Program-made: the position numbers and the translations under genes
The notes under the pieces: generated by a model
Database searches by the model: none
Told to the model about the DNA's origin: nothing
The model's input: only the letters and a program-made list of their open reading frames with translations
Shown here: piece by piece, positions 1 to 64,000 of the stretch
Numbering within the stretch: the first letter of the stretch is position 1
How the letters are laid out: each line of letters starts with the position of its first letter
Assembly: GCF_008086165.1 (NCBI RefSeq)
Contig: NZ_VSKL01000003.1
Coordinates: 62,001 to 126,000, forward strand
DNA length: 64,000 nt
Direction: 5' to 3'
Source of the DNA: Algorimicrobium algoritergicola
GTDB lineage: Bacteria; Bacteroidota; Bacteroidia; Flavobacteriales; Flavobacteriaceae

Positions 1-224
1 GTGTTTCCTGACGTTCCTTCAATAATAGTTCCGCCTGGTTTTAAACGTCCATCTGCTTCCGCATCCTCAATCATGGTTAATGCCATACGGTCTTTAACGG
101 AGTTTCCTGGATTAAAAGTTTCGTATTTTGATAGTACCAAACAAGGTAAATCTGCTGTTAATTTATTTAATTTTACCATGGGTGTATTACCGATGGTTCC
201 TAGTATATTTTCTGCGTAATCCAT
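1..224 (-). CDS. PLP-dependent cysteine synthase / cystathionine beta-synthase family protein (N-terminal part)
   Basis: Only the first 74 codons are in the window; the gene runs off the left edge. The N-terminus carries the GTIGNTP motif (residues 9-15) and NPGNSVKDR (38-46), in which Lys44 is the expected Schiff-base lysine for pyridoxal phosphate, then TSGN (71-74), the substrate/phosphate loop. This is the beta-family fold II PLP signature shared by O-acetylserine sulfhydrylase and cystathionine beta-synthase. The ATG at 224 sits just before the family's usual first residues; a TACCTTTG -7 box lies about 77 bases upstream. Which of the two reactions it performs cannot be decided from this part. 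Confidence 0.88.
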
Positions 225-300
225 ATATGTGTTTTTAAGATAATCGTTCTTATTAAACAATAGCGAGTACCTTTTTAAATGTGTTCTTAAATTAGAATTG

Positions 301-308
301 CAAAGGTA
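301..308 (-). promoter_or_regulatory. -7 promoter box for the cysteine-synthase-family gene
   Basis: TACCTTTG on the minus strand matches the Bacteroidota -7 consensus TAnnTTTG in full. No clear TTG is seen at the -33 spacing, so this rests on the -7 box and its position upstream of the leftmost gene. Confidence 0.5.
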
Positions 309-469
309 TGATTTTGATAGGAAAGCACGAAAGGTTTTTTGATTGGGAGTTTTTGCATGGAGATTTGTGAAGAAACGTGGAGATTCACGGAGGGATTTTG
401 CTCATATTATTTAATGGTAACCTGATAAACTGTGACTATGACTGATTACTGCAAACTGTAAACTGAACG

Positions 470-1705
470 TTACTCAAAACGAATAGCTTTAACTGGCGAA
501 ATTTTTGTGATGATATAAGAAGGAATCAACAACATTAGTAAACACAGAATAAACGTCCCAATATTTAAAGCGGCAATATAGGTGATACTTAAGTAAACAG
601 GTGCTTCACTTACATAGTACACATTAGGGTCTAACGGGAAAATTTTAAAATATTTTTGCGCCAATAGAATGCCCAAACCAATGAGGTTTCCCCAAATTAA
701 TCCTAAAACAATTAAATAGGATGCGTTGTACAAGAATATTTTTCGGATGGTCCAGTTATTACTTCCCAACGCTTTCAAAATACCAATCATTTGCGTGCGC
801 TCTAAAATTAAAACGAGTAATGCGGTAACCATATTAAACCCAGCGACCAGAACCATTATACCAATGATGCCATAAATGTTTTTTACGAAAATACTAATCC
901 ACTCAAAAATAGAATCGAATTTTTTCTCGACCGTAATGGTATTAAATTCAGGTGGTGTGTTTTGATAGACTTGCTCGCGAATAGCATCTAATTGCGAATA
1001 ATCGTCCACAAAAAGCTCAAAATGACCAACTTGATTTTTTTCCCATTTATTAATACGTTGCAAATGTTTGATATGCGAAATGAGATAGGTTTTATCAAAT
1101 TCCTGAAATCCTGAATTATAAATACCCACAATTTCATAAGGAATAATGCGTGGTTGTTTGTTGTAATCGTTATTTACAAAATAGGTTTGAATAGTATCAC
1201 CAACCGTTAGATGTAACCGATTGGCTGTGAATTCAGAGATTAAAACGTCCTGACTATACGCATCTGTATATTTTGGAAGTTTCCCATTAACTAAATATTC
1301 TTGGAAATAATCCCATTTATAATCTGTGCCAACACCTTTTACAATTATAGCTTCAAAATCAGTTTCCGTTCTAATAATTCCAAATTTTGTTGCCACACCT
1401 TGGATATGCTCTACACCTTTGACCGTGTTGAATTTAGGATAAAAATCTTGATCTAATGAAAGTGCCCCATCACTCTCTTGCGAATTATTATTGCCAAACT
1501 TGGAAATCATCAAGTCTCCATTAAAAGCGACTACTTTTTCACGTATTTTTTGTTGAAGCCCAATTCCAGTAGCAATGGAAATCATCATTACAATAATACC
1601 AATAGCAATTGCCGCGATACCAATTTTTATTATTGGTGCCGAAACGCTACTTTTATACGCTTTACTATCAATAATGCGTTTAGCTATAAAATATTCGAAA
1701 TTCAA
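470..1705 (-). CDS. LolC/LolE-type ABC transporter permease (FtsX-like)
   Basis: 411-residue inner-membrane protein: one N-terminal membrane segment (about 26-49), a periplasmic domain of some 220 residues, then three C-terminal membrane segments, the MacB/FtsX permease layout. In LolCDE this subunit type extracts lipoproteins from the inner membrane; no ATPase gene is adjacent, so the partner is elsewhere. No in-frame ATG exists at the 5' end; a stop lies just upstream of TTG 1714. TTG at 1705 gives the N-terminus MNFEYFIAKR, which fits flavobacterial relatives as I remember them, so I chose it. Its start abuts the start of the divergent namZ gene. Confidence 0.85.
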   Translation of the reverse strand: MNFEYFIAKRIIDSKAYKSSVSAPIIKIGIAAIAIGIIVMMISIATGIGLQQKIREKVVAFNGDLMISKFGNNNSQESDGALSLDQDFYPKFNTVKGVEHIQGVATKFGIIRTETDFEAIIVKGVGTDYKWDYFQEYLVNGKLPKYTDAYSQDVLISEFTANRLHLTVGDTIQTYFVNNDYNKQPRIIPYEIVGIYNSGFQEFDKTYLISHIKHLQRINKWEKNQVGHFELFVDDYSQLDAIREQVYQNTPPEFNTITVEKKFDSIFEWISIFVKNIYGIIGIMVLVAGFNMVTALLVLILERTQMIGILKALGSNNWTIRKIFLYNASYLIVLGLIWGNLIGLGILLAQKYFKIFPLDPNVYYVSEAPVYLSITYIAALNIGTFILCLLMLLIPSYIITKISPVKAIRFE

Positions 1706-2971
1706 ATGATGCAATTACTTTTAAACAGATTCAAAAATACAGTTTTATTATTTGTTATGGTACTGATTTCTTGCGGAAACTTTTCACAAACGGAATCGGC
1801 TGAAAAAGCAAATACCCTTCAGAAAACAGCACATTCTAAACCTGAAACAAAAAAAGATTTAGTTGTTGGTGCTAACCAAACAGATGCCTATTTACCCATA
1901 TTAAAAGGTAAGCGAATTGGTATTGTTGCCAATCAGACTTCTGTTATATTTAAAAACTCGGGACATACAGATTATACACATTTAGTCGATTCGTTAGTCG
2001 CATTAAACCTAAAAGTGCAAAAAGTATTTGCTCCAGAGCATGGTTTTCGTGGAACTGCTGATGCTGGCGAAGTAGTAAAAGATGGAATAGATACCAAAAC
2101 CGGTTTGCCTATTATTTCGCTTTATGGTGATAATAAGAAACCAAAACCTGAACAATTGGCTGATATTGATATGGTGATTTTTGACATTCAAGATGTTGGC
2201 GCACGATTTTACACCTACATTTCCTCATTGCATTATGTTATGGAAGCCTGTGCAGAACAAAATATTCCACTCCTAATTCTAGATAGACCCAATCCAAACG
2301 GTCATTATATTGATGGACCCGTTTTAGAAATGGCTCATAAAAGTTTTGTTGGTATGCACCCTGTTCCTGTGGTTCATGGTATGACTATTGGCGAATATGC
2401 TCAAATGATAAATGGCGAAAAATGGTTGAAAAACGAGGTTAATTGTGAGTTAACCGTTATTCCTGTAAAAAATTATACGCACCAGACAGCTTATAGCTTG
2501 CCTATTAAACCGTCGCCAAATTTACCAAATGATGTGGCTATAAATCTCTATCCAAGTTTGTGCTTTTTTGAAGGCACCAACGTGAGTGCTGGTCGTGGAA
2601 CAGAAAAACAGTTTCAAATTTTTGGGAGTCCTTTTCTAAATAAAGAGATGTTCAATTATAATTTTGAATTTACTCCAAAACCAAATGAAGGAGCCAAATA
2701 CCCAAAATATGATGGGAAAATTTGTTATGGTTTGGATTTAAGCGAAGCGAAACCTTTAAACAGACTTGATTTAAATTATCTGATTGAAGCCTATCAAGCA
2801 ACGTCTGATAAAGCAACATTTTTCAATAACTTTTTTATCAAATTAGCAGGAACCGACAAATTGCAAAAACAAATTGAAACACGCCATACTGCTTATGAAA
2901 TTAAGAAAACATGGGTTCGCGATTTACAAGATTATGATTCGATGCGAAAAGCGTATGTGATTTATGAATAG
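1706..2971 (+). CDS. namZ: Exo-beta-N-acetylmuramidase NamZ-like lipoprotein (DUF1343)
   Basis: 421 residues. A signal peptide ends in LISC, an SPII lipobox, so the mature protein is probably a lipoprotein. The body has DUF1343 motifs: KGKRIGIVANQTS, VFAPEHGFRG, DIQDVGARFYTY and LDRPNPNG. The family founder, Bacillus subtilis NamZ, releases terminal MurNAc from peptidoglycan fragments, so a role in muropeptide recycling is expected. Two ATGs are in tandem (1706 and 1709); an open frame extends further upstream but is antisense to the permease gene and lacks a signal peptide. Any promoter or ribosome site must lie inside the divergent permease gene. Confidence 0.88.
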   Translation: MMQLLLNRFKNTVLLFVMVLISCGNFSQTESAEKANTLQKTAHSKPETKKDLVVGANQTDAYLPILKGKRIGIVANQTSVIFKNSGHTDYTHLVDSLVALNLKVQKVFAPEHGFRGTADAGEVVKDGIDTKTGLPIISLYGDNKKPKPEQLADIDMVIFDIQDVGARFYTYISSLHYVMEACAEQNIPLLILDRPNPNGHYIDGPVLEMAHKSFVGMHPVPVVHGMTIGEYAQMINGEKWLKNEVNCELTVIPVKNYTHQTAYSLPIKPSPNLPNDVAINLYPSLCFFEGTNVSAGRGTEKQFQIFGSPFLNKEMFNYNFEFTPKPNEGAKYPKYDGKICYGLDLSEAKPLNRLDLNYLIEAYQATSDKATFFNNFFIKLAGTDKLQKQIETRHTAYEIKKTWVRDLQDYDSMRKAYVIYE

Positions 2972-2978
2972 TTAACTA

Positions 2979-3767
2979 CTAATCGTAAGGCTTTCCGTTC
3001 GGTCTTAAATTAGCTGCTCTGTATTCTGCTCGTGATTGAATTACGTAGCGTTTATCATTACTTAAGCGCCTAGGATCTGATAAACTATAGGGAACGAAAA
3101 TAGACCCTTCGCTTTCACTTTTACTAATTTTAGTGTTTTTGGAAGTCGCTACTGCTTTGTTTTTATTAGTAAATTTTTTATCCTTTAAAGCTGTTTCGCC
3201 AGGCGGATAAAATTGCTTTAGTGCTTCATTATTTACCACAACACCTTTTGTATCACGAGATTGTTTGCTCTGCTTTTCCGAATTGACAAATTGACTAGAT
3301 TCTGAATCATTAATTTCTGAAGGTTTTAAAAAAATCTCTTTATTCAAATCCGTAGTAGTTGCTAATCGTGTATTAGGCGCAGTAAACTCCATGATAGGCA
3401 GCAATCTAGCGATTTTAAAAACCACTGTTTTACTGTAAATATAGGTGTCATCTTTACCTTCTATAAATAATACAGAAAGTGTATAATTACCAACCTCTAA
3501 AAAACTTAATGGGACTTTCACTTCCTTTTTATCACCACCAAGCGGCATAACCTGCACACCAGAATCGCTAATTATTTCAATTTTGGAAAGGGGAAACTCA
3601 CTTTTAAGAAGCAAGGTATCACCTGTTGCATTCAAATTATGAGCCAAGCTGGCTGCTTTGGTATTTATGTTTTTTGTTATAGTAGAATAAATATTACTTT
3701 GTGCGAGGGAAACAAAATGGCAACTAGTAACTAAAATCATAAACATCACTATACGTAGTAGTTTCAT
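2979..3767 (-). CDS. Secreted protein of unknown function, paralogue of the next gene
   Basis: 262 residues with an N-terminal signal segment (LVTSCHFVSLAQ region; either SPI cleavage after SLAQ or a lipobox at TSC). Not recognised. It shares the stretch LNAT-DTLLL and the following strand pattern with the gene at 3985-4377, so the two are tandem paralogues; this one adds a long Ser/Lys-rich tail with low complexity and ends in a short basic C-terminus. ATG 3767 is preferred to the TTG at 3791 because it leaves the signal peptide at the N-terminus. Ends 7 bases from namZ, convergent. Confidence 0.7.
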   Translation of the reverse strand: MKLLRIVMFMILVTSCHFVSLAQSNIYSTITKNINTKAASLAHNLNATGDTLLLKSEFPLSKIEIISDSGVQVMPLGGDKKEVKVPLSFLEVGNYTLSVLFIEGKDDTYIYSKTVVFKIARLLPIMEFTAPNTRLATTTDLNKEIFLKPSEINDSESSQFVNSEKQSKQSRDTKGVVVNNEALKQFYPPGETALKDKKFTNKNKAVATSKNTKISKSESEGSIFVPYSLSDPRRLSNDKRYVIQSRAEYRAANLRPNGKPYD

Positions 3768-3984
3768 GACGAATATATTTAAATTAAACAATCTGCTTTG
3801 GGCTATTAACCAGATATTTAATACTATAAATGTATGATGTCAAGGTAATTACATCAAATAATTGGATGTTTATTCGTTCAGACTTTATATTTATTAGACA
3901 AACAGAATGTGAATGAATAAATAATCGACAAACAGACAGGAAGATGCAATCTATTTTACTATAAAAAAGCTAATACAATCTAGT

Positions 3985-4377
3985 TTAGTTATAGGTTAGT
4001 TTTGTGCGCTCAATTCTAGTAAAAGCATCGATTATATAAATAACAAAAACTATTTTTTTAGCAGATTGAGAAACAACGAGTACATGTTTTCCTTTAGATA
4101 AATTTTGTAATGGTATCTGAAAATTTTTAGCATCTATATACAGATCTATTTCACGCTTATAAGCCGTATTAATAGAATAAATATGACTAATTTTTGTAGG
4201 ACTTTGTAATAGTAGTGTATCCTTGGTTGCATTTAATTCGTGCAGTAAGGTGTTTGCATTAAAATTCGTGTTTTTCTCTATTTTAGCCATGTAGCTGGTT
4301 TGCGAATTGGCAAACTGATTACTGAATAAAAAGGCAAATAGGAAAATATGGAAAACGTAAGTTCTCATAAAAATCAT
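3985..4377 (-). CDS. Small secreted protein, paralogue of its downstream neighbour
   Basis: 130 residues: signal peptide (FLFAFLFSNQFANSQ) followed by a single domain of about 105 residues that matches the N-terminal half of the product at 2979-3767 (LHELNAT-DTLLLQS, then a beta-rich region). No known motif. ATG 4377 and ATG 4368 are both possible starts. Same strand as its paralogue with a 217-base gap, so they may be transcribed separately. Confidence 0.65.
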   Translation of the reverse strand: MIFMRTYVFHIFLFAFLFSNQFANSQTSYMAKIEKNTNFNANTLLHELNATKDTLLLQSPTKISHIYSINTAYKREIDLYIDAKNFQIPLQNLSKGKHVLVVSQSAKKIVFVIYIIDAFTRIERTKLTYN

Positions 4378-4523
4378 TGTGTTTTATTTATAACCAACAC
4401 AACGACAGCGTATTAATCTCTCGAGATAAATCTAAACAAACGACCGTAATTATTTACAATATTATCTGCAAACAGCATAAAAGTCGGATAAAAAGAGTTT
4501 TTACGAGATATTAACCTAAAAAA

Positions 4524-5354
4524 TCAGTCTTTTTCCGTAATAATAGTCGGTTTTTGATATTTCTGAAAAGGCTGCTTTAATAATTCACCAATTTTACCAT
4601 TAGCAACTTCGTCTGGAAACACATCTACACCATAGATTATTTTATCCCGATCTAACTCCATATACGTTCCTAGGATCCTATCCCAAATGGAGAAAATATT
4701 TCCGTAGTTAGAATCTGTATAAGGCAGAATATAATGGTGATGGACTTTATGCATATCAGGTGACACAAACACATAACTCATGAGCTTATCAAGCTTTCTA
4801 GGCATTCTTATATTAGCATGTGTTAATTGGGTGAATATGACAGATAGTGATTGATATAGAAATACAATAGCTATAGGTGTTCCCACAATAAACACACCCA
4901 AAATGGTAAAGGAAAACCGAATGACACTCTCTATAGGATGGTGTCTATTTCCGGTAGTTGTATCCACATGGTGATCTGTATGATGCACCAAATGAACCAT
5001 CCAAAGTGGTTTGACTTTATGCTCTACAAAATGTGCTAAATAGGCTCCGAAAAAGTCCAATAACAGCACTCCCAAAAGCGCATATAAACCAAGTGGCATT
5101 TCTGGTAACCAATTAATAATACCGAAATTATTGGCTGCTACCCAATCCGTAGATTTTAGCACTAAAAAGGCCAATCCAAAATTGATAATAATGGTAGTCA
5201 GTGTAAAAAACAAATTTGGCCAAGCATGCTTCCATTTCTTGTAACTAAATTGAAATAAAGGTAAGGCACCTTCTAAAAACCAAAAAAACATAATACCACC
5301 TACTAATAAAATACTTCTGTGTAATGTGGGAATGGTTTCAAAATAAGTGATCAT
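4524..5354 (-). CDS. Sterol desaturase / fatty acid hydroxylase family membrane protein
   Basis: 276 residues, four to five membrane segments, with the histidine clusters of the di-iron hydroxylase superfamily: HFVEH, HLVHHTDHH, then HANIR and DMHKVHHHY. These ligate two irons that insert oxygen into lipid C-H bonds; bacterial members act on fatty acids, carotenoids or hopanoid-like lipids. The substrate here is not known. ATG 5354 is used; the TTG three codons upstream is unnecessary. No operon partner is obvious, the YkgJ-type gene upstream is 44 bases away on the same strand. Confidence 0.85.
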   Translation of the reverse strand: MITYFETIPTLHRSILLVGGIMFFWFLEGALPLFQFSYKKWKHAWPNLFFTLTTIIINFGLAFLVLKSTDWVAANNFGIINWLPEMPLGLYALLGVLLLDFFGAYLAHFVEHKVKPLWMVHLVHHTDHHVDTTTGNRHHPIESVIRFSFTILGVFIVGTPIAIVFLYQSLSVIFTQLTHANIRMPRKLDKLMSYVFVSPDMHKVHHHYILPYTDSNYGNIFSIWDRILGTYMELDRDKIIYGVDVFPDEVANGKIGELLKQPFQKYQKPTIITEKD

Positions 5355-5398
5355 TGCTTCCAAATTCTTTTTTGTTTAAAGATACTAAAAAGTTCAAT

Positions 5399-5920
5399 TT
5401 AAAATTTAATACGTTTTTTCATTTCTTCAACAATATGATAAGCTGCAGGGCAGATTTCTACATTTTTCATGGTAAGATTAGATATTTGTTGAAATTTTTT
5501 TCTATCTGTATGTGGGAATTCGCTACAGGCTTTTGGCCTAACCTCATAAATGCTGCAATAATTATCAGCTCCTAAAAAGGTACATGGTACGGATTGTAAT
5601 ACGTAATCATTTTCTTCATCAATCCGCAAAAACTGATCAATAAAGGGTTGAGGCTTCATTTTAAAATGCTTGGAAATCCGCTCCACATCCTTATCGGTAA
5701 ATAAAGGTCCAGTTGTTTTACAGCAATTAGCACAATCCAAACAATCCGTACGTTGAAATTCTGCTTCATGAAGTTCTTGCATGATATAATCCAATTGCTT
5801 GGGTGGTTTCTTTTTTAGTTTTTTAAAGAAATCTTTATTCTCCTTATGCTTATCTTTGGCAAGTTTTGGAAGACTTTCTATTTTGGCTTTCAGGTTCAAA
5901 TTTTCTGGTTTGAGATTCAA
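5399..5920 (-). CDS. YkgJ-family cysteine-cluster (zinc/iron-binding) protein
   Basis: 173 residues. The core has eight conserved cysteines in the pattern CLDCANCC, then CTF, YCSIYEVRPKACSEFP and CPAA, which is the YkgJ/Fe-S-cluster-like metal-chelating domain. The N-terminal 45 residues are Lys-rich and probably helical. No ATG is available before the domain; TTG 5920 is the only reasonable start. The biochemical role of the family is not established. It is divergently placed, 53 bases from the methyltransferase gene. Confidence 0.82.
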   Translation of the reverse strand: MNLKPENLNLKAKIESLPKLAKDKHKENKDFFKKLKKKPPKQLDYIMQELHEAEFQRTDCLDCANCCKTTGPLFTDKDVERISKHFKMKPQPFIDQFLRIDEENDYVLQSVPCTFLGADNYCSIYEVRPKACSEFPHTDRKKFQQISNLTMKNVEICPAAYHIVEEMKKRIKF

Positions 5921-5973
5921 ATCGTTACAAAATTAGGAAAACCATCTTAACAACAAACTTTAAATAGTAAACT

Positions 5974-6678
5974 TTGAAATTAAAAGACATATTCGGAAAA
6001 GCATTATTGGATTATCAATCGGGAAATTACACGGAAGATTTAATTACTTCCACGAACATTTCTGAAGAAGATGAGCTACCCATCCCCTATTTATTTAGAA
6101 CATTTAAGGACATGCCAAAACTTGAACAGAAAGCTTTACAATTAGCAAAAGGAACTATTTTAGATGTTGGGTGTGGCGCAGGAAGTCATAGTTTATATTT
6201 ACAAGAACAAGGCTTTTCTGTTAAAGCCATTGATGTTTCGGAAGGCGCTATTGATGTAGCTATAAAACGTGGTGTAAAAAACGCTGAATTAAAAGCCCTT
6301 TTAGATGAAACCGAAACTTTTGACACCATTTTATTACTGATGAATGGTTCAGGAATTTTTCAAGCGTTATCTGAAGTCAGCACCTACTTAAAACATTTAA
6401 AATCTTTGTTGAATCCTGGTGGTCAGATTCTAATAGATTCTTCAGATATAAAATACATGTACGAAGATGAAGATGGCGGATTATGGATTGATACCCAAGC
6501 CAATTATCATGGCGAATTGGACTACTATTTAAGTTATAAAGGTGAAGATGAAATCCCTATGAAATGGTTGTATCTAGATTTTGAAACCTTGAATCTTGCG
6601 TGCCAAACGGTTGGATTAAAATGTGATAAGGTACTGGATGGTGAACATTATGATTATTTGGCACAATTAGCATTATAA
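5974..6678 (+). CDS. Class I SAM-dependent methyltransferase
   Basis: 234 residues. Motif I is ILDVGCGAGSHS (about residues 63-74), with the acidic motif II AIDVSEGAI after the next strand, the Rossmann-like SAM site. Substrate unknown. The start is TTG at 5974, since no ATG precedes motif I at a suitable place; the N-terminal segment before it resembles others in the family. Its 3' end overlaps the convergent gene by 25 bases. Confidence 0.82.
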   Translation: MKLKDIFGKALLDYQSGNYTEDLITSTNISEEDELPIPYLFRTFKDMPKLEQKALQLAKGTILDVGCGAGSHSLYLQEQGFSVKAIDVSEGAIDVAIKRGVKNAELKALLDETETFDTILLLMNGSGIFQALSEVSTYLKHLKSLLNPGGQILIDSSDIKYMYEDEDGGLWIDTQANYHGELDYYLSYKGEDEIPMKWLYLDFETLNLACQTVGLKCDKVLDGEHYDYLAQLAL

Positions 6679-7280
6679 TAATTCAATATAGCCTCTAAAT
6701 CATCACTTTTGAATATTTTTGTTTCAATTTTATTTACTAAACTTGGACAATCTTGGAAGTATTCTTTTGCTTTCTTTTTAAAACCAGACATTACCAAAGC
6801 AGCAGCACTTTCTAGAGGAACTTCATCTTTAAATTGAATTAATTGTTGTTCAAATATTCTAACATGCGAATTCGTGTTTTTAGATACCGTTCGTATTAAC
6901 AGTCTTAAATCTCCATCAACAAGTAACTCGGCAAACCCAAATTTAGATTTTTTCTCATTTTTAGGAAAAACGACAAATCTAGCAGATCGTTTTCCATTAA
7001 TTTTTCGCCCTTTCACTCTGGTTCTATAATCTAATTGAAAGACAATACTATCAATTTCCTTCGCCTTTACTGTATGGGTTGGTTTTCCCTTGCCTTCTGA
7101 AAGTCTAAACGTTTCATTACCTCCTGAAACACTATTTGAAGTTGGCATAGACATTCGTCCTTCTCCCTTCAATGAAGTACCATCTTTTAAATAAACAACG
7201 GCTTCTTCCCAATCCGTATTATATTGAGAAAAACTAAATTGAAAACACAGTAAAATAAATATGATGCTAATTTTTTTCAT
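6654..7280 (-). CDS. Secreted hypothetical protein
   Basis: 208 residues starting at ATG 7280, which places a clear signal peptide (MKKISIIFILLCFQFSFSQ) at the N-terminus; a longer open frame upstream to 7376 lacks such logic. The mature part begins with a strand-rich domain containing AVVYLKDGTSLKGEG, reminiscent of small beta-sandwich or Sm-like modules, and ends in a helical Cys-containing tail (DCPSL, NANCAK). No family recognised. Convergent with the methyltransferase gene. Confidence 0.65.
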   Translation of the reverse strand: MKKISIIFILLCFQFSFSQYNTDWEEAVVYLKDGTSLKGEGRMSMPTSNSVSGGNETFRLSEGKGKPTHTVKAKEIDSIVFQLDYRTRVKGRKINGKRSARFVVFPKNEKKSKFGFAELLVDGDLRLLIRTVSKNTNSHVRIFEQQLIQFKDEVPLESAAALVMSGFKKKAKEYFQDCPSLVNKIETKIFKSDDLEAILNYYNANCAK

Positions 7281-7510
7281 TTTTATAAATTTATATAAAA
7301 CTTCTAATGCTAATGCTACTATAAAAATAATACAGAAACACCAATTTGAAATACCTATTTCAAATTTACGATTCAAAATTTAAGGCTGACTAATTAAAGC
7401 GCAATTATCAGTTTCAAATTAATTTTTCAACTTAAATGAAAATGCAAATCTCACCACTATCCTACAACCAAACACCTCAAACCCATGACTTCATTCCTAA
7501 TGCCAAAAAA

Positions 7511-9136
7511 CTAATAAACTTGCTTTCCTCCCAAATAGGTTTGTTCCACTTTAGTTTCAGGAACTTGATGAATATCAACACTCATAATATCACGATCAAG
7601 CATAATAAAATCGGCAAACTTACCAGCTTCTATACTACCCTTTTCGTTTTCTTCAAAATTAGAATAAGCTGCCCAAATAGTCATACCACGCAAAGTCTCT
7701 TCCCGTGATAAGGCATTTTCCATTTGAAAACCATCTTTAGGAAATTCCTCTAAATCCTGTCTGGCAACTGCGGCATAAAAGGTTAAAAAAGGACTTACTT
7801 TTTCCACAGGAAAATCAGTTCCTAAAGCCACTTTCCCGTATGTATCTAATAACTTTTTATAAGCATAAGCACCTTTAATACGTTCAGCTCCTATCCTATC
7901 TTCAGCCCAATACATATCACTAGTTGCATGTGTTGGTTGGATGGATGGCAAAATGTTATCAAATTTTTCAAAATCTTCAGGTGATACAATTTGCGCATGC
8001 TCAATACGCCAGCGTCTATCATTTTTGCCATTGAGTACTTTTTTATAGATATTTAAAACGGCATGATTGGCCGAATCACCAATAGCATGTGTATTCAATT
8101 GGAATTCTGAATTCGCAATTCGTGTTGCGGCTTTTTCTAAATAATCTAAACTCGTAACCGGTAAACCATAAACGGTTTGTGCATCGGAATACGGCTCACG
8201 CAATAAAGCACCACGCGATCCAAGCGCGCCATCAGACGAGATTTTAAACGAGCGAATATGCAAACGGTCCGTTTTTACAATGCCGTTTTTCAAGTAGTAA
8301 TCTAACTGATCTTCCGTACCACTTGCCATGACGTATAAACGAATTTTTAAATCGCCCGTCTGATACAAACTTTCCATTATTTCAATAGCATCAGCCGACA
8401 CTCCGGCATCATCAATAGTGGTTAAACCATATTTAAAACAGTCTTCTTGAGCGGCTAAAAGCGCTTTCACACGTTGACTTCTTGAGGCTACTGGCCAGTT
8501 ATTAAAAACAAGATTTTGAGCACGATCTACTAAAACACCTGTTAACTTGCCGTCCTTTTTAATGAAATCGCCACCATCAATCTGACTGGTTTCAGTTACC
8601 GTTCCTAAATCTAATGCTGCTTGATTAAACAAGGTAGCATGACCATCCACACGACCTAAAGCAATAGGTGTATCAGGGAAAAGCTGATTTAATAAGGCAT
8701 TATTAGGAAATTCTTTTTCTTCCCAATCATTTTGGTCCCAACCTCTGGCATAAATAACCCCAAGTTGATTCTCGTTCTGAAAATCTAAAACGCGCTTTAC
8801 AACATCATCAAAACTATCCGTACCCATTAAGTCCACACTTAATAAATTATTACCTAAACCTTCAAAATGCGCGTGTGCATCAATTAAACCTGGCACAATA
8901 GTTTTACCTTGGGCATCAATAATGGTATCTGCTGCGTATTTTTCTTGAAGTATTTTTGAAGACGCAATTTCTAAAAACTTGCCATCTTTTATGGCGAAGG
9001 CTTCAGCTTTATCAAAATTACCATTTACCGTGTAGATGTTTCCGTTGATTACAATAGCATCAACTGGCGTTTTTTCTTTTTGACAAGACAATACGGTTGC
9101 GAAAATGGCAAAGGTTAGAAGTTTTTTCATATTCAT
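7511..9136 (-). CDS. Amidohydrolase, YtcJ-like lipoprotein
   Basis: 541 residues (539 if ATG 9130 is used). A short signal peptide ends in VLSC, an SPII lipobox. The metal-dependent hydrolase fold follows: VPGLIDAHAHFEG (HxH metal ligands), later histidines in LNTHAIGD and RIEHAQ, and ALGTDFPVE with the catalytic-type Asp. This is the amidohydrolase_3 family; YtcJ-like enzymes hydrolyse amide or imide bonds, substrate unknown. Being outer-membrane anchored or periplasmic is common for Bacteroidota members. Confidence 0.85.
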   Translation of the reverse strand: MNMKKLLTFAIFATVLSCQKEKTPVDAIVINGNIYTVNGNFDKAEAFAIKDGKFLEIASSKILQEKYAADTIIDAQGKTIVPGLIDAHAHFEGLGNNLLSVDLMGTDSFDDVVKRVLDFQNENQLGVIYARGWDQNDWEEKEFPNNALLNQLFPDTPIALGRVDGHATLFNQAALDLGTVTETSQIDGGDFIKKDGKLTGVLVDRAQNLVFNNWPVASRSQRVKALLAAQEDCFKYGLTTIDDAGVSADAIEIMESLYQTGDLKIRLYVMASGTEDQLDYYLKNGIVKTDRLHIRSFKISSDGALGSRGALLREPYSDAQTVYGLPVTSLDYLEKAATRIANSEFQLNTHAIGDSANHAVLNIYKKVLNGKNDRRWRIEHAQIVSPEDFEKFDNILPSIQPTHATSDMYWAEDRIGAERIKGAYAYKKLLDTYGKVALGTDFPVEKVSPFLTFYAAVARQDLEEFPKDGFQMENALSREETLRGMTIWAAYSNFEENEKGSIEAGKFADFIMLDRDIMSVDIHQVPETKVEQTYLGGKQVY

Positions 9137-9199
9137 TTTAAAATTAGTTCTCGTTACATTCCTGCTTATTGTTGGAATACGCGAATGGACGTTTTGTAA

Positions 9200-9239
9200 A
9201 AATAGTAAAAGCGTTCAAATTTGAACGCTTTTACTATTT
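9200..9239. terminator. Perfect 40-bp palindrome, probable terminator
   Basis: The two 20-base halves are exact reverse complements with AAATTT at the centre and no spacer. It lies between the end of the barrel gene (9293) and the start of the amidohydrolase gene, both on the minus strand, so it most likely ends the TPR-barrel transcript. It is unusually long for a terminator. Confidence 0.6.
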
Positions 9240-9292
9240 ATTTTAGAATATTTGATGAAATCCTGAAACAAGTTCAGAATGATCATTCGCAA

Positions 9293-11047
9293 TTAGAAGT
9301 CAAACTTATAAGTGGCACCAGCTAAAGCCTGAAAGCCTTGAACGGGATAATTTAACCATCGTTGGTAATTCTGACTAGCCATATTATTTGCTTTGGCATA
9401 AACCGATAATCGGTCGTTTATATGGTAACCAACATGTGCATTGGCATCAAAAAAGCCATCTAATGTTACTTGTTGTGTTGGATTTAGGAACGAAGGAAAC
9501 AACGGGTTGTCAATGGTTTGAAAACCTGATAATGCCTCGCGCTCACCTTCATAAAACAAACTGGCGCCTGCAAACCATTTATCGCTAATTTGATAATCCA
9601 CAAATAACGATGCTTTTATGTTCGGTAAATTCCACGCTTCCGCTTCATATTTAGTATCATAAATAAAATAATCGGCAGCCAAACCTAATGTAAAATTACG
9701 ATTCACATCCACATTCAATTCGCCACCAAATGAAAAGGTTGATACATTATCATAAACGACTCCAAACGAATTCCCGTATTGATAGGATTCATTTAAATCG
9801 AAACCAAAAGGAATTAAATTGTTTCGGAATAAGGCTTTATCATTTTCAGCTTTGTAAGCACCTTTTATATTATACCCCATACTATTAGATATTTTCCCTT
9901 TCAACCCAACAAAAGCATGGTATTGTTGATCTGTTGGAATAATGCCTAATGTTGGTGAAACAAATGGGTTATCTTGTGCAAAGCTATAATAGGTATTCTG
10001 AATTAAGCCACCTTTAATACCACCATAAGCAATAACCAACTCATCCACCACACGATAGGAAGCAGAAATATTTGGATACACATAAAATTTGTTCTCTCCA
10101 GCTTCGGTATCATTTAAATACACCAAGGTTACACCTAAATCTAATGTTAAATCATCTTGAATTAATTGATACGTTGGTGATAAACCGACATTGAAATTCC
10201 CATATTTCAGTTCGTCATTCGTTATGTAATTTCTATCGAAACTACCACCAAGATAATCGATGGTTAATTCCGCATTAATTTCGAAATCGCTAATAGCAAT
10301 ATCTGAACTTACCTTCGCATTGAAATGATTTTCTCCTGATCCATTATCGTCTCCAAAATGTCTAAAAAGCACGGTTCCTTTATCAATATAGGCATCTTCA
10401 AAAGCCACATCACCACCAACATGCACACCATAAAACGTATGTCCAGCGTCAATTCCTTGAGCATCTGCTTCGGTAAAACGCGGTTGATCCATACCATACC
10501 AATTATATATTTGGTGTAAACCACCAAGGTTTACATTCCAAGACATATCGCGATTGTTTTGACCATATGTTGCTTGTAATTTGGTATCATAAAAATTATC
10601 ATCCAATAACACATCATTTATTCCACCTTGCGATGAATGATGACTAAAATAACCACCTACATTTTCTGTTCTACTAATAGCATGGTTTAAATAGACTTCA
10701 CCCAAAATACTCGTATAACTCCCAAACCCTAAAGACGCATAATTATCATACAATTTGGGTGCCTTTTGCTTATCTAAAACGGCCGCTTTACCTTTTGCAG
10801 GTGTAAATGTAGAAGCTACTGGAATGGAAAAAATATTGTAGTCTATATCTTTTTTAGTTGCCGTAACATCATCATCCAATGATGGTGTTTCTTTTACCTT
10901 AAACGCATCAGAAATAGAAGGCGTGTATGGTTTTACGACATTAATAACGTTGGTATCCAACGTATCTTTATCGCGTTCTTGTGCCCACGAAAAAACCGAT
11001 GTTACAAGGAATAAACTCGTAGATATTATATGAATGTGCTTGCGCAT
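9293..11047 (-). CDS. TonB-receptor-like outer-membrane beta-barrel protein
   Basis: 584 residues: signal peptide ending SVFSWAQ, a Pro/Lys-rich periplasmic stretch (VKPYTPSISDAFKV), then alternating beta strands to a C-terminal aromatic (YKFDF), the usual BamA recognition end. No plug domain or TonB box is visible, so it is only barrel-like to TonB receptors. ATG 11047 starts at the signal peptide; upstream ATG 11089 would add an 14-residue polar leader. It directly follows the TPR gene and is surely co-transcribed with it; this TPR-barrel pairing recurs in flavobacteria, suggesting a joint envelope function. Confidence 0.78.
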   Translation of the reverse strand: MRKHIHIISTSLFLVTSVFSWAQERDKDTLDTNVINVVKPYTPSISDAFKVKETPSLDDDVTATKKDIDYNIFSIPVASTFTPAKGKAAVLDKQKAPKLYDNYASLGFGSYTSILGEVYLNHAISRTENVGGYFSHHSSQGGINDVLLDDNFYDTKLQATYGQNNRDMSWNVNLGGLHQIYNWYGMDQPRFTEADAQGIDAGHTFYGVHVGGDVAFEDAYIDKGTVLFRHFGDDNGSGENHFNAKVSSDIAISDFEINAELTIDYLGGSFDRNYITNDELKYGNFNVGLSPTYQLIQDDLTLDLGVTLVYLNDTEAGENKFYVYPNISASYRVVDELVIAYGGIKGGLIQNTYYSFAQDNPFVSPTLGIIPTDQQYHAFVGLKGKISNSMGYNIKGAYKAENDKALFRNNLIPFGFDLNESYQYGNSFGVVYDNVSTFSFGGELNVDVNRNFTLGLAADYFIYDTKYEAEAWNLPNIKASLFVDYQISDKWFAGASLFYEGEREALSGFQTIDNPLFPSFLNPTQQVTLDGFFDANAHVGYHINDRLSVYAKANNMASQNYQRWLNYPVQGFQALAGATYKFDF

Positions 11048-11104
11048 AGATTTATTTTTTGATTGCTGAAATTGCTGCTGTTTTGTCATAATAATTATAT
11101 CCAA

Positions 11105-14100
11105 TTAGTTTCCTGCTGGATCTCGTTCTTGTACGGATGCGTTTGTTTTTGCTTGCTCTGATTTAATTTTGGTAAGTTCATTTTGAGCTTCTGTGACCAC
11201 ATCATCATAATCCTTGAAATTTTCAATAACGCTTTCTAAAATATAGGTAGCTTGAAAGGCATCATTTAAGGCATAATAATTTTTAGCCATAAGCACCAAA
11301 CCTTTGGCACTATACTTTTTATAACCTGAAAAATCCTTGGCTAATTTTTGAACTGTAACATTAGACGCTTCATGATTTCCTGCTTTATTTTCAAAATAAG
11401 CTTTGAAATAAAATGCTTCAGCTGCTGTTTCTCCCGATGCCGTTTTTTCAACTTCGGCATAAGCAGTTTTAGCACGTGTTTCATCGTTCGTTTTCATAGC
11501 GGAACGTGCAATAATAACATAAGCATCACTGGTAATTCTATTATCAATTTTTGATTGCTGCAATACCTTTTCAGCATAAGCAACAGCTTCATTATATTTA
11601 TTTAACTGATAATTAGCTTTCATTAAATTGGATTGCGCATACACGACATTCTGTGGAAAACGCGCTTCGGTTTCCAAACGTTTTAGCACGGGAATGGCAG
11701 CTGACCAATCTTTAGAGTCTAAATGAATTTGTGATATCCGCGATAAAGCTTCCTCTGTAAACTCACTTGGTGTTGCACTAATAACCGCTTGGTAATGTGG
11801 CGCCGCATTTTCTTTTAAATCGGTTTTAAAGTATAACTGTGCAACATAAAAATGCGCTTTCAAATTATGAAGTCCCTTTGGAAACTGATTTAAATACCCA
11901 TTAAATTGCTTAATGGCATCGTCCGTTTTGTTATCTAAATATTTCTTTTCGGCAGACTCGTACGTGGCATTATCTAAATCGGCATCAGAAACAGATACAT
12001 AATCTAACGTTTGTACCCAAGCTGCATATTCATTTACACGACCTAAATCAATATAAATTAATCGAACTGTTGAAACCGCTTGATTGGCTTCAGCTGTATT
12101 CGGATAATTGGTAGCTACAGTTTTAAATTTATCGAGTGCTTCGTTATTTCTACTGGCATTATAATGCACCAAACCTTGACGTAATAAGGCTTTAGGCACG
12201 AAGGTGCTTCTCGGGTTTTCACGTGCCAAACGATCATACATTTTCATGGCTTCCACCGTTTGGTTGGCTTTGATGTAGGAATTACCAAGCTCGTACATGG
12301 CATCATCCCGAAGCGTAGAGTTTGGATATTTCTGAATAAATTCTTCTAAACCACCTATTTTCTGAGAAGATTTACCTTCATAACCTTCACTTAATGTTTT
12401 TTGGAAAAAGGCATAATCGGCATCCACCTTATTCATTTTTACAGCTTTATCATAGGCTACAATAGCAGCACTGTAATTACTAGACACAAAATGCGCATCA
12501 CCCAAACGTAAATACGTATCGTTTAAACGCACGGGATCTAAATCAGTGCCTTGAAGAAACTTATTGAAAAACTCGCTGGATTTCGTGTAGTTCTTTTGCT
12601 TGAAATACGTATAAGCTATGTTATAATCACTGTTTTTATATTCTGGAGTTGTCGTTGCCGTATTGGATTGTTGAAATTGTTTGAATCCAATTAAAGCATC
12701 ATCATAATTTGTTAAATTATAGTCGGTTTCTGCTTTCCAAAAGGTAGCACGAGTTGTGTATGTTTCGTTGATAGCTTCTTTAATGGATTTATTAAAAAGT
12801 GCTTTTGCTTCTTGATAATTTCCTTCATTGTACAATTCCAATCCACGATAAAAAGTCACTTTCTGATAGGCTTCCTTACTGGCAAAACTGCGTTTCCCTT
12901 CTAATAACTTTAAAGCTTCTTGATAATTTTTAGAGGTGATATAAGAATCAATTAATAGCATTTCAATTTCCTCTTTATAGGTTGAATTTGGATAGGTTTC
13001 CAAATAGGTTGTTAACACCTGCGGAACGGATTGATACGGATTACCAATTTCGTAACTAATTTTGGCATAGTTTAACCAAGCATCTTCTTGAATCTTTAAA
13101 TCGAAATCCATTTGTGATGCATTTCGAAACGCATTTAAAGCCTCCTGCTTTTTATTCAACTTAATATAGCTTTCACCTAAATGGTAATAGGCATTTTGTG
13201 CCACACTATTATTACCATCAATAATTTTATTGAATTCTGAAATGGCTTTTTCAAAATCGCCTTGTTTGTAATGCGCATAACCCAATTGGTAATAATCGGT
13301 ATTATTCCATTTACCATTTTTACCTTGATATTCGGTTAAATACGGAATAGCTTCCGCATATTTTTGTTGGTTGAAATAACTTTCGCCTATAATTTTGTTT
13401 AGCTCCGAAATTTCAACCCGATTACTTTTTGGCAATTGTGCTTTGGCGAGTTTAATAGCTTCGTCAAAATTCCCTAATTTAAAGTTTAAATCAGCTTGAT
13501 AATAAGACAGCTTTTCTTTGTATTTTTCTTGATCGCTTACTTGATCAAAATAGGTGTTAGCTTCTTGATAATCATCGCTTTCATAAGCCATAAAACCAAT
13601 GTAATATTTAGCTTGAGAGCCATATTCGGTAGAATTCTCAATACGCGATAAGTAGTTTCTAGCTGTTTTATAGTCTTTGGTTGCAAACGCAACATAGCCA
13701 TTATTGAAACTAAATTTATCTCGCTCATTTCGGGATAAACTATTTTCGTCCACACGATCATACCATTTTTTAGCATGTGCATATTTTCCGTTCGTAAAAT
13801 AATAGTCGGCCACATCTAAAAAAGCCGAATTTCGTTTGGTACTTGTTGGATGATTTTCAACAAAATCCTCAATAAGTTTGTCAGCATTTTGTTGGTTTAA
13901 ACGAACAGCACAATTAGCCACGTAATAATCGCAATCAGCTATAATTTCATCGTTATCTGCCGTTTTTTTCAACTCCTTAAAAAGTGATTGTGCGGCTTGA
14001 TATTGACTATTATTATATAAAGTCAGTGCTTTTTGATAATCAACCAAATGATTGGTGTACGCTTCTGATTGCTGTGCGTGACTGCTTAATAAAATTCCCA

Positions 14101-14137
14101 GTAAAAATATAAGCGAAAGAACCGTTTTTCTCAACAT
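11105..14137 (-). CDS. Large secreted tetratricopeptide-repeat protein
   Basis: 1010 residues. Signal peptide (FLLGILLSSHAQQ) followed by about 24 helical TPR-type repeats over nearly the full length, recognisable by repeated A-x-x-x-Y/F-x-x-G/L and P-N-S patterns. Such proteins are periplasmic or outer-membrane scaffolds, like YbgF/CpoB or BamD modules. ATG 14137 is chosen over TTG 14164. First gene of a two-gene unit with the barrel protein; ftsE is divergent upstream, so the 248-base gap holds both promoters. Confidence 0.85.
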   Translation of the reverse strand: MLRKTVLSLIFLLGILLSSHAQQSEAYTNHLVDYQKALTLYNNSQYQAAQSLFKELKKTADNDEIIADCDYYVANCAVRLNQQNADKLIEDFVENHPTSTKRNSAFLDVADYYFTNGKYAHAKKWYDRVDENSLSRNERDKFSFNNGYVAFATKDYKTARNYLSRIENSTEYGSQAKYYIGFMAYESDDYQEANTYFDQVSDQEKYKEKLSYYQADLNFKLGNFDEAIKLAKAQLPKSNRVEISELNKIIGESYFNQQKYAEAIPYLTEYQGKNGKWNNTDYYQLGYAHYKQGDFEKAISEFNKIIDGNNSVAQNAYYHLGESYIKLNKKQEALNAFRNASQMDFDLKIQEDAWLNYAKISYEIGNPYQSVPQVLTTYLETYPNSTYKEEIEMLLIDSYITSKNYQEALKLLEGKRSFASKEAYQKVTFYRGLELYNEGNYQEAKALFNKSIKEAINETYTTRATFWKAETDYNLTNYDDALIGFKQFQQSNTATTTPEYKNSDYNIAYTYFKQKNYTKSSEFFNKFLQGTDLDPVRLNDTYLRLGDAHFVSSNYSAAIVAYDKAVKMNKVDADYAFFQKTLSEGYEGKSSQKIGGLEEFIQKYPNSTLRDDAMYELGNSYIKANQTVEAMKMYDRLARENPRSTFVPKALLRQGLVHYNASRNNEALDKFKTVATNYPNTAEANQAVSTVRLIYIDLGRVNEYAAWVQTLDYVSVSDADLDNATYESAEKKYLDNKTDDAIKQFNGYLNQFPKGLHNLKAHFYVAQLYFKTDLKENAAPHYQAVISATPSEFTEEALSRISQIHLDSKDWSAAIPVLKRLETEARFPQNVVYAQSNLMKANYQLNKYNEAVAYAEKVLQQSKIDNRITSDAYVIIARSAMKTNDETRAKTAYAEVEKTASGETAAEAFYFKAYFENKAGNHEASNVTVQKLAKDFSGYKKYSAKGLVLMAKNYYALNDAFQATYILESVIENFKDYDDVVTEAQNELTKIKSEQAKTNASVQERDPAGN

Positions 14138-14385
14138 GAAACCATTTTTAAATTTAAAGATCAAAGATAATTTAATCTATATTTTATAACGTTAGAATTA
14201 TGTTATAATTATAAACAGACTTATAAAAATGATAATTGTTACATACAATACATGTTTAATTAATTTCTGATGGATAAAACAAAAAAACTTGTGAAACAAT
14301 TTATGATTTCTGCTTTCCCTTTTTGCCATTAATTGCTTACTTTGTCAAGCGTTATAAAACGCAATAATAATTATTTTAAAAATTC

Positions 14386-15066
14386 ATGCAGCACGTACTT
14401 TATCTTAAGGATGCCTCTATATTTCAAGGCGACAGTTTGGTTTTATCTGATGTTAATGTTGAAATTAACAAAGGTGATTTTGTCTATTTAATTGGAAAAA
14501 CGGGATCTGGAAAAAGTAGTTTTATGAAAACGCTTTATGGCGATTTAGAACTAACAAAAGGTGAAGGCAGCATTGTAGATTTTGATTTACGCAATTTAAA
14601 AGAGAAAGACATTCCGTTTTTACGCCGAAAATTAGGTGTCGTATTTCAAGATTTTAAATTATTAACGGATAGAACCATTAATGAAAACTTATTATTTGTT
14701 TTAAAAGCAACTGGCTGGAAAGACAAAAAAGACATGAATACACGTGTGGAAGAAGTCTTAGATAAGGTTGATATGAAAACCAAAGGCTTCAAATTCCCTC
14801 ATGAATTATCGGGAGGTGAACAGCAACGTGTAGCTATAGCACGCGCTTTATTAAATAATCCAGAACTTATTTTAGCCGATGAGCCTACGGGAAATTTAGA
14901 TCCACAAACTAGTGTGGAAGTTATGGAAGTACTACGCGATATTAATAAAAACGGCAACACCATTTTAATGGCAACACATGATTATGCGCTGCTACTAAAA
15001 TACCCAAGTAAAACTTTAAAATGTGATGATAATCAGGTTTATGAAGTGGTACAACGTAAGGCTTAA
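14386..15066 (+). CDS. ftsE: Cell-division ABC ATPase FtsE
   Basis: 226 residues. Walker A GKTGSGKS (37-44), Q-loop VFQDFKL, signature LSGGEQQRVAIARA, Walker B LILADEP and switch histidine in ATHD. Length and sequence fit FtsE, which with FtsX controls septal peptidoglycan hydrolases. ftsX is not next to it here, as is usual in Bacteroidota. A near-consensus -7 box (TTACTTTG) lies at 14337-14344. The following gene is a glycosyltransferase with its own promoter. Confidence 0.9.
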   Translation: MQHVLYLKDASIFQGDSLVLSDVNVEINKGDFVYLIGKTGSGKSSFMKTLYGDLELTKGEGSIVDFDLRNLKEKDIPFLRRKLGVVFQDFKLLTDRTINENLLFVLKATGWKDKKDMNTRVEEVLDKVDMKTKGFKFPHELSGGEQQRVAIARALLNNPELILADEPTGNLDPQTSVEVMEVLRDINKNGNTILMATHDYALLLKYPSKTLKCDDNQVYEVVQRKA

Positions 15067-15111
15067 TTGACCTTCAAAATTCAAAAATTTTAGTAGTTAC
15101 CAGTAAATTAT

Positions 15112-15126
15112 AGATGGTCTCCATCT
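15112..15126 (+). terminator. Weak hairpin after ftsE
   Basis: AGATGG and CCATCT form a 6-bp stem with a 3-base loop, followed by a T-rich run. It could end the ftsE transcript, but the stem is short. Confidence 0.35.
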
Positions 15127-15180
15127 TTATATCATGTTATATAAAAAAAATAAAGTCATATTTACACTTATTGCAAATCA

Positions 15181-15209
15181 TTGTAACCGCAATTAATTAT
15201 GTAGATTTG
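15181..15209 (+). promoter_or_regulatory. Promoter of the first glycosyltransferase gene
   Basis: TTG at 15181 and TAGATTTG at 15202-15209 match both elements of the Bacteroidota promoter (TTG, 18-base spacer, TAnnTTTG). It lies 22 bases upstream of the ATG at 15232. Confidence 0.6.
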
Positions 15210-15231
15210 ACGCTTTGACTAAAATGCCCAA

Positions 15232-16116
15232 ATGCTTTCTATTTTAATTCCAACATACAATTATAATGTATATCCACTAGCTAGTAAACTATTGGAAGAC
15301 GCCCGTCGTTTAGGCATTCCATGTGAATTAATTTGTATGGATGATGGTTCTGATTCAGTTTTAAATACAGCCAATGAACAGATTAACACCTTACCCAATG
15401 GTACTTTTATCATTAGTAAAAAAAACAACGGTAGAACCCTTACGCGACAACTTCTAGCAAAACAAGCCAATAACGATTGGCTTTTATTTTTAGATGCTGA
15501 TGTTATGCCGAAGAATGATACTTTTTTAAAAAAATATATGGATTTGATTAGTGACTCAAATCCCATTATTTTTGGAGGTATTGCGTATAATGAAAAAGAT
15601 TACCAACTAGAAAACTCACTCCGCTTTAAATTTGGTAGTAAACGTGAAGTGGTAAGTGCTCAAAATCGAAATAAATTACCATATCGCGTGGTGTGTTCTG
15701 CAAACTTCCTAACCAAAAAAGCGATGTTTCTAGATATTAATGCGTTAAATTTAAATCATGCGTATGGTATGGATTACATATTTGGAATGACTTTGAAAAC
15801 ACAGTTAATTCCTGTAAAACATATTGACAATGAGGTTTATCATTTAGGTATTGACGAAAATCATAGCTTTATAGCTAAAACGAAACGAGGGCTTCAAACG
15901 TTACATTCTAGAAACAACGATATGATTATTTTGAACAATCAAATTAATCTTTTAAAATATTATAGATTATTAAAAAAGTTAAGACTTCATAATTGTTTTG
16001 GTCAATTTATGTTATATTTAGATAAACCTGTCATGTCAAATTTGGTCAACAGTAAAAACCCAAGTTTGTTTTTATTTGACTTATATAGGTTGGGGTATTT
16101 TTGTCGCCTTAAATAA
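15232..16116 (+). CDS. Glycosyltransferase family 2 protein
   Basis: 294 residues with a GT-A fold beginning at residue 3: SILIPTYNYN, then ICMDDGSD (nucleotide-sugar binding) and FLDADVMP, the DxD metal site. It acts at the cytoplasmic side on a sugar nucleotide; donor and acceptor cannot be told. No membrane segments. It opens the polysaccharide locus and is followed after 46 bases by a second GT2 on the same strand. Confidence 0.85.
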   Translation: MLSILIPTYNYNVYPLASKLLEDARRLGIPCELICMDDGSDSVLNTANEQINTLPNGTFIISKKNNGRTLTRQLLAKQANNDWLLFLDADVMPKNDTFLKKYMDLISDSNPIIFGGIAYNEKDYQLENSLRFKFGSKREVVSAQNRNKLPYRVVCSANFLTKKAMFLDINALNLNHAYGMDYIFGMTLKTQLIPVKHIDNEVYHLGIDENHSFIAKTKRGLQTLHSRNNDMIILNNQINLLKYYRLLKKLRLHNCFGQFMLYLDKPVMSNLVNSKNPSLFLFDLYRLGYFCRLK

Positions 16117-16162
16117 GCATAAAATCACCTTGAGCCATTAATCTTTCAATTCTAAAATCAAA

Positions 16163-17131
16163 TTGAATAATTTAACAACTTCTTCAAACCCACTTTTTTC
16201 AATTATAATTCCGCTTTATAATAAGGCGAATTTTGTAAAAAGCACCATTGATCAGGTTTTAAATCAGCATTTTCAAAATTTTGAAATAATTGTGATTAAT
16301 GACGGTTCAACAGATGCCAGTTTAGAAGTTGTTCAAAATATTAAAAACGACAAAATTTCTATTTTCACAACTAAAAACCAAGGTGTATCAGCTGCCCGGA
16401 ATTTTGGTGTTTCTAAAGCAAGAACCGATTATATGGTGTTTTTAGATGCCGATGATTCCTGGCTCCCAAATCATTTAGAAAACTTAAAAAACTTATTAGA
16501 TGGGTTTCCAGACTGTGGGTTATACTGTACTGGTTATGCTAAAAAAATAAAATCGCATGTGTACCCAGCGTCTTTTAATAAGGTTCCAGATGACGTAAAT
16601 TGGCGTGGAATTATACCCGATTATTTTGAGTCTAGCATAACGAATGCCATAGCATGGACTTCTGCCAGCATGGTTCCTAAAAGTGTGTTGCTAGAATTAA
16701 ATGGTTTTGATGAACGCATTACGTTTGGAGCTGGTGAAGACACAGATTTATGGATCCGCATTGCATTAAGGTATCCCGTAGCTTTTAATAATGACGTTAC
16801 AGCCATACATAATCTTCATGCAGAAAATAGAATTTCTAATACAAAAACAGATTTACGAAACTTTATAGATTTAGATAAGTATGACAGTTTCACCAAAAAC
16901 CAACCTACTTTAAAAACGTATTTAGATATAAATAGATTTTCAATTGGAATTAAATACCGATTAAATGGACAGCATGTTTTGGCAGAATCCTACTTCCAAA
17001 AGATTGATCCTTATAGCTTGAATAGCAAACAGCGTATGTTAATAAAGAAGAATCAACAAACCTTGATTGTTTTAAAATACCTTCAAAAAAATTTAAGAAA
17101 ATGGCGTATTAACCTATCGCCTTTTAAATAG
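16163..17131 (+). CDS. Glycosyltransferase family 2 protein
   Basis: 322 residues. SIIIPLYNKANFV, VINDGSTDAS and FLDADDSW are the GT2 landmarks; GAGEDTDLWIR downstream is the usual acceptor-side acidic motif. The start is TTG 16163; no ATG precedes the first strand. It is followed by a convergent gene whose 3' end overlaps it by 18 bases. Likely builds an O-antigen or capsule side sugar. Confidence 0.85.
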   Translation: MNNLTTSSNPLFSIIIPLYNKANFVKSTIDQVLNQHFQNFEIIVINDGSTDASLEVVQNIKNDKISIFTTKNQGVSAARNFGVSKARTDYMVFLDADDSWLPNHLENLKNLLDGFPDCGLYCTGYAKKIKSHVYPASFNKVPDDVNWRGIIPDYFESSITNAIAWTSASMVPKSVLLELNGFDERITFGAGEDTDLWIRIALRYPVAFNNDVTAIHNLHAENRISNTKTDLRNFIDLDKYDSFTKNQPTLKTYLDINRFSIGIKYRLNGQHVLAESYFQKIDPYSLNSKQRMLIKKNQQTLIVLKYLQKNLRKWRINLSPFK

Positions 17132-17524
17132 TTCAAACGCTTCATAATCGCGAATATAATCGCTTTCATCATAATCTTCTGAAGCTAAAACCAAACAGAC
17201 AGATCCTGAAGAAAAATTATCTATTTCACGCCAAATTCCCGGAACAATTAGCAAGCCTTTATCCGGTTTATTTAGGGTAATTTTTCGTTCATTTTCACCA
17301 TCTTTTAGGTGTACTTCAAAACTACCACTTAACGCAACAAGCATTTGATATAGTTTTTTATGAGCATGACCACCACGATACGAATCGCTTGGCACATCAT
17401 ATAAATAATAGACTCTTTTTATATTGAATGGAATACAGTCTTTTTCAATTACGGCAAGTTTTCCACGTGTATCACTAACCGTTGGAACTTCAACAATTGA
17501 AACGTTATTTATGGTTGTTTTCAT
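17114..17524 (-). CDS. fdtA: dTDP-4-oxo-6-deoxyhexose 3,4-ketoisomerase, FdtA/QdtA-type cupin
   Basis: 136 residues, the length of single-domain FdtA/QdtA. The cupin metal/active-site segment RGGHAHKK (His53, His55) and the N-terminal DTRGKLAVIE match the family, which converts dTDP-4-keto-6-deoxyglucose to the 3-keto sugar. The matching aminotransferase (21941-23041) is in the same locus, supporting dTDP-Fuc3N or Qui3N synthesis. RmlA and RmlB, which make the precursor, are not in the window. Overlaps the upstream glycosyltransferase gene by 20 bases, so the two are translated as a pair. FdtA (galacto) and QdtA (gluco) cannot be told apart by eye. Confidence 0.82.
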   Translation of the reverse strand: MKTTINNVSIVEVPTVSDTRGKLAVIEKDCIPFNIKRVYYLYDVPSDSYRGGHAHKKLYQMLVALSGSFEVHLKDGENERKITLNKPDKGLLIVPGIWREIDNFSSGSVCLVLASEDYDESDYIRDYEAFELFKRR

Positions 17525-18623
17525 CTAAATTTTCAATTAATTTTTTCCAATCTTCACTAATATTTTCTAAAGATAACTTTTCGACACTCAATTTAGCATT
17601 TGATTTGCATTGCTGGTAGAGTGCCTCATCAAATATAAAACTATTCATGGCTTCTGCCAGAGCATTCGCATTATAATTTTCGACTAGCAAGCCATTGTGT
17701 TTGTTCTGAATAATTTCATCAGGACCTGATTGGCAATCTACAGAAATAACTGGTGTTTCTAAAGATAAGGATTCCGGTAATACCAACGGAAACCCTTCAT
17801 AACGACTGCTTAGAACCGTAAACTTTGCATGTTTAGCATATACATAAGGATTATCGGTTTGCGGTTTAAACACGACATCTTTCTCTACTTTAAGCGTTTT
17901 TACAAAATCAGTTAACATGGTTTTATCTGAACCGCTTCCTAAAATTAAAAGTTTATAATTATGCTGTACTAATGCCGATTTCTTATAGGCTTCAATAAGC
18001 AACTTCAGATTTTTAGAATCATCATCTAATCGGCCATAAAATAAAATATAATCGGTTTCTAAAAGCGGATCATTATTTGGTTCTGACGCTCGTTTCTCAA
18101 TGTTCTGAAAGTCAAATGCATTATGAATAAATTCAATAAATTTTAAGTTATATTTCTTTTTAAAATGAGTTGCAATGGCTTCAGAAACACCAATCATAAC
18201 TTCATTTTTATACAAATAGTTACTTAACCAATCCTGTTTTGGAAACATGATATTCTTTTCAAACGAATGAATAACATAAACCGTTGGTGCTTTATAAATG
18301 AATTTGGAAATAATAAATTCCCGATACGATTGTACACGCGAACGATGATCTATAATAACATCAAAATTCTGTGTTTTTAAATACCTTTTAAACTTAAAAA
18401 GTCTTGAAATCCGGTTAAATGATGATTGCTTATCAGATTTGTAAAGCCCTAAATTAAATAAGGTTCCTGAATACGTATAAAACACGTCCGGAAAAATGGT
18501 AACAATATGCACATCATAACCTAGCCTATATAGCAAGTGAGACTGCAAAGCTGCCGCATGTTCCGCTCCACCTTTTCCAAGGGATGATACTACCAAACAA
18601 ATCTTTTTATTGTTACTTTGCAA
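17505..18623 (-). CDS. Glycosyltransferase family 4 protein
   Basis: 372 residues, GT-B fold. N-terminal SSLGKGGAEHAA is the glycine-rich acceptor-domain loop; the C-terminal half has FYGRLDDDSKNL, and SSRYEGFPLVLPESL with the E-x7-E donor-binding motif. TTG 18623 is the only start before the loop. It is divergent from the glycosyltransferase at 18654 with 30 bases between start codons, so promoters overlap. Confidence 0.87.
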   Translation of the reverse strand: MQSNNKKICLVVSSLGKGGAEHAAALQSHLLYRLGYDVHIVTIFPDVFYTYSGTLFNLGLYKSDKQSSFNRISRLFKFKRYLKTQNFDVIIDHRSRVQSYREFIISKFIYKAPTVYVIHSFEKNIMFPKQDWLSNYLYKNEVMIGVSEAIATHFKKKYNLKFIEFIHNAFDFQNIEKRASEPNNDPLLETDYILFYGRLDDDSKNLKLLIEAYKKSALVQHNYKLLILGSGSDKTMLTDFVKTLKVEKDVVFKPQTDNPYVYAKHAKFTVLSSRYEGFPLVLPESLSLETPVISVDCQSGPDEIIQNKHNGLLVENYNANALAEAMNSFIFDEALYQQCKSNAKLSVEKLSLENISEDWKKLIENLDENNHK

Positions 18624-18653
18624 GAATTAGTTTTTAGAAATCAAATATAGTAA

Positions 18654-19823
18654 ATGAAAATCTTATTATTAGGAGAATACAACTCTTCGCACTATACTTT
18701 AAAAGAAGGTTTGGAAAAACTGGGCCATGAGGTATTGGTAGTTGGACATGGTGATGGTTTCAAAAAAAGAAAAGTAGACATAAAATACACCTTAAAATAC
18801 ACTGAAGGTTTTTTTGGTAAGCTTAAATCTGTATTGTTTAGATTATTTGGTTTTGATATAACATCCATGGATGTAAAAAGGCAGTTTGATACTTTTAAAG
18901 ACCAATTAATAGGTTTTGATGTTGTTCAATTAATAAATGAAGCGGCTTTTAATACGACACCTAAAGTAGAAAAACGTTTATTAAAGTTCATTTTTAAAAA
19001 TAACAAAAATGTTTTTTTAATGTCCTGTGGCACCGACTATGTGAGCGTAAAATATGCTTTTGAAAAAAAATTCAAATACTCGATATTGACGCCATATTTT
19101 GAGAATAAAGGCTCTAAAAAAGATTTCTGGCATGCGCTCATGCACCTAACAAAACCTTATGTAGACTTGCATGAATACGTATATGAAAACATAAAAGGTG
19201 CACTGGCTAGCGATTTGGATTACCACATTCCTTTATTAGGAAATAAAAAATATTTGGGCATGATGCCTAACCCTATAAATTTAGAAAAATTAGATTATAT
19301 CGATTTAAAAGTAACCGATAAAATTGTCATTTTTCATGGTATCAATCAAAAGAATTATTACAAAAAAGGCAATGATATTTTTGAAGCTGCTTTGGAAATT
19401 TTAAAGAAAAACCATGCCGATAAAATTGATATTATAACAGTAAGGAGCTTGCCTTATGAAGCGTATATAAAAGCTTTTGATACGGCACATATTTTATTAG
19501 ATCAAGTATTTGCTTATGACCAAGGTTTTAATGCGTTGGAAGCTATGGCAAAAGGCAAAGTCGTATTTACAGGAGCAGAACAAGAATGGTTAGATTATTA
19601 TAATATTGAAGAAGATACGATTGCCATTAATGCGGAACCTGATGCTGAAAAAATTGCTAGAAAATTAGAATGGTTGATATTACATCCTGAAAAAATTTCA
19701 GAAATCTCCAAAAACGCTAGAGCTTTTATTGAGAAAGAACATCATTATGTTGATGTTGCAAAACTGTATTTAGAAAAGTGGGAATCTAAATTCTCGGAAA
19801 ACGCAACTCCAAAGAAACTCTAG
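18654..19823 (+). CDS. Glycosyltransferase (GT-B fold, group 1-like)
   Basis: 389 residues. The N-terminus KILLLGEYNSSHYTLKEGLEKLGHEV is a GT-B first strand and loop; the C-terminal half carries FHGINQKNYYKKGND and a donor-site-like GFNALEAMAKGKVV, an E-x7-E variant. A cytoplasmic sugar transferase with distant similarity to GT4 enzymes. ATG 18654 is 30 bases from the opposite-strand start. Its 3' end overlaps the convergent dioxygenase gene by 38 bases. Confidence 0.75.
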   Translation: MKILLLGEYNSSHYTLKEGLEKLGHEVLVVGHGDGFKKRKVDIKYTLKYTEGFFGKLKSVLFRLFGFDITSMDVKRQFDTFKDQLIGFDVVQLINEAAFNTTPKVEKRLLKFIFKNNKNVFLMSCGTDYVSVKYAFEKKFKYSILTPYFENKGSKKDFWHALMHLTKPYVDLHEYVYENIKGALASDLDYHIPLLGNKKYLGMMPNPINLEKLDYIDLKVTDKIVIFHGINQKNYYKKGNDIFEAALEILKKNHADKIDIITVRSLPYEAYIKAFDTAHILLDQVFAYDQGFNALEAMAKGKVVFTGAEQEWLDYYNIEEDTIAINAEPDAEKIARKLEWLILHPEKISEISKNARAFIEKEHHYVDVAKLYLEKWESKFSENATPKKL

Positions 19824-20616
19824 TTATATCCTTATTATTATTTACGGCTGCACCATGAATTAAAAAAGGCGTAAAAATTAAGGCGTCTCCCGGTTTTGGG
19901 TTTGGTCTTGTCATTTTAATACTTCCGGTTTTGGTTTCCAATATACATGGCACATAATATATATTACCATTAATTTCGGCACCTTTACTCTCGGTTCTTA
20001 AAATGTTATTTTCTGGAATTAAATGGCTACCAGGAAAAACAGGCAAAGATGAGTTTTCATTGCAACCTTCAATTGGAATCCAAACGTTTATAATATCTTC
20101 CCAATAGCTTAAATAACCATCTCTGTGAGGTGGATTTATATCTAAAGAATTCGGTCTGCTTATCCTGATTTGGATATGCGATTTTTGGAGTTCTTCAACC
20201 CAAGAAGTTAATTTATAACCTAAAATAGCTCCAAAACGTTCTGCCAGCGCATCAATATTAAAGTCGAAATCTTCGTTTTCTAAATTTCTAGTGATGTTAA
20301 TTACTTGGTTGTGACGTTCGTCTGTGTTAACTACTTCGTGGTATTTGGCTAGTGTAAAATTGTTCTCATCAAATGAAATATTATTTGCTTTAATAGCCTT
20401 AATTATATTTTGAGTTAAAGACTCTTTCAATCTTGAAAATTCATCATTAATAAAAGCTTCAACAACTTTATACCCGTCATGCTCCCAAGGCATTTTTGAT
20501 AAAACACTATTTGTTTTATTATAGAGCAATTCTTCTTTTCCCCAGAAAAACGCACCCTTTACATTAAACTCATAAGTTTTATCATCAATATATATATGAC
20601 AGGTTTTTGTATTCAT
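19786..20616 (-). CDS. Phytanoyl-CoA dioxygenase-like Fe(II)/2-oxoglutarate oxygenase
   Basis: 276 residues. The double-stranded beta-helix motif is PPHRDG (His164, Asp166) with the distal iron ligand in FLIHGAAVN (His254) and the 2-oxoglutarate-binding Arg about residue 266 (TRVSLELRF). It is the last gene of the minus-strand operon that starts at 26316. An oxygenase in an O-antigen locus suggests hydroxylation or desaturation of a sugar or a linker; the substrate is unknown. Confidence 0.8.
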   Translation of the reverse strand: MNTKTCHIYIDDKTYEFNVKGAFFWGKEELLYNKTNSVLSKMPWEHDGYKVVEAFINDEFSRLKESLTQNIIKAIKANNISFDENNFTLAKYHEVVNTDERHNQVINITRNLENEDFDFNIDALAERFGAILGYKLTSWVEELQKSHIQIRISRPNSLDINPPHRDGYLSYWEDIINVWIPIEGCNENSSLPVFPGSHLIPENNILRTESKGAEINGNIYYVPCILETKTGSIKMTRPNPKPGDALIFTPFLIHGAAVNNNKDITRVSLELRFPRI

Positions 20617-20620
20617 AGGT

Positions 20621-21940
20621 TTAAGAATCTAATTCATCTTCATTTTCATCTTCAGAAATCACACCAAACAAAGATGAACTAAAAATAAGCAATATCAGTC
20701 CGTAATATAAAACATAGGATGCAAAATGTGCAATATTAGCACCTTTCACACCATAAATATCTATAAAGTAAATACTCATGAAATATAAAATGGCAACTGA
20801 AAAAGCTTCGGTTATAATATAATGCCAGAACATTTTTTTTGCTAAAAACTGATACGCAATCACAATGGAAAGTACTTTTACAAAATCGCCCAATAATTGC
20901 CACAAGAATAAATCGGCTACAGGTTCAAACTCTTCTGAAAACACGACTAAAACAATAATATTTCGCAGTAAATAAATCACTAGTAATCCACCTGCAAAAA
21001 TTGGAATTATCGATTTATAGAAGTTAAAAACTTCAGCACGGAACTCTTTTTTATTATCAATTTCAGAAAATCTTGGTAAAATATAAAGTGTTAATAAAGA
21101 AGATACAAACATTAAGTAATATCGAGAAATCCGGTTCATAGCTTCCCAAAAACCAGCTTCTTTAAGTCCAACGGTATCAGTAATATAATTCCGAATGGCG
21201 ATGGCTACAATTGGCAGTAAAAAGGCTGAAAAAATAGCCATTACTGAATATGAGCTCAATTTTTTTACATAGTCTAGACTTATATGTTTCACCTGAATTA
21301 ATCCCGCTAAACTACGCCTGTTAGCAATACCAACCAATGTAATAAAGAACAATAAGGATTCTGAAATAACAACCGAAATTAAGGCGCCATCAATACGTTC
21401 TTTATAAATTAATAAGATGGTTATGGAAAGCCCAAAAATCTGCCCAATAATATTAATAACAATCAGTATTTTATACTTTGAAAAGCCATTCAAGATTCCA
21501 AAAATGAACATGTTTAAAGCATAAAATGGCAATGCAATTGCCATAATCCGGATAACATAAGCATAGTCATTATAATATGCAAAGACGTAATCATTGAGTT
21601 CGTCAGCAAAAAAATAGCAGAAAAAAGACACGATTACTGTTGCAATAAAACCGGAATAGAAAACCGTTGAAATCGTTTTACTGAGTTCCAAAGTATTCTC
21701 CTTGAATTCGGCAACATATTTTACCACACCATTATACAAGCCCAATATAGAAACTGCCTGAACAGAACTTAAAAAATTACGCAAATTTCCAATTAAAGCC
21801 ATTCCTTCTGCTCCAACATATAACGCAATAGCCTTAGATGTTAAAAACCCAGAAATGATTTTAACTAACATTGAAACCGAGTTTAAAGAGGCAACCTTAA
21901 ACAAGACATTACTATTAATATAGTTTAATAAACGTTTCAA
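20621..21940 (-). CDS. O-antigen flippase (Wzx-like, MATE/PST family)
   Basis: 439 residues with about 12 membrane segments, no large soluble domain. The N-terminal motif SLNSVSMLVKIISGFLTSKA and the general layout match O-antigen translocases that flip undecaprenyl-linked repeat units. The start is TTG 21940, placed directly after the stop codon of the aminotransferase gene (stop and start abut with no gap), which points to translational coupling. No Wzy polymerase is evident. Confidence 0.85.
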   Translation of the reverse strand: MKRLLNYINSNVLFKVASLNSVSMLVKIISGFLTSKAIALYVGAEGMALIGNLRNFLSSVQAVSILGLYNGVVKYVAEFKENTLELSKTISTVFYSGFIATVIVSFFCYFFADELNDYVFAYYNDYAYVIRIMAIALPFYALNMFIFGILNGFSKYKILIVINIIGQIFGLSITILLIYKERIDGALISVVISESLLFFITLVGIANRRSLAGLIQVKHISLDYVKKLSSYSVMAIFSAFLLPIVAIAIRNYITDTVGLKEAGFWEAMNRISRYYLMFVSSLLTLYILPRFSEIDNKKEFRAEVFNFYKSIIPIFAGGLLVIYLLRNIIVLVVFSEEFEPVADLFLWQLLGDFVKVLSIVIAYQFLAKKMFWHYIITEAFSVAILYFMSIYFIDIYGVKGANIAHFASYVLYYGLILLIFSSSLFGVISEDENEDELDS

Positions 21941-23041
21941 TTAGTAGGTGTTTAGGATGTTAATAATTTTTATCACATCAGATTCTAACAGTATTGGACT
22001 CATAGGAATACTAACTACATTGTTATGTATAGTTTCCGTAATTGGTAATTTTAAATGCGCATAGTTTTGTAGTGCTGTTTGTTTATGTGGTGGAATTGGG
22101 TAATGGATTAAGGTTTCCACATTATGCGTCTTCAAATGGTTTACAAACACAGTTCTATCTTCTACCTGAACCACAAAAACATGAAATACATGATTTTCCG
22201 AACCATCATAGAATGGCAGTTTAATTTTAGGGTTTTTAATACCTTTCAAATACTGATTTGCTACTTTGCGTCTTTCGTTATTATCAGCATCTAAATCTGG
22301 TAATTTAATATTTAAAAAAGCAGCTTGAAGGGCATCTAAGCGTTTATTATAACCAACACGTGTATTCACATATTTTTCTTCAGAACCATAATTTCGTAAT
22401 TCAGAAATAACTTGTGCTAATCCCTTATTATTTGTTGTTACTGCTCCAGCATCTCCTAATGCACCCAAATTTTTTCCTGGATAAAAGCTAAACGCAGCTG
22501 CATCTGCCAAATTTCCTGCTCTTTTTCCGTTGGAATATTTTGCACCTTGCGCTTGAGCAGCATCTTCAATGACTAGTAATTTATGATTTTTAGCTAGTTG
22601 ATTTACACCATCCATATTGGCCAATTGACCATATAAATGTACGACCAAAATAGCTTTTGTTTTTGATGATATGTGTTTTTCAATTTCAGAAGCATCAATG
22701 TTGTAAGTTTCTGAATCTGGCTCTACGAAAACAGGTTTTAAGTCGGCATGGATAACGGCTAAAACACTTGCTATAAACGTATTTGCAGGCACGATAACTT
22801 CATCACCAGATTTTAATTCACCTAAGGCGATGTAGGCTTTAAAAATTAAAATTAAAGCATCCAATCCATTACTGACACCTATGGTATATTTAGTACCACA
22901 ATATTGCGAAAAACGCGTTTCAAAGGCATCAACTTCAGGACCAAGAATGTAGTTTCCGTTTTTTAAAAATTGTTGAAATTTTTCTTGAAATACTGCTTCA
23001 TAACGTGCATTTATTGCTGGAAGATCTAGAAATTTTATCAT
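21941..23041 (-). CDS. fdtB: DegT/DnrJ/EryC1/StrS sugar aminotransferase (FdtB-like)
   Basis: 366 residues. PLP lysine is Lys190 in [27 protein letters not shown] and VSNGLDAL are the family's N-terminal landmarks. Together with the FdtA-like ketoisomerase in the locus, it should aminate the 3-keto position of dTDP-3-keto-6-deoxyhexose. It overlaps the upstream FemAB-like gene by 4 bases (ATGA). The symbol rests on the co-occurrence of FdtA, not on sequence alone. Confidence 0.83.
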
Positions 23042-24036
23042 AGCATCACGTTATTTAGTTTTACATGATTACACACGGGTACCGAATAAAAATCCTGGGT
23101 CATACTGCGCGCTCCAAAACCTTCTTTCCAATATAGTAATCCAGAATTCACCTGTTTACCTTGATTTTCATTAGAAATACCAAAGTCGAAAAATAGTTTA
23201 TCCTTACATGCATTTTTCAAAAGAAAGTCATGTAAAAAATCCAAACTACCTAATTGATTTTTATCGGCATTTCCCGAAATATATTGCGAATGTGCTACGT
23301 GATCTGTTATAAAAATCGTGGTTCCTGCTACCAAATCATCATTTTTATAAACGTTGAATTGCTTAATATTATTAGGAAAACGCTCCTGTAATAATTTGAT
23401 TTCTTCTAATGAATGAACCGGTTTCGCTTCATGCTTTTCTTCCAAATTCGGAATAAGAATAGTATTCCAAAATTCATCAAAAAGATTGTCGTTCTTAACA
23501 ACTAATTGATTTTTAATGGCGCGTTTTACACCATCTTTACGGTCTTTTGAAAACGCTATTTCTTCAGACAGCTTCACAACCGAAAGCATATCACGCCTGA
23601 TTAGTTTAGCTTCCATCAAAAACATGAGGTAATTAATTTCATCGTTTGGAATACTTGAATAAATAGCTGGCAATTGTTTAAGTTGCAATGTATCAAATCC
23701 TTCAGATTCAAAAAATAGAAGAAGACTTTTAAAAATTTCTAAAACTGCTTGGAATTTTAATTTGGCACTGTATACCAAACCACCATAGGTTAATCCTTGA
23801 TGACTAAATACTATTTTTTCTACTTTATTAGCAGGAAAAACGGCAATTGGTTTATCCTTTTTAAATATAATAACAGACGCATCTTGAAAACGATCTTGAT
23901 GATAGTCCATAAAATCCCGATGGAACAAGAATGTGCCATTTTTAGAATTATGAACCAATTTATTCCATTGGGAATAAAAAGACGGTTCATAAAACTGAAC
24001 AGAATATGCGGAATTATTTAAATGGCTATCGGTCAA
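23038..24036 (-). CDS. FemAB/GNAT-like N-acyltransferase
   Basis: 332 residues. The first half (about 30-160) and the second half (190-310) look like two tandem GNAT-type domains, as in FemAB. Recognisable parts are [27 protein letters not shown]-like segment and the C-terminal [26 protein letters not shown]. Located between FdtB and the GT-C gene with 4-base overlaps at both ends, it may acylate the amino sugar made by FdtA/FdtB (an inference from position). Not a recognised FdtC, which is a different fold. Confidence 0.72.
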
Positions 24037-25340
24037 AATTTAAATTTATTTACAAGCGGTTTTAAGAACCACCAATCTCTTTCTTTAAAATACAACAGCA
24101 CACTAATTATAATTAAAAATTCAAAAGGAAAACTGAATCTATTATTGGTACCATAGGTTAATAGTGCTTGAAGTATGGATGCTATAAATATAACCGACAT
24201 TATTATAAAACCGATGTCTATTGTTCTATTTTTAATGGCTTTTATAATTAAAACTGGCACTAGAAGTAAAAAAACAAATCGGAATAGATATAAAATGGGT
24301 TCTTGAATATACCAAATACCACGAAATAGTTTATTGGCATATTTAAAATTGAAATCGTTATAATTCCAATAAAGCGTAGGGTTCCAGAAATCCCTCCAGG
24401 AATAAAAAACCACTTGATGCAAGTATTCCATGGGATTGTTAGCTATGGTAACTTTTGCATATGCAGTTAGTGCCTTGGATAGTTCTGAAAATTCCATGTT
24501 ATATTTATCATAAGCGCCATCATCATAAGCATACCAAATGGACATGGCAATGTCTTTGTTTTCTATAATAGCTTCGTCACGATATGCTACATAGGGTTCT
24601 GAAAGCCATTTGAATTCATCAGGAGATTTTTCGGCAAAACGCACACAATTCTGGGAAATATAAACACCCATTAACGTGGTAGAAGAAAAATAACCGTGAT
24701 GTTTTTCTATTACTGATGACCATCCTAAATACGCTAAAACAGGAAATACTAAAATGATGAATCGCGAAGCTAATAATTTAAAATTTTTAGGCTCCTTTAA
24801 AAACCAAAAACCATATAATAGAAAAGGAATATATAAATAAAATGGCTTGGTAAGCACTAAATAACCAAACAGTAAACCCAGTATCACGTGCATGGCAAAC
24901 GTTTGCTTGTTCAGGGTTATTAAGTAAAAAGCAAGCGTTATTAATAACAGAATAAAGGACTCCATTAAAATTGCCGTTTCAAAAAAGTATATATGTATAA
25001 ATGTTTGCAAAAACAGTGTAATATAGAGACTTTGCTTTTTAGAAAACCTTAAATTTTGTAATAGTAAATACCACAAAACAGCTGTAATAATACCAAATAG
25101 CCATTGATAAAAAACAGTAACATACAAATTACCAAAGGATAGCGCTAAAATTAATGCGTAACCTGGTGTTCGCGCACCATCATAACCAGAATAACTTAAA
25201 GCAGAAATATGTTCGGCTAAATCAATATAACCCGAACTATCCGGATAGATTGTAACATGCGTATAAAACACAAAAAAGATGAGCATACGCACCAGCAAAC
25301 CAAACGCACTGATATAAATTATATTGGTATCCTTTATCAT
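24033..25340 (-). CDS. GT-C fold membrane glycosyltransferase (GT39/ArnT-like)
   Basis: 435 residues, roughly 10-11 membrane segments. The first periplasmic loop contains YPDSSGYIDLAE, an acidic D-x-x-x motif typical of GT-C enzymes that use polyprenyl-phosphate sugars, followed by GARTPGYAL. It would transfer the sugar from a lipid carrier on the periplasmic face. The GtrB-like enzyme immediately upstream (44 bases) could supply that carrier. It overlaps the downstream gene by 4 bases. Confidence 0.78.
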   Translation of the reverse strand: MIKDTNIIYISAFGLLVRMLIFFVFYTHVTIYPDSSGYIDLAEHISALSYSGYDGARTPGYALILALSFGNLYVTVFYQWLFGIITAVLWYLLLQNLRFSKKQSLYITLFLQTFIHIYFFETAILMESFILLLITLAFYLITLNKQTFAMHVILGLLFGYLVLTKPFYLYIPFLLYGFWFLKEPKNFKLLASRFIILVFPVLAYLGWSSVIEKHHGYFSSTTLMGVYISQNCVRFAEKSPDEFKWLSEPYVAYRDEAIIENKDIAMSIWYAYDDGAYDKYNMEFSELSKALTAYAKVTIANNPMEYLHQVVFYSWRDFWNPTLYWNYNDFNFKYANKLFRGIWYIQEPILYLFRFVFLLLVPVLIIKAIKNRTIDIGFIIMSVIFIASILQALLTYGTNNRFSFPFEFLIIISVLLYFKERDWWFLKPLVNKFKF

Positions 25341-25383
25341 GTTTATAAAATAGCCTTATTATTTAAAAGTTACGGTTTCAAAT

Positions 25384-26316
25384 TTACCAGTTTTCTACTA
25401 TTTGGGAATCTGCATAATAGGCAACTTTCTTATTTCCGGTTTGTTTGCTCAAAATATTTAATTGAAGCGATCCTAAAACAAAAACACCTATGCTTATTAA
25501 TAAGGAATTAAAAAGCGTTGCCATCAAGGTACTACTCCAACCAGGAACCGCAACATCAATCACATATTTTTTATAGAGAATAAAGCCTGTTAAAATAAGA
25601 ATGCCAAAAATTAAAAACATACAAAGTTTTATAAATACAAAAAGCAAGCTTTGTGCATTTTCCACAAAGGAATTGACAGCGTGATAAAATAAGTTTTTGA
25701 AGCCCATTTTAGATTCGCCAGAAATTCGTTGATTCCTATCCCATTTAACTTGTGTTTTATAGCATTTCTGATTATCAAGAAAAGCCGCTAAATGCACAAA
25801 GGAATTTTCAGTAGTCGTGTTCACTAGCTTCGGACTCATCATACAGAAATTGCCGAAGTTTAAGCGTTTACCAATGACTACTTTAAATAAGCTTTGATAC
25901 AATCGGTAAAAGAATTTAAAGCGCCAATTTTCATTGCGCTTGCCTCGGATTACCTGTACCAAATCCTTATCTGTATGTTTCAATAATTCTTGTATAGCTA
26001 CAGGATCATCTTCACCATCTGCATCCATGATAATTACATTATCAAAATTTTTAGAATGTGCGTAGATGAGTCCTTGTTGAATAGCTTTTTGATGTCCCAT
26101 ATTGAATTTCAAAGCTAACAGCACAGTGTTTATAGTAGGTGACGCTATCTTTAAGTTTGCAATTCGTGCTTTAGTATCATCAAGTGAGCCATCGTCAATA
26201 TAAATCAGCTCGAATAAAAAAGGAAGCTTTTCTAATTTCGAAACAAGCTGACTAGTAAGAATATCAATTCCTGAACTTTCATTATAACAAGGTAAAAGAA
26301 TGGCTATTTTTTTCAT
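25384..26316 (-). CDS. Polyprenyl-phosphate glycosyltransferase (GtrB/DPM1-like GT2)
   Basis: 310 residues. GT-A domain: ILLPCYNESSGI, YIDDGSLDDT, FNMGHQKAIQQGL, and IIMDADGEDDP, then two C-terminal membrane helices (about 222-248 and 265-292). This is the layout of GtrB, which loads glucose or another hexose onto undecaprenyl phosphate. First gene of the minus operon. ATG 26316 starts right at the first strand. Confidence 0.85.
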   Translation of the reverse strand: MKKIAILLPCYNESSGIDILTSQLVSKLEKLPFLFELIYIDDGSLDDTKARIANLKIASPTINTVLLALKFNMGHQKAIQQGLIYAHSKNFDNVIIMDADGEDDPVAIQELLKHTDKDLVQVIRGKRNENWRFKFFYRLYQSLFKVVIGKRLNFGNFCMMSPKLVNTTTENSFVHLAAFLDNQKCYKTQVKWDRNQRISGESKMGFKNLFYHAVNSFVENAQSLLFVFIKLCMFLIFGILILTGFILYKKYVIDVAVPGWSSTLMATLFNSLLISIGVFVLGSLQLNILSKQTGNKKVAYYADSQIVENW

Positions 26317-26633
26317 TTTATACTAATAATATATGCTTTAGAATAGATTCCACAGGTTTAATTCTGAATTATTACATTTTCAGTCATCACAAAATAAACA
26401 CGTTTAAAAAACAAGCACATACATACATTTGACGTAAATATAGTAAAAGTCTAAACTTTCTTAATCATTAAGTAATAAAGATTTAAAAGCATGAATAAAC
26501 CATTGAATAAATTGATTAACCAACGCGTTCCGTCTTTTCAATATCACCTTTTTTCAATGAGATAAGAAAACAAAAAAAGAGGAATCGTTTTACGGATTCC
26601 TCTTAAGTATATAATTACATACTAGAATTTTGA
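26317..26633. other. Intergenic region between the polysaccharide operon and typA
   Basis: 317 bases. It holds the typA terminator (26577-26604) and, to the left, the region from which the minus-strand polysaccharide operon must be transcribed. The closest match to a -7 box there is one mismatch off and has no clear -33; nothing else is seen. Confidence 0.5.
26577..26604 (-). terminator. Rho-independent terminator of typA
   Basis: A 10-bp perfect stem (AAGAGGAATC on the plus strand against GATTCCTCTT) with an 8-base loop. Read on the minus strand it is followed by a run of T, 30 bases after the typA stop. Confidence 0.88.
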
Positions 26634-28433
26634 TTAGAAATTCTTATTACGTTTTCTTTCAACTTCTGTTAAGTAAATTTTACGTAAACGAATATGATGT
26701 GGTGTTACCTCAACATATTCATCTTTCTGAATATATTCTAAAGCTTCTTCTAAAGAGAATTTAATTGCCGGAACAATTTTCGCTTTATCATCAGCACCAG
26801 AACTACGAACGTTACTTAACTTTTTGGTTTTGGTTACGTTAATGGCCATATCGTCACCACGTGAGTTTTCACCAATTACTTGACCTTCATAAATATCTTC
26901 ACCTGGATCAACGAAAAACTTACCACGATCTTGTAATTTATCAATAGAGTAAGGTATTGCTTGACCTCTTTCCATAGATACTAATGAACCATTTTGACGT
27001 TCTGGAATACCACCTTTTAACGGTTGGTATTCTTTAAAACGGTGCGCCATAATAGCTTCACCAGCTGTAGCTGTTAATAATTGGTTACGTAAACCAATAA
27101 TACCACGTGATGGTACTAAAAACTGACAAACCATACGGTCACCTTTAGCTTCCATACTAGTCATTTCACCTTTACGCATGGTTACCATTTCAATAGCTTT
27201 ACCTGAAACATGTTCTGGTAAATCAATTGTCATTTCTTCAATTGGCTCACATTTCACACCATCAATTACCTTGATAATTACTTGTGGTTGACCAATTTGA
27301 AGTTCATAACCTTCACGACGCATGGTTTCAATTAAAACCGATAAGTGTAATACACCACGACCGAAAACCATAAATTTATCAGCACTATCCGTATCTTCAA
27401 CACGTAAGGCTAAATTCTTCTCCAATTCTTTATATAAACGATCTTTAATATGACGAGATGTTACAAATTTACCATCCTGACCAAAAAATGGCGAATCATT
27501 AATAGTAAATAACATACTCATTGTTGGCTCATCAATAGCAATTGTTTTTAAACCTTCTGGGTTTTCAGCATCTGCAACAGTATCACCAATTTCAAAACCT
27601 TCAAGGCCTACAATAGCACAAATATCACCTACTTGAACTTCTTCTACTTTTTTACGGCCTACACCTTCAAAAACATGTAATTCCTTAATTCTATTTTTTA
27701 CAATACTTCCGTCTCTTTTTACTAACGAAATATTCTGACCAACTTTAAGTTCACCACGTGTTAAACGACCAATTGCAATTCGACCTGTGAAAGACGAAAA
27801 ATCTAAAGATGTAATTAACATTTGTGTGTTTCCTACCGGAATTTTTGGCTCAGGAATATGCTCAATAACCATATCTAATAATGGCTCTATATTATCTGTT
27901 TCGTTTCTCCAGTCGTCACTCATCCAGTTATTTTTAGCTGAACCGTAAACGGTTGGAAAATCTAACTGCCACTCCTCTGCACCTAATTCGAACATTAAGT
28001 CGAATACTTTTTCATGCACCTCATCTGGTGTACAGTTTTCTTTATCTACTTTATTAATAACTACGCAAGGTTTTAAACCTAGATCGATAGCTTTCTGCAA
28101 CACAAAACGCGTTTGTGGCATAGGACCTTCAAAAGCATCAACTAATAAGCAAACACCATCAGCCATGTTTAAAACACGTTCCACTTCACCACCAAAATCG
28201 GCGTGACCAGGTGTATCAATAATATTAATTTTCGTTCCTTTATAAATTACCGAAACGTTTTTAGATGTAATAGTAATTCCACGTTCACGTTCTAAATCAT
28301 TATTATCTAATATTAAATCACCTGTATTTTCGTTTTCACGAAATAATTGACAGTGGTACATAATTTTATCCACCAAGGTCGTTTTACCGTGATCGACGTG
28401 AGCAATGATTGCAATGTTTTTTATTTGAGCCAT
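26634..28433 (-). CDS. typA: Ribosome-associated translational GTPase TypA/BipA
   Basis: 599 residues, the usual size. G1 AHVDHGKTT (11-19), G3 DTPGHADFGG, G4 NKVD, then the EF-G-like domains II, III and V and the BipA-specific C-terminal domain with the QERGQAIPYSIDKLQDRGKF-like region. It binds ribosomes under stress and assists large-subunit assembly at low temperature. Single gene with its own promoter and terminator. ATG 28433. Confidence 0.95.
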   Translation of the reverse strand: MAQIKNIAIIAHVDHGKTTLVDKIMYHCQLFRENENTGDLILDNNDLERERGITITSKNVSVIYKGTKINIIDTPGHADFGGEVERVLNMADGVCLLVDAFEGPMPQTRFVLQKAIDLGLKPCVVINKVDKENCTPDEVHEKVFDLMFELGAEEWQLDFPTVYGSAKNNWMSDDWRNETDNIEPLLDMVIEHIPEPKIPVGNTQMLITSLDFSSFTGRIAIGRLTRGELKVGQNISLVKRDGSIVKNRIKELHVFEGVGRKKVEEVQVGDICAIVGLEGFEIGDTVADAENPEGLKTIAIDEPTMSMLFTINDSPFFGQDGKFVTSRHIKDRLYKELEKNLALRVEDTDSADKFMVFGRGVLHLSVLIETMRREGYELQIGQPQVIIKVIDGVKCEPIEEMTIDLPEHVSGKAIEMVTMRKGEMTSMEAKGDRMVCQFLVPSRGIIGLRNQLLTATAGEAIMAHRFKEYQPLKGGIPERQNGSLVSMERGQAIPYSIDKLQDRGKFFVDPGEDIYEGQVIGENSRGDDMAINVTKTKKLSNVRSSGADDKAKIVPAIKFSLEEALEYIQKDEYVEVTPHHIRLRKIYLTEVERKRNKNF

Positions 28434-28782
28434 ATATGGTGCCTTATTTTAAGCGTGCAAAGGTACATTAAATTATTTTCTAATTTAACATCTGAACAAA
28501 TAAATGTTAATCACCTCGTAATATTAGGGTTATGCAGGAATATTTGTAAGTTAATTTGGTATTTACACACAATAAATCCATGTAAAATCATGGTAAAAAA
28601 AACAATTTTTTACACCCACATAATTTAGTTAATAATTTGTTATATTCGATTTTTAATATACGAACTATTTGTATATTTCGTTGTATAAAAGTGATAGTAA
28701 ATATAATTTTCACCTCGATTAATAGCAAAAAAGAGGCTTTATTTACTACAAAACATAAGTGTAAAACCTAATTTTTGTAGCC
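28434..28782. other. Intergenic region upstream of typA
   Basis: 349 bases between divergent typA and a small membrane protein gene. It contains the typA -7 box (28458-28465). A small CCATG/CATGG hairpin lies near 28577-28592. Nothing gene-like is seen; short open frames here are AT-rich and lack any signal. Confidence 0.5.
28458..28465 (-). promoter_or_regulatory. -7 box of typA
   Basis: TACCTTTG on the minus strand, a perfect match to TAnnTTTG, 24 bases upstream of the typA ATG. No good TTG at the -33 spacing. Confidence 0.55.
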
Positions 28783-29142
28783 ATGAAACCAATAAATGAG
28801 TATTATAAGTTTATTCCCTATTTATATTTTATTGCAGCCATAACCTATTGGTTTACGGATGTGAATAAAAATGAAGGCATATCTGCCTATCCTATTTTAT
28901 TATTTGCTGTACCTTTTGTTTGGCAACTTTTTAAACCGAGCAAGCATCTTAATTTTACGCTAGGTATTATTTTTGTCTGCTTATCGTCCTATATGATATT
29001 AGCGTATTTATCAGATTTATTTAAAATTATTTCATTTTCAGAAACTGTTAAAAGCTTCATCATTGTAGGTGGTCTATTTGTTTTTACCAATTTTGCCATG
29101 TCCCTTTGGATGATAAGAAATAGCATTAAAAAAACTTTTTAA
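28783..29142 (+). CDS. Small four-helix membrane protein, unknown function
   Basis: 119 residues with four hydrophobic segments (about 10-24, 36-51, 57-76, 86-108) and short polar loops. No motif recognised. ATG 28783. It ends 33 bases before kdsA, but a -7 box lies in that gap, so the two need not be one operon. Confidence 0.6.
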   Translation: MKPINEYYKFIPYLYFIAAITYWFTDVNKNEGISAYPILLFAVPFVWQLFKPSKHLNFTLGIIFVCLSSYMILAYLSDLFKIISFSETVKSFIIVGGLFVFTNFAMSLWMIRNSIKKTF

Positions 29143-29147
29143 ATGTG

Positions 29148-29155
29148 TATCTTTG
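29148..29155 (+). promoter_or_regulatory. -7 box of kdsA
   Basis: TATCTTTG matches the -7 consensus in full, 20 bases before the kdsA ATG. The -33 element is not clear. Confidence 0.5.
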
Positions 29156-29175
29156 CAGACTAAAATTCAGTCCAA

Positions 29176-29994
29176 ATGATACTTAAAGACGTACCAAAAT
29201 TAAAACATACAGATTCAGATAATTTTTTCCTGCTAGCAGGCCCATGCGCCATTGAAAGCGAAGAAATGGCTTTGCGTATTGCGGAAAGAATTCTGACCAT
29301 TACAGACAAGCTAGAAATTCCATTTATATTTAAAGGAAGTTTTAAAAAAGCCAACCGCAGTCGTATTGACAGTTTTACGGGAATAGGTGATGAAAAAGCG
29401 CTTAAAATTCTTAAAAAAGTTTCTGAAACTTTTGATGTTCCTACTGTAACGGATATCCATGAAGTATCTGATGCTGCCATGGCTGCTGAATATGTGGATG
29501 TTTTACAAATTCCTGCTTTTTTAGTGCGTCAAACGGATTTAGTAGTTGCCGCTGCCCAAACAGGCAAAGTAGTAAACTTGAAAAAAGGACAATTTATGAG
29601 TCCGGAATCTATGAAACATGCCGTGCAGAAAGTTAAAGATTCTGGCAGCAATAAAGCATGGATTACCGATAGAGGTACTATGTTTGGCTACCAAGATATG
29701 ATTGTTGACTTCCGTGGTATTCCAACCATGCGCGAATACGCACCAACTATTTTAGATGTTACGCACTCCCTACAACAACCTAATCAATCAGCGGGTGTTA
29801 CTGGTGGACGTCCGGACATGATAGAAACAATTGCCAGAGCTGGTATTGTTAACCACGTTGACGGCTTATTTATTGAAACACATTTTGATCCAGCAAATGC
29901 CAAAAGTGATGGTGCTAATATGTTGCATTTGGATAATCTTGAAAAACTATTAACCAATTTAGTTGCGATTAGAAAAACGGTTCAAAGTTTATAA
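29176..29994 (+). CDS. kdsA: 3-deoxy-8-phosphooctulonate synthase (Kdo8P synthase)
   Basis: 272 residues. It condenses phosphoenolpyruvate with arabinose 5-phosphate to Kdo 8-phosphate for lipid A-core. Motifs: LLAGPCAIESE (19-29), KGSFKKANRSR, ITDRGTMFGY, FRGIPTMR, THFDPANAKSDG. The Cys in GPCAIES (Cys24) matches the metal ligand of the metal-dependent class (Aquifex), where E. coli has Asn; so this one should need a divalent metal. Downstream genes are unrelated. Confidence 0.93.
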   Translation: MILKDVPKLKHTDSDNFFLLAGPCAIESEEMALRIAERILTITDKLEIPFIFKGSFKKANRSRIDSFTGIGDEKALKILKKVSETFDVPTVTDIHEVSDAAMAAEYVDVLQIPAFLVRQTDLVVAAAQTGKVVNLKKGQFMSPESMKHAVQKVKDSGSNKAWITDRGTMFGYQDMIVDFRGIPTMREYAPTILDVTHSLQQPNQSAGVTGGRPDMIETIARAGIVNHVDGLFIETHFDPANAKSDGANMLHLDNLEKLLTNLVAIRKTVQSL

Positions 29995-30001
29995 ATTTCC
30001 T

Positions 30002-30009
30002 TACTTTTG
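30002..30009 (+). promoter_or_regulatory. -7 box upstream of a barrel protein gene
   Basis: TACTTTTG is a full match to TAnnTTTG, just after kdsA and 107 bases before the next ATG. No -33 partner seen. Confidence 0.35.
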
Positions 30010-30115
30010 CATGCTGAATAAAAGGCGCATTTTTATTTTTATTTTGATATGCTGTTAAGGAATTCATGGTACTTACGTCCAATACTTCACCTAACTAAAT
30101 AATTGATTAAAACGA

Positions 30116-30976
30116 ATGATAGTAAACCCAACTAAAATGCTATTTATAGTATTTTTTAGCATTTTAAATTGGAGTGCTTTTTCTCAAAAAGATTCAACTT
30201 CACTTTACACATCCCATAATAAGGGTAAAATATTTTTAAGCTGGGGCGGGAACAGAGATGCTTTTACCAAATCAGATATTACTTTTAAAGGCGATAATTA
30301 TAATTTTACTTTAGAAGATGTAAAAGCTCATGATAAGCCGAAAGGATGGCATATAGATTATATTAATCCAACGCGACTTACCATACCGCAAACCAATTTG
30401 AAAGTAGGCTATTTTATAACCGATAATTATTACGCAGCTTTTGGTGTGGATCATATGAAATATGTTATGACTCAAAACCAATATGCTAATATTGATGGTT
30501 ATATTAATTTGCCTGCAGGTGAACCTGGTGCTATTTATAATGGTGTATACCAAAATGAACAAATTCTAACCACGGAAGATTTCTTAACCTTTGAACACAC
30601 AAACGGATTGAACTACGTGTATTTGGAATTTGGAAGGTTTGATGATTTATCATTTCTATTTGGCATTAAAAACACGGATATCTTTCAAATTAATATTACG
30701 GAAGGAATTGGTGCTGGTGTTCTTTATCCAAAAACAAACACCAAATTATTACAAAAAGACAGGTATGACGAGTTTCATGTGTCCGGTTATGGTGTATCTT
30801 TAAATGCTGGATTAAATTTAACCTTCTTTAAACATTTCTTTATTCAAGGTGACTTAAGAGGCGGTTTTATTAATATGCCAGATATTAGAACAACCAGTAA
30901 TTCCAATGATAGCGCATCACAACATTTTATGTTTATACAAAGTGTTATTTCTTTTGGAGGTATTTTTAGAATATAA
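30116..30976 (+). CDS. Outer-membrane beta-barrel protein, unknown function
   Basis: 286 residues: signal peptide ending NWSAFSQ, then alternating amphipathic strands with many aromatic girdle residues and a C-terminal FGGIFRI. About ten to twelve strands would fit. No family recognised. ATG 30116 is used; ATG 30137 (MLFIVFF) would give a shorter signal peptide. Two bases before the GNAT gene, so probably co-transcribed. Confidence 0.65.
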   Translation: MIVNPTKMLFIVFFSILNWSAFSQKDSTSLYTSHNKGKIFLSWGGNRDAFTKSDITFKGDNYNFTLEDVKAHDKPKGWHIDYINPTRLTIPQTNLKVGYFITDNYYAAFGVDHMKYVMTQNQYANIDGYINLPAGEPGAIYNGVYQNEQILTTEDFLTFEHTNGLNYVYLEFGRFDDLSFLFGIKNTDIFQINITEGIGAGVLYPKTNTKLLQKDRYDEFHVSGYGVSLNAGLNLTFFKHFFIQGDLRGGFINMPDIRTTSNSNDSASQHFMFIQSVISFGGIFRI

Positions 30977-30978
30977 TT

Positions 30979-31443
30979 ATGATTGAAATTAGAGAAGCAG
31001 TAATAGACGATTTACCTGAAATAACAAGCCTTTTCAGGAATACCATTTTACATATTAATTCTAAGCATTATACTGAAAATCAAATAGCCGTTTGGGCATC
31101 TGGTGCAGATAATGAAAAGAAATGGACGGCTCGTATCACTAAAAACTATTTTATTGTTGCTGAAGAAAATGACACCATTGTTGGTTTTGCCTATTTAACG
31201 CAAGGCAATTATCTAGACGGATTGTTTGTTCATAAAGACTACCAACGTCAAGGAATTGGCGCCAAATTATTACGCGTTATTGAGTCGCAGGTAATGATGG
31301 CTGGTTTTAAAGAAATAAAATCGGATGTTAGCAAAACAGCGCTTCCATTCTTTGATGATTACTATTACGAAGTCGAAAAAAAACAGCTTAAACATTTAAA
31401 AGGTGAAGTTTTTGAAAACTATATCATTTATAGAACGTTGTAA
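30979..31443 (+). CDS. GNAT-family N-acetyltransferase
   Basis: 154 residues. The fold is evident from IREAVIDDLPEI at the N-terminus, FAYLTQGNYLDGLFVHKDYQRQGIGAKLL (motif A, Q/RxxGxG/A acetyl-CoA loop as QRQGIG) and a C-terminal FY-type strand. Acceptor unknown. Two bases after the barrel protein gene. Ends next to the convergent DUF1801 gene. Confidence 0.85.
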   Translation: MIEIREAVIDDLPEITSLFRNTILHINSKHYTENQIAVWASGADNEKKWTARITKNYFIVAEENDTIVGFAYLTQGNYLDGLFVHKDYQRQGIGAKLLRVIESQVMMAGFKEIKSDVSKTALPFFDDYYYEVEKKQLKHLKGEVFENYIIYRTL

Positions 31444-31806
31444 TCACCGCCAAAACGATTTGTCTTTGTGTTCATAAACTTCTTTTAATATATCCATCAA
31501 AACGTCATCATTGACACCTTCAAGGGTTTTATACCGAAGCGATTTAACTATTTTACGCTTTTCGGAAACTAAATACTGATCAAATTTTTTGGATATATAA
31601 GCCGAATGCCAAAAACCAACATCCACATAATCTTTACTTTGATTGATATAACAAATAGGCCGTTTCCCGATGTAATAACAAGGTAATTTCCATTTATATT
31701 TTAATTCAGCTGTTGGCAAGGTGCGTATTATGACAGCTTGAACATGCATCATAATCGACTTAAATGGTTCGGGCTTATTTAAAATATAGACGTCGGCTGG
31801 TTTCAT
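31444..31806 (-). CDS. DUF1801 (YdhG-like) protein
   Basis: 120 residues with the DUF1801 pattern: PADVYILNKPEPFKSIM, ELKYKWKLPCYYIGKRPICYI and VDVGFWHS. The family has an alpha/beta fold of unknown function. ATG 31806. It abuts the GNAT gene end to end on the opposite strand. Confidence 0.78.
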   Translation of the reverse strand: MKPADVYILNKPEPFKSIMMHVQAVIIRTLPTAELKYKWKLPCYYIGKRPICYINQSKDYVDVGFWHSAYISKKFDQYLVSEKRKIVKSLRYKTLEGVNDDVLMDILKEVYEHKDKSFWR

Positions 31807-31842
31807 ATTTTTTTCTCTTCATTCAAATTTAACATAAATTTA

Positions 31843-31875
31843 TTTGTAATTATTCGAAATTAAAAACTAACTTTG
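31843..31875 (+). promoter_or_regulatory. Promoter of the CreD locus
   Basis: TTTG at 31843-31846 and TAACTTTG at 31868-31875 with a 21-base spacer form a complete Bacteroidota promoter. Its -7 box is inside the operator described next. Confidence 0.7.
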
Positions 31876-31891
31876 TATTTCAAAGTACTTT
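31870..31891 (+). promoter_or_regulatory. Operator palindrome, copy 1
   Basis: ACTTTG-N5-CAAAGT, running on into the overlapping palindrome AAAGTACTTT. A near-identical copy (21 of 22 bases) sits before creD at 32890. It overlaps the -7 box, so a bound protein would block transcription. The likely ligand is the winged-helix protein encoded at 32554. Confidence 0.65.
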
Positions 31892-31894
31892 TAT

Positions 31895-32518
31895 ATGGAG
31901 TCAAAAGATTATTTAAAAGACATTACCGAAATTAAAAACCTGATGAATAAGTCGTCAAGGTTTATTTCATTAAGTGGTTTATCAGGCATTCTTGCTGGAA
32001 TTTATGCGCTTATAGGTTCAGCAGTTGCCTATTGGATGGTTATGAAGTATAGTAATGGCACACTTATTTTAGATGGTTATATTTTTAAAATCGTGATGAT
32101 CGATTTATTTTTAATCGCCTTTTTAAGCATAATAACCGGTATTTTCTTAACCACTAGAAAAGCCAAAAAACATGGTGAAAAAATTTGGGATGGGACTTCC
32201 AGACGATTAGTAATAAACTTTTTAATCCCTCTTATTGCAGGCGGTTTGTATATTCTGATAATTTTAGGGCAGCAAAAATATGGTCAAACAGGTGCTTTAA
32301 TGCTTATTTTTTATGGATTAGCATTAATTAACGCTTCCAAATATAGTATTGGTGATATTCGCTATTTAGGTTTTATACAAATTATTTTAGGCCTAATTTG
32401 CGCCTTATTTCCTGGATACGGATTTTGGCTTTGGGTATTAGGTTTCGGGATTATGCATATTATTTATGGCACGTGGATGCATTTTAAATATGATAGAAAT
32501 CCAACGCTGAATAATTAG
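31895..32518 (+). CDS. Six-helix membrane protein upstream of the regulator
   Basis: 207 residues with six hydrophobic segments (about 25-49, 63-86, 103-124, 128-145, 152-170, 172-190). The N-terminal 20 residues are charged and cytoplasmic-looking. Not a recognised family, though such proteins often precede the HTH-CreD pair in Bacteroidota. First gene after the promoter at 31843. Confidence 0.68.
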   Translation: MESKDYLKDITEIKNLMNKSSRFISLSGLSGILAGIYALIGSAVAYWMVMKYSNGTLILDGYIFKIVMIDLFLIAFLSIITGIFLTTRKAKKHGEKIWDGTSRRLVINFLIPLIAGGLYILIILGQQKYGQTGALMLIFYGLALINASKYSIGDIRYLGFIQIILGLICALFPGYGFWLWVLGFGIMHIIYGTWMHFKYDRNPTLNN

Positions 32519-32553
32519 AATAAAATTTGATTCGCGCGAAAGCGGGAAACATT

Positions 32554-32847
32554 ATGAGCATTATAAACAACATAAATAAAGTATTTGATCATAGAATCCG
32601 GTTAGGCATCATGTCTGTTCTGATGGTGAATGAGTATGCCGATTTTAATATGCTGAAAGAACTTCTAGGAGCTACAGATGGCAATTTAGCAAGCCATACC
32701 AAAGCCTTGGAAAAAGCCGAATATATTTCAGTAGAAAAACAATTTATTGCTAGAAAACCAAATACGCGCTATGCCACAACTAAATTGGGTAGATCCGAAT
32801 TTAAAAAGCATATTGAAGCCCTTGAAAAATTAATTAATAAAACCTAA
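32554..32847 (+). CDS. Small winged-helix transcriptional regulator (HTH_34 type)
   Basis: 97 residues, one winged-helix domain only: VFDHRIRLGIMSVLMVNE, DFNMLKELLGATDGNLASHTKALEKAEYI (recognition helix) and the wing KPNTRYATTKLG. This is the stand-alone ArsR/MarR-like form seen beside creD. ATG 32554 (the TTG at 32527 adds an unlikely leader). It follows the membrane protein by 35 bases and is followed by a second copy of the operator, so it is the natural candidate repressor of this locus. Confidence 0.82.
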   Translation: MSIINNINKVFDHRIRLGIMSVLMVNEYADFNMLKELLGATDGNLASHTKALEKAEYISVEKQFIARKPNTRYATTKLGRSEFKKHIEALEKLINKT

Positions 32848-32889
32848 AATTTTGAATACGCTCAATTAGAGCTATTTTTTTATCAATCC

Positions 32890-32911
32890 ACTTTGTAATT
32901 CAAAGTACTTT
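32890..32911 (+). promoter_or_regulatory. Operator palindrome, copy 2 (creD)
   Basis: The same ACTTTG-N5-CAAAGT unit as at 31870, followed by AAAGTACTTT, ending 12 bases before the creD ATG. The -7 match here is weaker (CCACTTTG), so creD may have a separate weak promoter or rely on readthrough. Confidence 0.6.
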
Positions 32912-32923
32912 AAACTCAAACAC

Positions 32924-34300
32924 ATGGAACATACAAACAAACCGCAACAGAACAAATTTGGAAACTGGATTAAAACATCCATAACAGCTAGAATGCTTAT
33001 GGTAGGCTTCTTGGTAATTATTCTCCTAATTCCGTTAGCATTTATTAACGATTTAATTTCAGAACGTTCCAGAAGGCAACAAGACGTTGTTCATGAAATT
33101 AATGACAAATGGGGAAATAATGTATTGGTTTTCGGGCCTATTTTAAAACTGCCTTATAAAACCTATTCGGAAACAAAAACCTACAACGAAAAAACTAAAA
33201 CCTATTTAACAGAAACCAAAACGGAAATTAACTACGCCTATATATTTCCCGAAAATTTACAAGCAGAAGCCGATGTGAATTCTAAAACACTAAAACGCGG
33301 AAACTTTGAATCGGCTGTTTATACAACCAATATGAATTTTAGTGGTCATTATATAAAACCGCAACTTCAACTTAAAGATATCAAAGACGCTGATATTGTT
33401 TGGAATAAAGCCAGCATCATTATAAAAACCTCCAATTTAAAAGGTATTAAAAATGAAGTGAATCTGAAGCTAAATGATAGCAGTTATAAATTTGAAACCA
33501 ATTTTACCGATAACGCCAATCACTACTCTGGGAATTTAGACGAATTGGAATCCGGATTTTTAAAAGAGACGGATGTTCCAAAGGCCGAAGCTATTTCATT
33601 TAGTTTTAGCATAGCCTTTAATGGCAGTCAGGATCTTCAAATTATTCCTATTGGAAAAACAACCACTATGACTATGACATCCAATTGGGCAGATCCAAGT
33701 TTTATTGGCAATTTCCTACCTAATGATGAAACGAAGACCATTTCAAAAGACGGTTTTGAAGCGCAATGGAAAATACTTCATATTAATCGTGCTTTTTCAC
33801 AACAGTATTTAAACCAGGTTCCAAATTTGAACCAATATGCATTTGGCACCAAATTTATGGTCATGGTAGATGAGTATCAAAAAAGTGAACGTTCTGCCAA
33901 GTATGGGTTTTTAGTAATTGGATTAACGTTTTTAGTATTCTTCTTAATTCAAACATTAAGCAAAATAAACATCCATCCGTTTCAATATTTAATGATTGGC
34001 TTGGCATTAACCATGTTCTACACATTATTAGTATCTATTTCAGAACACAGCAACTTTTTAAAAGCCTATTTAGTTGCAGGTATTTCGGTTATTGTACTGA
34101 TTACTATCTATTCAAAATCCATATTAAAAACCCTGAAGTTCCCCTTATTTATTGGTTTATCCTTAACGGCTTTATACACGTTTATATATGTGATTATTCA
34201 ATTAGAAAATTACGCGCTTTTAGTTGGCAGTATTGGGCTGTTTTTAATTTTAGCAAGCGTCATGTTTGTCTCCAGAAAAATAGATTGGAATAACGATTAA
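32924..34300 (+). CDS. creD: Inner-membrane protein CreD
   Basis: 458 residues. N-terminal anchor (about 22-42), large periplasmic domain with GNNVLVFGPIL and YAYIFPENL, then five C-terminal membrane helices from about residue 325; the motif RAFSQQYLNQ and FGTKFMVMVDEYQKSERSAKYGFLVI is the CreD signature. In E. coli CreD is controlled by CreBC and affects envelope integrity and beta-lactam response. Here control appears to be by a local winged-helix repressor instead. Confidence 0.9.
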   Translation: MEHTNKPQQNKFGNWIKTSITARMLMVGFLVIILLIPLAFINDLISERSRRQQDVVHEINDKWGNNVLVFGPILKLPYKTYSETKTYNEKTKTYLTETKTEINYAYIFPENLQAEADVNSKTLKRGNFESAVYTTNMNFSGHYIKPQLQLKDIKDADIVWNKASIIIKTSNLKGIKNEVNLKLNDSSYKFETNFTDNANHYSGNLDELESGFLKETDVPKAEAISFSFSIAFNGSQDLQIIPIGKTTTMTMTSNWADPSFIGNFLPNDETKTISKDGFEAQWKILHINRAFSQQYLNQVPNLNQYAFGTKFMVMVDEYQKSERSAKYGFLVIGLTFLVFFLIQTLSKINIHPFQYLMIGLALTMFYTLLVSISEHSNFLKAYLVAGISVIVLITIYSKSILKTLKFPLFIGLSLTALYTFIYVIIQLENYALLVGSIGLFLILASVMFVSRKIDWNND

Positions 34301-34373
34301 GTTTGGTTGATACTGCGAACCTCATTCGGCATATTCAATATAAAGAATGAGGTTTATTTTAAAACAAATAACA

Positions 34374-34667
34374 ATGAAAGGATTACAAGACTTCGGAAAA
34401 ATAACCGCTTTAATTAGCTTTGGAATAGGAACTGCCATTTTCGCACTCTATTTATATTTTGGCGAACCTAGTTTCCCCATTCTCTTTGGAGTCGTATTTA
34501 TTATCGTTGCGTTCATTATAAATACATCCATCCTCATCGTATTAATTGGTTCTGCTATTTTAAACCCTAAAAACCGATTAGAATCTCTAAAAACTTGCGG
34601 CATTATGTTGTTGAATATTCCTGTCGTCATATTATATTTCTACATCATTTTTCCCTTCATATTCTAA
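34374..34667 (+). CDS. Small three-helix membrane protein
   Basis: 97 residues starting at ATG 34374 (ATG 34347 gives nine more residues that look like leader). Three hydrophobic segments (about 11-30, 33-60, 77-95). Not recognised. It sits between creD and DUF2809 in a tight run of plus-strand genes. Confidence 0.55.
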   Translation: MKGLQDFGKITALISFGIGTAIFALYLYFGEPSFPILFGVVFIIVAFIINTSILIVLIGSAILNPKNRLESLKTCGIMLLNIPVVILYFYIIFPFIF

Positions 34668-34679
34668 ATAATACGACTC

Positions 34680-35054
34680 ATGAAACTACACTTCAATAGA
34701 ATATATTTCTTAGGCTTCGTTATACTATTTATAATTGAAGGACTCATTGCTTACTTTTTAAAAACAGGCTTTATTCGTCATACCTTTGGCGATTTTCTCA
34801 TCGTGATCCTACTCTACTGTTTTGCGAAAAGTTTTATAAATGCCAAACCAATCCCTGTCGCTTTGGCTGTGCTTTTGTTCGCATTTATTATTGAATTTTT
34901 ACAACTAGGAAATCTTTTAGAACATTTAAACCAACAGGACAATACCTTCGCTATACTTATTTTAGGAAGCACCTTCCATGTATCAGATTTAATAGCTTAT
35001 ACCTTGGGAATAGTTACTGTTTTAATTTTTGAACTTAAACTGAAGACATTATGA
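34680..35054 (+). CDS. DUF2809 membrane protein
   Basis: 124 residues, four membrane helices, with the family's FIRHTFGDFLIVILLYC and SDLIAYTLGI features. Function unknown; DUF2809 commonly follows creD in Bacteroidota. Its stop overlaps the start of the DUF1361 gene by 4 bases (ATGA), so the two are translated together. Confidence 0.8.
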   Translation: MKLHFNRIYFLGFVILFIIEGLIAYFLKTGFIRHTFGDFLIVILLYCFAKSFINAKPIPVALAVLLFAFIIEFLQLGNLLEHLNQQDNTFAILILGSTFHVSDLIAYTLGIVTVLIFELKLKTL

Positions 35055-35716
35055 ATACTTTAAAAACACTAGTTCTAAAGCGCTTTAAAATCTTATCGCT
35101 ACTCACGATTTCTATGGGATTTAGTGTGCTTTTATTACTGATACGAATGAAAATTACACATTCCTTCTTTTTCATTTTTTTAGTATGGAACCTGTTTTTA
35201 GCTGCAATTCCTTACGCTATCACCACATACTTGGTAAGTAAACCTAAACTATCCAAATTCACCCTATTAATGAGTGGCATAATTTGGCTGTTGTTTCTAC
35301 CAAATGCACCTTATATAATTACAGATTTGTTGCATTTAAAAATTAGTTCGATTAGCTTATTATGGCTTGACGTATTAATAGTCACATCATTCGCTTATAA
35401 TGGGTTAATTCTATTTTTTCTTTCCTTAATAGATATGCGGAAATTGCTTTTAAGCCATGTTAAGAAGTCCGTTGTAACATACGGTTTTCCCATTATATTT
35501 CTTTTAACAGGATTTGGAATTTATTTCGGGCGTTTTTTAAGATACAATTCATGGGAAGTACTTAATAAGCCGCTTCATCTTTTAGCTGATTGTGTAGAAA
35601 TCTTACTACAACCAAATCATCATACTGAAGCTTGGTTATTCACCTTAACATTTGCCGCTTTTTTGGGAATAGGTTTTAAGATGTTTTCGGCATTTCAGAA
35701 GACAACTAACGGTTAA
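35051..35716 (+). CDS. DUF1361 membrane protein
   Basis: 221 residues, about seven membrane helices; WLLFLPNAPYIITDLLHL and FGRFLRYNSWEVL are DUF1361 motifs. Function unknown. Last gene of the CreD unit; its end overlaps the convergent SDR gene by 4 bases. Confidence 0.83.
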   Translation: MNTLKTLVLKRFKILSLLTISMGFSVLLLLIRMKITHSFFFIFLVWNLFLAAIPYAITTYLVSKPKLSKFTLLMSGIIWLLFLPNAPYIITDLLHLKISSISLLWLDVLIVTSFAYNGLILFFLSLIDMRKLLLSHVKKSVVTYGFPIIFLLTGFGIYFGRFLRYNSWEVLNKPLHLLADCVEILLQPNHHTEAWLFTLTFAAFLGIGFKMFSAFQKTTNG

Positions 35717-36495
35717 CCCTCCCGATTTTTCTCCTGAATTTTTCGCACAATATTGGCTGCCATATTTCTAGGTATAAAGCGTGGTAACGTGCCTAAAATT
35801 TTATTAATGCCTCCAGGAATTGCCACGCATTTCCCTTTCATCATGCATTTGTAACCATAAGCAGCAACCGCTTGGGCACTCGCCATATTAAACCTGATTT
35901 TGTTTTCAGAACAATCATTAGCAACCACCTCCTGAAATGATGTTTTAGTTGGTCCTGGACACAAGGCCGTAACCGTTACACCAGTTCCTTTTAGTTCGTT
36001 AGAAATAGCTTCCGAAAAAGATAAAATGTAACCTTTAGTAGCATAATATAAGCACATTAATGGACCAGGCTGAAAGGCAGCTAATGAAGACACGTTTAAT
36101 ATTTTACCCGAACCTCTTTTTACCATCCCTCCAAGCACTAATTTGGTTAAATGTGTGGTGGTTAAAACATGTAAATTGAGCATTTGAGATTGGCGTTCCC
36201 AGTCCACTTCATGAAAAGCACCAAAACACCCAAATCCAGCATTATTAACTAAAGCGTCAATTTCTGTATCTCCTAATTCCATCATGATTTCTGAAGATAT
36301 ATTGATCTGACTTAAATCTTTAGCCATAATCTTCACATCAACAGAAAATGATTTTTCTATATCATGTTTTGCTTCCTCAAGCTTTTCAGAATTTATATCT
36401 ACTAGTACCAGATTATAATCATCTTTGGCAAATAAAAGTGCCAATTCAAATCCTAAACCTGATGCGCCTCCTGTTATTAATGCTGTTTTATTCAT
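35713..36495 (-). CDS. Short-chain dehydrogenase/reductase
   Basis: 260 residues. Cofactor loop TGGASGLG (8-15, TGxxxGxG), NNAG in the fourth strand, catalytic Ser in NVSSLAAF and YxxxK as YYATK. The classical SDR family of unknown substrate; the Asp at the end of beta 2 (LVLVDINS) suggests NAD(H). It lies 12 bases downstream of the dehydrogenase-like gene on the same strand, so likely one operon. Confidence 0.88.
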   Translation of the reverse strand: MNKTALITGGASGLGFELALLFAKDDYNLVLVDINSEKLEEAKHDIEKSFSVDVKIMAKDLSQINISSEIMMELGDTEIDALVNNAGFGCFGAFHEVDWERQSQMLNLHVLTTTHLTKLVLGGMVKRGSGKILNVSSLAAFQPGPLMCLYYATKGYILSFSEAISNELKGTGVTVTALCPGPTKTSFQEVVANDCSENKIRFNMASAQAVAAYGYKCMMKGKCVAIPGGINKILGTLPRFIPRNMAANIVRKIQEKNREG

Positions 36496-36507
36496 ACGCT
36501 CAATAAG

Positions 36508-37710
36508 TTAGTTTCCATCAACATAATCCTGAAGATATGCAAAACGCTTCGTTAATTTTCCGTCATTAGTAATCCGAGCTCGCTTTAAAATCCCGCGCTC
36601 ATCATCATTGAAAAAAGCAGGAATTACGTGTTCTAAAAACATATCACCAAAACCTTCACTAGCGTCTTTAGGTAATTCGCAAGGCAAATTATCAACAGCC
36701 ATAACGGTTATTGCATTTTTAGCATCAAAAGCAACTTCGCTTTCTGTTTTCGCATTATAACCATAAAACGGATTTGCAATGGTTGATGCTCTCAAAGTTG
36801 ATGCTACTGGACCATCCACATCACAGCTAATATCGGCAACATAATTTATTTTAAAGTCTGGATCTTTAGCATCGTCTCTCGTAAAAAGATAGGGCGCATT
36901 GTTTCCATAAAAATGACCAGCAATAAAGAAATCTGTTGCTTTAGCATAGGGCATAAAATTACTTTCGTAACCCGTTGGGTCTTTATAAAATTCTTGCTTA
37001 TAGCCTACTTTACCGTCTTTGCGTTTATTGTATTCCATAACATCTGCCATGCAATAAACAGGTTCCGAAAATGTGCTGGTAATGTACAAGGCATCACTAA
37101 CTTCTTTAATTTTTAAATGATCTAGAATTTCTTTTGCGCCTTGTGCTACTTTACCAGTTCCTGTTAACAAAATCTTGATATTAGGAATAATTATTTTATC
37201 CAATTCTGTTTTTACAGCATCCAAATCAGCCAAGGTTTCCACTTTAGGTAAGGTAAATAAACCGTTACGTAAACCTAGCATACGAAAACCATTGTAAGCA
37301 CCAACTAAACCAGCATAACGACCAAAACCAATGAGTCGGGAACCTGTTTGGCGAACAATAGTTTCATGATCATACATAGAAATATTTTTATCCATCATAG
37401 CCAAAAGAAGCTTTCTATTATACGGCTGCTTTTTAATAGTATGCGAAAAGAAGAAATACTTTTTATTAGGAATTAAATATTCAACAGGCACTTCTTTGAC
37501 GCCCAACATGACATCGCAATTACTCACATCATCGGTTACGGTAAATCCAAGTGCTTTGTAAGCTGAATCTGGAAAAATACGGATATCGCTAGACTCCACA
37601 ATAAATTCCGCATTTGGGAATTTCTCACGTGCTTCAGCTAATTTTTCTGGTGAAAATACCACGCGTCTATCTGGTGGATTTTTTCGTTCTTTTATAATGG
37701 CAAATTTCAT
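36508..37710 (-). CDS. Alanine dehydrogenase / saccharopine-dehydrogenase-like NAD(P)-binding protein
   Basis: 400 residues. The N-terminal half begins FAIIKERKNPPDRRVVFSPEKL, the alanine dehydrogenase/PNT N-terminal domain pattern, and the second half holds a Rossmann loop ILLTGTGKVAQGAKE and YVADISCDVDGP. The layout resembles Lys1-type saccharopine dehydrogenase (NAD+, lysine-forming) more than AlaDH. True substrate unclear; the partner SDR is just downstream. First gene of that pair. Confidence 0.8.
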   Translation of the reverse strand: MKFAIIKERKNPPDRRVVFSPEKLAEAREKFPNAEFIVESSDIRIFPDSAYKALGFTVTDDVSNCDVMLGVKEVPVEYLIPNKKYFFFSHTIKKQPYNRKLLLAMMDKNISMYDHETIVRQTGSRLIGFGRYAGLVGAYNGFRMLGLRNGLFTLPKVETLADLDAVKTELDKIIIPNIKILLTGTGKVAQGAKEILDHLKIKEVSDALYITSTFSEPVYCMADVMEYNKRKDGKVGYKQEFYKDPTGYESNFMPYAKATDFFIAGHFYGNNAPYLFTRDDAKDPDFKINYVADISCDVDGPVASTLRASTIANPFYGYNAKTESEVAFDAKNAITVMAVDNLPCELPKDASEGFGDMFLEHVIPAFFNDDERGILKRARITNDGKLTKRFAYLQDYVDGN

Positions 37711-38040
37711 GAATACTCTTATATTATATTTTCGTTCACCAAGCCCAATATGTTCATGAAAACGAAAAACGTTTTAATACTATAACTGACACATTTACCG
37801 AATATAACTTTGGTACATGTTTTGCACGAAAATACGTGGAATTCGATTGTTGCACAACTTTTTTTTGGTAACTTCGCTTTCCTTTTCAGAAATCTTTTAA
37901 AAATGATTTTTTTTGAAATAGATTCCCGAAGTAAAATGGGGATAAATTAAAGGATGCAAAAGCAATTTTGCTGAAGAGATCCCAAATCACGTTTGGGATA
38001 ATTCAATCACGCAAAAGTAAATTTTGCTATTTCATTAAAT
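37711..38040. other. Region upstream of ssrA with three hairpins
   Basis: 330 bases between the dehydrogenase-like gene and tmRNA. It contains a -7 box (37805-37812) and, in the last 85 bases, three short stems: GCAAAA/TTTTGC (37956-37971), ATCCCAAA/TTTGGGAT (37979-37999) and GCAAAA/TTTTGC again (38011-38027). No coding region is seen. Confidence 0.5.
37805..37812 (+). promoter_or_regulatory. Candidate -7 box for ssrA
   Basis: TAACTTTG is a perfect -7 match, but 229 bases upstream of mature tmRNA; it would give a long precursor. A one-mismatch box (TAACTTCG) lies nearer, at about 37869-37876. Confidence 0.35.
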
Positions 38041-38434
38041 GGGGTCGACTGGTTTTGACAGCGAGATCACTCATTTGGTAAGCACGTCGTGTAATGACTT
38101 TGAAACACGTAAAAGGCTAGGTCACACTTTTAAACGGCGAGAATAACTACGCTTTAGCTGCATAATCTGAATTATAGTAAGATTTGTGCTTATTCCTACT
38201 AGGTAGGAAGGCTAAATGTCTCCTGAAAGCCTTGATTAACGGCGTTCTATAAGAGACATCGTAAAAGTTAATATAGCATATATGGCGCTTTGATGTATAT
38301 GTGAAACTCAAAAAGATAAGGTGTAAGTGGGTTGTCTTTAACCAGCTTACGCACGAAAAAACAAGAAAAGAATAAACGTGTAGAAGGCCCTTTGATGGCT
38401 TGTTTGGACGAGGGTTCGATTCCCTCCGACTCCA
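38041..38434 (+). ncRNA. ssrA: Transfer-messenger RNA (tmRNA)
   Basis: 394 bases without CCA. The 5' GGGGTCG pairs with CGACTCC near the 3' end (one G-U), forming the alanine acceptor stem; TTCGATTCC is the T-loop. The tag frame at 38136-38165 reads GENNYALAA then TAA, the Bacteroidota form of the degradation tag. The pseudoknot region between has paired segments as usual. The 3' terminus lacks an encoded CCA. Open frames drawn over this locus on the minus strand are spurious. Confidence 0.96.
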
Positions 38435-38470
38435 CAATTACCCGCAACATGGTTGCGATTTTAAGCATAA

Positions 38471-38502
38471 AAAGCTCAACAAGTTTTACTTGATTGAGCT
38501 TT
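38471..38502 (+). terminator. Terminator after ssrA
   Basis: AAAGCTCAA pairs with TTGAGCTTT, and CAAG with CTTG inside it, giving a nearly continuous stem with a one-base bulge and a T-rich tail. It lies 37 bases after the tmRNA end. Confidence 0.75.
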
Positions 38503-38722
38503 GTTGTTTAAAAGCGCTTGGGCTGAAAGCAGAACAGGTTGCGTTTACAGAATGGGAGTGATTGGGAACAACGCAGTTAATCTCGACGACCCCCACTTTT
38601 AACCCCGTAAGAGTTTGACTTACATGGTTTTATTTTTTTTAAGGAATAATTTTTGGGATAATTTATTTATGCAAAAATGATTAAAATTATTTTTTCCAAG
38701 CGATACCTCTACACACTTAAAT

Positions 38723-38738
38723 TACGTAGATCTACGTA
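38723..38738. repeat. 16-bp perfect palindrome
   Basis: TACGTAGA followed directly by its reverse complement. It lies just upstream of the -7 box at 38763 and could be an operator. Confidence 0.5.
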
Positions 38739-38788
38739 TTTCTACTTTGGGTTTAAATATCTTATATTTGATAATGACATAATGTAGG

Positions 38789-38806
38789 TATAGACAATTG
38801 TCTATA
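38789..38806. repeat. 18-bp perfect palindrome
   Basis: TATAGACAA followed directly by TTGTCTATA, located between the -7 box and the cassette-like boundary at 38814. Confidence 0.5.
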
Positions 38807-38846
38807 TCCAATTGTTGGCATTCATTTAAAAAAAAACCAGTAATTA

Positions 38847-39650
38847 ATGGAATTATCGTTTGATTCTTGTTTAATAGAATTAAGAAAAATCGAAAATATT
38901 TTAGATAGAAGTATAGATAACAAATCTCAATTATTGACGAAGAAAATAGGTGTATTCAACATTTTCAAAAACCTAATATCGAACCTAATTATTCTCAAAA
39001 ATTTAAATAGTGAAAATTGCAATACCCAGACATTTGCTACTTTATCTCGAATGATAATTGACAATTATGCAGGTTTCTATTTACTCACCTCACATTCAAA
39101 TGAGAATGAAAAACAATTACGATATTATCTATACTTAATCGATTCATTGCAAAGTCGAATCAATACAATATCTGATTTTGCAAGTAGTCTAAAAGACAAC
39201 AGGTTTGTCAAATCCTTTGATACTTCAAATGACATTATTATTCACGATAAAAAATCCATTGCTAACATAATTGAAAAGATAAAAAAAGAAAAATTAGATA
39301 TTTTAGCCACACCGAAAATCATTAAAAACAGAAATTGGAAATACATATCAGGAGATTCTGAAAAAGAACGTTATAGCTGGGAGGAATTATATAACATTGC
39401 TAAAATTCCTGAACATTTCTCAAAAATGATTCAAAATCATTACTCTACTTATGCGCACGGACTTGGAATGACAATTCTTTACTCCGAAAGAAATGAGGGT
39501 TTAATTAATCCTACTTTTTTATTTTTTGCGCTCATTCAACTTAATTTAGCAAAAATCATTATAAATGAATTTGAAATAGACGTGGTAAAGGCTAATTTGG
39601 ACAACAATTTTATAGCTCAAATGGAATTTCATTGGGATAATTGGAAATAA
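38847..39650 (+). CDS. Orphan protein in a cassette-like unit, mostly helical
   Basis: 267 residues, no signal peptide, no membrane segment, predicted mostly helical. ATG 38847. Near the C-terminus NHYSTYAHGLGM has an S-x3-H arrangement that occurs in some DUF5677/HEPN-like proteins, but the match is too weak to name. Codon use is very AT-rich, with few GC-rich codons compared with the trp genes. The gene is framed by GTTGGCATT before and AATGCCAAC after it, which is how the ends of an integron cassette behave. Function unknown. Confidence 0.68.
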   Translation: MELSFDSCLIELRKIENILDRSIDNKSQLLTKKIGVFNIFKNLISNLIILKNLNSENCNTQTFATLSRMIIDNYAGFYLLTSHSNENEKQLRYYLYLIDSLQSRINTISDFASSLKDNRFVKSFDTSNDIIIHDKKSIANIIEKIKKEKLDILATPKIIKNRNWKYISGDSEKERYSWEELYNIAKIPEHFSKMIQNHYSTYAHGLGMTILYSERNEGLINPTFLFFALIQLNLAKIIINEFEIDVVKANLDNNFIAQMEFHWDNWK

Positions 39651-39657
39651 AAAACGA

Positions 39658-39793
39658 AATGCCAACAATGTGTATAAGCAATGGTTTGTCCTCGCCTACT
39701 TGGAAATTCCTACGGAATTTCCAATGGTAAGTACTTGTTTGCAATTGTCCGTGACGTCCCACGCCACTGCTCATACACGAAACGTTGTACGTA
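39658..39793 (+). repeat. attC-like palindromic recombination site
   Basis: 136 bases directly after the orphan gene. Outer CCAAC/GTTG ends; then a 16-base arm at 39669-39684 that pairs with 39764-39779 (13 Watson-Crick, one G-U, two mismatches); and an 11-bp perfect inner stem around a TAC loop at 39700-39724. The outer ends approach the attC boxes RYYYAAC and GTTRRRY: two and one mismatches respectively. No integrase gene is present in the window. Confidence 0.55.
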
Positions 39794-39848
39794 ATTTGTG
39801 TAACAATCGGAAATAGAACTAGTCTTTAGATAGAAACATCAATCAATT

Positions 39849-41339
39849 ATGAAAATAAAATACTTACTTCTATTACTTTTAGTAACAATTCAAAGTTGCA
39901 AATCACAAGAAAACGTAAATACTGAATCCATCAAAAAAACCTTTTTGAAAGAGCAGGTTGCACTTGGCGCACCTTGGAAATATTTACGTTCAAATCCCTA
40001 TACATTCAATTCGTTAAATCAAGTTAATTTTACTCATAAGGTTGATTCTTTAAAAAATATCTACACGGCACAACTAAAAGAATATAAAGGAAAATTGGAC
40101 AAATACACATTTAATGATGAAGCCTTGGGAATAAATTATTACTTCGACAAATTCATTCTTGAATATCCACAAAATCACAAAAACTTTACAGGAGAAAAAA
40201 CAACTTTATCAGAAAAAAATCAATCGAGATTAAAAGAAAACCTTAAAAATTTTAACGATATCAAGTTACTTTCCAATTCGGTTTTAAAGGAATATATAAT
40301 ATCCTATATTAGAATCGAATCTAACAAAAAATTGAAAAGTGGTATATATGCCAAAATAGATAATCAGCAATTGACTGCCGATTGGAATACTATCGAAACA
40401 ACATTTAGAAATCAAGATGCAAATGATTTTTGGAAACAAGAATATTTATTCAATCACATCGACAATTTGGGAATTAAAAACATAGACACTTTTTATGCAG
40501 ATTTTATCACTTCTTCCAAAACTTCAGAATACAAAATAAAAATTCAAAAGATATACGAATCTAGCAAAAAAGAGAGAGAATCTCATATTATTGAAACATA
40601 TAAAAAAGTAGATGGTTTTAACCTGGAAATGCACATATTCTTACCTGACACAACTGTTTTTAAAGGAAATAGACCAACTATTGTTTACTTTCACGGAGGA
40701 AGTTGGTCAGAAGGGAAACCTGATTGGTTTTTTGAAACTGCAAAAGAATATGCAAAACAAGGTTGGGTTGCCACATCTGTAGAATATAGAATAAAAGGAA
40801 GACAAGGCACATATCCATTTGAAGCAGTCAAAGACGCAAAATCTGCAATACGTTGGCTTCGGGAACATTCAAAAAAATATAAAATTGACCCGAACAAAAT
40901 TTTAGCAACAGGAAATTCAGCAGGTGGTCATTTATCTATAGCTACGACTTTAGTAGATAATTGGAATGAAAAAACTGATAATATTGCCATAAGTCCAAAG
41001 CCAAATGTAGTAATTGTAAATTCAGCTGTTTATAATCTAACTTCTAATAGTAATAGATGGATAACAGAATATGATGAAAATAAAGATTTAGTAAAAGAAA
41101 TATCACCTAATAATCTTATTAAGAAAACATTGACAAAATTTTTGTTAATTCACGGAGAGAAAGACAGGAATTGTCCTTATAGTACAGCAGAGTATTTTTA
41201 CAATAAAATGCAGTCTTTGGGAAATAGTGTTGAATTACATTCAATAAAAGATGGTGAGCATTTTATTTGGTATGGACAGCATTCTCAAGAAGTAGAAAAG
41301 ATAACGAGAGATTATATTAATACGCTAAACTTGGAATAA
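39849..41339 (+). CDS. Alpha/beta hydrolase lipoprotein in a cassette-like unit
   Basis: 496 residues. Signal peptide with IQSC as lipobox. A 250-residue N-terminal part has no known motif; the C-terminal half is an esterase/lipase of the HSL type: FHGGSW (oxyanion, 281-286), GNSAGG with Ser357, HGEKDRNC with Asp439 and GEHFIW with His471, a complete triad. Start ATG 39849. Its left side carries GTTGTACGTA (39784-39793) and its right side TACGCACAAC (41344-41353), complementary but for one base, as expected for a mobile cassette. Substrate unknown. Confidence 0.8.
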   Translation: MKIKYLLLLLLVTIQSCKSQENVNTESIKKTFLKEQVALGAPWKYLRSNPYTFNSLNQVNFTHKVDSLKNIYTAQLKEYKGKLDKYTFNDEALGINYYFDKFILEYPQNHKNFTGEKTTLSEKNQSRLKENLKNFNDIKLLSNSVLKEYIISYIRIESNKKLKSGIYAKIDNQQLTADWNTIETTFRNQDANDFWKQEYLFNHIDNLGIKNIDTFYADFITSSKTSEYKIKIQKIYESSKKERESHIIETYKKVDGFNLEMHIFLPDTTVFKGNRPTIVYFHGGSWSEGKPDWFFETAKEYAKQGWVATSVEYRIKGRQGTYPFEAVKDAKSAIRWLREHSKKYKIDPNKILATGNSAGGHLSIATTLVDNWNEKTDNIAISPKPNVVIVNSAVYNLTSNSNRWITEYDENKDLVKEISPNNLIKKTLTKFLLIHGEKDRNCPYSTAEYFYNKMQSLGNSVELHSIKDGEHFIWYGQHSQEVEKITRDYINTLNLE

Positions 41340-41651
41340 AAACTACGCACAACAAAGTACTGTAAAACAAGTAAAAACTCATTAACTTTTCACCAAAGTA
41401 CTTCTATAAGTATCGTCATATATTAATCCTGATTTTATTAAAATACTTCATAATCTAGTTGACAAACCAGTTGACAATTTGTTCTAATAAGTTGATATTT
41501 ATTCCGAATGCTGTGCTCTTCAATTAAAATAATGTGTTGCTACTTTACTCTAAAGCTTTTTAGTTTAATTTTATTAGATTTGAATTCAGAATCTAGATTT
41601 AGACCATGGTCCATATCCAGTTGCTATGATTAATTAAATAAAAACAAAATT
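41340..41651. other. Intergenic region after the hydrolase cassette
   Basis: 312 bases. TACGCACAAC at 41344-41353 would be the first box of a second attC-like site; its partner half is not found, so that site is broken or ends here. There are two direct GTTGACAA copies near 41459 and 41472 and a GACCATGGTC palindrome near 41602. No gene. Confidence 0.45.
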
Positions 41652-42053
41652 ATGAATATTAGAAAAACTCTTTTATTACTACCAACCTTTCTTCTTCTCT
41701 TTGGTTGTCCGAGTGATGATGAGATGATTGCACCAGTAGAAACTGAATTACAGAATATAACTTATGAGGTTATACTATTTGAATTTACGCCAGATACGGG
41801 AAATAACACAAACAGATTGCGCTATGAAATAAAATTCTCAAATCCGAATAATACGGCAATAACGGGATTTCATAAAATTACAACGAATATAGATGGCATT
41901 ATAAGTTCAAATATTGCAACAAGTTCTTCGCCTTGCTATGTCATTGGAGCCAATTCCGATTGCACTATTAGTTTTGACGAAGAAGAATCGCTTAACATTG
42001 GAATAGTTAGTTCTATTGAATTGGTATCTGTAGAGTATAAAATTGAAAAATAA
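41652..42053 (+). CDS. Small lipoprotein, unknown function
   Basis: 133 residues: signal peptide and LFGC lipobox (Cys19), an acidic linker (PSDDEMIAPVETE), then about 100 residues that look like one beta-sandwich with a CYVIGANSDC pair of cysteines that could form a disulphide. ATG 41652. The open reading continues in frame past the stop for another 43 codons (next entry). Confidence 0.62.
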   Translation: MNIRKTLLLLPTFLLLFGCPSDDEMIAPVETELQNITYEVILFEFTPDTGNNTNRLRYEIKFSNPNNTAITGFHKITTNIDGIISSNIATSSSPCYVIGANSDCTISFDEEESLNIGIVSSIELVSVEYKIEK

Positions 42054-42185
42054 CTTACCGCTACAAATTATCAATTAATTGATGCTGATATATTTTATGT
42101 ATCAAAAGATAATTCTGAAATTGTTCCGACTGATATTGGCTCCTTTTTTTCTAGCGAAAAAACCCATTCTCAAATAAGACTTTAA
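42054..42185 (+). pseudogene. In-frame open stretch after the lipoprotein stop (gene remnant?)
   Basis: 43 sense codons follow the TAA at 42051-42053 in the same frame and encode a balanced, protein-like sequence (for example DADIFYVSKDNSEIVPTDIG). It has no start codon and no family was recognised. It may be the ancient 3' part of a longer lipoprotein, a remnant of another gene, or chance in AT-rich DNA. Confidence 0.3.
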
Positions 42186-42309
42186 TAATGGATAAACCTG
42201 AATTATTAAAAGAATTTGATTCTCTTAAAAGGAACTGAAGAAAATATGATAATTATCAATAAAAAACGATAATCAATACATTATATCCAATTAAAGTAGG
42301 TAATAAAAA

Positions 42310-42570
42310 ATGGCTAAATATAGTTCATCATCAAGCTACTCGAATTACGAAGCCGTAATTGCTTCATTCATGATTCTAGGAATTGGAATTGCATTAACCG
42401 ATTCTTTAGAAATGATTTGGATGAAGGCTTTATCTATTATCGTTTCTGTTGGAATTATAACATGGATTATTTTATATCGGCGAAAAAACACGTTTGTTAT
42501 TAAATTTAAGGAAGATGGTATTGTAATCGAATACACTTTTACAAAACAAACTATATTTTTTATAATTTAG
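42310..42570 (+). CDS. Small two-helix membrane protein, possibly truncated
   Basis: 86 residues, Ser-rich N-terminus (MAKYSSSSSYSNYE) then two membrane segments (16-34, 37-54), and a basic tail of 30 residues. Unknown family. The C-terminus ends abruptly at a T-run (TATTTTTTATAA); in the next frame the reading remains open as far as the following gene, so a one-base change may have shortened it. Confidence 0.45.
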   Translation: MAKYSSSSSYSNYEAVIASFMILGIGIALTDSLEMIWMKALSIIVSVGIITWIILYRRKNTFVIKFKEDGIVIEYTFTKQTIFFII

Positions 42571-42606
42571 ATAATTCAAATTCCTTAATAATTAACCAAT
42601 ACATCT

Positions 42607-42614
42607 TAACTTTG
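42607..42614 (+). promoter_or_regulatory. -7 box for the hydrolase gene
   Basis: TAACTTTG, perfect -7 match, only 12 bases before the ATG at 42627, giving a very short 5' leader. Confidence 0.45.
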
Positions 42615-42626
42615 TTAAAAAAAACT

Positions 42627-43460
42627 ATGAACACAAAAATAGGTTCCCTTCTACTGTTTTCTATTTTACTTTGTAACTGCGCTTCTAGAAAAATAAAAGA
42701 TGTTGCTTATTTAAAATCTGCAGATACTAAAACAACAATGCAGCCTGCGTTAAATGTTTTTGAACCTAAAAATTCCAAAGCTGCAAAAAATCCGGTGGTG
42801 ATTTTTGTGCATGGTGGCTATTGGACAGAAGGTGACAAAAACACTTACGGGTTTTTAGGAAGAAATTTTGCCAAAAGTGATGTTGTCACTGTAATTGCTG
42901 GCTATACGTTAAGTCCGAATGCTAATTATGATTCGATGGCTAAAGAAATTGCACAAGCAGTTAACTGGACTGTAAAAAATATTGAAAAGTATAAAGGTGA
43001 TCCTGAACAAATTTATGTCATGGGTCATAGTGCTGGAGGTCATTTAATTGCTTTAATTGCTACAAATCCAAAATATTTAGAAAATAAGAATGTGCTTAAA
43101 GGTGTTATTTTAAATGATGCCGCTGGTTTAGATATGAAAACATATTTAGATAAAAACCCACCAACAAGCGAACATCATTATGATGTAACTTGGACTAAAG
43201 ATCCAGCAAACTGGAAAGACGCTTCTCCTATTTATTTTATGGATGAAAGCATGCCTCCTTTTTTAATTTATGTAGGCGAAAAAACCTATAATTCAATCAT
43301 TTCGCAAAACGAAGCTTTTGTTGCAAAATTAAAAACCTATCAACCAGATATAGAACCCATTTTCTTAAATAAGAAACATGTACCAATGATGTCACAATTT
43401 ATTTTTCCTTGGAATAAGAGGTATGATGAAATTTTGCAATTTATTAAATCAGATAAATAA
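42627..43460 (+). CDS. Esterase/lipase-like alpha/beta hydrolase, secreted
   Basis: 277 residues. Signal peptide, mature end with ASRKIKD; oxyanion VHGGYW (61-66), nucleophile MGHSAGGHL (Ser135), candidate His252 in NKKHVPM. The usual acid position after strand 7 reads VGEKTYN, where the cassette hydrolase has GEKDRN, so the common Asp is Thr here and the acid may come from elsewhere or be missing. ATG 42627 is preferred to the TTG at 42612, which would put lysines in front of the signal peptide and sits inside the -7 box. Confidence 0.82.
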   Translation: MNTKIGSLLLFSILLCNCASRKIKDVAYLKSADTKTTMQPALNVFEPKNSKAAKNPVVIFVHGGYWTEGDKNTYGFLGRNFAKSDVVTVIAGYTLSPNANYDSMAKEIAQAVNWTVKNIEKYKGDPEQIYVMGHSAGGHLIALIATNPKYLENKNVLKGVILNDAAGLDMKTYLDKNPPTSEHHYDVTWTKDPANWKDASPIYFMDESMPPFLIYVGEKTYNSIISQNEAFVAKLKTYQPDIEPIFLNKKHVPMMSQFIFPWNKRYDEILQFIKSDK

Positions 43461-43479
43461 GGAATTCACACAACAACAA

Positions 43480-44097
43480 TCAAATCAAATAAACCACATT
43501 CCCAATTCCCACAATAGCAGTTATACACCCTAAAATAAAATTCATTTTAGTAGCTATAAAAGTCAGTTTGTGTTCAATTTTATCAGCAATAGTGGCATAA
43601 ACGGAATACAAAATAAATGAACCAACCGTGGAGCCAATGGAAAAATAGAAACTATTGAGCAACGAATACTCAAAATAGTCTAACCCGATTAATAACGATA
43701 TGGATGTAAAGTAAAATGGAATGGCAACCATATTTAATGAGGACATAACGATGCCGTGTAAATACGCTCGCGACTTTTCAATTTCTACCTTCTTTTTTTG
43801 ATTCTTTTTAGTAACATGAAGTCTGAAAAAATTAATAGATAACAGCAATAAAATTCCTGTACCTACTTTTTGAATAGTAGTAATGTATTCTGAATTCTCC
43901 ATCAAAACACTGGATAAATAGGCACCAATATTTGCTTGAAAAAACAAAACCGTTGCATAACCTCCAATTAAGTAATAAGCCGCTTTTCGGCCACTTTTTA
44001 AACTGAATTTAACAACTGTTAGATTTAAAAAACTGGGAACAATACTTCCCATAATAGCAATAATAAATCCAAAAAATAAGCAGGTAAAAAAGATCAT
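43480..44097 (-). CDS. LysE/RhtB-like transporter
   Basis: 205 residues, six membrane segments (about 3-21, 40-60, 72-88, 110-130, 137-157, 182-202), a basic cytoplasmic loop in the middle (KKNQKKKVEIEK). Layout and the first helix with MGSIVPSFLNLTVVKFSLKSGRKAA match the LysE family, amino-acid exporters. Convergent with the hydrolase gene, 19 bases apart. Substrate not predictable. Confidence 0.72.
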   Translation of the reverse strand: MIFFTCLFFGFIIAIMGSIVPSFLNLTVVKFSLKSGRKAAYYLIGGYATVLFFQANIGAYLSSVLMENSEYITTIQKVGTGILLLLSINFFRLHVTKKNQKKKVEIEKSRAYLHGIVMSSLNMVAIPFYFTSISLLIGLDYFEYSLLNSFYFSIGSTVGSFILYSVYATIADKIEHKLTFIATKMNFILGCITAIVGIGNVVYLI

Positions 44098-44187
44098 ATA
44101 GTTTTTCTAGATTCAAATAAACAATTTATGACTGTAAAGTATTGCTGTGTATCATTTTTAGTTTAACTCATAAGACTTCTACAGAAT

Positions 44188-44324
44188 AAAGAGGCTGTCT
44201 AAAAAGTAAATATCCTTTGCCAAACTGCGCATAATCTAAGTTTTAATATTATGAAAACCAAAGCATTTCGACTGCGCTCAATGTGACATTTAGAGTAGGG
44301 TTTCCCTTTTACGACAGCCTCTTT
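44188..44324. mobile_element. MITE-like element with terminal inverted repeats
   Basis: 137 bases bounded by AAAGAGGCTGTC and its exact reverse complement GACAGCCTCTTT; 17 of the first 19 bases pair. The inside has no gene. Such short ends resemble those of IS elements in Bacteroidota, but the parent transposon is not in the window and no target duplication is clear at the flanks. Confidence 0.55.
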
Positions 44325-44698
44325 TCTTTTTTCATGACTAATACGCTTAGCACATCGTCCAATTTATAGGCACGTTTGCATTAGTCTTTTGCCGTACAGA
44401 CACTACTTGTAATCCAACAAACCAATGGCAGTTTAGGGTTGGTTGGAATTCCCTTGGCTTTTTGATATTATTGTTAGTTCCATGATTTAATTTTTTGAAA
44501 TATTCTTTACTTTCAAAATATACTACAGCTCCAACTTTAGGCGTTATTTTAGCAATACTTATTTGAAATGCATTCAACAAAACAGCTAGAAATTAGACTT
44601 GAAGAATTGATACTGCCAAAGAATGGATATTAGTATTGGCTTTTCATCTCACAAAAAAGAACTACCTTTTTGCACGCAAACATTTAAATGCGTTGTAA
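44325..44698. other. Non-coding region after the MITE-like element
   Basis: 374 bases. A hairpin CCAACAAACC (44414-44423) against GGTTGGTTGG (44437-44446) with one mismatch is the only structure noted. A 77-codon open frame on the minus strand (44347-44580) begins with TTG, has no recognisable feature and is not called. Confidence 0.4.
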
Positions 44699-45337
44699 AT
44701 GAAAGTATCAAACAGGAATATTGTTCTAGCATCGCCATTTTTAATTATTGCCATTAACTTTGGGATTGCCTTTCTGTTTGGCAATATTATTGGCAAATGG
44801 GCATTTATTCCAATTATAGTAATTGAATGGTGCCTATTTCTATTTTTTATTTTACGCTATACTGAAAAGGAAACCAGACAAAAATGGTTACAAAAACCTA
44901 AAGGCTCATTTGGCTGGAATATTTTGGCTCTATTTATTGGCATACTTCCACTTCCATTATTTTTAATGCATTATGACACATTAGATATTTGGTACGTTTG
45001 GCTACCTTGGATATTATTAGCATTAATAAACCCTTGGTTGGAAGAATTTTATTGGCGTGGTCTACTTCTGGATTACACAAAAAATTGGTCTAAATGGCAA
45101 GCTATATTTTTTACAAGTTTTGTTTTTGCCATGAACCATGCTGCTTTTGGTGTAAATTCAGAATTGAATAGCGGATTGGTTGTCATAATTTCAACCTTTA
45201 TTATGGGACTCATTTGGGGACTCGTCTATAAAAAAACCAATAGCCTACGATGGATTATATTGGCACATTTTTTAGTGGATATCTTTAATTTATCAGCAGC
45301 TTCATTTTTAGATTTATATGAAAAAGGAAATTGGTAA
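44699..45337 (+). CDS. CPBP-family intramembrane metalloprotease
   Basis: 212 residues, about six to eight membrane helices. The glutamate motif is WLEEFYWRG (EExxxR, Glu115, Glu116, Arg120), then MNHAAFG (His147) and AHFLVDIF (His about 195), the abortive-infection/CAAX protease-type site. Bacterial members process or protect against peptides such as bacteriocins. ATG 44699. It is followed by the beta-lactamase-like gene with a 4-base gap. Confidence 0.87.
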   Translation: MKVSNRNIVLASPFLIIAINFGIAFLFGNIIGKWAFIPIIVIEWCLFLFFILRYTEKETRQKWLQKPKGSFGWNILALFIGILPLPLFLMHYDTLDIWYVWLPWILLALINPWLEEFYWRGLLLDYTKNWSKWQAIFFTSFVFAMNHAAFGVNSELNSGLVVIISTFIMGLIWGLVYKKTNSLRWIILAHFLVDIFNLSAASFLDLYEKGNW

Positions 45338-45341
45338 CATC

Positions 45342-46595
45342 ATGACAAACAAACTATTTTATTTTACACTTATATTATTCAGTTTCCTCTCCTGCCAAAC
45401 GAAACCGGAAGCAAAAGGCGAAAGTTTAGAAAATCTGAACAACAATAAAATTGACAGTCTCGCAAACCGCTACCTAGAATTAAACCGTTTTAGTGGTGCT
45501 ATTTTAGTTTCTAAAAACGATAGCATTATTTATAATCGAAATTTCGGATTAGCAAATTATGAGAATAACATAGAATTCACAAACAAAACCGCTTTTAAAA
45601 TTGGTAGGATTTCCGAATTGATTACCGCTGGAATTATTCACAAAATGGAAAAAGAAGGCGCTTTCAGATTGTCTGATAGTATTTCAGAATATATTCCAGA
45701 CATAAAAAACACGTTCACAATTGAAGACTTACTAAATCACAAAACCAATTTACCAACCATTCAGCAAATTCAAGAGGAAAACCCAGAGCTAGATTATGAA
45801 ACGGTTGTTTTTACCAATATAGCATTGTCATCCTCTAAAAAACCTGAATACAGCGAATTAAATTACAATATATTAGGCATGCTTATTGAAAAAATAAGCG
45901 AAAAAACCTTTCAAGAAAATCTTGCTAATTACGGTAATGACCTGAAATTAGAAAATACTTTTTTCAACAAAACAAATGCTATTTTAGCTACGGGTTATTT
46001 GTTTCATAATTATCGCGGCACTGGACTTGAATTGCAAAAAGCGCCTGTTTCTAATTTGGAAATAACATTTAGTAGTAACGGATTGAAATCCACCATCTCC
46101 GATTTAGCAAAAATAATTAACGCATCATCCAAAAAGTCATTAGAAATTGATGGTTATATGGAAGATGATGGTTTCAGCTATTCATTGATTCATAATCCAG
46201 AAACGAAAACGACCATTATTATTTTATCTAATCGCAGGCATCCCGTTGCTGAAGAAATTTCAAACAGTATTGAAGCCATACTAAAAAACAAGAATTATAG
46301 GCTTCCTTTAGCTAGAAAACCTGTGAAAATCAATAAAAATCTGCTCAAAGAATATGCTGGAAACTACGCATTAAATGAAAATATGAATATAGAAGTTTTA
46401 ACCAAAAATGACAGTCTATTTCTTATAATGGGACCGAATACAATATATTTAGTACCTCAATCTTCCAATCAATTTTACATGGAAGATCGGGATGCTTCCA
46501 TGCGCTTTTTGAAAAACACAGATAGTTTGGTGTATCAGGTTGAATTATTAGATGCATTTTTATCAGGTAATAAAATAAATCGCAAAAACAAATAG
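45342..46595 (+). CDS. Beta-lactamase-fold lipoprotein with altered active site
   Basis: 417 residues. Lipobox FLSC (Cys18). The fold is that of the serine beta-lactamase/D-Ala-D-Ala carboxypeptidase family: FSGAILVSKNDSIIYNRNFG, then FKIGRISELITAGII where related proteins have F-x-IGS-x-SK. At the SxxK box the Ser is Arg89 and the Lys is Glu92, so the nucleophile and base are both gone. The YxN box reads YSE (170-172). It is thus probably non-catalytic, perhaps binding muropeptides. ATG 45342 chosen for the signal peptide. Part of a run with the CPBP protease and the next hydrolase. Confidence 0.8.
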   Translation: MTNKLFYFTLILFSFLSCQTKPEAKGESLENLNNNKIDSLANRYLELNRFSGAILVSKNDSIIYNRNFGLANYENNIEFTNKTAFKIGRISELITAGIIHKMEKEGAFRLSDSISEYIPDIKNTFTIEDLLNHKTNLPTIQQIQEENPELDYETVVFTNIALSSSKKPEYSELNYNILGMLIEKISEKTFQENLANYGNDLKLENTFFNKTNAILATGYLFHNYRGTGLELQKAPVSNLEITFSSNGLKSTISDLAKIINASSKKSLEIDGYMEDDGFSYSLIHNPETKTTIIILSNRRHPVAEEISNSIEAILKNKNYRLPLARKPVKINKNLLKEYAGNYALNENMNIEVLTKNDSLFLIMGPNTIYLVPQSSNQFYMEDRDASMRFLKNTDSLVYQVELLDAFLSGNKINRKNK

Positions 46596-46630
46596 TTGTA
46601 AACTTGAAAAAGGATAAAAAATCGCAACCC

Positions 46631-47275
46631 ATGAAAATAAACAATATCATTTATATCCTGTTTTTCGTAACACTTTTTGCCTGCGGAAAAGATTCAGATG
46701 ATAAGTATATTTTCTTCTTACACAACCGCTTTTTAGAAGAACATGAACTGCAAGACGAGCATCCGGAATTTGGACGGACAGAATACACCGAAATCATTTC
46801 CGAATTTAAAAAAAATGGCTTTCAAGTCATTAGCGAAAAGCGACACGGCAATGTCAATGCTAGAGATTATGCTATTGGAATTGTAACCCAAATTGATAGC
46901 CTTATTAAAACCGGCATTAAGCCTCATAAAATAACAGTGGTTGGCACATCCAAAGGCGGTTATATTGCACAATATGTTTCTACCTTGGCAAATAATCCCG
47001 ATTTGAATTTTGTTTTTATTGCGTGTTTTAGGGAACGTGATATTCAAAATATACCTGAAATAAATTATTGTGGAAATATTCTAACTATTTATGAAAAATC
47101 GGATTCGTTTGGTGTTTCAGCAATTGAACGCAAGGAAAATTCAACTTGCAAAATCAAACATTTTAAAGAAATTGAACTCAATACGGCATTGGGTCATGGC
47201 TTTTTATTCAAACCGCTTAAAGTTTGGATGGAACCAACTATGCAATGGGCAAATGGAAATTACAACCTTAAATAA
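46631..47275 (+). CDS. Small alpha/beta-hydrolase-like lipoprotein
   Basis: 214 residues; lipobox LFAC (Cys18). The nucleophile elbow is VVGTSKGGYIA (Ser107, GxSxG), and HGFLFKP near the end could give the His. The N-terminal strand order and a FLHNRF segment support a compact alpha/beta hydrolase. ATG 46631 is used; TTG 46604 would put a basic segment before the signal peptide. Downstream of the beta-lactamase-like gene by 35 bases. Confidence 0.7.
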   Translation: MKINNIIYILFFVTLFACGKDSDDKYIFFLHNRFLEEHELQDEHPEFGRTEYTEIISEFKKNGFQVISEKRHGNVNARDYAIGIVTQIDSLIKTGIKPHKITVVGTSKGGYIAQYVSTLANNPDLNFVFIACFRERDIQNIPEINYCGNILTIYEKSDSFGVSAIERKENSTCKIKHFKEIELNTALGHGFLFKPLKVWMEPTMQWANGNYNLK

Positions 47276-47433
47276 ATATCATGTAATAGTTACACATAAA
47301 GTTTTAGACCATTTATGCATTATCTATCATTATAAAATTAGGTGATTATATTTTTAGTATGGCAACCATTTGCCAAAATGTTGTGTCTTTTTAAATAAAG
47401 CACATACTAATTAACCTATAAACTGAATAATTA

Positions 47434-47841
47434 ATTAGGCTAGAAAACCCAACAATAAACATCAAACTAAAACTAGCCGCATTATGGGCTTCGGTAACAT
47501 TCTGCTATTTATATGGTGATTATTTTGAGCTGTATACACCTGGTAAAATTGACAGCCTACTTACTGGTAAAAACATTTTAGACAGTCCAATTAGCTTATT
47601 AATTGCGTCTATCATTTTAGCTATTCCTTCAATTATGGTATTAGGATCTCATATTCTAAAACCCAAACTAAACCGAATTCTCAACTTTCTTTTTGGTTCT
47701 ATATTTACGCTAATGCTGCTATTCATAGCTGTTAATTCTTTAACAGCTATGAATAGCTTTTACGTGTTTTTTGCAATATTAGAAAGCATCATTACATCCC
47801 TAATTATTTGGTATTATTGGAGTTGGCCAAGAATAAATTAA
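47434..47841 (+). pseudogene. DUF6326-like membrane protein gene with no normal start codon
   Basis: The frame is open from just after TAA 47428-47430 to TAA 47839 and encodes four membrane segments with LAALWASVTFCYLYGDYFELYTPGKID-type family features near the N-terminus. There is no ATG, GTG or TTG at the expected start; ATT at 47434 is the nearest possible codon, while ATG 47635 would remove half the protein. Either a rare ATT start or a pseudogene with a lost start. Family call from memory. Confidence 0.55.
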
Positions 47842-47903
47842 AACTATAAAAATTATATAGAAATTTGACATAATCGAATAGGTTCTCTAAAATTAAAAAA
47901 AGA

Positions 47904-47911
47904 TATCTTTG
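47904..47911 (+). promoter_or_regulatory. -7 box of the T9SS-cargo gene
   Basis: TATCTTTG matches the -7 consensus; 24 bases before the ATG at 47936. A -33 TTG at the right distance is not seen. Confidence 0.5.
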
Positions 47912-47935
47912 TTGCTTAACCCAAATCTATTTATT

Positions 47936-48907
47936 ATGAAAAAAATTTTACTTATTTGCTTTGCATTCCTTATTGGAAATCACACAATTTCCGCACAAAC
48001 AACCTTAACAGCTGGTGATATTGCTTTTGTAGCGTTAAATGCTGATGGTTCAGTCGATCAATTTTCGTTTGTATTATTGAAAACTATTGAATCTGGAACG
48101 GAAATAAAATTCACAGATCAAGGTTGGACAGATGGCGTTGGTTTTAACAATACGAATGGTGATAATGGTGTATTTGTTTGGACTGCAACTAGCGGCTTGA
48201 CTATAGGTACAGTCGTAAATATCACGACTAATAACGGAAACGGCACACCAATTGCCTCAATAGGTTCCTGCTCTGGTTCTGCCATGCTTATTTCAATTAT
48301 TGGTGATCAAATTTTTGCTTTTCAAGGGACATTTGATAGTTCAGCAAGTTTTATAACTGCAATTCACTTTAATTTAGTTGCAGGAACAACCAATGCGGCT
48401 AATTGGGATGGAGCATCCAGCACTAACTCTACTTCAGCATTACCAGATACACTTACCAATGGTGTAAATGCTATCTGGGTTTACAATATTTTAGACAACT
48501 CCGAAATAGACAATATGATATACAATTGCGCAGTAGCTATTGGTGATGTATCTGTAGTTAGAGCTGCAATAAATAATGTAGCAAATTGGACGGTTAACAA
48601 TATAACAGAATACGTTCAAATACCATTTCCATGTTCTTTTAGTCCTACATTAAGCATTCAAACAGGTGTAAACTCCAAGAAAGCTTCTGTTTTCCCTAAT
48701 CCTACAAACGGTTTGGTGAACTTAAAATTAAACGATTTACGTAATGTTACCGTAAATATCTATAATATTGCTGGGCAATTAATTTATTCGGAAAACAGCA
48801 TTAATTCAGAAAATTTCAGCTTTAATTTAAACGTAGATTCTGGCATGTACCTTATGGAATTACGTTCAGAACAACAAACACAACAGTTTAAATTGATAAA
48901 AAAATAA
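47936..48907 (+). CDS. Secreted protein with type-A T9SS sorting domain
   Basis: 323 residues. Signal peptide ending ISAQ, an N-terminal domain with AGDIAFVALNADGSVDQFSF, resembling secreted LTD/hydrolase-associated modules, and a C-terminal type IX secretion sorting domain of about 75 residues starting at SVFPNPTNG with the typical NIYNIAGQLIYS and ending in QFKLIKK. Exported by SPI then T9SS to the surface or medium. ATG 47936; the first nine codons of a longer frame precede the signal. Confidence 0.82.
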   Translation: MKKILLICFAFLIGNHTISAQTTLTAGDIAFVALNADGSVDQFSFVLLKTIESGTEIKFTDQGWTDGVGFNNTNGDNGVFVWTATSGLTIGTVVNITTNNGNGTPIASIGSCSGSAMLISIIGDQIFAFQGTFDSSASFITAIHFNLVAGTTNAANWDGASSTNSTSALPDTLTNGVNAIWVYNILDNSEIDNMIYNCAVAIGDVSVVRAAINNVANWTVNNITEYVQIPFPCSFSPTLSIQTGVNSKKASVFPNPTNGLVNLKLNDLRNVTVNIYNIAGQLIYSENSINSENFSFNLNVDSGMYLMELRSEQQTQQFKLIKK

Positions 48908-49309
48908 ACTGTACCTTTTTATAATTTAGAATACATATATTTTAGCGTCGCGTTTCATGAATGAAAATTGTTTAAAACATGGACTCACGTTCGAATTTTT
49001 TTAGTTTTGAAGCTTATCAAAATCGCCTAAAATATATGTATCCTTTTTAACACGTATGTTGTTACCTCTTTAAATATGATTCGAATTGATCTAATTGGTA
49101 TTACATTCTTTATGTTGCCACTACAGCAAACATACTTATTATGAAAATAGGTTTAAATCGTAATAGTATTTTATAGAATTTTTAAACCAAAACGGCTATT
49201 CTACTCTCAAAACTCAATCGATTTTTGATTGTATCTGCCTATTTATTAGCTACCCGTGAATTTTAGGATGTGGATATTAATTAGGTGATAAATTATATTA
49301 CAGGATTTT
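48908..49309. other. Intergenic region with a wide inverted repeat
   Basis: 402 bases between the T9SS-cargo gene and the rhodanese pair. It holds the inverted repeat at 48931-49041. The rest is AT-rich with no gene or terminator-like run that I can support. Confidence 0.5.
48931..49041. repeat. Inverted repeat, 15-bp perfect arms
   Basis: ATACATATATTTTAG at 48931-48945 and its exact reverse complement at 49027-49041, separated by 81 bases. It could be a small mobile element or a fold at the 3' end of the T9SS-cargo transcript. Confidence 0.5.
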
Positions 49310-49711
49310 TTAATTTGGCACAGCAACAGCATGGCCATCATGCTCCCATTTGGAAATACCGCCTTTTAAATCATAAATTTTAGTAAAACCGGCATCTAGC
49401 ATTTTTTTAGCGCATTTAGCACTTCTACCTCCAGATTTACAGTATAAAATAACAGGTTTATCTTTATCTAACTTTAAGATATCTTCATCAAAGGTTTCGG
49501 ATAAGAAATCAATATTTTGAAAATTAGCAATATAACCTTCAGCATATTCTTCAGGAGTACGAACATCAATTAGTTGCACATCATCAAGATCTAAAAGCAT
49601 TTGCATTTCTTCAGCTGTAACAGCCTGAATAACATCGTTTTTAGACGATTGCTGGCAACTAGTAAAACCCAAAACAATAATTAATAAAGCTATTCCAAAT
49701 ATATTTTTCAT
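49310..49711 (-). CDS. Rhodanese-like lipoprotein
   Basis: 133 residues. Lipobox FTSC (Cys19), then a single rhodanese domain: VQLIDVRTPEEYAEGYI and active-site loop YCKSGGRS (Cys91). It transfers sulphur or senses redox state; being a lipoprotein it acts in the periplasm. 11 bases downstream of a second, cytoplasmic rhodanese on the same strand. Confidence 0.88.
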   Translation of the reverse strand: MKNIFGIALLIIVLGFTSCQQSSKNDVIQAVTAEEMQMLLDLDDVQLIDVRTPEEYAEGYIANFQNIDFLSETFDEDILKLDKDKPVILYCKSGGRSAKCAKKMLDAGFTKIYDLKGGISKWEHDGHAVAVPN

Positions 49712-49722
49712 AATTTTTTATT

Positions 49723-50037
49723 CTATGGTTCAATTACTTCACCTGTCCATTCCGTAAATCCACCCATTAAATTATAAGCATTTTCAATTCCTAATTGATT
49801 CATAATAGCACAAGCTTGCGCACTACGACCACCTGATCTACAATAGATATAGTAATTTTTTGAAGCATCTAAAGTTTGAATTTTCTCCATAAATACCTGA
49901 CTCTGAAAAATATCCAATTGTTCAGCATTAGGAATCATACCTTCCGCTACTTCTTCATCTGTACGAACATCTATAATAACTGCTTCAGTATCTTTTTCTA
50001 ATTTCTCACGCCAAGCGGCTTGTGTTAAATCTGACAT
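49723..50037 (-). CDS. Rhodanese-like protein
   Basis: 104 residues, single rhodanese domain without signal peptide; VIIDVRTDEEVAEGMI and active Cys66 in YCRSGGRS. Together with its lipoprotein neighbour it gives one cytoplasmic and one periplasmic copy in a single transcription unit. ATG 50037. Confidence 0.88.
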   Translation of the reverse strand: MSDLTQAAWREKLEKDTEAVIIDVRTDEEVAEGMIPNAEQLDIFQSQVFMEKIQTLDASKNYYIYCRSGGRSAQACAIMNQLGIENAYNLMGGFTEWTGEVIEP

Positions 50038-50088
50038 ATTAATTTTTATTTCTTCAAAATTACTACTTATTCATTAATAGACGAAAAA

Positions 50089-50115
50089 AAATCCGAAATG
50101 TTACGTTTCGGATTT
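50089..50115 (-). terminator. Terminator of the thioredoxin pair
   Basis: AAATCCGAAA and TTTCGGATTT form a 10-bp stem with a 7-base loop; on the minus strand a T-run follows. It separates the thioredoxin-fold genes from the rhodaneses. Confidence 0.85.
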
Positions 50116-50171
50116 CTTAATTTTTTCTCATTTTCTGCCAAACGCCATAGTCTGTAGAGAACATTCTAAAC

Positions 50172-50786
50172 TCATAAAACCTTTATTGTGCAACCAATGG
50201 CACGCGTTTGTGTTTCTTTAATGGTTTTTCCTGCCAATAACGCATCAACAGCATCTTCAACATATTTTTGGTTCACCGCATTGGCATCTTGATAATTATC
50301 ATCAATAGCACCTATATATTTTACTTGATTGCCATTGGATTTTTTATCCAATATGTATACATGAGGCGTTTTTGTAGCACCATATTGCGGATAAATTTTC
50401 TGCCCTTTATCCATTAAATATGGAAATGTAAAACCTTTCGCTTTGGATCTAGCTCTCATAGCTTCCATGCTATCCCCTTTCTGGATTTCAGGATTATTGG
50501 GCATAATAGCAATAACTGGATATCCTTTTGATGCATATTTTTTATCCAATGCTGTAATACGATCTTCATAAGCCACTGAATATGGACACGTATTACAGGT
50601 GAAAATCACGATAAAACCTTTGGCGTCTGTGTAATCTTTTAAGGAAACCATATTGCCATCTATATTCTCTAGGCTAAAATCAGTTGCTATATCACCTACT
50701 TTGTAGCCAGAATCTTTTGTTTTTACTGTAAAAGCAAAAAAGGATATCACTGCTAAAAGCACAAATGTTGTTTTAAGTGTTTTCAT
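50172..50786 (-). CDS. Thioredoxin-fold (redoxin/AhpC-TSA-like) secreted protein
   Basis: 204 residues, signal peptide (LLAVISFFAFT). Fold begins GDIATDFSLENIDG with the catalytic-type IFTCNTCPYS (Cys64, Cys67; CxxC). YPVIAIMPNN and KTPHVYILD are the later conserved strands, including the cis-Pro before strand 3. Likely a periplasmic redoxin. Two bases after the TlpA-like gene in the same unit. Confidence 0.85.
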   Translation of the reverse strand: MKTLKTTFVLLAVISFFAFTVKTKDSGYKVGDIATDFSLENIDGNMVSLKDYTDAKGFIVIFTCNTCPYSVAYEDRITALDKKYASKGYPVIAIMPNNPEIQKGDSMEAMRARSKAKGFTFPYLMDKGQKIYPQYGATKTPHVYILDKKSNGNQVKYIGAIDDNYQDANAVNQKYVEDAVDALLAGKTIKETQTRAIGCTIKVL

Positions 50787-50788
50787 TA

Positions 50789-51313
50789 TTATTTTAAAAA
50801 TTTATTAAGTTCTGTTTGTAATTCTTTATAGGTGAAAGTTTGCTCATAAAAAGCCCGTTTATCCTTATTATAAATAAGTGTTGCAGGAATAGCACCACTC
50901 CACTCCGCGCTTACATGGGGAATCCAACTATTAGCATCCACATCATTTAAGACTAAAATATCAGACTGTAAGTTATGCTTACTAATAAAGGGTTTAAGTT
51001 TGGTTTCATATTGATGCGGAAAATCTAAACTCACCAATAATACGTTCACATTTTCAGACTTATAATCGTTTCCTAACTTTTCAAAAGCTGGTAATTCTTT
51101 GATACAAGGCGCACACCAAGTAGCCCAAAAGTTAACCACATAAATGGTGTCATCCATTTTATTTAGAAAGGGCTTTAGTCCTTCAAAGTTATAAACAGCG
51201 AGACTATCTTCAACCTGTTCAATATTGCGATTCGTATTTTGAGTTTGTTCTTTTTTAGAAACATCTTGACAACTCCAAACGGTAAGCACCAAAAAACACA
51301 GCATATATTTCAT
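50789..51313 (-). CDS. TlpA-like thiol-disulphide oxidoreductase (lipoprotein)
   Basis: 174 residues. Lipobox VWSC (Cys15). Thioredoxin fold with NFWATWCAPC (Cys67, Cys70) and IPATLIY, the cis-Pro strand. TlpA-type proteins keep periplasmic cysteines reduced, for example in cytochrome c maturation. Forms a two-gene unit with the redoxin. Confidence 0.88.
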   Translation of the reverse strand: MKYMLCFLVLTVWSCQDVSKKEQTQNTNRNIEQVEDSLAVYNFEGLKPFLNKMDDTIYVVNFWATWCAPCIKELPAFEKLGNDYKSENVNVLLVSLDFPHQYETKLKPFISKHNLQSDILVLNDVDANSWIPHVSAEWSGAIPATLIYNKDKRAFYEQTFTYKELQTELNKFLK

Positions 51314-51409
51314 AAGCTAAAAATACATATTTGTTTTTAAATGATTTGCTGTTTAACAAACATTTAAACGAACAGAACACCTTTTAAACCTTTTTTTATG
51401 CAATAATTT

Positions 51410-51439
51410 TTGGTTAGTTAAATTTTCATTTTATATTTG
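51410..51439 (+). promoter_or_regulatory. Promoter of the trp operon
   Basis: TTG at 51410-51412, a 19-base spacer and TATATTTG at 51432-51439: both elements of the Bacteroidota promoter at the right distance, 19 bases before the leader peptide ATG. Confidence 0.7.
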
Positions 51440-51457
51440 GCATATATTAAAATACTC

Positions 51458-51520
51458 ATGAACACAATTTTAAATCATACGTGGTGGTGGAACAATCGAA
51501 ACTCAAAATTCGTGAACTAA
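51458..51520 (+). CDS. trpL: trp leader peptide with three consecutive Trp codons
   Basis: 20 codons: ATG at 51458, TGG TGG TGG at 51482-51490, TAA at 51518-51520. The product is MNTILNHTWWWNNRNSKFVN. A Trp-rich short peptide between the promoter and a terminator ahead of trpE is the classic attenuation arrangement. Confidence 0.85.
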   Translation: MNTILNHTWWWNNRNSKFVN

Positions 51521-51551
51521 TCCTATCCGTATATTTAAATTAAACATACTC

Positions 51552-51588
51552 AAAAAGGCTTGTCATTCACGACAAGCCTTTTTTTTTT
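51552..51588 (+). terminator. Attenuator terminator before trpE
   Basis: A 13-bp perfect stem (AAAAAGGCTTGTC against GACAAGCCTTTTT) with a 6-base loop, followed by a long T-run, 12 bases before the trpE ATG. A 7-base element at the end of trpL (51510-51516) can pair with the loop and start of the 3' arm (51566-51572) and so could serve as the antiterminator. Confidence 0.9.
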
Positions 51589-51600
51589 GAAATCATATTT

Positions 51601-53004
51601 ATGAAAACATTTAGTCTTTACACACATTATAAAAAAATACTTGCGGATACTATAACACCTGTGAGTGTGTACCTAAAAATTCGCGATAAATTCCCGAATA
51701 GTATTTTATTGGAAAGTAGCGATTACCATGCTAACGATAATACGTTTTCCTATATCTGTTGCAATCCTATTGCATCTATATCAGTGAAAAATGAAGAAAT
51801 CACTCAAAACTTTCCTGATGGCAGTCAATTGATTCATAAAATATCAAAAAAGAATGATGTGCTGGATAGTATTCATAAATTCACCAAGCGTTTTAAAATA
51901 CATTCGGACACCGATTTTAAATTTATAAATAATGGTGTTTTTGGTTATATGGCTTATGATGCTGTTCGCTATTTTGAAGATATTTCTATCGCTAAAAAAG
52001 AAGGTCATCAAGACATTCCAGACATTTATTATGCTGTATATCAAAATATTATTGCCATTAACCACCATAAAAACGAAGCCTATATTTTTGCACATTGTTT
52101 TAATACGGAAACAAATATTGATGAGATTTTACAACTTATTACGTCCCGAAACTTTGCTGCATTTAACTTTTCAACATCAGGAGAAACCACGTCCAATTTA
52201 ACAGATAATGCCTATAAGGAACAAGTAGAGCTTGCTAAACAACATTGTGCACGAGGTGATGTTTTTCAGTTGGTATTGTCGAAAAAATTCTCACAAAAAT
52301 TTAAAGGCGATGAGTTTAATGTCTATCGCGCTTTACGAAGTATTAATCCGTCACCTTACCTGTTTTACTTTGATTATGGCGATTTTAAAATCTTTGGAAG
52401 TTCGCCAGAAGCGCAATTAGTAGTAAAAGGAGATCAAGCAGAAATCCATCCCATAGCTGGAACATTTAAACGCACTGGAAATGATGAAAAAGACGCTATT
52501 CTTGCCAAACAGCTTTCTGAAGATGATAAGGAAAATGCCGAACACGTTATGTTGGTAGATTTAGCACGAAATGATTTAAGTCGCCATGGCAGCCAGGTAA
52601 AAGTTGAAACCTACCGAGAAGTCCAATTCTTTTCACATGTTATTCATTTGGTTAGCAAAGTTACTGGCATAAAGCACGCAGAAACAAACACTATGCAAAT
52701 GGTTGCAGATACATTTCCCGCTGGAACATTAAGTGGTGCTCCCAAGCACAAAGCCATGCAACTCATTGAAAAATATGAAACAACGAGTCGTGATTTTTAT
52801 GGAGGTGCTATCGGTTTTATGGATTTTCATGGTAATTTTAATCATGCCATTATGATTCGGACCTTTTTAAGTAAAAACCACGAATTACATTGGCAAGCTG
52901 GTGCAGGATTGGTGTCAAAATCGGATCCAGAAAGCGAATTACAAGAAGTATATAATAAATTAGGCGCTTTAACAAAGGCGATAGAATTGGCAACCGATAT
53001 TTAA
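51601..53004 (+). CDS. trpE: Anthranilate synthase component I
   Basis: 467 residues. Chorismate-binding domain with AGTFKRTGND, VKVETYREV, FPAGTLSGAPK and GGAIGFMDFHG. LLES at residues 36-39 is the Trp feedback-binding motif found in TrpE but not in PabB. With TrpG it makes anthranilate from chorismate and glutamine. ATG 51601. First structural gene after the attenuator. Confidence 0.95.
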   Translation: MKTFSLYTHYKKILADTITPVSVYLKIRDKFPNSILLESSDYHANDNTFSYICCNPIASISVKNEEITQNFPDGSQLIHKISKKNDVLDSIHKFTKRFKIHSDTDFKFINNGVFGYMAYDAVRYFEDISIAKKEGHQDIPDIYYAVYQNIIAINHHKNEAYIFAHCFNTETNIDEILQLITSRNFAAFNFSTSGETTSNLTDNAYKEQVELAKQHCARGDVFQLVLSKKFSQKFKGDEFNVYRALRSINPSPYLFYFDYGDFKIFGSSPEAQLVVKGDQAEIHPIAGTFKRTGNDEKDAILAKQLSEDDKENAEHVMLVDLARNDLSRHGSQVKVETYREVQFFSHVIHLVSKVTGIKHAETNTMQMVADTFPAGTLSGAPKHKAMQLIEKYETTSRDFYGGAIGFMDFHGNFNHAIMIRTFLSKNHELHWQAGAGLVSKSDPESELQEVYNKLGALTKAIELATDI

Positions 53005-53006
53005 AA

Positions 53007-53582
53007 ATGAAAAACAAAACACACATATTAGTTATTGATAACTACGATAGTTTTACCTATAATCTGGTGCATTATTTAGAAGATTTGGATTGCGAAGTGA
53101 CTGTAAAACGAAATGACCAACTCACTTTAGAGGAAGTTGATGCGTTTGATAAAATTGTTTTATCTCCAGGACCAGGTATTCCAGATGAAGCAGGTTTACT
53201 AAAAGCAATCATACAAAAATATGCATCAACAAAAAGCATTTTAGGAGTTTGCCTAGGTCAACAAGCCATTGGTGAAGTTTTTGGCGGAACTTTAACCAAT
53301 TTAGAAACTGTTTTTCATGGTGTTGCTACACAAATTACGGTATCAGTTGATGATGAAGCACTTTTTAATGGATTAGGGAAAAGCATGGAAGTAGGTCGTT
53401 ACCATTCATGGGTTGTTCAAGAAAATTTACCCGATGTTTTAGAAGCAACATCCTTTGATGAAAATGGGCAAATAATGTCACTTCGTCATAAAGTATTTGA
53501 TGTTCGTGGTGTTCAGTTTCATCCAGAATCTGTTTTAACACCAAATGGTAAGCAGATGTTAGCAAATTGGCTGAAGAGTTAA
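53007..53582 (+). CDS. trpG: Anthranilate synthase component II (glutamine amidotransferase)
   Basis: 191 residues. Class I amidotransferase: nucleophile Cys82 in GVCLGQQAIGE, His172 and Glu174 in FHPES. ATG 53007, 2 bases after trpE stop. Usually also serves aminodeoxychorismate synthase in bacteria that lack a separate pabA; whether it does here is unknown. Confidence 0.93.
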   Translation: MKNKTHILVIDNYDSFTYNLVHYLEDLDCEVTVKRNDQLTLEEVDAFDKIVLSPGPGIPDEAGLLKAIIQKYASTKSILGVCLGQQAIGEVFGGTLTNLETVFHGVATQITVSVDDEALFNGLGKSMEVGRYHSWVVQENLPDVLEATSFDENGQIMSLRHKVFDVRGVQFHPESVLTPNGKQMLANWLKS

Positions 53583-53801
53583 ATGGGTGAATGGAATAAA
53601 AACAAACTGTAATACATTGTAAATTTTTAGTTTTTAATGGGATTCTGAAGTTGTGAATTGTTATTGTGTTATTCGGTTACTAAGTAGGAGTGCCAAAATA
53701 ACTCATTGCCATAATAACTTAATAACTCGAAAGTCCAATAAAATAAGACTAATTAAAAAGAAAGGTTCCGTCATTAATTAAAATATCATTAACCAGAAAC
53801 G

Positions 53802-53846
53802 TCACTTCGAGTAATTTTTGAAGAACGAAATAATAGTATCAAGAAG
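53802..53846 (+). repeat. Dispersed repeat, copy 1 (upstream of trpD)
   Basis: 45 bases beginning TCACTTCGAGTAATTTTTGA, ending AAGAAG directly before the trpD ATG, where it also supplies a purine-rich ribosome site. Copy 2 is at 56287-56332; about 38 of 46 positions agree. Confidence 0.6.
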
Positions 53847-54842
53847 ATGAAAAACATACTTAACAGACTTATTAATCAAGAGCACATTTCCAGCGATGAA
53901 GCTAAAGGTGTATTGGTTAATATTTCAAAAGGCAATTACAATCAAAGTCAGATTGCATCATTTTTAACGGTTTATATGATGCGAAATATTACGCTTGAAG
54001 AACTTCAAGGCTTTCGTGATGCTTTACTAGAGTTGTGTATTCCTGTAGATTTAAACGGTTATAACGCCATAGATTTATGCGGTACTGGAGGCGATGGTAA
54101 AGACACCTTTAATATTTCAACTTTGGCTTCATTTGTTACAGCTGGAGCTGGTGTACATGTTTCAAAACATGGCAATTACGGCGTCTCTTCCGCTTGCGGA
54201 TCATCCAATGTTATGGAGCATATGGGCATTAAATTTAGTAGCGATAAAGGTTTTTTAAAAACCTGTTTGGACGATGCAGGCATTTGTGTACTACATGCAC
54301 CTTTGTTTCATCCAGCCATGAAAAATGTAGCACCAATTCGTCGGGAATTAGGCGTGAAAACATTTTTTAATATGTTGGGCCCTATGGTTAATCCGTCCTT
54401 TCCAGAAAATCAATTAGTTGGTGTTTTTAGTTTAGAATTATTGCGCCTCTATAGTTATCTCTATCAAAATTCGGACAAAAATTATAGCATTGTTCATGCC
54501 TTAGATGGCTATGATGAAATATCATTAACAGGTTCAGCAAAAGTGATTACTAACTCATCAGAAAAAATGATTAACCCTAGTGATTTTGGCGTGCAAACAT
54601 TGTCTCAACAAGCTATTCATGGTGGTGATTCAGTTGCTTCATCAGCTAAAATATTCACGCATATTTTAGATGGACAAGGCACCATTGCCCAAAATAATGT
54701 GGTTTGTGCCAATGCGGCTTTAGCTATTTCAACAGTGAAAAACATACCCATTTCAGAGAGTTTTGCATTAGCGCAAGAATCCCTGAAAAGTGGTCAAGCT
54801 AAAAAACGATTTAAAAAACTAGTGGCTTTAAGTAAGAAATAA
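53847..54842 (+). CDS. trpD: Anthranilate phosphoribosyltransferase
   Basis: 331 residues. GTGGDGKDTFNIST (79-92) binds PRPP, HGNYGVSSACGSSN and the MLGPMVNP loop bind anthranilate. It transfers phosphoribose to anthranilate. 264 bases after trpG, a gap that holds repeat copy 1 and no other gene. Confidence 0.94.
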   Translation: MKNILNRLINQEHISSDEAKGVLVNISKGNYNQSQIASFLTVYMMRNITLEELQGFRDALLELCIPVDLNGYNAIDLCGTGGDGKDTFNISTLASFVTAGAGVHVSKHGNYGVSSACGSSNVMEHMGIKFSSDKGFLKTCLDDAGICVLHAPLFHPAMKNVAPIRRELGVKTFFNMLGPMVNPSFPENQLVGVFSLELLRLYSYLYQNSDKNYSIVHALDGYDEISLTGSAKVITNSSEKMINPSDFGVQTLSQQAIHGGDSVASSAKIFTHILDGQGTIAQNNVVCANAALAISTVKNIPISESFALAQESLKSGQAKKRFKKLVALSKK

Positions 54843-54869
54843 AAAGCATTTATAAATACGAAATTGGTC

Positions 54870-55649
54870 ATGGATATATTAGAAAAAATAGTTGCAGATA
54901 AACGCTTGGAAGTTGCATTAAAAAAACAACTTATTCCTACATTTCAATTGGAGCAATCTGTTTTATTTGAGCGCGAAACCATTTCACTCGTTAAAAATTT
55001 ACAAAATAGTCCTTCAGGTATTATTGCTGAACATAAACGACGCTCACCTTCCAAACAGGTTATAAATCATAATCTAAATGTATTTGATGTAGCTCAAGGT
55101 TATGAAAAATCTGGTGTTTGTGGTATGTCTGTTTTAACGGATGGCAAATATTTCGGAGGATCGTTAGACGATTTACTATTAGCACGATCAAGTTGCAATT
55201 TGCCGCTTTTACGTAAAGAATTCATTATTGATAGCTACCAAATTTTAGAAGCCAAAGCCTATGGCGCAGATGTTATTTTATTGATAGCTGCCATACTAAC
55301 ACAAGAAGAAATTAAAAGCTTTTCCGAATTTGCTAAAAACTTACGGTTAGAAGTACTATTGGAAGTTCATAATGAAGCAGAACTGCAGAAATCCATTATG
55401 CCGAGTTTAGATATGATTGGTGTAAATAATCGGAATCTAAAAACCTTTGAAGTGTCTTTGCAAACGAGTAAAACGTTAAGCAGTTATATTCCAAACGAAT
55501 TTATAAAGATTTCTGAAAGTGGCATCAGTAATGTAGAAGCTATAAAAGAATTAAAACCATTCGGTTACCAAGGGTTTTTAATTGGAGAAAATTTTATGAA
55601 GACGGATAATCCTGGAGAAAGCGCTAATCATTTTATAAACCAATTTTAG
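54870..55649 (+). CDS. trpC: Indole-3-glycerol-phosphate synthase
   Basis: 259 residues in a TIM barrel: IIAEHKRRSPSK (Lys at the catalytic site), LRKEFIIDSYQI, IGVNNRNLKTFEV and ISESGISN. ATG 54870; a TTG GTC ATG sequence upstream starts at 54864. It closes the indole ring from CdRP. 28 bases after trpD. Confidence 0.93.
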   Translation: MDILEKIVADKRLEVALKKQLIPTFQLEQSVLFERETISLVKNLQNSPSGIIAEHKRRSPSKQVINHNLNVFDVAQGYEKSGVCGMSVLTDGKYFGGSLDDLLLARSSCNLPLLRKEFIIDSYQILEAKAYGADVILLIAAILTQEEIKSFSEFAKNLRLEVLLEVHNEAELQKSIMPSLDMIGVNNRNLKTFEVSLQTSKTLSSYIPNEFIKISESGISNVEAIKELKPFGYQGFLIGENFMKTDNPGESANHFINQF

Positions 55650-55651
55650 CT

Positions 55652-56296
55652 ATGAAATTGAAAGTTTGTGGCATGAAATTTCCAGACAATATAGAAGCTG
55701 TTGCTAAATTGCAACCCGATTATTTAGGTTTCATATTTTATAAAAATTCAGCTCGCTTTTTTGATGGTGTTATCCCAACATTACCTAATACCATTAAAAA
55801 ATTAGGTGTGTTTGTAGATGCTTCACCAGAAGAAATCATAACCATGGCAAATAATTATAATTTGGATGCTGTTCAATTACATGGTAACCAAACCAAGGAA
55901 TTTGTTTTAATGCTCAACGGACTCGCGAAGCTTTATGCAGCCAAAGATTTTGAAGTTTGGAAAGTTTTTAGTGTTGGAGAACATTTCGACTTTAAAGATT
56001 TACAGCCTTTTGAAAATAAAGTCAGTAAATATCTTTTTGATACCAAAGGCGAACTTCAAGGCGGAAATGGATTCACCTTTAATTGGAAACTCTTAAAAGA
56101 ATACCCTTCAGCCAAACCATTTATTTTAAGTGGTGGCATTGGTTTAGATGAAGTGGCAAATATTAAAGAATTTTTAAAGCAAGATGTTTCAAAAAAGTGT
56201 TATGCATTGGATGTGAATAGCCAATTTGAAGTAGAGCCTGGACTTAAAAGTATTGAAGCAATAGAAAAATTTAAAAACAAGTTGCATCACTTCTAG
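55652..56296 (+). CDS. trpF: Phosphoribosylanthranilate isomerase
   Basis: 214 residues. VCGMKFPDNIEAVAKLQPDYLGFIF starts the barrel with catalytic Cys6; VQLHGNQ and SGGIGLDEV supply the phosphate site; the catalytic Asp lies in LGVFVDAS. ATG 55652, 2 bases after trpC stop. The 3' end, including the TAG stop, lies inside repeat copy 2. Confidence 0.92.
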   Translation: MKLKVCGMKFPDNIEAVAKLQPDYLGFIFYKNSARFFDGVIPTLPNTIKKLGVFVDASPEEIITMANNYNLDAVQLHGNQTKEFVLMLNGLAKLYAAKDFEVWKVFSVGEHFDFKDLQPFENKVSKYLFDTKGELQGGNGFTFNWKLLKEYPSAKPFILSGGIGLDEVANIKEFLKQDVSKKCYALDVNSQFEVEPGLKSIEAIEKFKNKLHHF

Positions 56297-56332
56297 TGAT
56301 TTTTAAGGAACGACAAAAATAGTATCGAGAAG
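56287..56332 (+). repeat. Dispersed repeat, copy 2 (spans the trpF stop)
   Basis: 46 bases related to the repeat before trpD. It contributes the last codons His-Phe and the TAG of trpF and runs 36 bases into the trpF-trpB gap. Confidence 0.6.
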
Positions 56333-56384
56333 CAAAACGGTCGAAATATCAAATTGAATTTTAACGACCTAACAACAAAACAAT

Positions 56385-57566
56385 ATGACTTACAACATCA
56401 ACGAAAAAGGCTATTACGGAGAATTTGGAGGCGCTTTCATTCCAGAAATGCTTTATCCAAACGTGGAGGAGTTACGTCAAAAATATTTAAAAGTCATGGC
56501 AGAACCAGACTTTCAAAAAGAATTTAAAGCCTTACTAAAGGATTATGTAGGCAGACCGTCTCCATTGTATTTTGCCAAGCGCCTTTCAGAAAAATACAAC
56601 ACAAAAATTTATTTAAAACGGGAAGATTTAAATCATACAGGTGCGCACAAAATCAACAATACCATTGGACAAATTCTTATGGCGCAACGCTTGGGTAAAA
56701 AACGCATTATTGCCGAAACTGGCGCAGGACAACATGGCGTGGCTACGGCTACAGTTTGCGCATTAATGGGATTAGAATGTATTGTTTATATGGGCGAGAT
56801 TGATATGGCCAGACAGGCTCCCAATGTGGCTCGAATGAATATGCTTGGCGCTACAGTAGTTCCGGCAACATCTGGAAGTAAAACGCTAAAGGACGCGACT
56901 AATGAGGCGATAAGAGATTGGATTAACAATCCCGTAGACACCCATTATATTATTGGTAGTGTGGTTGGTCCACATCCTTATCCAGATATGGTAGCACGAT
57001 TTCAAGCTATTGTTTCAGAAGAAATAAAATGGCAGTTGCAAGAACATGAAGGCAGTCCAAATCCTGATTATGTTATTGCCTGTGTTGGTGGTGGCAGTAA
57101 TGCTGCTGGAGCTTATTACCATTTTTTGGAGGACACCAACGTAAAATTAATTGCTGTTGAAGCTGCTGGAAAAGGTGTTCATTCTGGTGAAAGTGCTGCA
57201 ACATCGGTATTAGGAAAAATAGGTATTATTCATGGTAGCAAAACTTTATTGATGCAAACTACGGATGGGCAAATAACAGAACCTTATTCTATTTCTGCAG
57301 GATTAGATTATCCAGGTGTTGGTCCCATGCATGCGCATTTATATCAATCCGGTCGTGCGGAATTTATAGCCATAACGGATAATGAAGCTATGGAAGCAGG
57401 TTTAGAATTAAGCCAGTTAGAAGGTATTATTCCGGCTATTGAAACGGCTCATGCGTTGGCTGTATTTAAAGCGAAGTCATTTCAACCAGATGATATTGTC
57501 GTATTGAGCCTATCAGGTCGTGGTGATAAAGATTTAAGTACTTACAGTGATTATTTTAATTTATAA
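56385..57566 (+). CDS. trpB: Tryptophan synthase beta subunit
   Basis: 393 residues. PLP lysine Lys89 in [28 protein letters not shown] (phosphate loop) and LSGRGDKD are the hallmarks. It joins indole with serine to tryptophan and channels indole from TrpA. ATG 56385. Confidence 0.96.
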
Positions 57567-58340
57567 ATGAAGTTCATGAATAGAATCAATCAAAAATTAC
57601 AAGAAAATAAAAAGCTATTATCCATATATTTTTCAGCTGGTTATCCAAATTTAGAAGATACCGTTCCCATTATCCAAAAGTTGGAAGAAAACGGTGTGGA
57701 TATGATAGAAATTGGTTTGCCTTTCAGCGATCCTCTTGCTGATGGCCCAACTATTCAAGCAAGTTCTACACAAGCTTTAAAAAATGGTATGACTACAGAA
57801 GTGCTTTTTAGTCAGTTAAAAGATATTCGAAAAACTGTTTCAATTCCGTTGATTATTATGGGATATTTCAATCCAATTCTACAATATGGTGTGGAAGCTT
57901 TCTGTAAGAAATGTCAAGAAATTGGTATTGACGGATTTATTATTCCGGATTTACCTGTGGATGTCTATCATGATAATTACAAAGCCCTTTTTGAAAAATA
58001 TGACCTAATAAACGTATTTTTAATTACACCTCAAACATCAGACGAGCGAATTCGTTTTATTGATAGTGTTTCTAATGGATTTATTTATATGGTAAGCAGT
58101 TCCAGCGTAACAGGAAGTCAGTCCGGATTTGGTAACGCAGAGCTTGATTATTTTAAACGAATTTCTGCCATGAAACTCAAAAACCCACAAATAATTGGTT
58201 TTGGAATTTCTACGAATAAAACCTTTAACCAAGCAACGGAATACGCCAAAGGTGCCATCATTGGAAGTGCTTTTATTAAGCATCTTAAAAGTACTGGTAT
58301 TGAAAAAATTCATAATTTTACAAAAAACATACAACCATAA
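57567..58340 (+). CDS. trpA: Tryptophan synthase alpha subunit
   Basis: 257 residues. GLPFSDPLADGPTIQ holds the catalytic Asp, with Glu in MIEIGLPF; GFGISTN near the C-terminus binds phosphate. It splits indole-3-glycerol phosphate to indole. The start ATG follows the trpB stop directly; ATG 57576 (MNRINQ) is an alternative start typical of the family. Last gene of the pathway. Confidence 0.94.
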   Translation: MKFMNRINQKLQENKKLLSIYFSAGYPNLEDTVPIIQKLEENGVDMIEIGLPFSDPLADGPTIQASSTQALKNGMTTEVLFSQLKDIRKTVSIPLIIMGYFNPILQYGVEAFCKKCQEIGIDGFIIPDLPVDVYHDNYKALFEKYDLINVFLITPQTSDERIRFIDSVSNGFIYMVSSSSVTGSQSGFGNAELDYFKRISAMKLKNPQIIGFGISTNKTFNQATEYAKGAIIGSAFIKHLKSTGIEKIHNFTKNIQP

Positions 58341-58350
58341 ATATTCAAGG

Positions 58351-58575
58351 ATGTCTAAAATTCTTAACAACTGGAAGTTGTTACTTTTATTATGCCTAAC
58401 GTTAGGGCTTGCTCCTTTTTTTCCTGAACCACATGTTTGGGGAAAATTAAAGTGGATAGCAGGAGGTGGCGTTGGTATGCAACTAATGGATTGGCTTGAT
58501 TTATTATTTCATGGATTTCCATTCATTTTACTCTTAAGATATATAATTCTAAAATTCATTTTAAAAAAAATATAG
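58351..58575 (+). CDS. Small two-helix membrane protein
   Basis: 74 residues starting ATG 58351, with the pattern MSKILNNWK, two hydrophobic helices (8-22 and 50-70) and EPHVWGKLKW between them. Similar small proteins occur in other flavobacteria; function unknown. It comes 10 bases after trpA, so may be read through with the operon. Confidence 0.6.
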   Translation: MSKILNNWKLLLLLCLTLGLAPFFPEPHVWGKLKWIAGGGVGMQLMDWLDLLFHGFPFILLLRYIILKFILKKI

Positions 58576-58643
58576 CCGAATACGCTTTTTTGACTAATAC
58601 CTTTTATTGTTGTATTTAGAATTCCAACCTAAACCGGCCAACT

Positions 58644-59693
58644 ATGCAAAAAAAATACATTAAAAATAAAATATTTTCAAGTTCTTTTATTCTAATCCTA
58701 TTCATTTTATTTTCTCAACTTTCTTGGTCACAAAACGATACGATTGTTTTAAAAAACAATGATAAAATAATTGGTGAAATAAAATCGATGGACAGAGGTG
58801 TTGTAATAGTAAAGACTTCTTATAGTGATTCAGATTTTAAAATTACGTGGATAGATATAAAAAGTGTTAGAAGCAAACAAACCTACTTATTAACCCTCTC
58901 CAATGGAAAAAGAATTAATAGTTCAATAAACACAAAACCTGGTGATGACACCAAAGTCACAATAATTGCTGATGGCACTGAACTTATCATACCCATCAAG
59001 GATATTGTATATATTAAACCTGTAAAAAATGATTTTATTTCTCGAATTGTCGCATCGGTTTCCGTTGGGTATAACATCACAAAAAGCAATAATTTAAGCC
59101 AGTTTTCAGTAAGCAGTAATTTAAGTTATACAGCCTATAAATGGCTTTTAACAGGTAGTTATAATTCTGTACGAAGTAATCAAGATGATGTAGCAGAAAC
59201 GAAACGTACAGATGCTAGTGTTGGTTTTAACTATTTTATGAAAAATGATTGGTTCTATTCCACTGAAGCAAATTTTCTATCTAATGATGAGCAGAAATTA
59301 AAATTACGTTCAACTATTAAAGGTGGTTTAGGAAAATATTTCGTGCATTCAAATAAATTATTCTTCGGTGGTGGATTTGGTGTTGCTTGGAACAATGAAA
59401 ATTTCAGTGATGAATTTAACACCAATCGTAACTCCATGGAAGCTTACGGAAACCTGACATTAAACATGTTCGATTTTAGCGATTTCAGTTTAAATACAGA
59501 CCTTACTTTTTATCCCAGTTTAACAGAAGGCGGTCGGTATCGTGCAGATTATAATTTGAACTTAAAATATGACTTGCCATTAGACTTTTTTATAAAATTA
59601 GGCCTAACATATAACTACGACAGCAAACCAGTTGAAGGTGCATCTGATTCAGATTACGTATTCCAATCTACTTTTGGTTGGGAATTTAATTAA
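58644..59693 (+). CDS. DUF481 outer-membrane protein
   Basis: 349 residues. Signal peptide (SQLSWSQ), then an N-terminal module with TIVLKNNDKIIGEI and TLSNGKRI repeats, and a barrel from about 130 to the end (FGWEFN). DUF481 proteins are outer-membrane barrels of unknown role. ATG 58644, isolated between two non-operon neighbours. Confidence 0.8.
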   Translation: MQKKYIKNKIFSSSFILILFILFSQLSWSQNDTIVLKNNDKIIGEIKSMDRGVVIVKTSYSDSDFKITWIDIKSVRSKQTYLLTLSNGKRINSSINTKPGDDTKVTIIADGTELIIPIKDIVYIKPVKNDFISRIVASVSVGYNITKSNNLSQFSVSSNLSYTAYKWLLTGSYNSVRSNQDDVAETKRTDASVGFNYFMKNDWFYSTEANFLSNDEQKLKLRSTIKGGLGKYFVHSNKLFFGGGFGVAWNNENFSDEFNTNRNSMEAYGNLTLNMFDFSDFSLNTDLTFYPSLTEGGRYRADYNLNLKYDLPLDFFIKLGLTYNYDSKPVEGASDSDYVFQSTFGWEFN

Positions 59694-59743
59694 AGATCAC
59701 AGTAGTTTTTAGAATACTGAAATTCCATCCTACAGACTAAATA

Positions 59744-59965
59744 TTATTTATTATCTAGCATTTTTAAATACATGTCCTCAACCTTTTTCCGAGCCCAAGG
59801 TGTGCGTCTTAAAAATTTTAAACTAGATTTAACCGAGGGATTATCAGTAAAGCATTTTATTTTTATGGTATACCCCATATACTCCCAACCATAATGCGCT
59901 TCGAGAGCTAGAATAATTTTCTCAAGCGTAATACCATGTAATGGATTATTTGGTTGTTGCTCCAT
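59744..59965 (-). CDS. VF530-family DNA-binding protein (DUF2132)
   Basis: 73 residues. [25 protein letters not shown] and [22 protein letters not shown] are the VF530/DUF2132 pattern, a small helical protein reported to bind DNA. The start ATG 59965 is one base from the stop of the gene upstream, so they are one unit. Confidence 0.85.
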
Positions 59966-59966
59966 A

Positions 59967-60179
59967 TTATAAACTAACTAAATCTTTAATTTTAAGCGCT
60001 TTTTCAAAATGATCCAACTGGTGTGTTTCAATCCACCAAGTTGCAGCTTCCATTAACAACTTTGGGTTATTGTTTTTATTTTCAAAAAAGGCATAGAAAG
60101 ACAAGCCAACATTCTCGCCTTTCTGTGCTATTTTAGTATTGCAAACGTGTATTATTTTCGTTTTTAATTCTGGACTCAT
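59967..60179 (-). CDS. Small DUF6500-like protein
   Basis: 70 residues; [41 protein letters not shown] is the recognisable part. I recall this family as DUF6500 but cannot confirm it. No signal or membrane segment. Sits 3 bases after the helicase stop, before VF530, so these three genes likely form one operon. Confidence 0.62.
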
Positions 60180-60182
60180 AGT

Positions 60183-61484
60183 CTAATCCCTTCTACTTTT
60201 TGGTCGTCTATTAGAAGAACGACTCTCGTTAGATCTACTCGATTTTCTAGAAGAATTATCTGAAGGTTTTCTAGAACTAGATTGCGATTTTTTAGGGCTT
60301 CGCTGTTGACTTCTACCTTGACCTTGTTTTATAGGTTGTGTAGATGCATTAGGATCTGGTTCAAAACCTTCTAAAATAGTTACGGGAATTCGCTCACCAA
60401 CTAATTTTTCAATATCGCGTAAAAATGTTGTTTCATCAGCACTTACCAATGAAATAGCCTCACCACTTGCTCCTGCTCTACCTGTTCTACCAATTCGGTG
60501 AACATAATCTTCAGAAATATTCGGTAATTCAAAATTAATAACATGCGGTAACAATGGAATATCCAAACCACGTGCAGCAATATCGGTTGCTACCAACACA
60601 CTTATTTTACTAGATTTAAAACCAGCTAATGCTTTGGTTCTTGCACCTTGACTTTTATTTCCATGAATAGCAGCAGCAGTAATACCACTACTTATCATTT
60701 TTTTACAAAGTTTATTAGCACCATGCTTTGTACGTGTAAATACAAGTACTTGATTCCAATTACCATCTAAAATCAGCTTGATAATTAAATCTGTTTTTTT
60801 GGCTTTCGCAACACGATATACTTTTTGAGTAATAGCATCTACTGTTGAATTTTCTGGAGTTGCCTCAACCATTACAGGCTTCCGTAAAATACCACTTGCA
60901 AGCTTTTTAATTTCTTTTGAAAAGGTTGCCGAAAACAATAAATTTTGTCTTTTAGCTGGCATTAAAGCCATAATACGCTCAATATCACGTAAAAAACCCA
61001 TATCTAACATTCTGTCAGCTTCATCTAAAACAAGAATTTCAACCTGCTTTAATGAAATAACACCTTGATTTTGTAAATCTAAAAGACGTCCTGGTGTTGC
61101 TACCAAAATATCAACCCCACGATTAAGAGATGCTACTTGTGGTTTCTGGTTGACACCGCCAAAAATAACTAAAGCACGTAAATCTGTAAATTCACTATAA
61201 GATTTTACGTTTTCATAGACTTGTGCCGCTAACTCACGCGTTGGCGTTAAAATTAACGCACGAATAGGTCTGCGATTAGATGTTTGTGTTTGTGATAGTA
61301 TTTGTAATAACGGAAGTGTAAAACCTGCCGTTTTTCCTGTTCCTGTTTGCGCAGATGCTAATACATCGCGTCCTTCTAGAACTGCTGGAATTGCTTTTTG
61401 CTGAATTGGCGAAGGTGTTTCATATCCTTGCTTACTGACCGCTTTTAAAAGGGCGTCAGACAAACCTAATGTTTTAAATGACAT
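60183..61484 (-). CDS. DEAD-box RNA helicase, RhlE type
   Basis: 433 residues. Q motif [10 protein letters not shown], motif [11 protein letters not shown], Ia [24 protein letters not shown], and [12 protein letters not shown]. The C-terminal tail of about 60 residues is very rich in Ser, Arg and Lys, as in RhlE-type proteins of Bacteroidota, and should bind RNA. Functions in ribosome or mRNA remodelling. A -7 box (TACCTTTG) lies at 61544-61551. Confidence 0.92.
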
Positions 61485-61543
61485 ATAACGTATTTGTGAA
61501 GTGATAATCTAATAAATACAGATGTCACTTCTTTTGTTAGCCG

Positions 61544-61551
61544 CAAAGGTA
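61544..61551 (-). promoter_or_regulatory. -7 box of the helicase operon
   Basis: TACCTTTG on the minus strand, 60 bases before the helicase ATG. A -33 element is not clear. Confidence 0.5.
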
Positions 61552-61705
61552 AACTTATTTAATTCCTAAACTTGGTATATGCCAGTTTTTATCACAATCC
61601 TACATCAAGCAAATTTTAACATTTAATAGACTGATTTTAAGATAGTTTTAATAAAATAACAGGCATTTTTTATTATATTAAAGTGAACACAAAAAGATAA
61701 AAATT

Positions 61706-61849
61706 ATGGGAACTATAACGGATAAAAGAAAATTTAAACCAACCAAGGAACAGACAAATCCAACAAATCCAACCGCAAATACCAATATTAAAACAAACGA
61801 TTTTGATATTGACAAAAAGACTATAAAAGATCAAAAAAGTAAAGAATAA
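61706..61849 (+). CDS. 47-residue basic hypothetical protein
   Basis: ATG 61706, TAA at 61847. Charged, Asn/Thr/Lys-rich (TNPTNPTANTN), no hydrophobic segment, most likely disordered. Flanked downstream by a very strong terminator, which suggests that it is expressed as a separate short transcript. Unknown family. Confidence 0.5.
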   Translation: MGTITDKRKFKPTKEQTNPTNPTANTNIKTNDFDIDKKTIKDQKSKE

Positions 61850-61868
61850 TCACGTTATTTTTTTGATT

Positions 61869-61906
61869 AAAAAAGCCAATTTCACATACATGAAATTGGC
61901 TTTTTT
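61869..61906. terminator. Strong bidirectional-looking terminator
   Basis: A 16-bp perfect stem with a 6-base loop, with A-run before and T-run after. It lies 20 bases after the small gene at 61706 and ahead of the SprT-like gene. Confidence 0.88.
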
Positions 61907-61991
61907 TATGTCTATTTTCAGAATTAATAGATGTTAAAAATAACTCGCTTCAATCCTAAATAATTATTCGAGAATTGCGTTATTTTGCAAT

Positions 61992-62591
61992 ATGGAAAAC
62001 ACCCTAAAATCCTATATTCCTGATGCTGCTATTCCGCAGATAATAGCATTATTGGATCATGATGAATTAACTGTGAAAATTAAAACAGAACGCAAAACGC
62101 GTCATGGTGATTATAGAAGGCTGCCTAACGGAAAGCATGAAATTACTATAAATTCAAACTTAAATTCCTATCGTTTTTTAATAACGTTAATTCATGAAAT
62201 TGCACATTTTGAAGCTTATAAAACATTTGGAAAAAATATTAAGCCACATGGAAAAGCATGGAAGCACACGTTTCAAAAACTGATGTTACCATTTTTAAAT
62301 CCCGCTATTTTTCCAATGGATTTATTACCACTTTTAGCCAATCACTTTAAAAACCCAAAAGCTAGTAGTGATACGGATATAAAATTAGCATTCGCTTTAA
62401 AACAATTTGATCCACAAAATGACAAAACGTATGTGTTTGAAATCCCTTTTGGGCAAAATTTCAAACTATACAATGGTAAAATTTTCAAAAAAGGAAATAA
62501 ACGTGTAAAACGGATTGAATGTATTGAAATTAAAACAGGAAAATTGTATCTTTTCAACCCAAATGCAGAAGTAGACGTTATAAATGATTAA
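61992..62591 (+). CDS. SprT-like zinc metallopeptidase-fold protein
   Basis: 199 residues. Zinc motif HEIAH (His68, Glu69, His72) with a third ligand in KPHGKAWK (His86). This is the SprT/Spartan-type domain; in bacteria its role is unclear. ATG 61992. Conserved neighbour of the mannose-1-phosphate guanylyltransferase gene in flavobacteria, as I recall. Confidence 0.85.
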   Translation: MENTLKSYIPDAAIPQIIALLDHDELTVKIKTERKTRHGDYRRLPNGKHEITINSNLNSYRFLITLIHEIAHFEAYKTFGKNIKPHGKAWKHTFQKLMLPFLNPAIFPMDLLPLLANHFKNPKASSDTDIKLAFALKQFDPQNDKTYVFEIPFGQNFKLYNGKIFKKGNKRVKRIECIEIKTGKLYLFNPNAEVDVIND

Positions 62592-62653
62592 TGAATATCT
62601 TTCCAAGAATAGCACTTTAAACAGGCATTCTTGTTAAGGTTAAATGAAACTAA

Positions 62654-63733
62654 ATGAATAAAAATTATTACGCCATATTAATGGCAGGAGGCGTAGGCTC
62701 ACGTTTCTGGCCCGTAAGCACTCAAGATTTCCCGAAACAATTTCATGATATGCTAGGAACTGGTGATACGCTAATTCAAAAAACATTCAGCCGATTAAGC
62801 AAGCTTATTCCAAAAGAAAACATTTTTATTCTTACCAATGAACGTTATAACGATTTGGTTTTTGAACAACTTCCAGAAGTCACCAAACGCCAAGTCGTAT
62901 TGGAACCTGCCATGCGAAATACAGCACCTTGTATTCTGTATGCATCTTTAAAAATTCAGAAAGAAAATCCAAATGCCTTAATGATTGTGGCACCAAGTGA
63001 TCATTGGATTGAAGACGAAGTTGCTTTTACCAACAATGTAAAACTGGCTTTCGAATTTTGTAAAACCCATGATGCACTCATGACCTTAGGTATTAAGCCT
63101 ACATTTCCAAACACAGGTTATGGCTATATTGAATATAACAAAACGACTGAAACCGAAATTAAACCTGTAAAGCAATTTAGAGAAAAACCAAATTACGAAA
63201 CCGCTAAAGCATTTATAGAGCAAGGAAATTTTCTGTGGAATGCTGGAATATTTATGTGGAGTGTTTCGAGCGTTATTGATGCTTTTAAAAATAATCAATC
63301 GGATTTATTCAAACTTTTTGAAAGCGGAATATCGGCTTACAACACCGAAAATGAAGCCTCTTTTATAGCCGAGAATTATGGTAAAGCTGAAAATATTTCA
63401 GTGGATTATGCTATTATGGAATCCTCAAAAAACGTGTATGTCCTTCCTGCTACTTTTGACTGGAATGATTTAGGAACTTGGGGTAGTTTATATGATAAAC
63501 TAGGTAAAGACGCCAACAATAATGCGGTTGTAAATGCGCAAACATTAACCGAAGATGCATCGGGAAATATGATCAGGACCGACCGAAAAAAACTCGTTGT
63601 AATTGATGGTTTAAACGATTATATAGTAGTTGACAAAGAGGAAGTTTTACTTATCTTTCCCAAGTCTAAAGAACAAGATATTAAAGAAACATTGCAACGC
63701 GTTAAAGATAATTTTGGAGATCAATTCATTTAA
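62654..63733 (+). CDS. manC: Mannose-1-phosphate guanylyltransferase
   Basis: 359 residues. Signature MAGGVGSRFWPVS with FPKQF, APSDHWIED (metal Asp) and the FREKPNYETA sugar-binding segment. It makes GDP-mannose from Man-1-P and GTP for polysaccharide synthesis, feeding the locus at 15-26 kb. Lacks the phosphomannose isomerase domain of the bifunctional enzyme. The next gene starts 2 bases after its stop. Confidence 0.93.
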   Translation: MNKNYYAILMAGGVGSRFWPVSTQDFPKQFHDMLGTGDTLIQKTFSRLSKLIPKENIFILTNERYNDLVFEQLPEVTKRQVVLEPAMRNTAPCILYASLKIQKENPNALMIVAPSDHWIEDEVAFTNNVKLAFEFCKTHDALMTLGIKPTFPNTGYGYIEYNKTTETEIKPVKQFREKPNYETAKAFIEQGNFLWNAGIFMWSVSSVIDAFKNNQSDLFKLFESGISAYNTENEASFIAENYGKAENISVDYAIMESSKNVYVLPATFDWNDLGTWGSLYDKLGKDANNNAVVNAQTLTEDASGNMIRTDRKKLVVIDGLNDYIVVDKEEVLLIFPKSKEQDIKETLQRVKDNFGDQFI

Positions 63734-63735
63734 AC

Positions 63736-64000
63736 ATGGAAGAAAATAAATTTAACTTTTCTGAAGAAGAAACTAAAAAAGAAACTGCTGCAGAAGAAGC
63801 TAAAAGCGAGGCTGCTGTTGAAGAATCTAAAAAAGCGGTAAAAAAAGATGCGAGAGGTCTTTTTGAAAATATAAAAAAATTCTTAATTGAGTTGTTGGAT
63901 TTTCGTGAGGATACTGATCGTGATGAAACGACTGAAGCCATTAAAAGAGATATTTCGTTTAAAGGTGCAACTGCTTGGATTTTGGTATGTTCTATTTTTG
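63736..64000 (+). CDS. DUF389 membrane protein (N-terminal part)
   Basis: Runs off the right edge; 88 residues visible. An acidic, Lys/Glu-rich N-terminus (about 45 residues) then DIREDTDRD-like segment LDFREDTDRDETTEAIKRD and the start of the first membrane helix (GATAWILVCSIF). Matches the start of flavobacterial DUF389 proteins. ATG 63736. Confidence 0.78.
   Translation, partial: MEENKFNFSEEETKKETAAEEAKSEAAVEESKKAVKKDARGLFENIKKFLIELLDFREDTDRDETTEAIKRDISFKGATAWILVCSIF

Follow-up and report, generated by a model that had tools for sequence, protein, structure and literature searches.

The window, a stretch of 64,000 nucleotides of Algorimicrobium algoritergicola DNA, contains two adjacent genes that very probably belong to a flavobacterial integron as cassettes and entered the genome at a secondary site immediately 3' of the tmRNA gene; this explanation, including movement driven by a recombinase, is drawn from sequence comparison. 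The cassette system apparently represents a large, undescribed kind of integron across marine flavobacteria, and no description of such a flavobacterial integron was found in the literature searched. Comparison with relatives showed putative units bounded by G|TT, pairing of their ends with their own boxes, same-strand arrays, and a recombinase with attI at array heads. It also showed that the predicted cassettes of congeners differ yet start at the same base, and that one cassette occurs in different neighbourhoods. The coordinates of the block are given in Table 1.

Table 1. Features of the putative cassette block and its surroundings, in window positions
Feature	Position	Strand	Remarks
tmRNA gene ssrA	38041..38437	+	Just 5' of cassette block; Rfam RF00023, 141.1 bits
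Insertion site of block, attI-like, terminating in TATAGACAATTGTCTATATCCAATTG	38788..38814	+	Putative crossover between G 38814 and TT 38815
Putative cassette 1, 970 bp, G|TT to G|TT	38815..39784	+	5' box GTTGGCATT-CATTT complementary to own R'' box, R'' side with one extra base
Gene 1, 267 aa, orphan	38847..39650	+	No match in profile and relative searches
attC-like site of cassette 1	39653..39787	+	R'' box up to AATGCCAAC, CGTGTAT-type arm, central hairpin, ATACACG arm, R' GTTG
Putative cassette 2, site truncated	39785..41353	+	Pairing of 5' box GTTGTACGTAATTT with R'' box AAACTACGCACAAC (41340-41353)
Gene 2, 496 aa, alpha/beta hydrolase (BD-FAE/esterase-like)	39849..41339	+	PF20434, E 1e-33; lipoprotein-like start (by eye)
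IS110-family remnant	41353..41436	+	Breaks attC-like site of cassette 2 at ...CACAA|CAAAGTACTG

Cassette ends and the tmRNA locus

The preliminary description had claimed that both genes are framed by complementary ends and that these follow the cassette rule, by which a cassette's 5' end pairs with the R'' box of that same cassette; both observations held. At gene 1, GTTGGCATT (38814-38822) is the exact complement of AATGCCAAC (39658-39666), with an uninterrupted complementary word of 12 nt (ATTGTTGGCATT), and at gene 2, GTTGTACGTA (39784-39793) pairs with TACGCACAAC (41344-41353) with one mismatch. The pairing extends further at gene 1, between GTTGGCATTCATTT and GTTGGCATTTCGTTT with one extra base, and at gene 2, between GTTGTACGTAATTT and GTTGTGCGTAGTTT; by our own criterion, the longer form with one extra base is present in 39 of 408 family cassettes. 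Mismatch at box position 11 is typical of the family, 98% of the 408 cassettes differing there. As a control, 61 of the 66 window ORFs (five overlapping ORFs were omitted) were searched for complementary words between the 75 nt before and the 40 nt after each ORF; the longest measured 12 nt at gene 1, and none of the other 60 ORFs exceeded 9 nt. The intergenic hairpin folds at -24.7 kcal/mol (z -3.7) on the bottom strand and at -19.1 kcal/mol (z -2.1) on the top strand.

Gene 1 had no match in Pfam, PHROGs or PADLOC, and none at E 1e-5 among the other 148 relatives searched. Gene 2 was absent at E 1e-30 from the 5 congeners, with distant matches in 16 other of the 148 relatives. Within the window, Rfam detected the tmRNA and a trp leader alone; the cassette block gave no match up to E 1. 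When the intergenic stretch was compared with its own genome by BLAST, 30 matches with E values of at most 10 were obtained, of which just three fell below 0.03.

The block had been described as a CALIN-type array of two. Its integron-like cassettes were borne out, while the two sites and the canonical boxes were not: the block has one complete attC-like site, between genes 1 and 2, plus an R'' relic. IntegronFinder 2.0 requires at least two attC sites for a CALIN (PMC9024848, in excerpt), and since the second site is an R'' box truncated by an IS110-family remnant, the block falls short of this number. The attC-like site of cassette 2 is interrupted by this remnant, of which seven other strong copies exist in the genome, all of which begin at one identical base after a box that ends in ...AA; there are two further weak matches (72-75% identity), and one copy in the genome encodes a PF02371 transposase. 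Excerpts of PMC11187229, which refers to Tetu and Holmes 2008 and Post and Hall 2009, describe IS1111-attC elements that enter attC at a fixed position. The window element resembles these in its IS110-type transposase family and in entering attC-like sites at a fixed base, a likeness of position and family alone, but it sits in another host group.

Cassettes at the tmRNA locus were detected in four of the six genomes of the genus. The congener G296 carries an identical 28 nt (TATAGACAATTGTCTATATCCAATTGTT) followed by a different cassette, and its identity to the window genome is 94% over the 32 nt up to GTT, then 43%; between the congeners G295 and G297 it is 81% up to GTT, then 37%. The first cassettes at the congener loci start with proper boxes, and the last one of G296 has a 5' box that mismatches the R'' box at its end. 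The insertion site bears no resemblance to the integrase-linked attI described below. We rejected the tmRNA gene as a general cassette site, as none of 30 tmRNA loci of other genera had a same-direction site within flanks of up to about 1.5 kb each; three weak opposite-direction matches were seen there.

The attC-like site family

To describe the sites, model R1 was built from 48 of 54 dissimilar attC-like sites; the six kept out were five of unusual length and L159:2445-2589. The site of cassette 1, itself among the 48, scored 94.0 bits at 39663-39788. An initial position-weight detector was too insensitive and was loosened, the loosened version giving 4 matches in 158,945 shuffled bases. Other copies of the end pattern, whose absence would have spoken against the preliminary description, do exist: R1 detected 40 sites in the searched parts of this genome and matched in 90 of 149 relatives. 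Contigs C1, C2 and C6 of the genome contain 11, 8 and 6 such new-type sites, and tandem same-orientation cassettes are present on its contigs as well. A pattern scan of genome contigs also gave low-scoring matches in unrelated taxa.

The end rule seen in the window is likewise obeyed across the 408 cassettes, where positions 4-9 of the boxes are complementary at 85-92% each, in comparison to 32-54% after shuffling. The mean own-box score was 5.94 of 8; in 1000 shuffles it never exceeded 2.93, and the corresponding value within the same site was 2.82. Arrays in relatives are nearly or entirely strand-uniform (37/37, 46/46, 53/54, 52/53 and, in G344, 70/70 sites). Among 274 cassettes, 211 had an ORF of at least 60 aa, which ran in the direction of the site in 203 and in the opposite direction in 8. 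A 332-bp cassette of G296 recurs in the window genome with 97.9% identity, the shared stretch starting 4 nt ahead of the predicted borders and ending 2 nt beyond them. Of 116 array proteins sampled, a few matched phage-defence or immunity families (HamA, ThsB, WapI).

The bottom strand folds more stably at 45 of 48 sites, in comparison to 23 of 48 control stretches, and the helices covary (72 double-changed cells vs 24.5 shuffled). Constant top-strand A.C pairs correspond to T.G wobbles on the bottom strand, no fixed extrahelical base was present in the modelled arms, and spacers in A1 are unequal (2 nt and 4-5 nt). The R boxes are conserved only in AAC/GTT and a purine at position 4; GTTRRRY occurred in 23 of 408, with 25.5 expected by chance.

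Array-linked recombinase and attI

The claim that no integrase accompanies the cassettes stood for the assembly, in which no intact array-type integrase was found, and failed for the system. The genome keeps a broken integrase remnant about 218 kb from the block on the same contig, and relatives carry a tyrosine recombinase beside attI and the array. This array-linked recombinase is co-directional with the array, has an added N-terminal domain of about 95 extra residues, and lacks the IntI-specific insertion that is seen in IntI1 and in the IntI of G142. Two such proteins scored 203.1 and 197.2 bits with TIGR02249, below the cut-off of 265, and 216 and 214 bits vs 220 with NF040815. The recombinase is not an IntI by the accepted definition. 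Of the 295 genomes of the class, G142 alone has a match over the TIGR02249 cut-off (a true IntI), and an IntI in the window genome was rejected for want of such a match.

The 30 integrase loci examined included 18 with a detected downstream site, where the array runs in the direction of the integrase; at 17 of these, a conserved attI (ATATAACnAG|TT) lies 3' of the co-directional integrase. The 12 loci with no downstream site comprise seven that end within 450 nt and five that had about 1.5 kb. Three loci also had a same-direction upstream site and two an opposite one. Integrase and sites co-occurred in 71 of 149 genomes, with 6 having the integrase only, 19 sites only and 53 neither. In array 1 of G313, no integrase was present among the ORFs at the array head.

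Based on the phylogenetic tree, the array-linked recombinases are placed outside the host Xer clade and outside the IntI pair, and those with a downstream site do not form a single clean clade (three changes). The best sequence matches with solved structures were 4a8e, 5hxy and then IntI4 (2a3v). A fold search returned the same order of kinds, which carries little weight because the structure model was of modest quality (mean pLDDT 76.9, pTM 0.53, 5 sequences). Viral contigs searched with the integrase yielded one distant locus at 25% identity, and phage and plasmid records only identities below 60% among the matches listed.

Its position and co-occurrence point to the array-linked recombinase as the likely actor on these sites. 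It would cut cassettes out as circles and may integrate attC, as a folded bottom strand, at attI or at other G|TT sites, the junction presumably being resolved by replication as in classical integrons. Since the integrase of the window genome is broken and the site of cassette 2 is lost, the block has probably lost its mobility, barring the action of another recombinase.

Alternative explanations and relation to known integrons

The AAC/GTT core, the G|TT border and the box rule are all classical, and would also suit a canonical CALIN, i.e., ordinary cassettes of an IntI integron acquired from elsewhere and residing by chance in a flavobacterium. A true IntI does occur in G142, and PMC9892861 reports an attC (attC2) of the Polaribacter phage P12002L that is usable by IntI1; R1 has 7 matches at E ≤ 0.013 in that phage, and should one of them be the reported site, IntI1 would already be known to act on this family. 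We nevertheless consider such an origin very improbable, given that GTTRRRY is at chance level, that a single genome among the 295 of the class, and not this one, passes the TIGR02249 cut-off, and that the IntI insertion is missing from the array-linked recombinases, which fall outside the IntI pair. Terminators, or self-spreading REP/MITE-like repeats with non-mobile genes between them, are more doubtful still: the hairpins do lie at gene 3' ends, are palindromic and multi-copy, and similar central hairpins are common to several sites. This would leave unexplained the pairing of the sequence before a gene with its own box after it and not with those of neighbours, the strand-uniform arrays headed by recombinase and attI, and the common units that stop at the predicted border, and we give it scarcely any credence.

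tmRNA genes are frequent targets of genomic islands, and the block may instead be the remainder of an island directed to the tmRNA, with borders inherited from the island rather than created by the insertion of cassettes at a chromosomal site. A 48-nt stretch following the tmRNA is duplicated beyond the block in G296 (L277 6746-6793), and a tandem repeat behind the tmRNA of G295 includes the 3' end of the gene. We regard this origin as unlikely, as congener identity collapses right after GTT (from 94% to 43% and from 81% to 37%) and the first cassettes at the locus carry proper boxes. An island could have brought the platform, which is compatible with the cassette reading of the genes.

With sedentary chromosomal integrons (superintegrons), the flavobacterial system shares the same-strand cassette array, the AAC/GTT core, own-box complementarity, a bottom strand that folds more stably, and a recombinase with attI at the head. 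It differs in that its recombinase lacks the IntI insertion, which is held necessary for integrase activity, and has about 95 extra N-terminal residues; in its attI behind a co-directional integrase, whereas the classical intI is usually divergent from the array; in its boxes, which are not GTTRRRY; and in the fixed wobbles of its sites, whose modelled arms show no extrahelical base at a fixed place. CALINs are attC clusters lacking an integron integrase (PMC9024848, in excerpt); the cassettes of this genome resemble them in that no intact integrase was found in the assembly, but the window block has one complete site and the flavobacterial sites are non-canonical. An 'integron-like' subgroup of tyrosine recombinases has been described in which the insertion is 'not fully conserved' (PMC8138268). 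The array-linked recombinase is close to XerA/Xer and these 'integron-like' recombinases (NF040815) in its best structure matches and NF040815 scores, but lies outside the host Xer clade, is tied to attC-like arrays and has the added N-terminal domain. Integrons were reported as rare in Bacteroidota, with only In0 before and then one complete integron (Salinibacter) in Bacteroidetes proper, as far as the excerpts of PMC9024848 extend.

We lean towards a separate integron lineage in Flavobacteriaceae, in which a recombinase similar to Xer and IntI, lacking the IntI insertion, would read the folded single-stranded attC, perhaps via fixed wobble pairs and the N-terminal domain, with attI behind the co-directional integrase. 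If the cassette reading is true, many members of an abundant marine family hold large cassette arrays, which IntI- and GTTRRRY-based searches would probably miss, and their recombinase would be a natural enzyme for a direct test of the role of the IntI insertion. If the lineage is indeed separate, single-strand cassette capture would have arisen, or persisted, without a domain held to be essential.

Complementary ends and the tmRNA locus

The preliminary description had framed two adjacent genes in the window like integron cassettes, each bounded by complementary ends, and both end pairs, around gene 1 and gene 2, are present in the sequence as claimed. The longest complementary end match, 12 nt, belongs to gene 1, with the other 60 ORFs reaching at most 9 nt (61 of the 66 window ORFs listed). 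The intergenic stretch between the genes is a hairpin, of which the bottom strand folds better, and cassette 2 keeps its R'' box. No homologue of gene 1 was found among the 148 other relatives searched; gene 2 had no match at E 1e-30 in the five congeners and distant matches in 16 other genomes. The counterpart of the second esterase-like gene adjoins the tmRNA block of congener G296 and is 98.9% identical, so this gene is shared flank and not a cassette.

Coordinates of features in the window and at related loci
Feature	Location	Remark
tmRNA gene	window 38041-38437	
Stretch behind tmRNA, TGGGAACAACGCAGTTAATCTCGA	window 38563-38586	single-copy in G000, the window's own genome
Second copy of that stretch	L277 6746-6793	G296, beyond the block
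Tandem repeat of stretch including tmRNA 3' end	L281	G295
Gene 1	window 38847-39650	orphan
Gene 2	window 39849-41339	BD-FAE/esterase-like
IS110-family remnant	window 41353-41436	directly behind cassette 2 R'' box
Second BD-FAE/esterase-like gene	window 42612-43460	close to gene 2
Bacteroidete tryptophan peptide leader RNA	window 51438-51564	RF01692, 63.5 bits
Integrase remnant	G000 contig C23, near its end	behind polynucleotide-phosphorylase-like gene (named by eye)
Common leader, ~200 nt	L031 1-200, L034, L036 (ends of C6, C29, C11)	carries the end of an ORF
R1 matches in phage P12002L	L379 31117-39711	7, all on the same strand (E 0.013 or better)

An attC-like site lies at the tmRNA locus in all four of G000, G295, G296 and G297. 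G000 and G296 are 94% identical over 32 nt up to GTT and 43% thereafter, and G295 and G297 share another common sequence up to GTT (81%, then 37%). No site was found within the 2 kb examined at this locus in G299, and the G298 contig ends about 80 nt beyond the tmRNA. These insertion sites are unlike the integrase-linked attI. At the last cassette of the G296 locus the 5' box and R'' are mismatched, which counts against the integron reading. The repeats behind the tmRNA in G296 and G295 may be relics of a former element that targeted this gene.

A family of attC-like sites and their cassettes

Further copies of the end pattern were sought in G000 and found, both as right-arm matches and as sites of model R1. 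The right-arm pattern ATACACGWAMN{0,4}GTTG gave 9 matches and its reversal 2; one of the nine, on C25, lacks site-like surroundings. Scanning contigs of many genomes yielded at least 108 stretches; among the matches listed, many were from Flavobacteriaceae (Confluentibacter, Psychroserpens, Winogradskyella, Polaribacter) and others were scattered over unrelated phyla. The scan and G000 together supplied 106 sites that fit the pattern strictly. Of these, 54 were dissimilar, and 48 were aligned for R1 after omission of six. The helix of R1 shows covariation, with 72 cells changed on both sides; shuffling left 24.5 such cells, and sliding the partner left 3 to 22. In the examined parts of G000, R1 detected 40 sites with an E value of at most 0.003, on contigs C1, C2, C5, C6, C11, C23, C28 and C29, with one strand used per contig; opposite-strand matches were two weaker R1 ones overlapping better ones and one on C5 from a looser detector. 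With at most 23 candidates scored per genome, R1 matched 90 of 149 relatives (G000 included) with E no higher than 0.01. A total of 309 matches came from 25 sources, comprising the window and parts of G000 and of five relatives.

Within arrays nearly all sites share a strand: 37/37 in G296, 46/46 and 53/54 in two G313 arrays, 52/53 in G367 and 70/70 in G344. The 274 cassettes had a median length of 732 bp; 211 carried an ORF of at least 60 aa, the longest of which runs with the site in 203. Among 116 cassette proteins, 67 Pfam families and 46 PADLOC families were matched; in the matches listed, DUF6090 was commonest (seven proteins), and HamA and ThsB had one protein each. Comparison of 311 cassettes between genomes left 37 rows past the cut, reciprocal pairs being counted twice. 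The right end of homology fell within 5 nt of the predicted cassette border in 19 rows and the left end in six, most remaining left ends reaching 12-141 nt into the preceding site, itself similar in sequence. A 332-bp G296 cassette recurs on C1 of G000 at 97.9%, from -4 to +2, and twice on C6. Another shared cassette, some 970 bp long and bearing a cation-efflux gene, occurs in G000, G295, G296 (twice) and G299.

A cassette within an array starts at the 3' flank of one site and runs to the next site, whose R'' box is complementary to that 5' end. Using a site detector blind to the positions compared, we examined these boxes in 408 cassettes, which came from G000, from four relatives and from 26 named loci picked for matching the pattern. 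Agreement was 85-92% at positions 4-9 (shuffled 32-54%), 64% at position 10 (40%), 2% at position 11 and 75-88% at positions 12-14 (44-60%). The position 11 difference is A against G in 333 cassettes; this amounts to an A.C mismatch when the top strand pairs and to a T.G wobble in the bottom strand. Similarly, 47 of the 48 aligned sites have top-strand A.C at two column pairs of the arms, with 141 A.C against 24 G.T arm cells overall. The bottom strand had the more stable fold at 45 of the 48 sites (DNA parameters; Wilcoxon p 3e-9, the sites not being independent), compared with 23 of 48 random stretches. Bottom-strand use is described as a known property of attC in part of an earlier paper (PMC3053210). 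Only 23 of the 408 R boxes fit GTTRRRY, which counts against the integron reading.

Seven further strong copies of the IS110-family element in G000 start at the same base as the window remnant, always after a box whose last bases are AA, and one copy encodes a PF02371 transposase. In G296 and G297 the last tmRNA-locus cassette is also followed by this same end of the element. Like the IS1111-attC group, these flavobacterial elements and remnants (L299-L304 and the window) lie at a fixed base of attC-like sites. At the C6, C29 and C11 ends the common leader is followed by a site with AACTTAAGC on the R'' side where the box is expected; the leader is perhaps a second repeat that enters attC-like sites.

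Integrase and attI-like sequence in relatives

The first site of G296 lies 587 nt beyond the end of a 388-aa tyrosine recombinase, and the second G313 array opens with one of 390 aa; no integrase was found among the head ORFs of the first G313 array, which counts against the integron reading. The array integrases contain PF00589 and a SAM-like domain, preceded by some 95 residues predicted to form a small alpha/beta domain. A same-direction site was detected downstream of the integrase at 18 of 30 loci, and at 17 of these the first cassette starts at an ATATAACnAG|TT-like sequence that follows the matched portion of the integrase at a distance of 45 to 257 nt. Among the other 12 loci, the contig stops within 450 nt at seven, and about 1.5 kb was available at five. 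Upstream sites were same-direction at three loci and opposite at two.

Across 149 genomes, integrase-like matches (E 1e-40 or better, a cut-off chosen after seeing the data) and sites occurred together in 71, with integrase only in 6, sites only in 19 and neither in 53 (Fisher p 2e-17, inflated by kinship); the six and the 19 count against the integron reading. Within the family the counts were 66, 1, 13 and 10 (p 2e-6, likewise inflated). G000 yielded only a remnant, 85% identical to residues 1-61 with two in-frame stops, followed by a repeat, probably an insertion sequence, found next to sites on C29 and in G295 as well. Since the assembly comprises 29 contigs, an intact copy may sit in a gap.

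Relation to known integrons

The G296 and G313 integrases scored 203 and 197 bits against the integron integrase profile (cut-off 265), and an alignment revealed that they lack the insertion common to IntI1 and the IntI of G142. The latter (L043, 421.9 bits, above the cut-off) is a true Bacteroidia IntI, and G142 was the single genome with one among the 295 examined from this class. In a phylogeny of 73 recombinases, with long branches flagged, the IntI pair (100/99) and the host Xers were each separate, and recombinases with a downstream site required three changes, hence not one clean clade. Two papers give the additional domain as a defining trait of IntI (PMC9668308, PMC2426708), and another describes the insertion as "not fully conserved" within its integron-like subgroup (PMC8138268).

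Sections of the IntegronFinder 2.0 paper report a complete Bacteroidetes integron in Salinibacter and earlier only In0 (PMC9024848), part of a review names Bacteroidota among integron-bearing phyla (PMC8618304), and a term search of the main text of a taxon-specific attC study returned neither Bacteroidetes nor Flavobacteri- (PMC8352920). We recognised no prior description of the flavobacterial system in the literature searched, whose scope excluded preprints and most subscription journals. For Polaribacter phage P12002L a CALIN has been published, and its attC2 is reported to be active with IntI1 (PMC9892861); the R1 matches in this phage may include this attC2. The R1-type sites of the phage sit between opposite-strand genes, and several adjoin DNA methyltransferase genes.

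Judged from sequence, the flavobacterial cassette system very likely works like an integron. As it fails tests that define a canonical IntI integron, it would be a variant of the integron that falls outside the IntI family.
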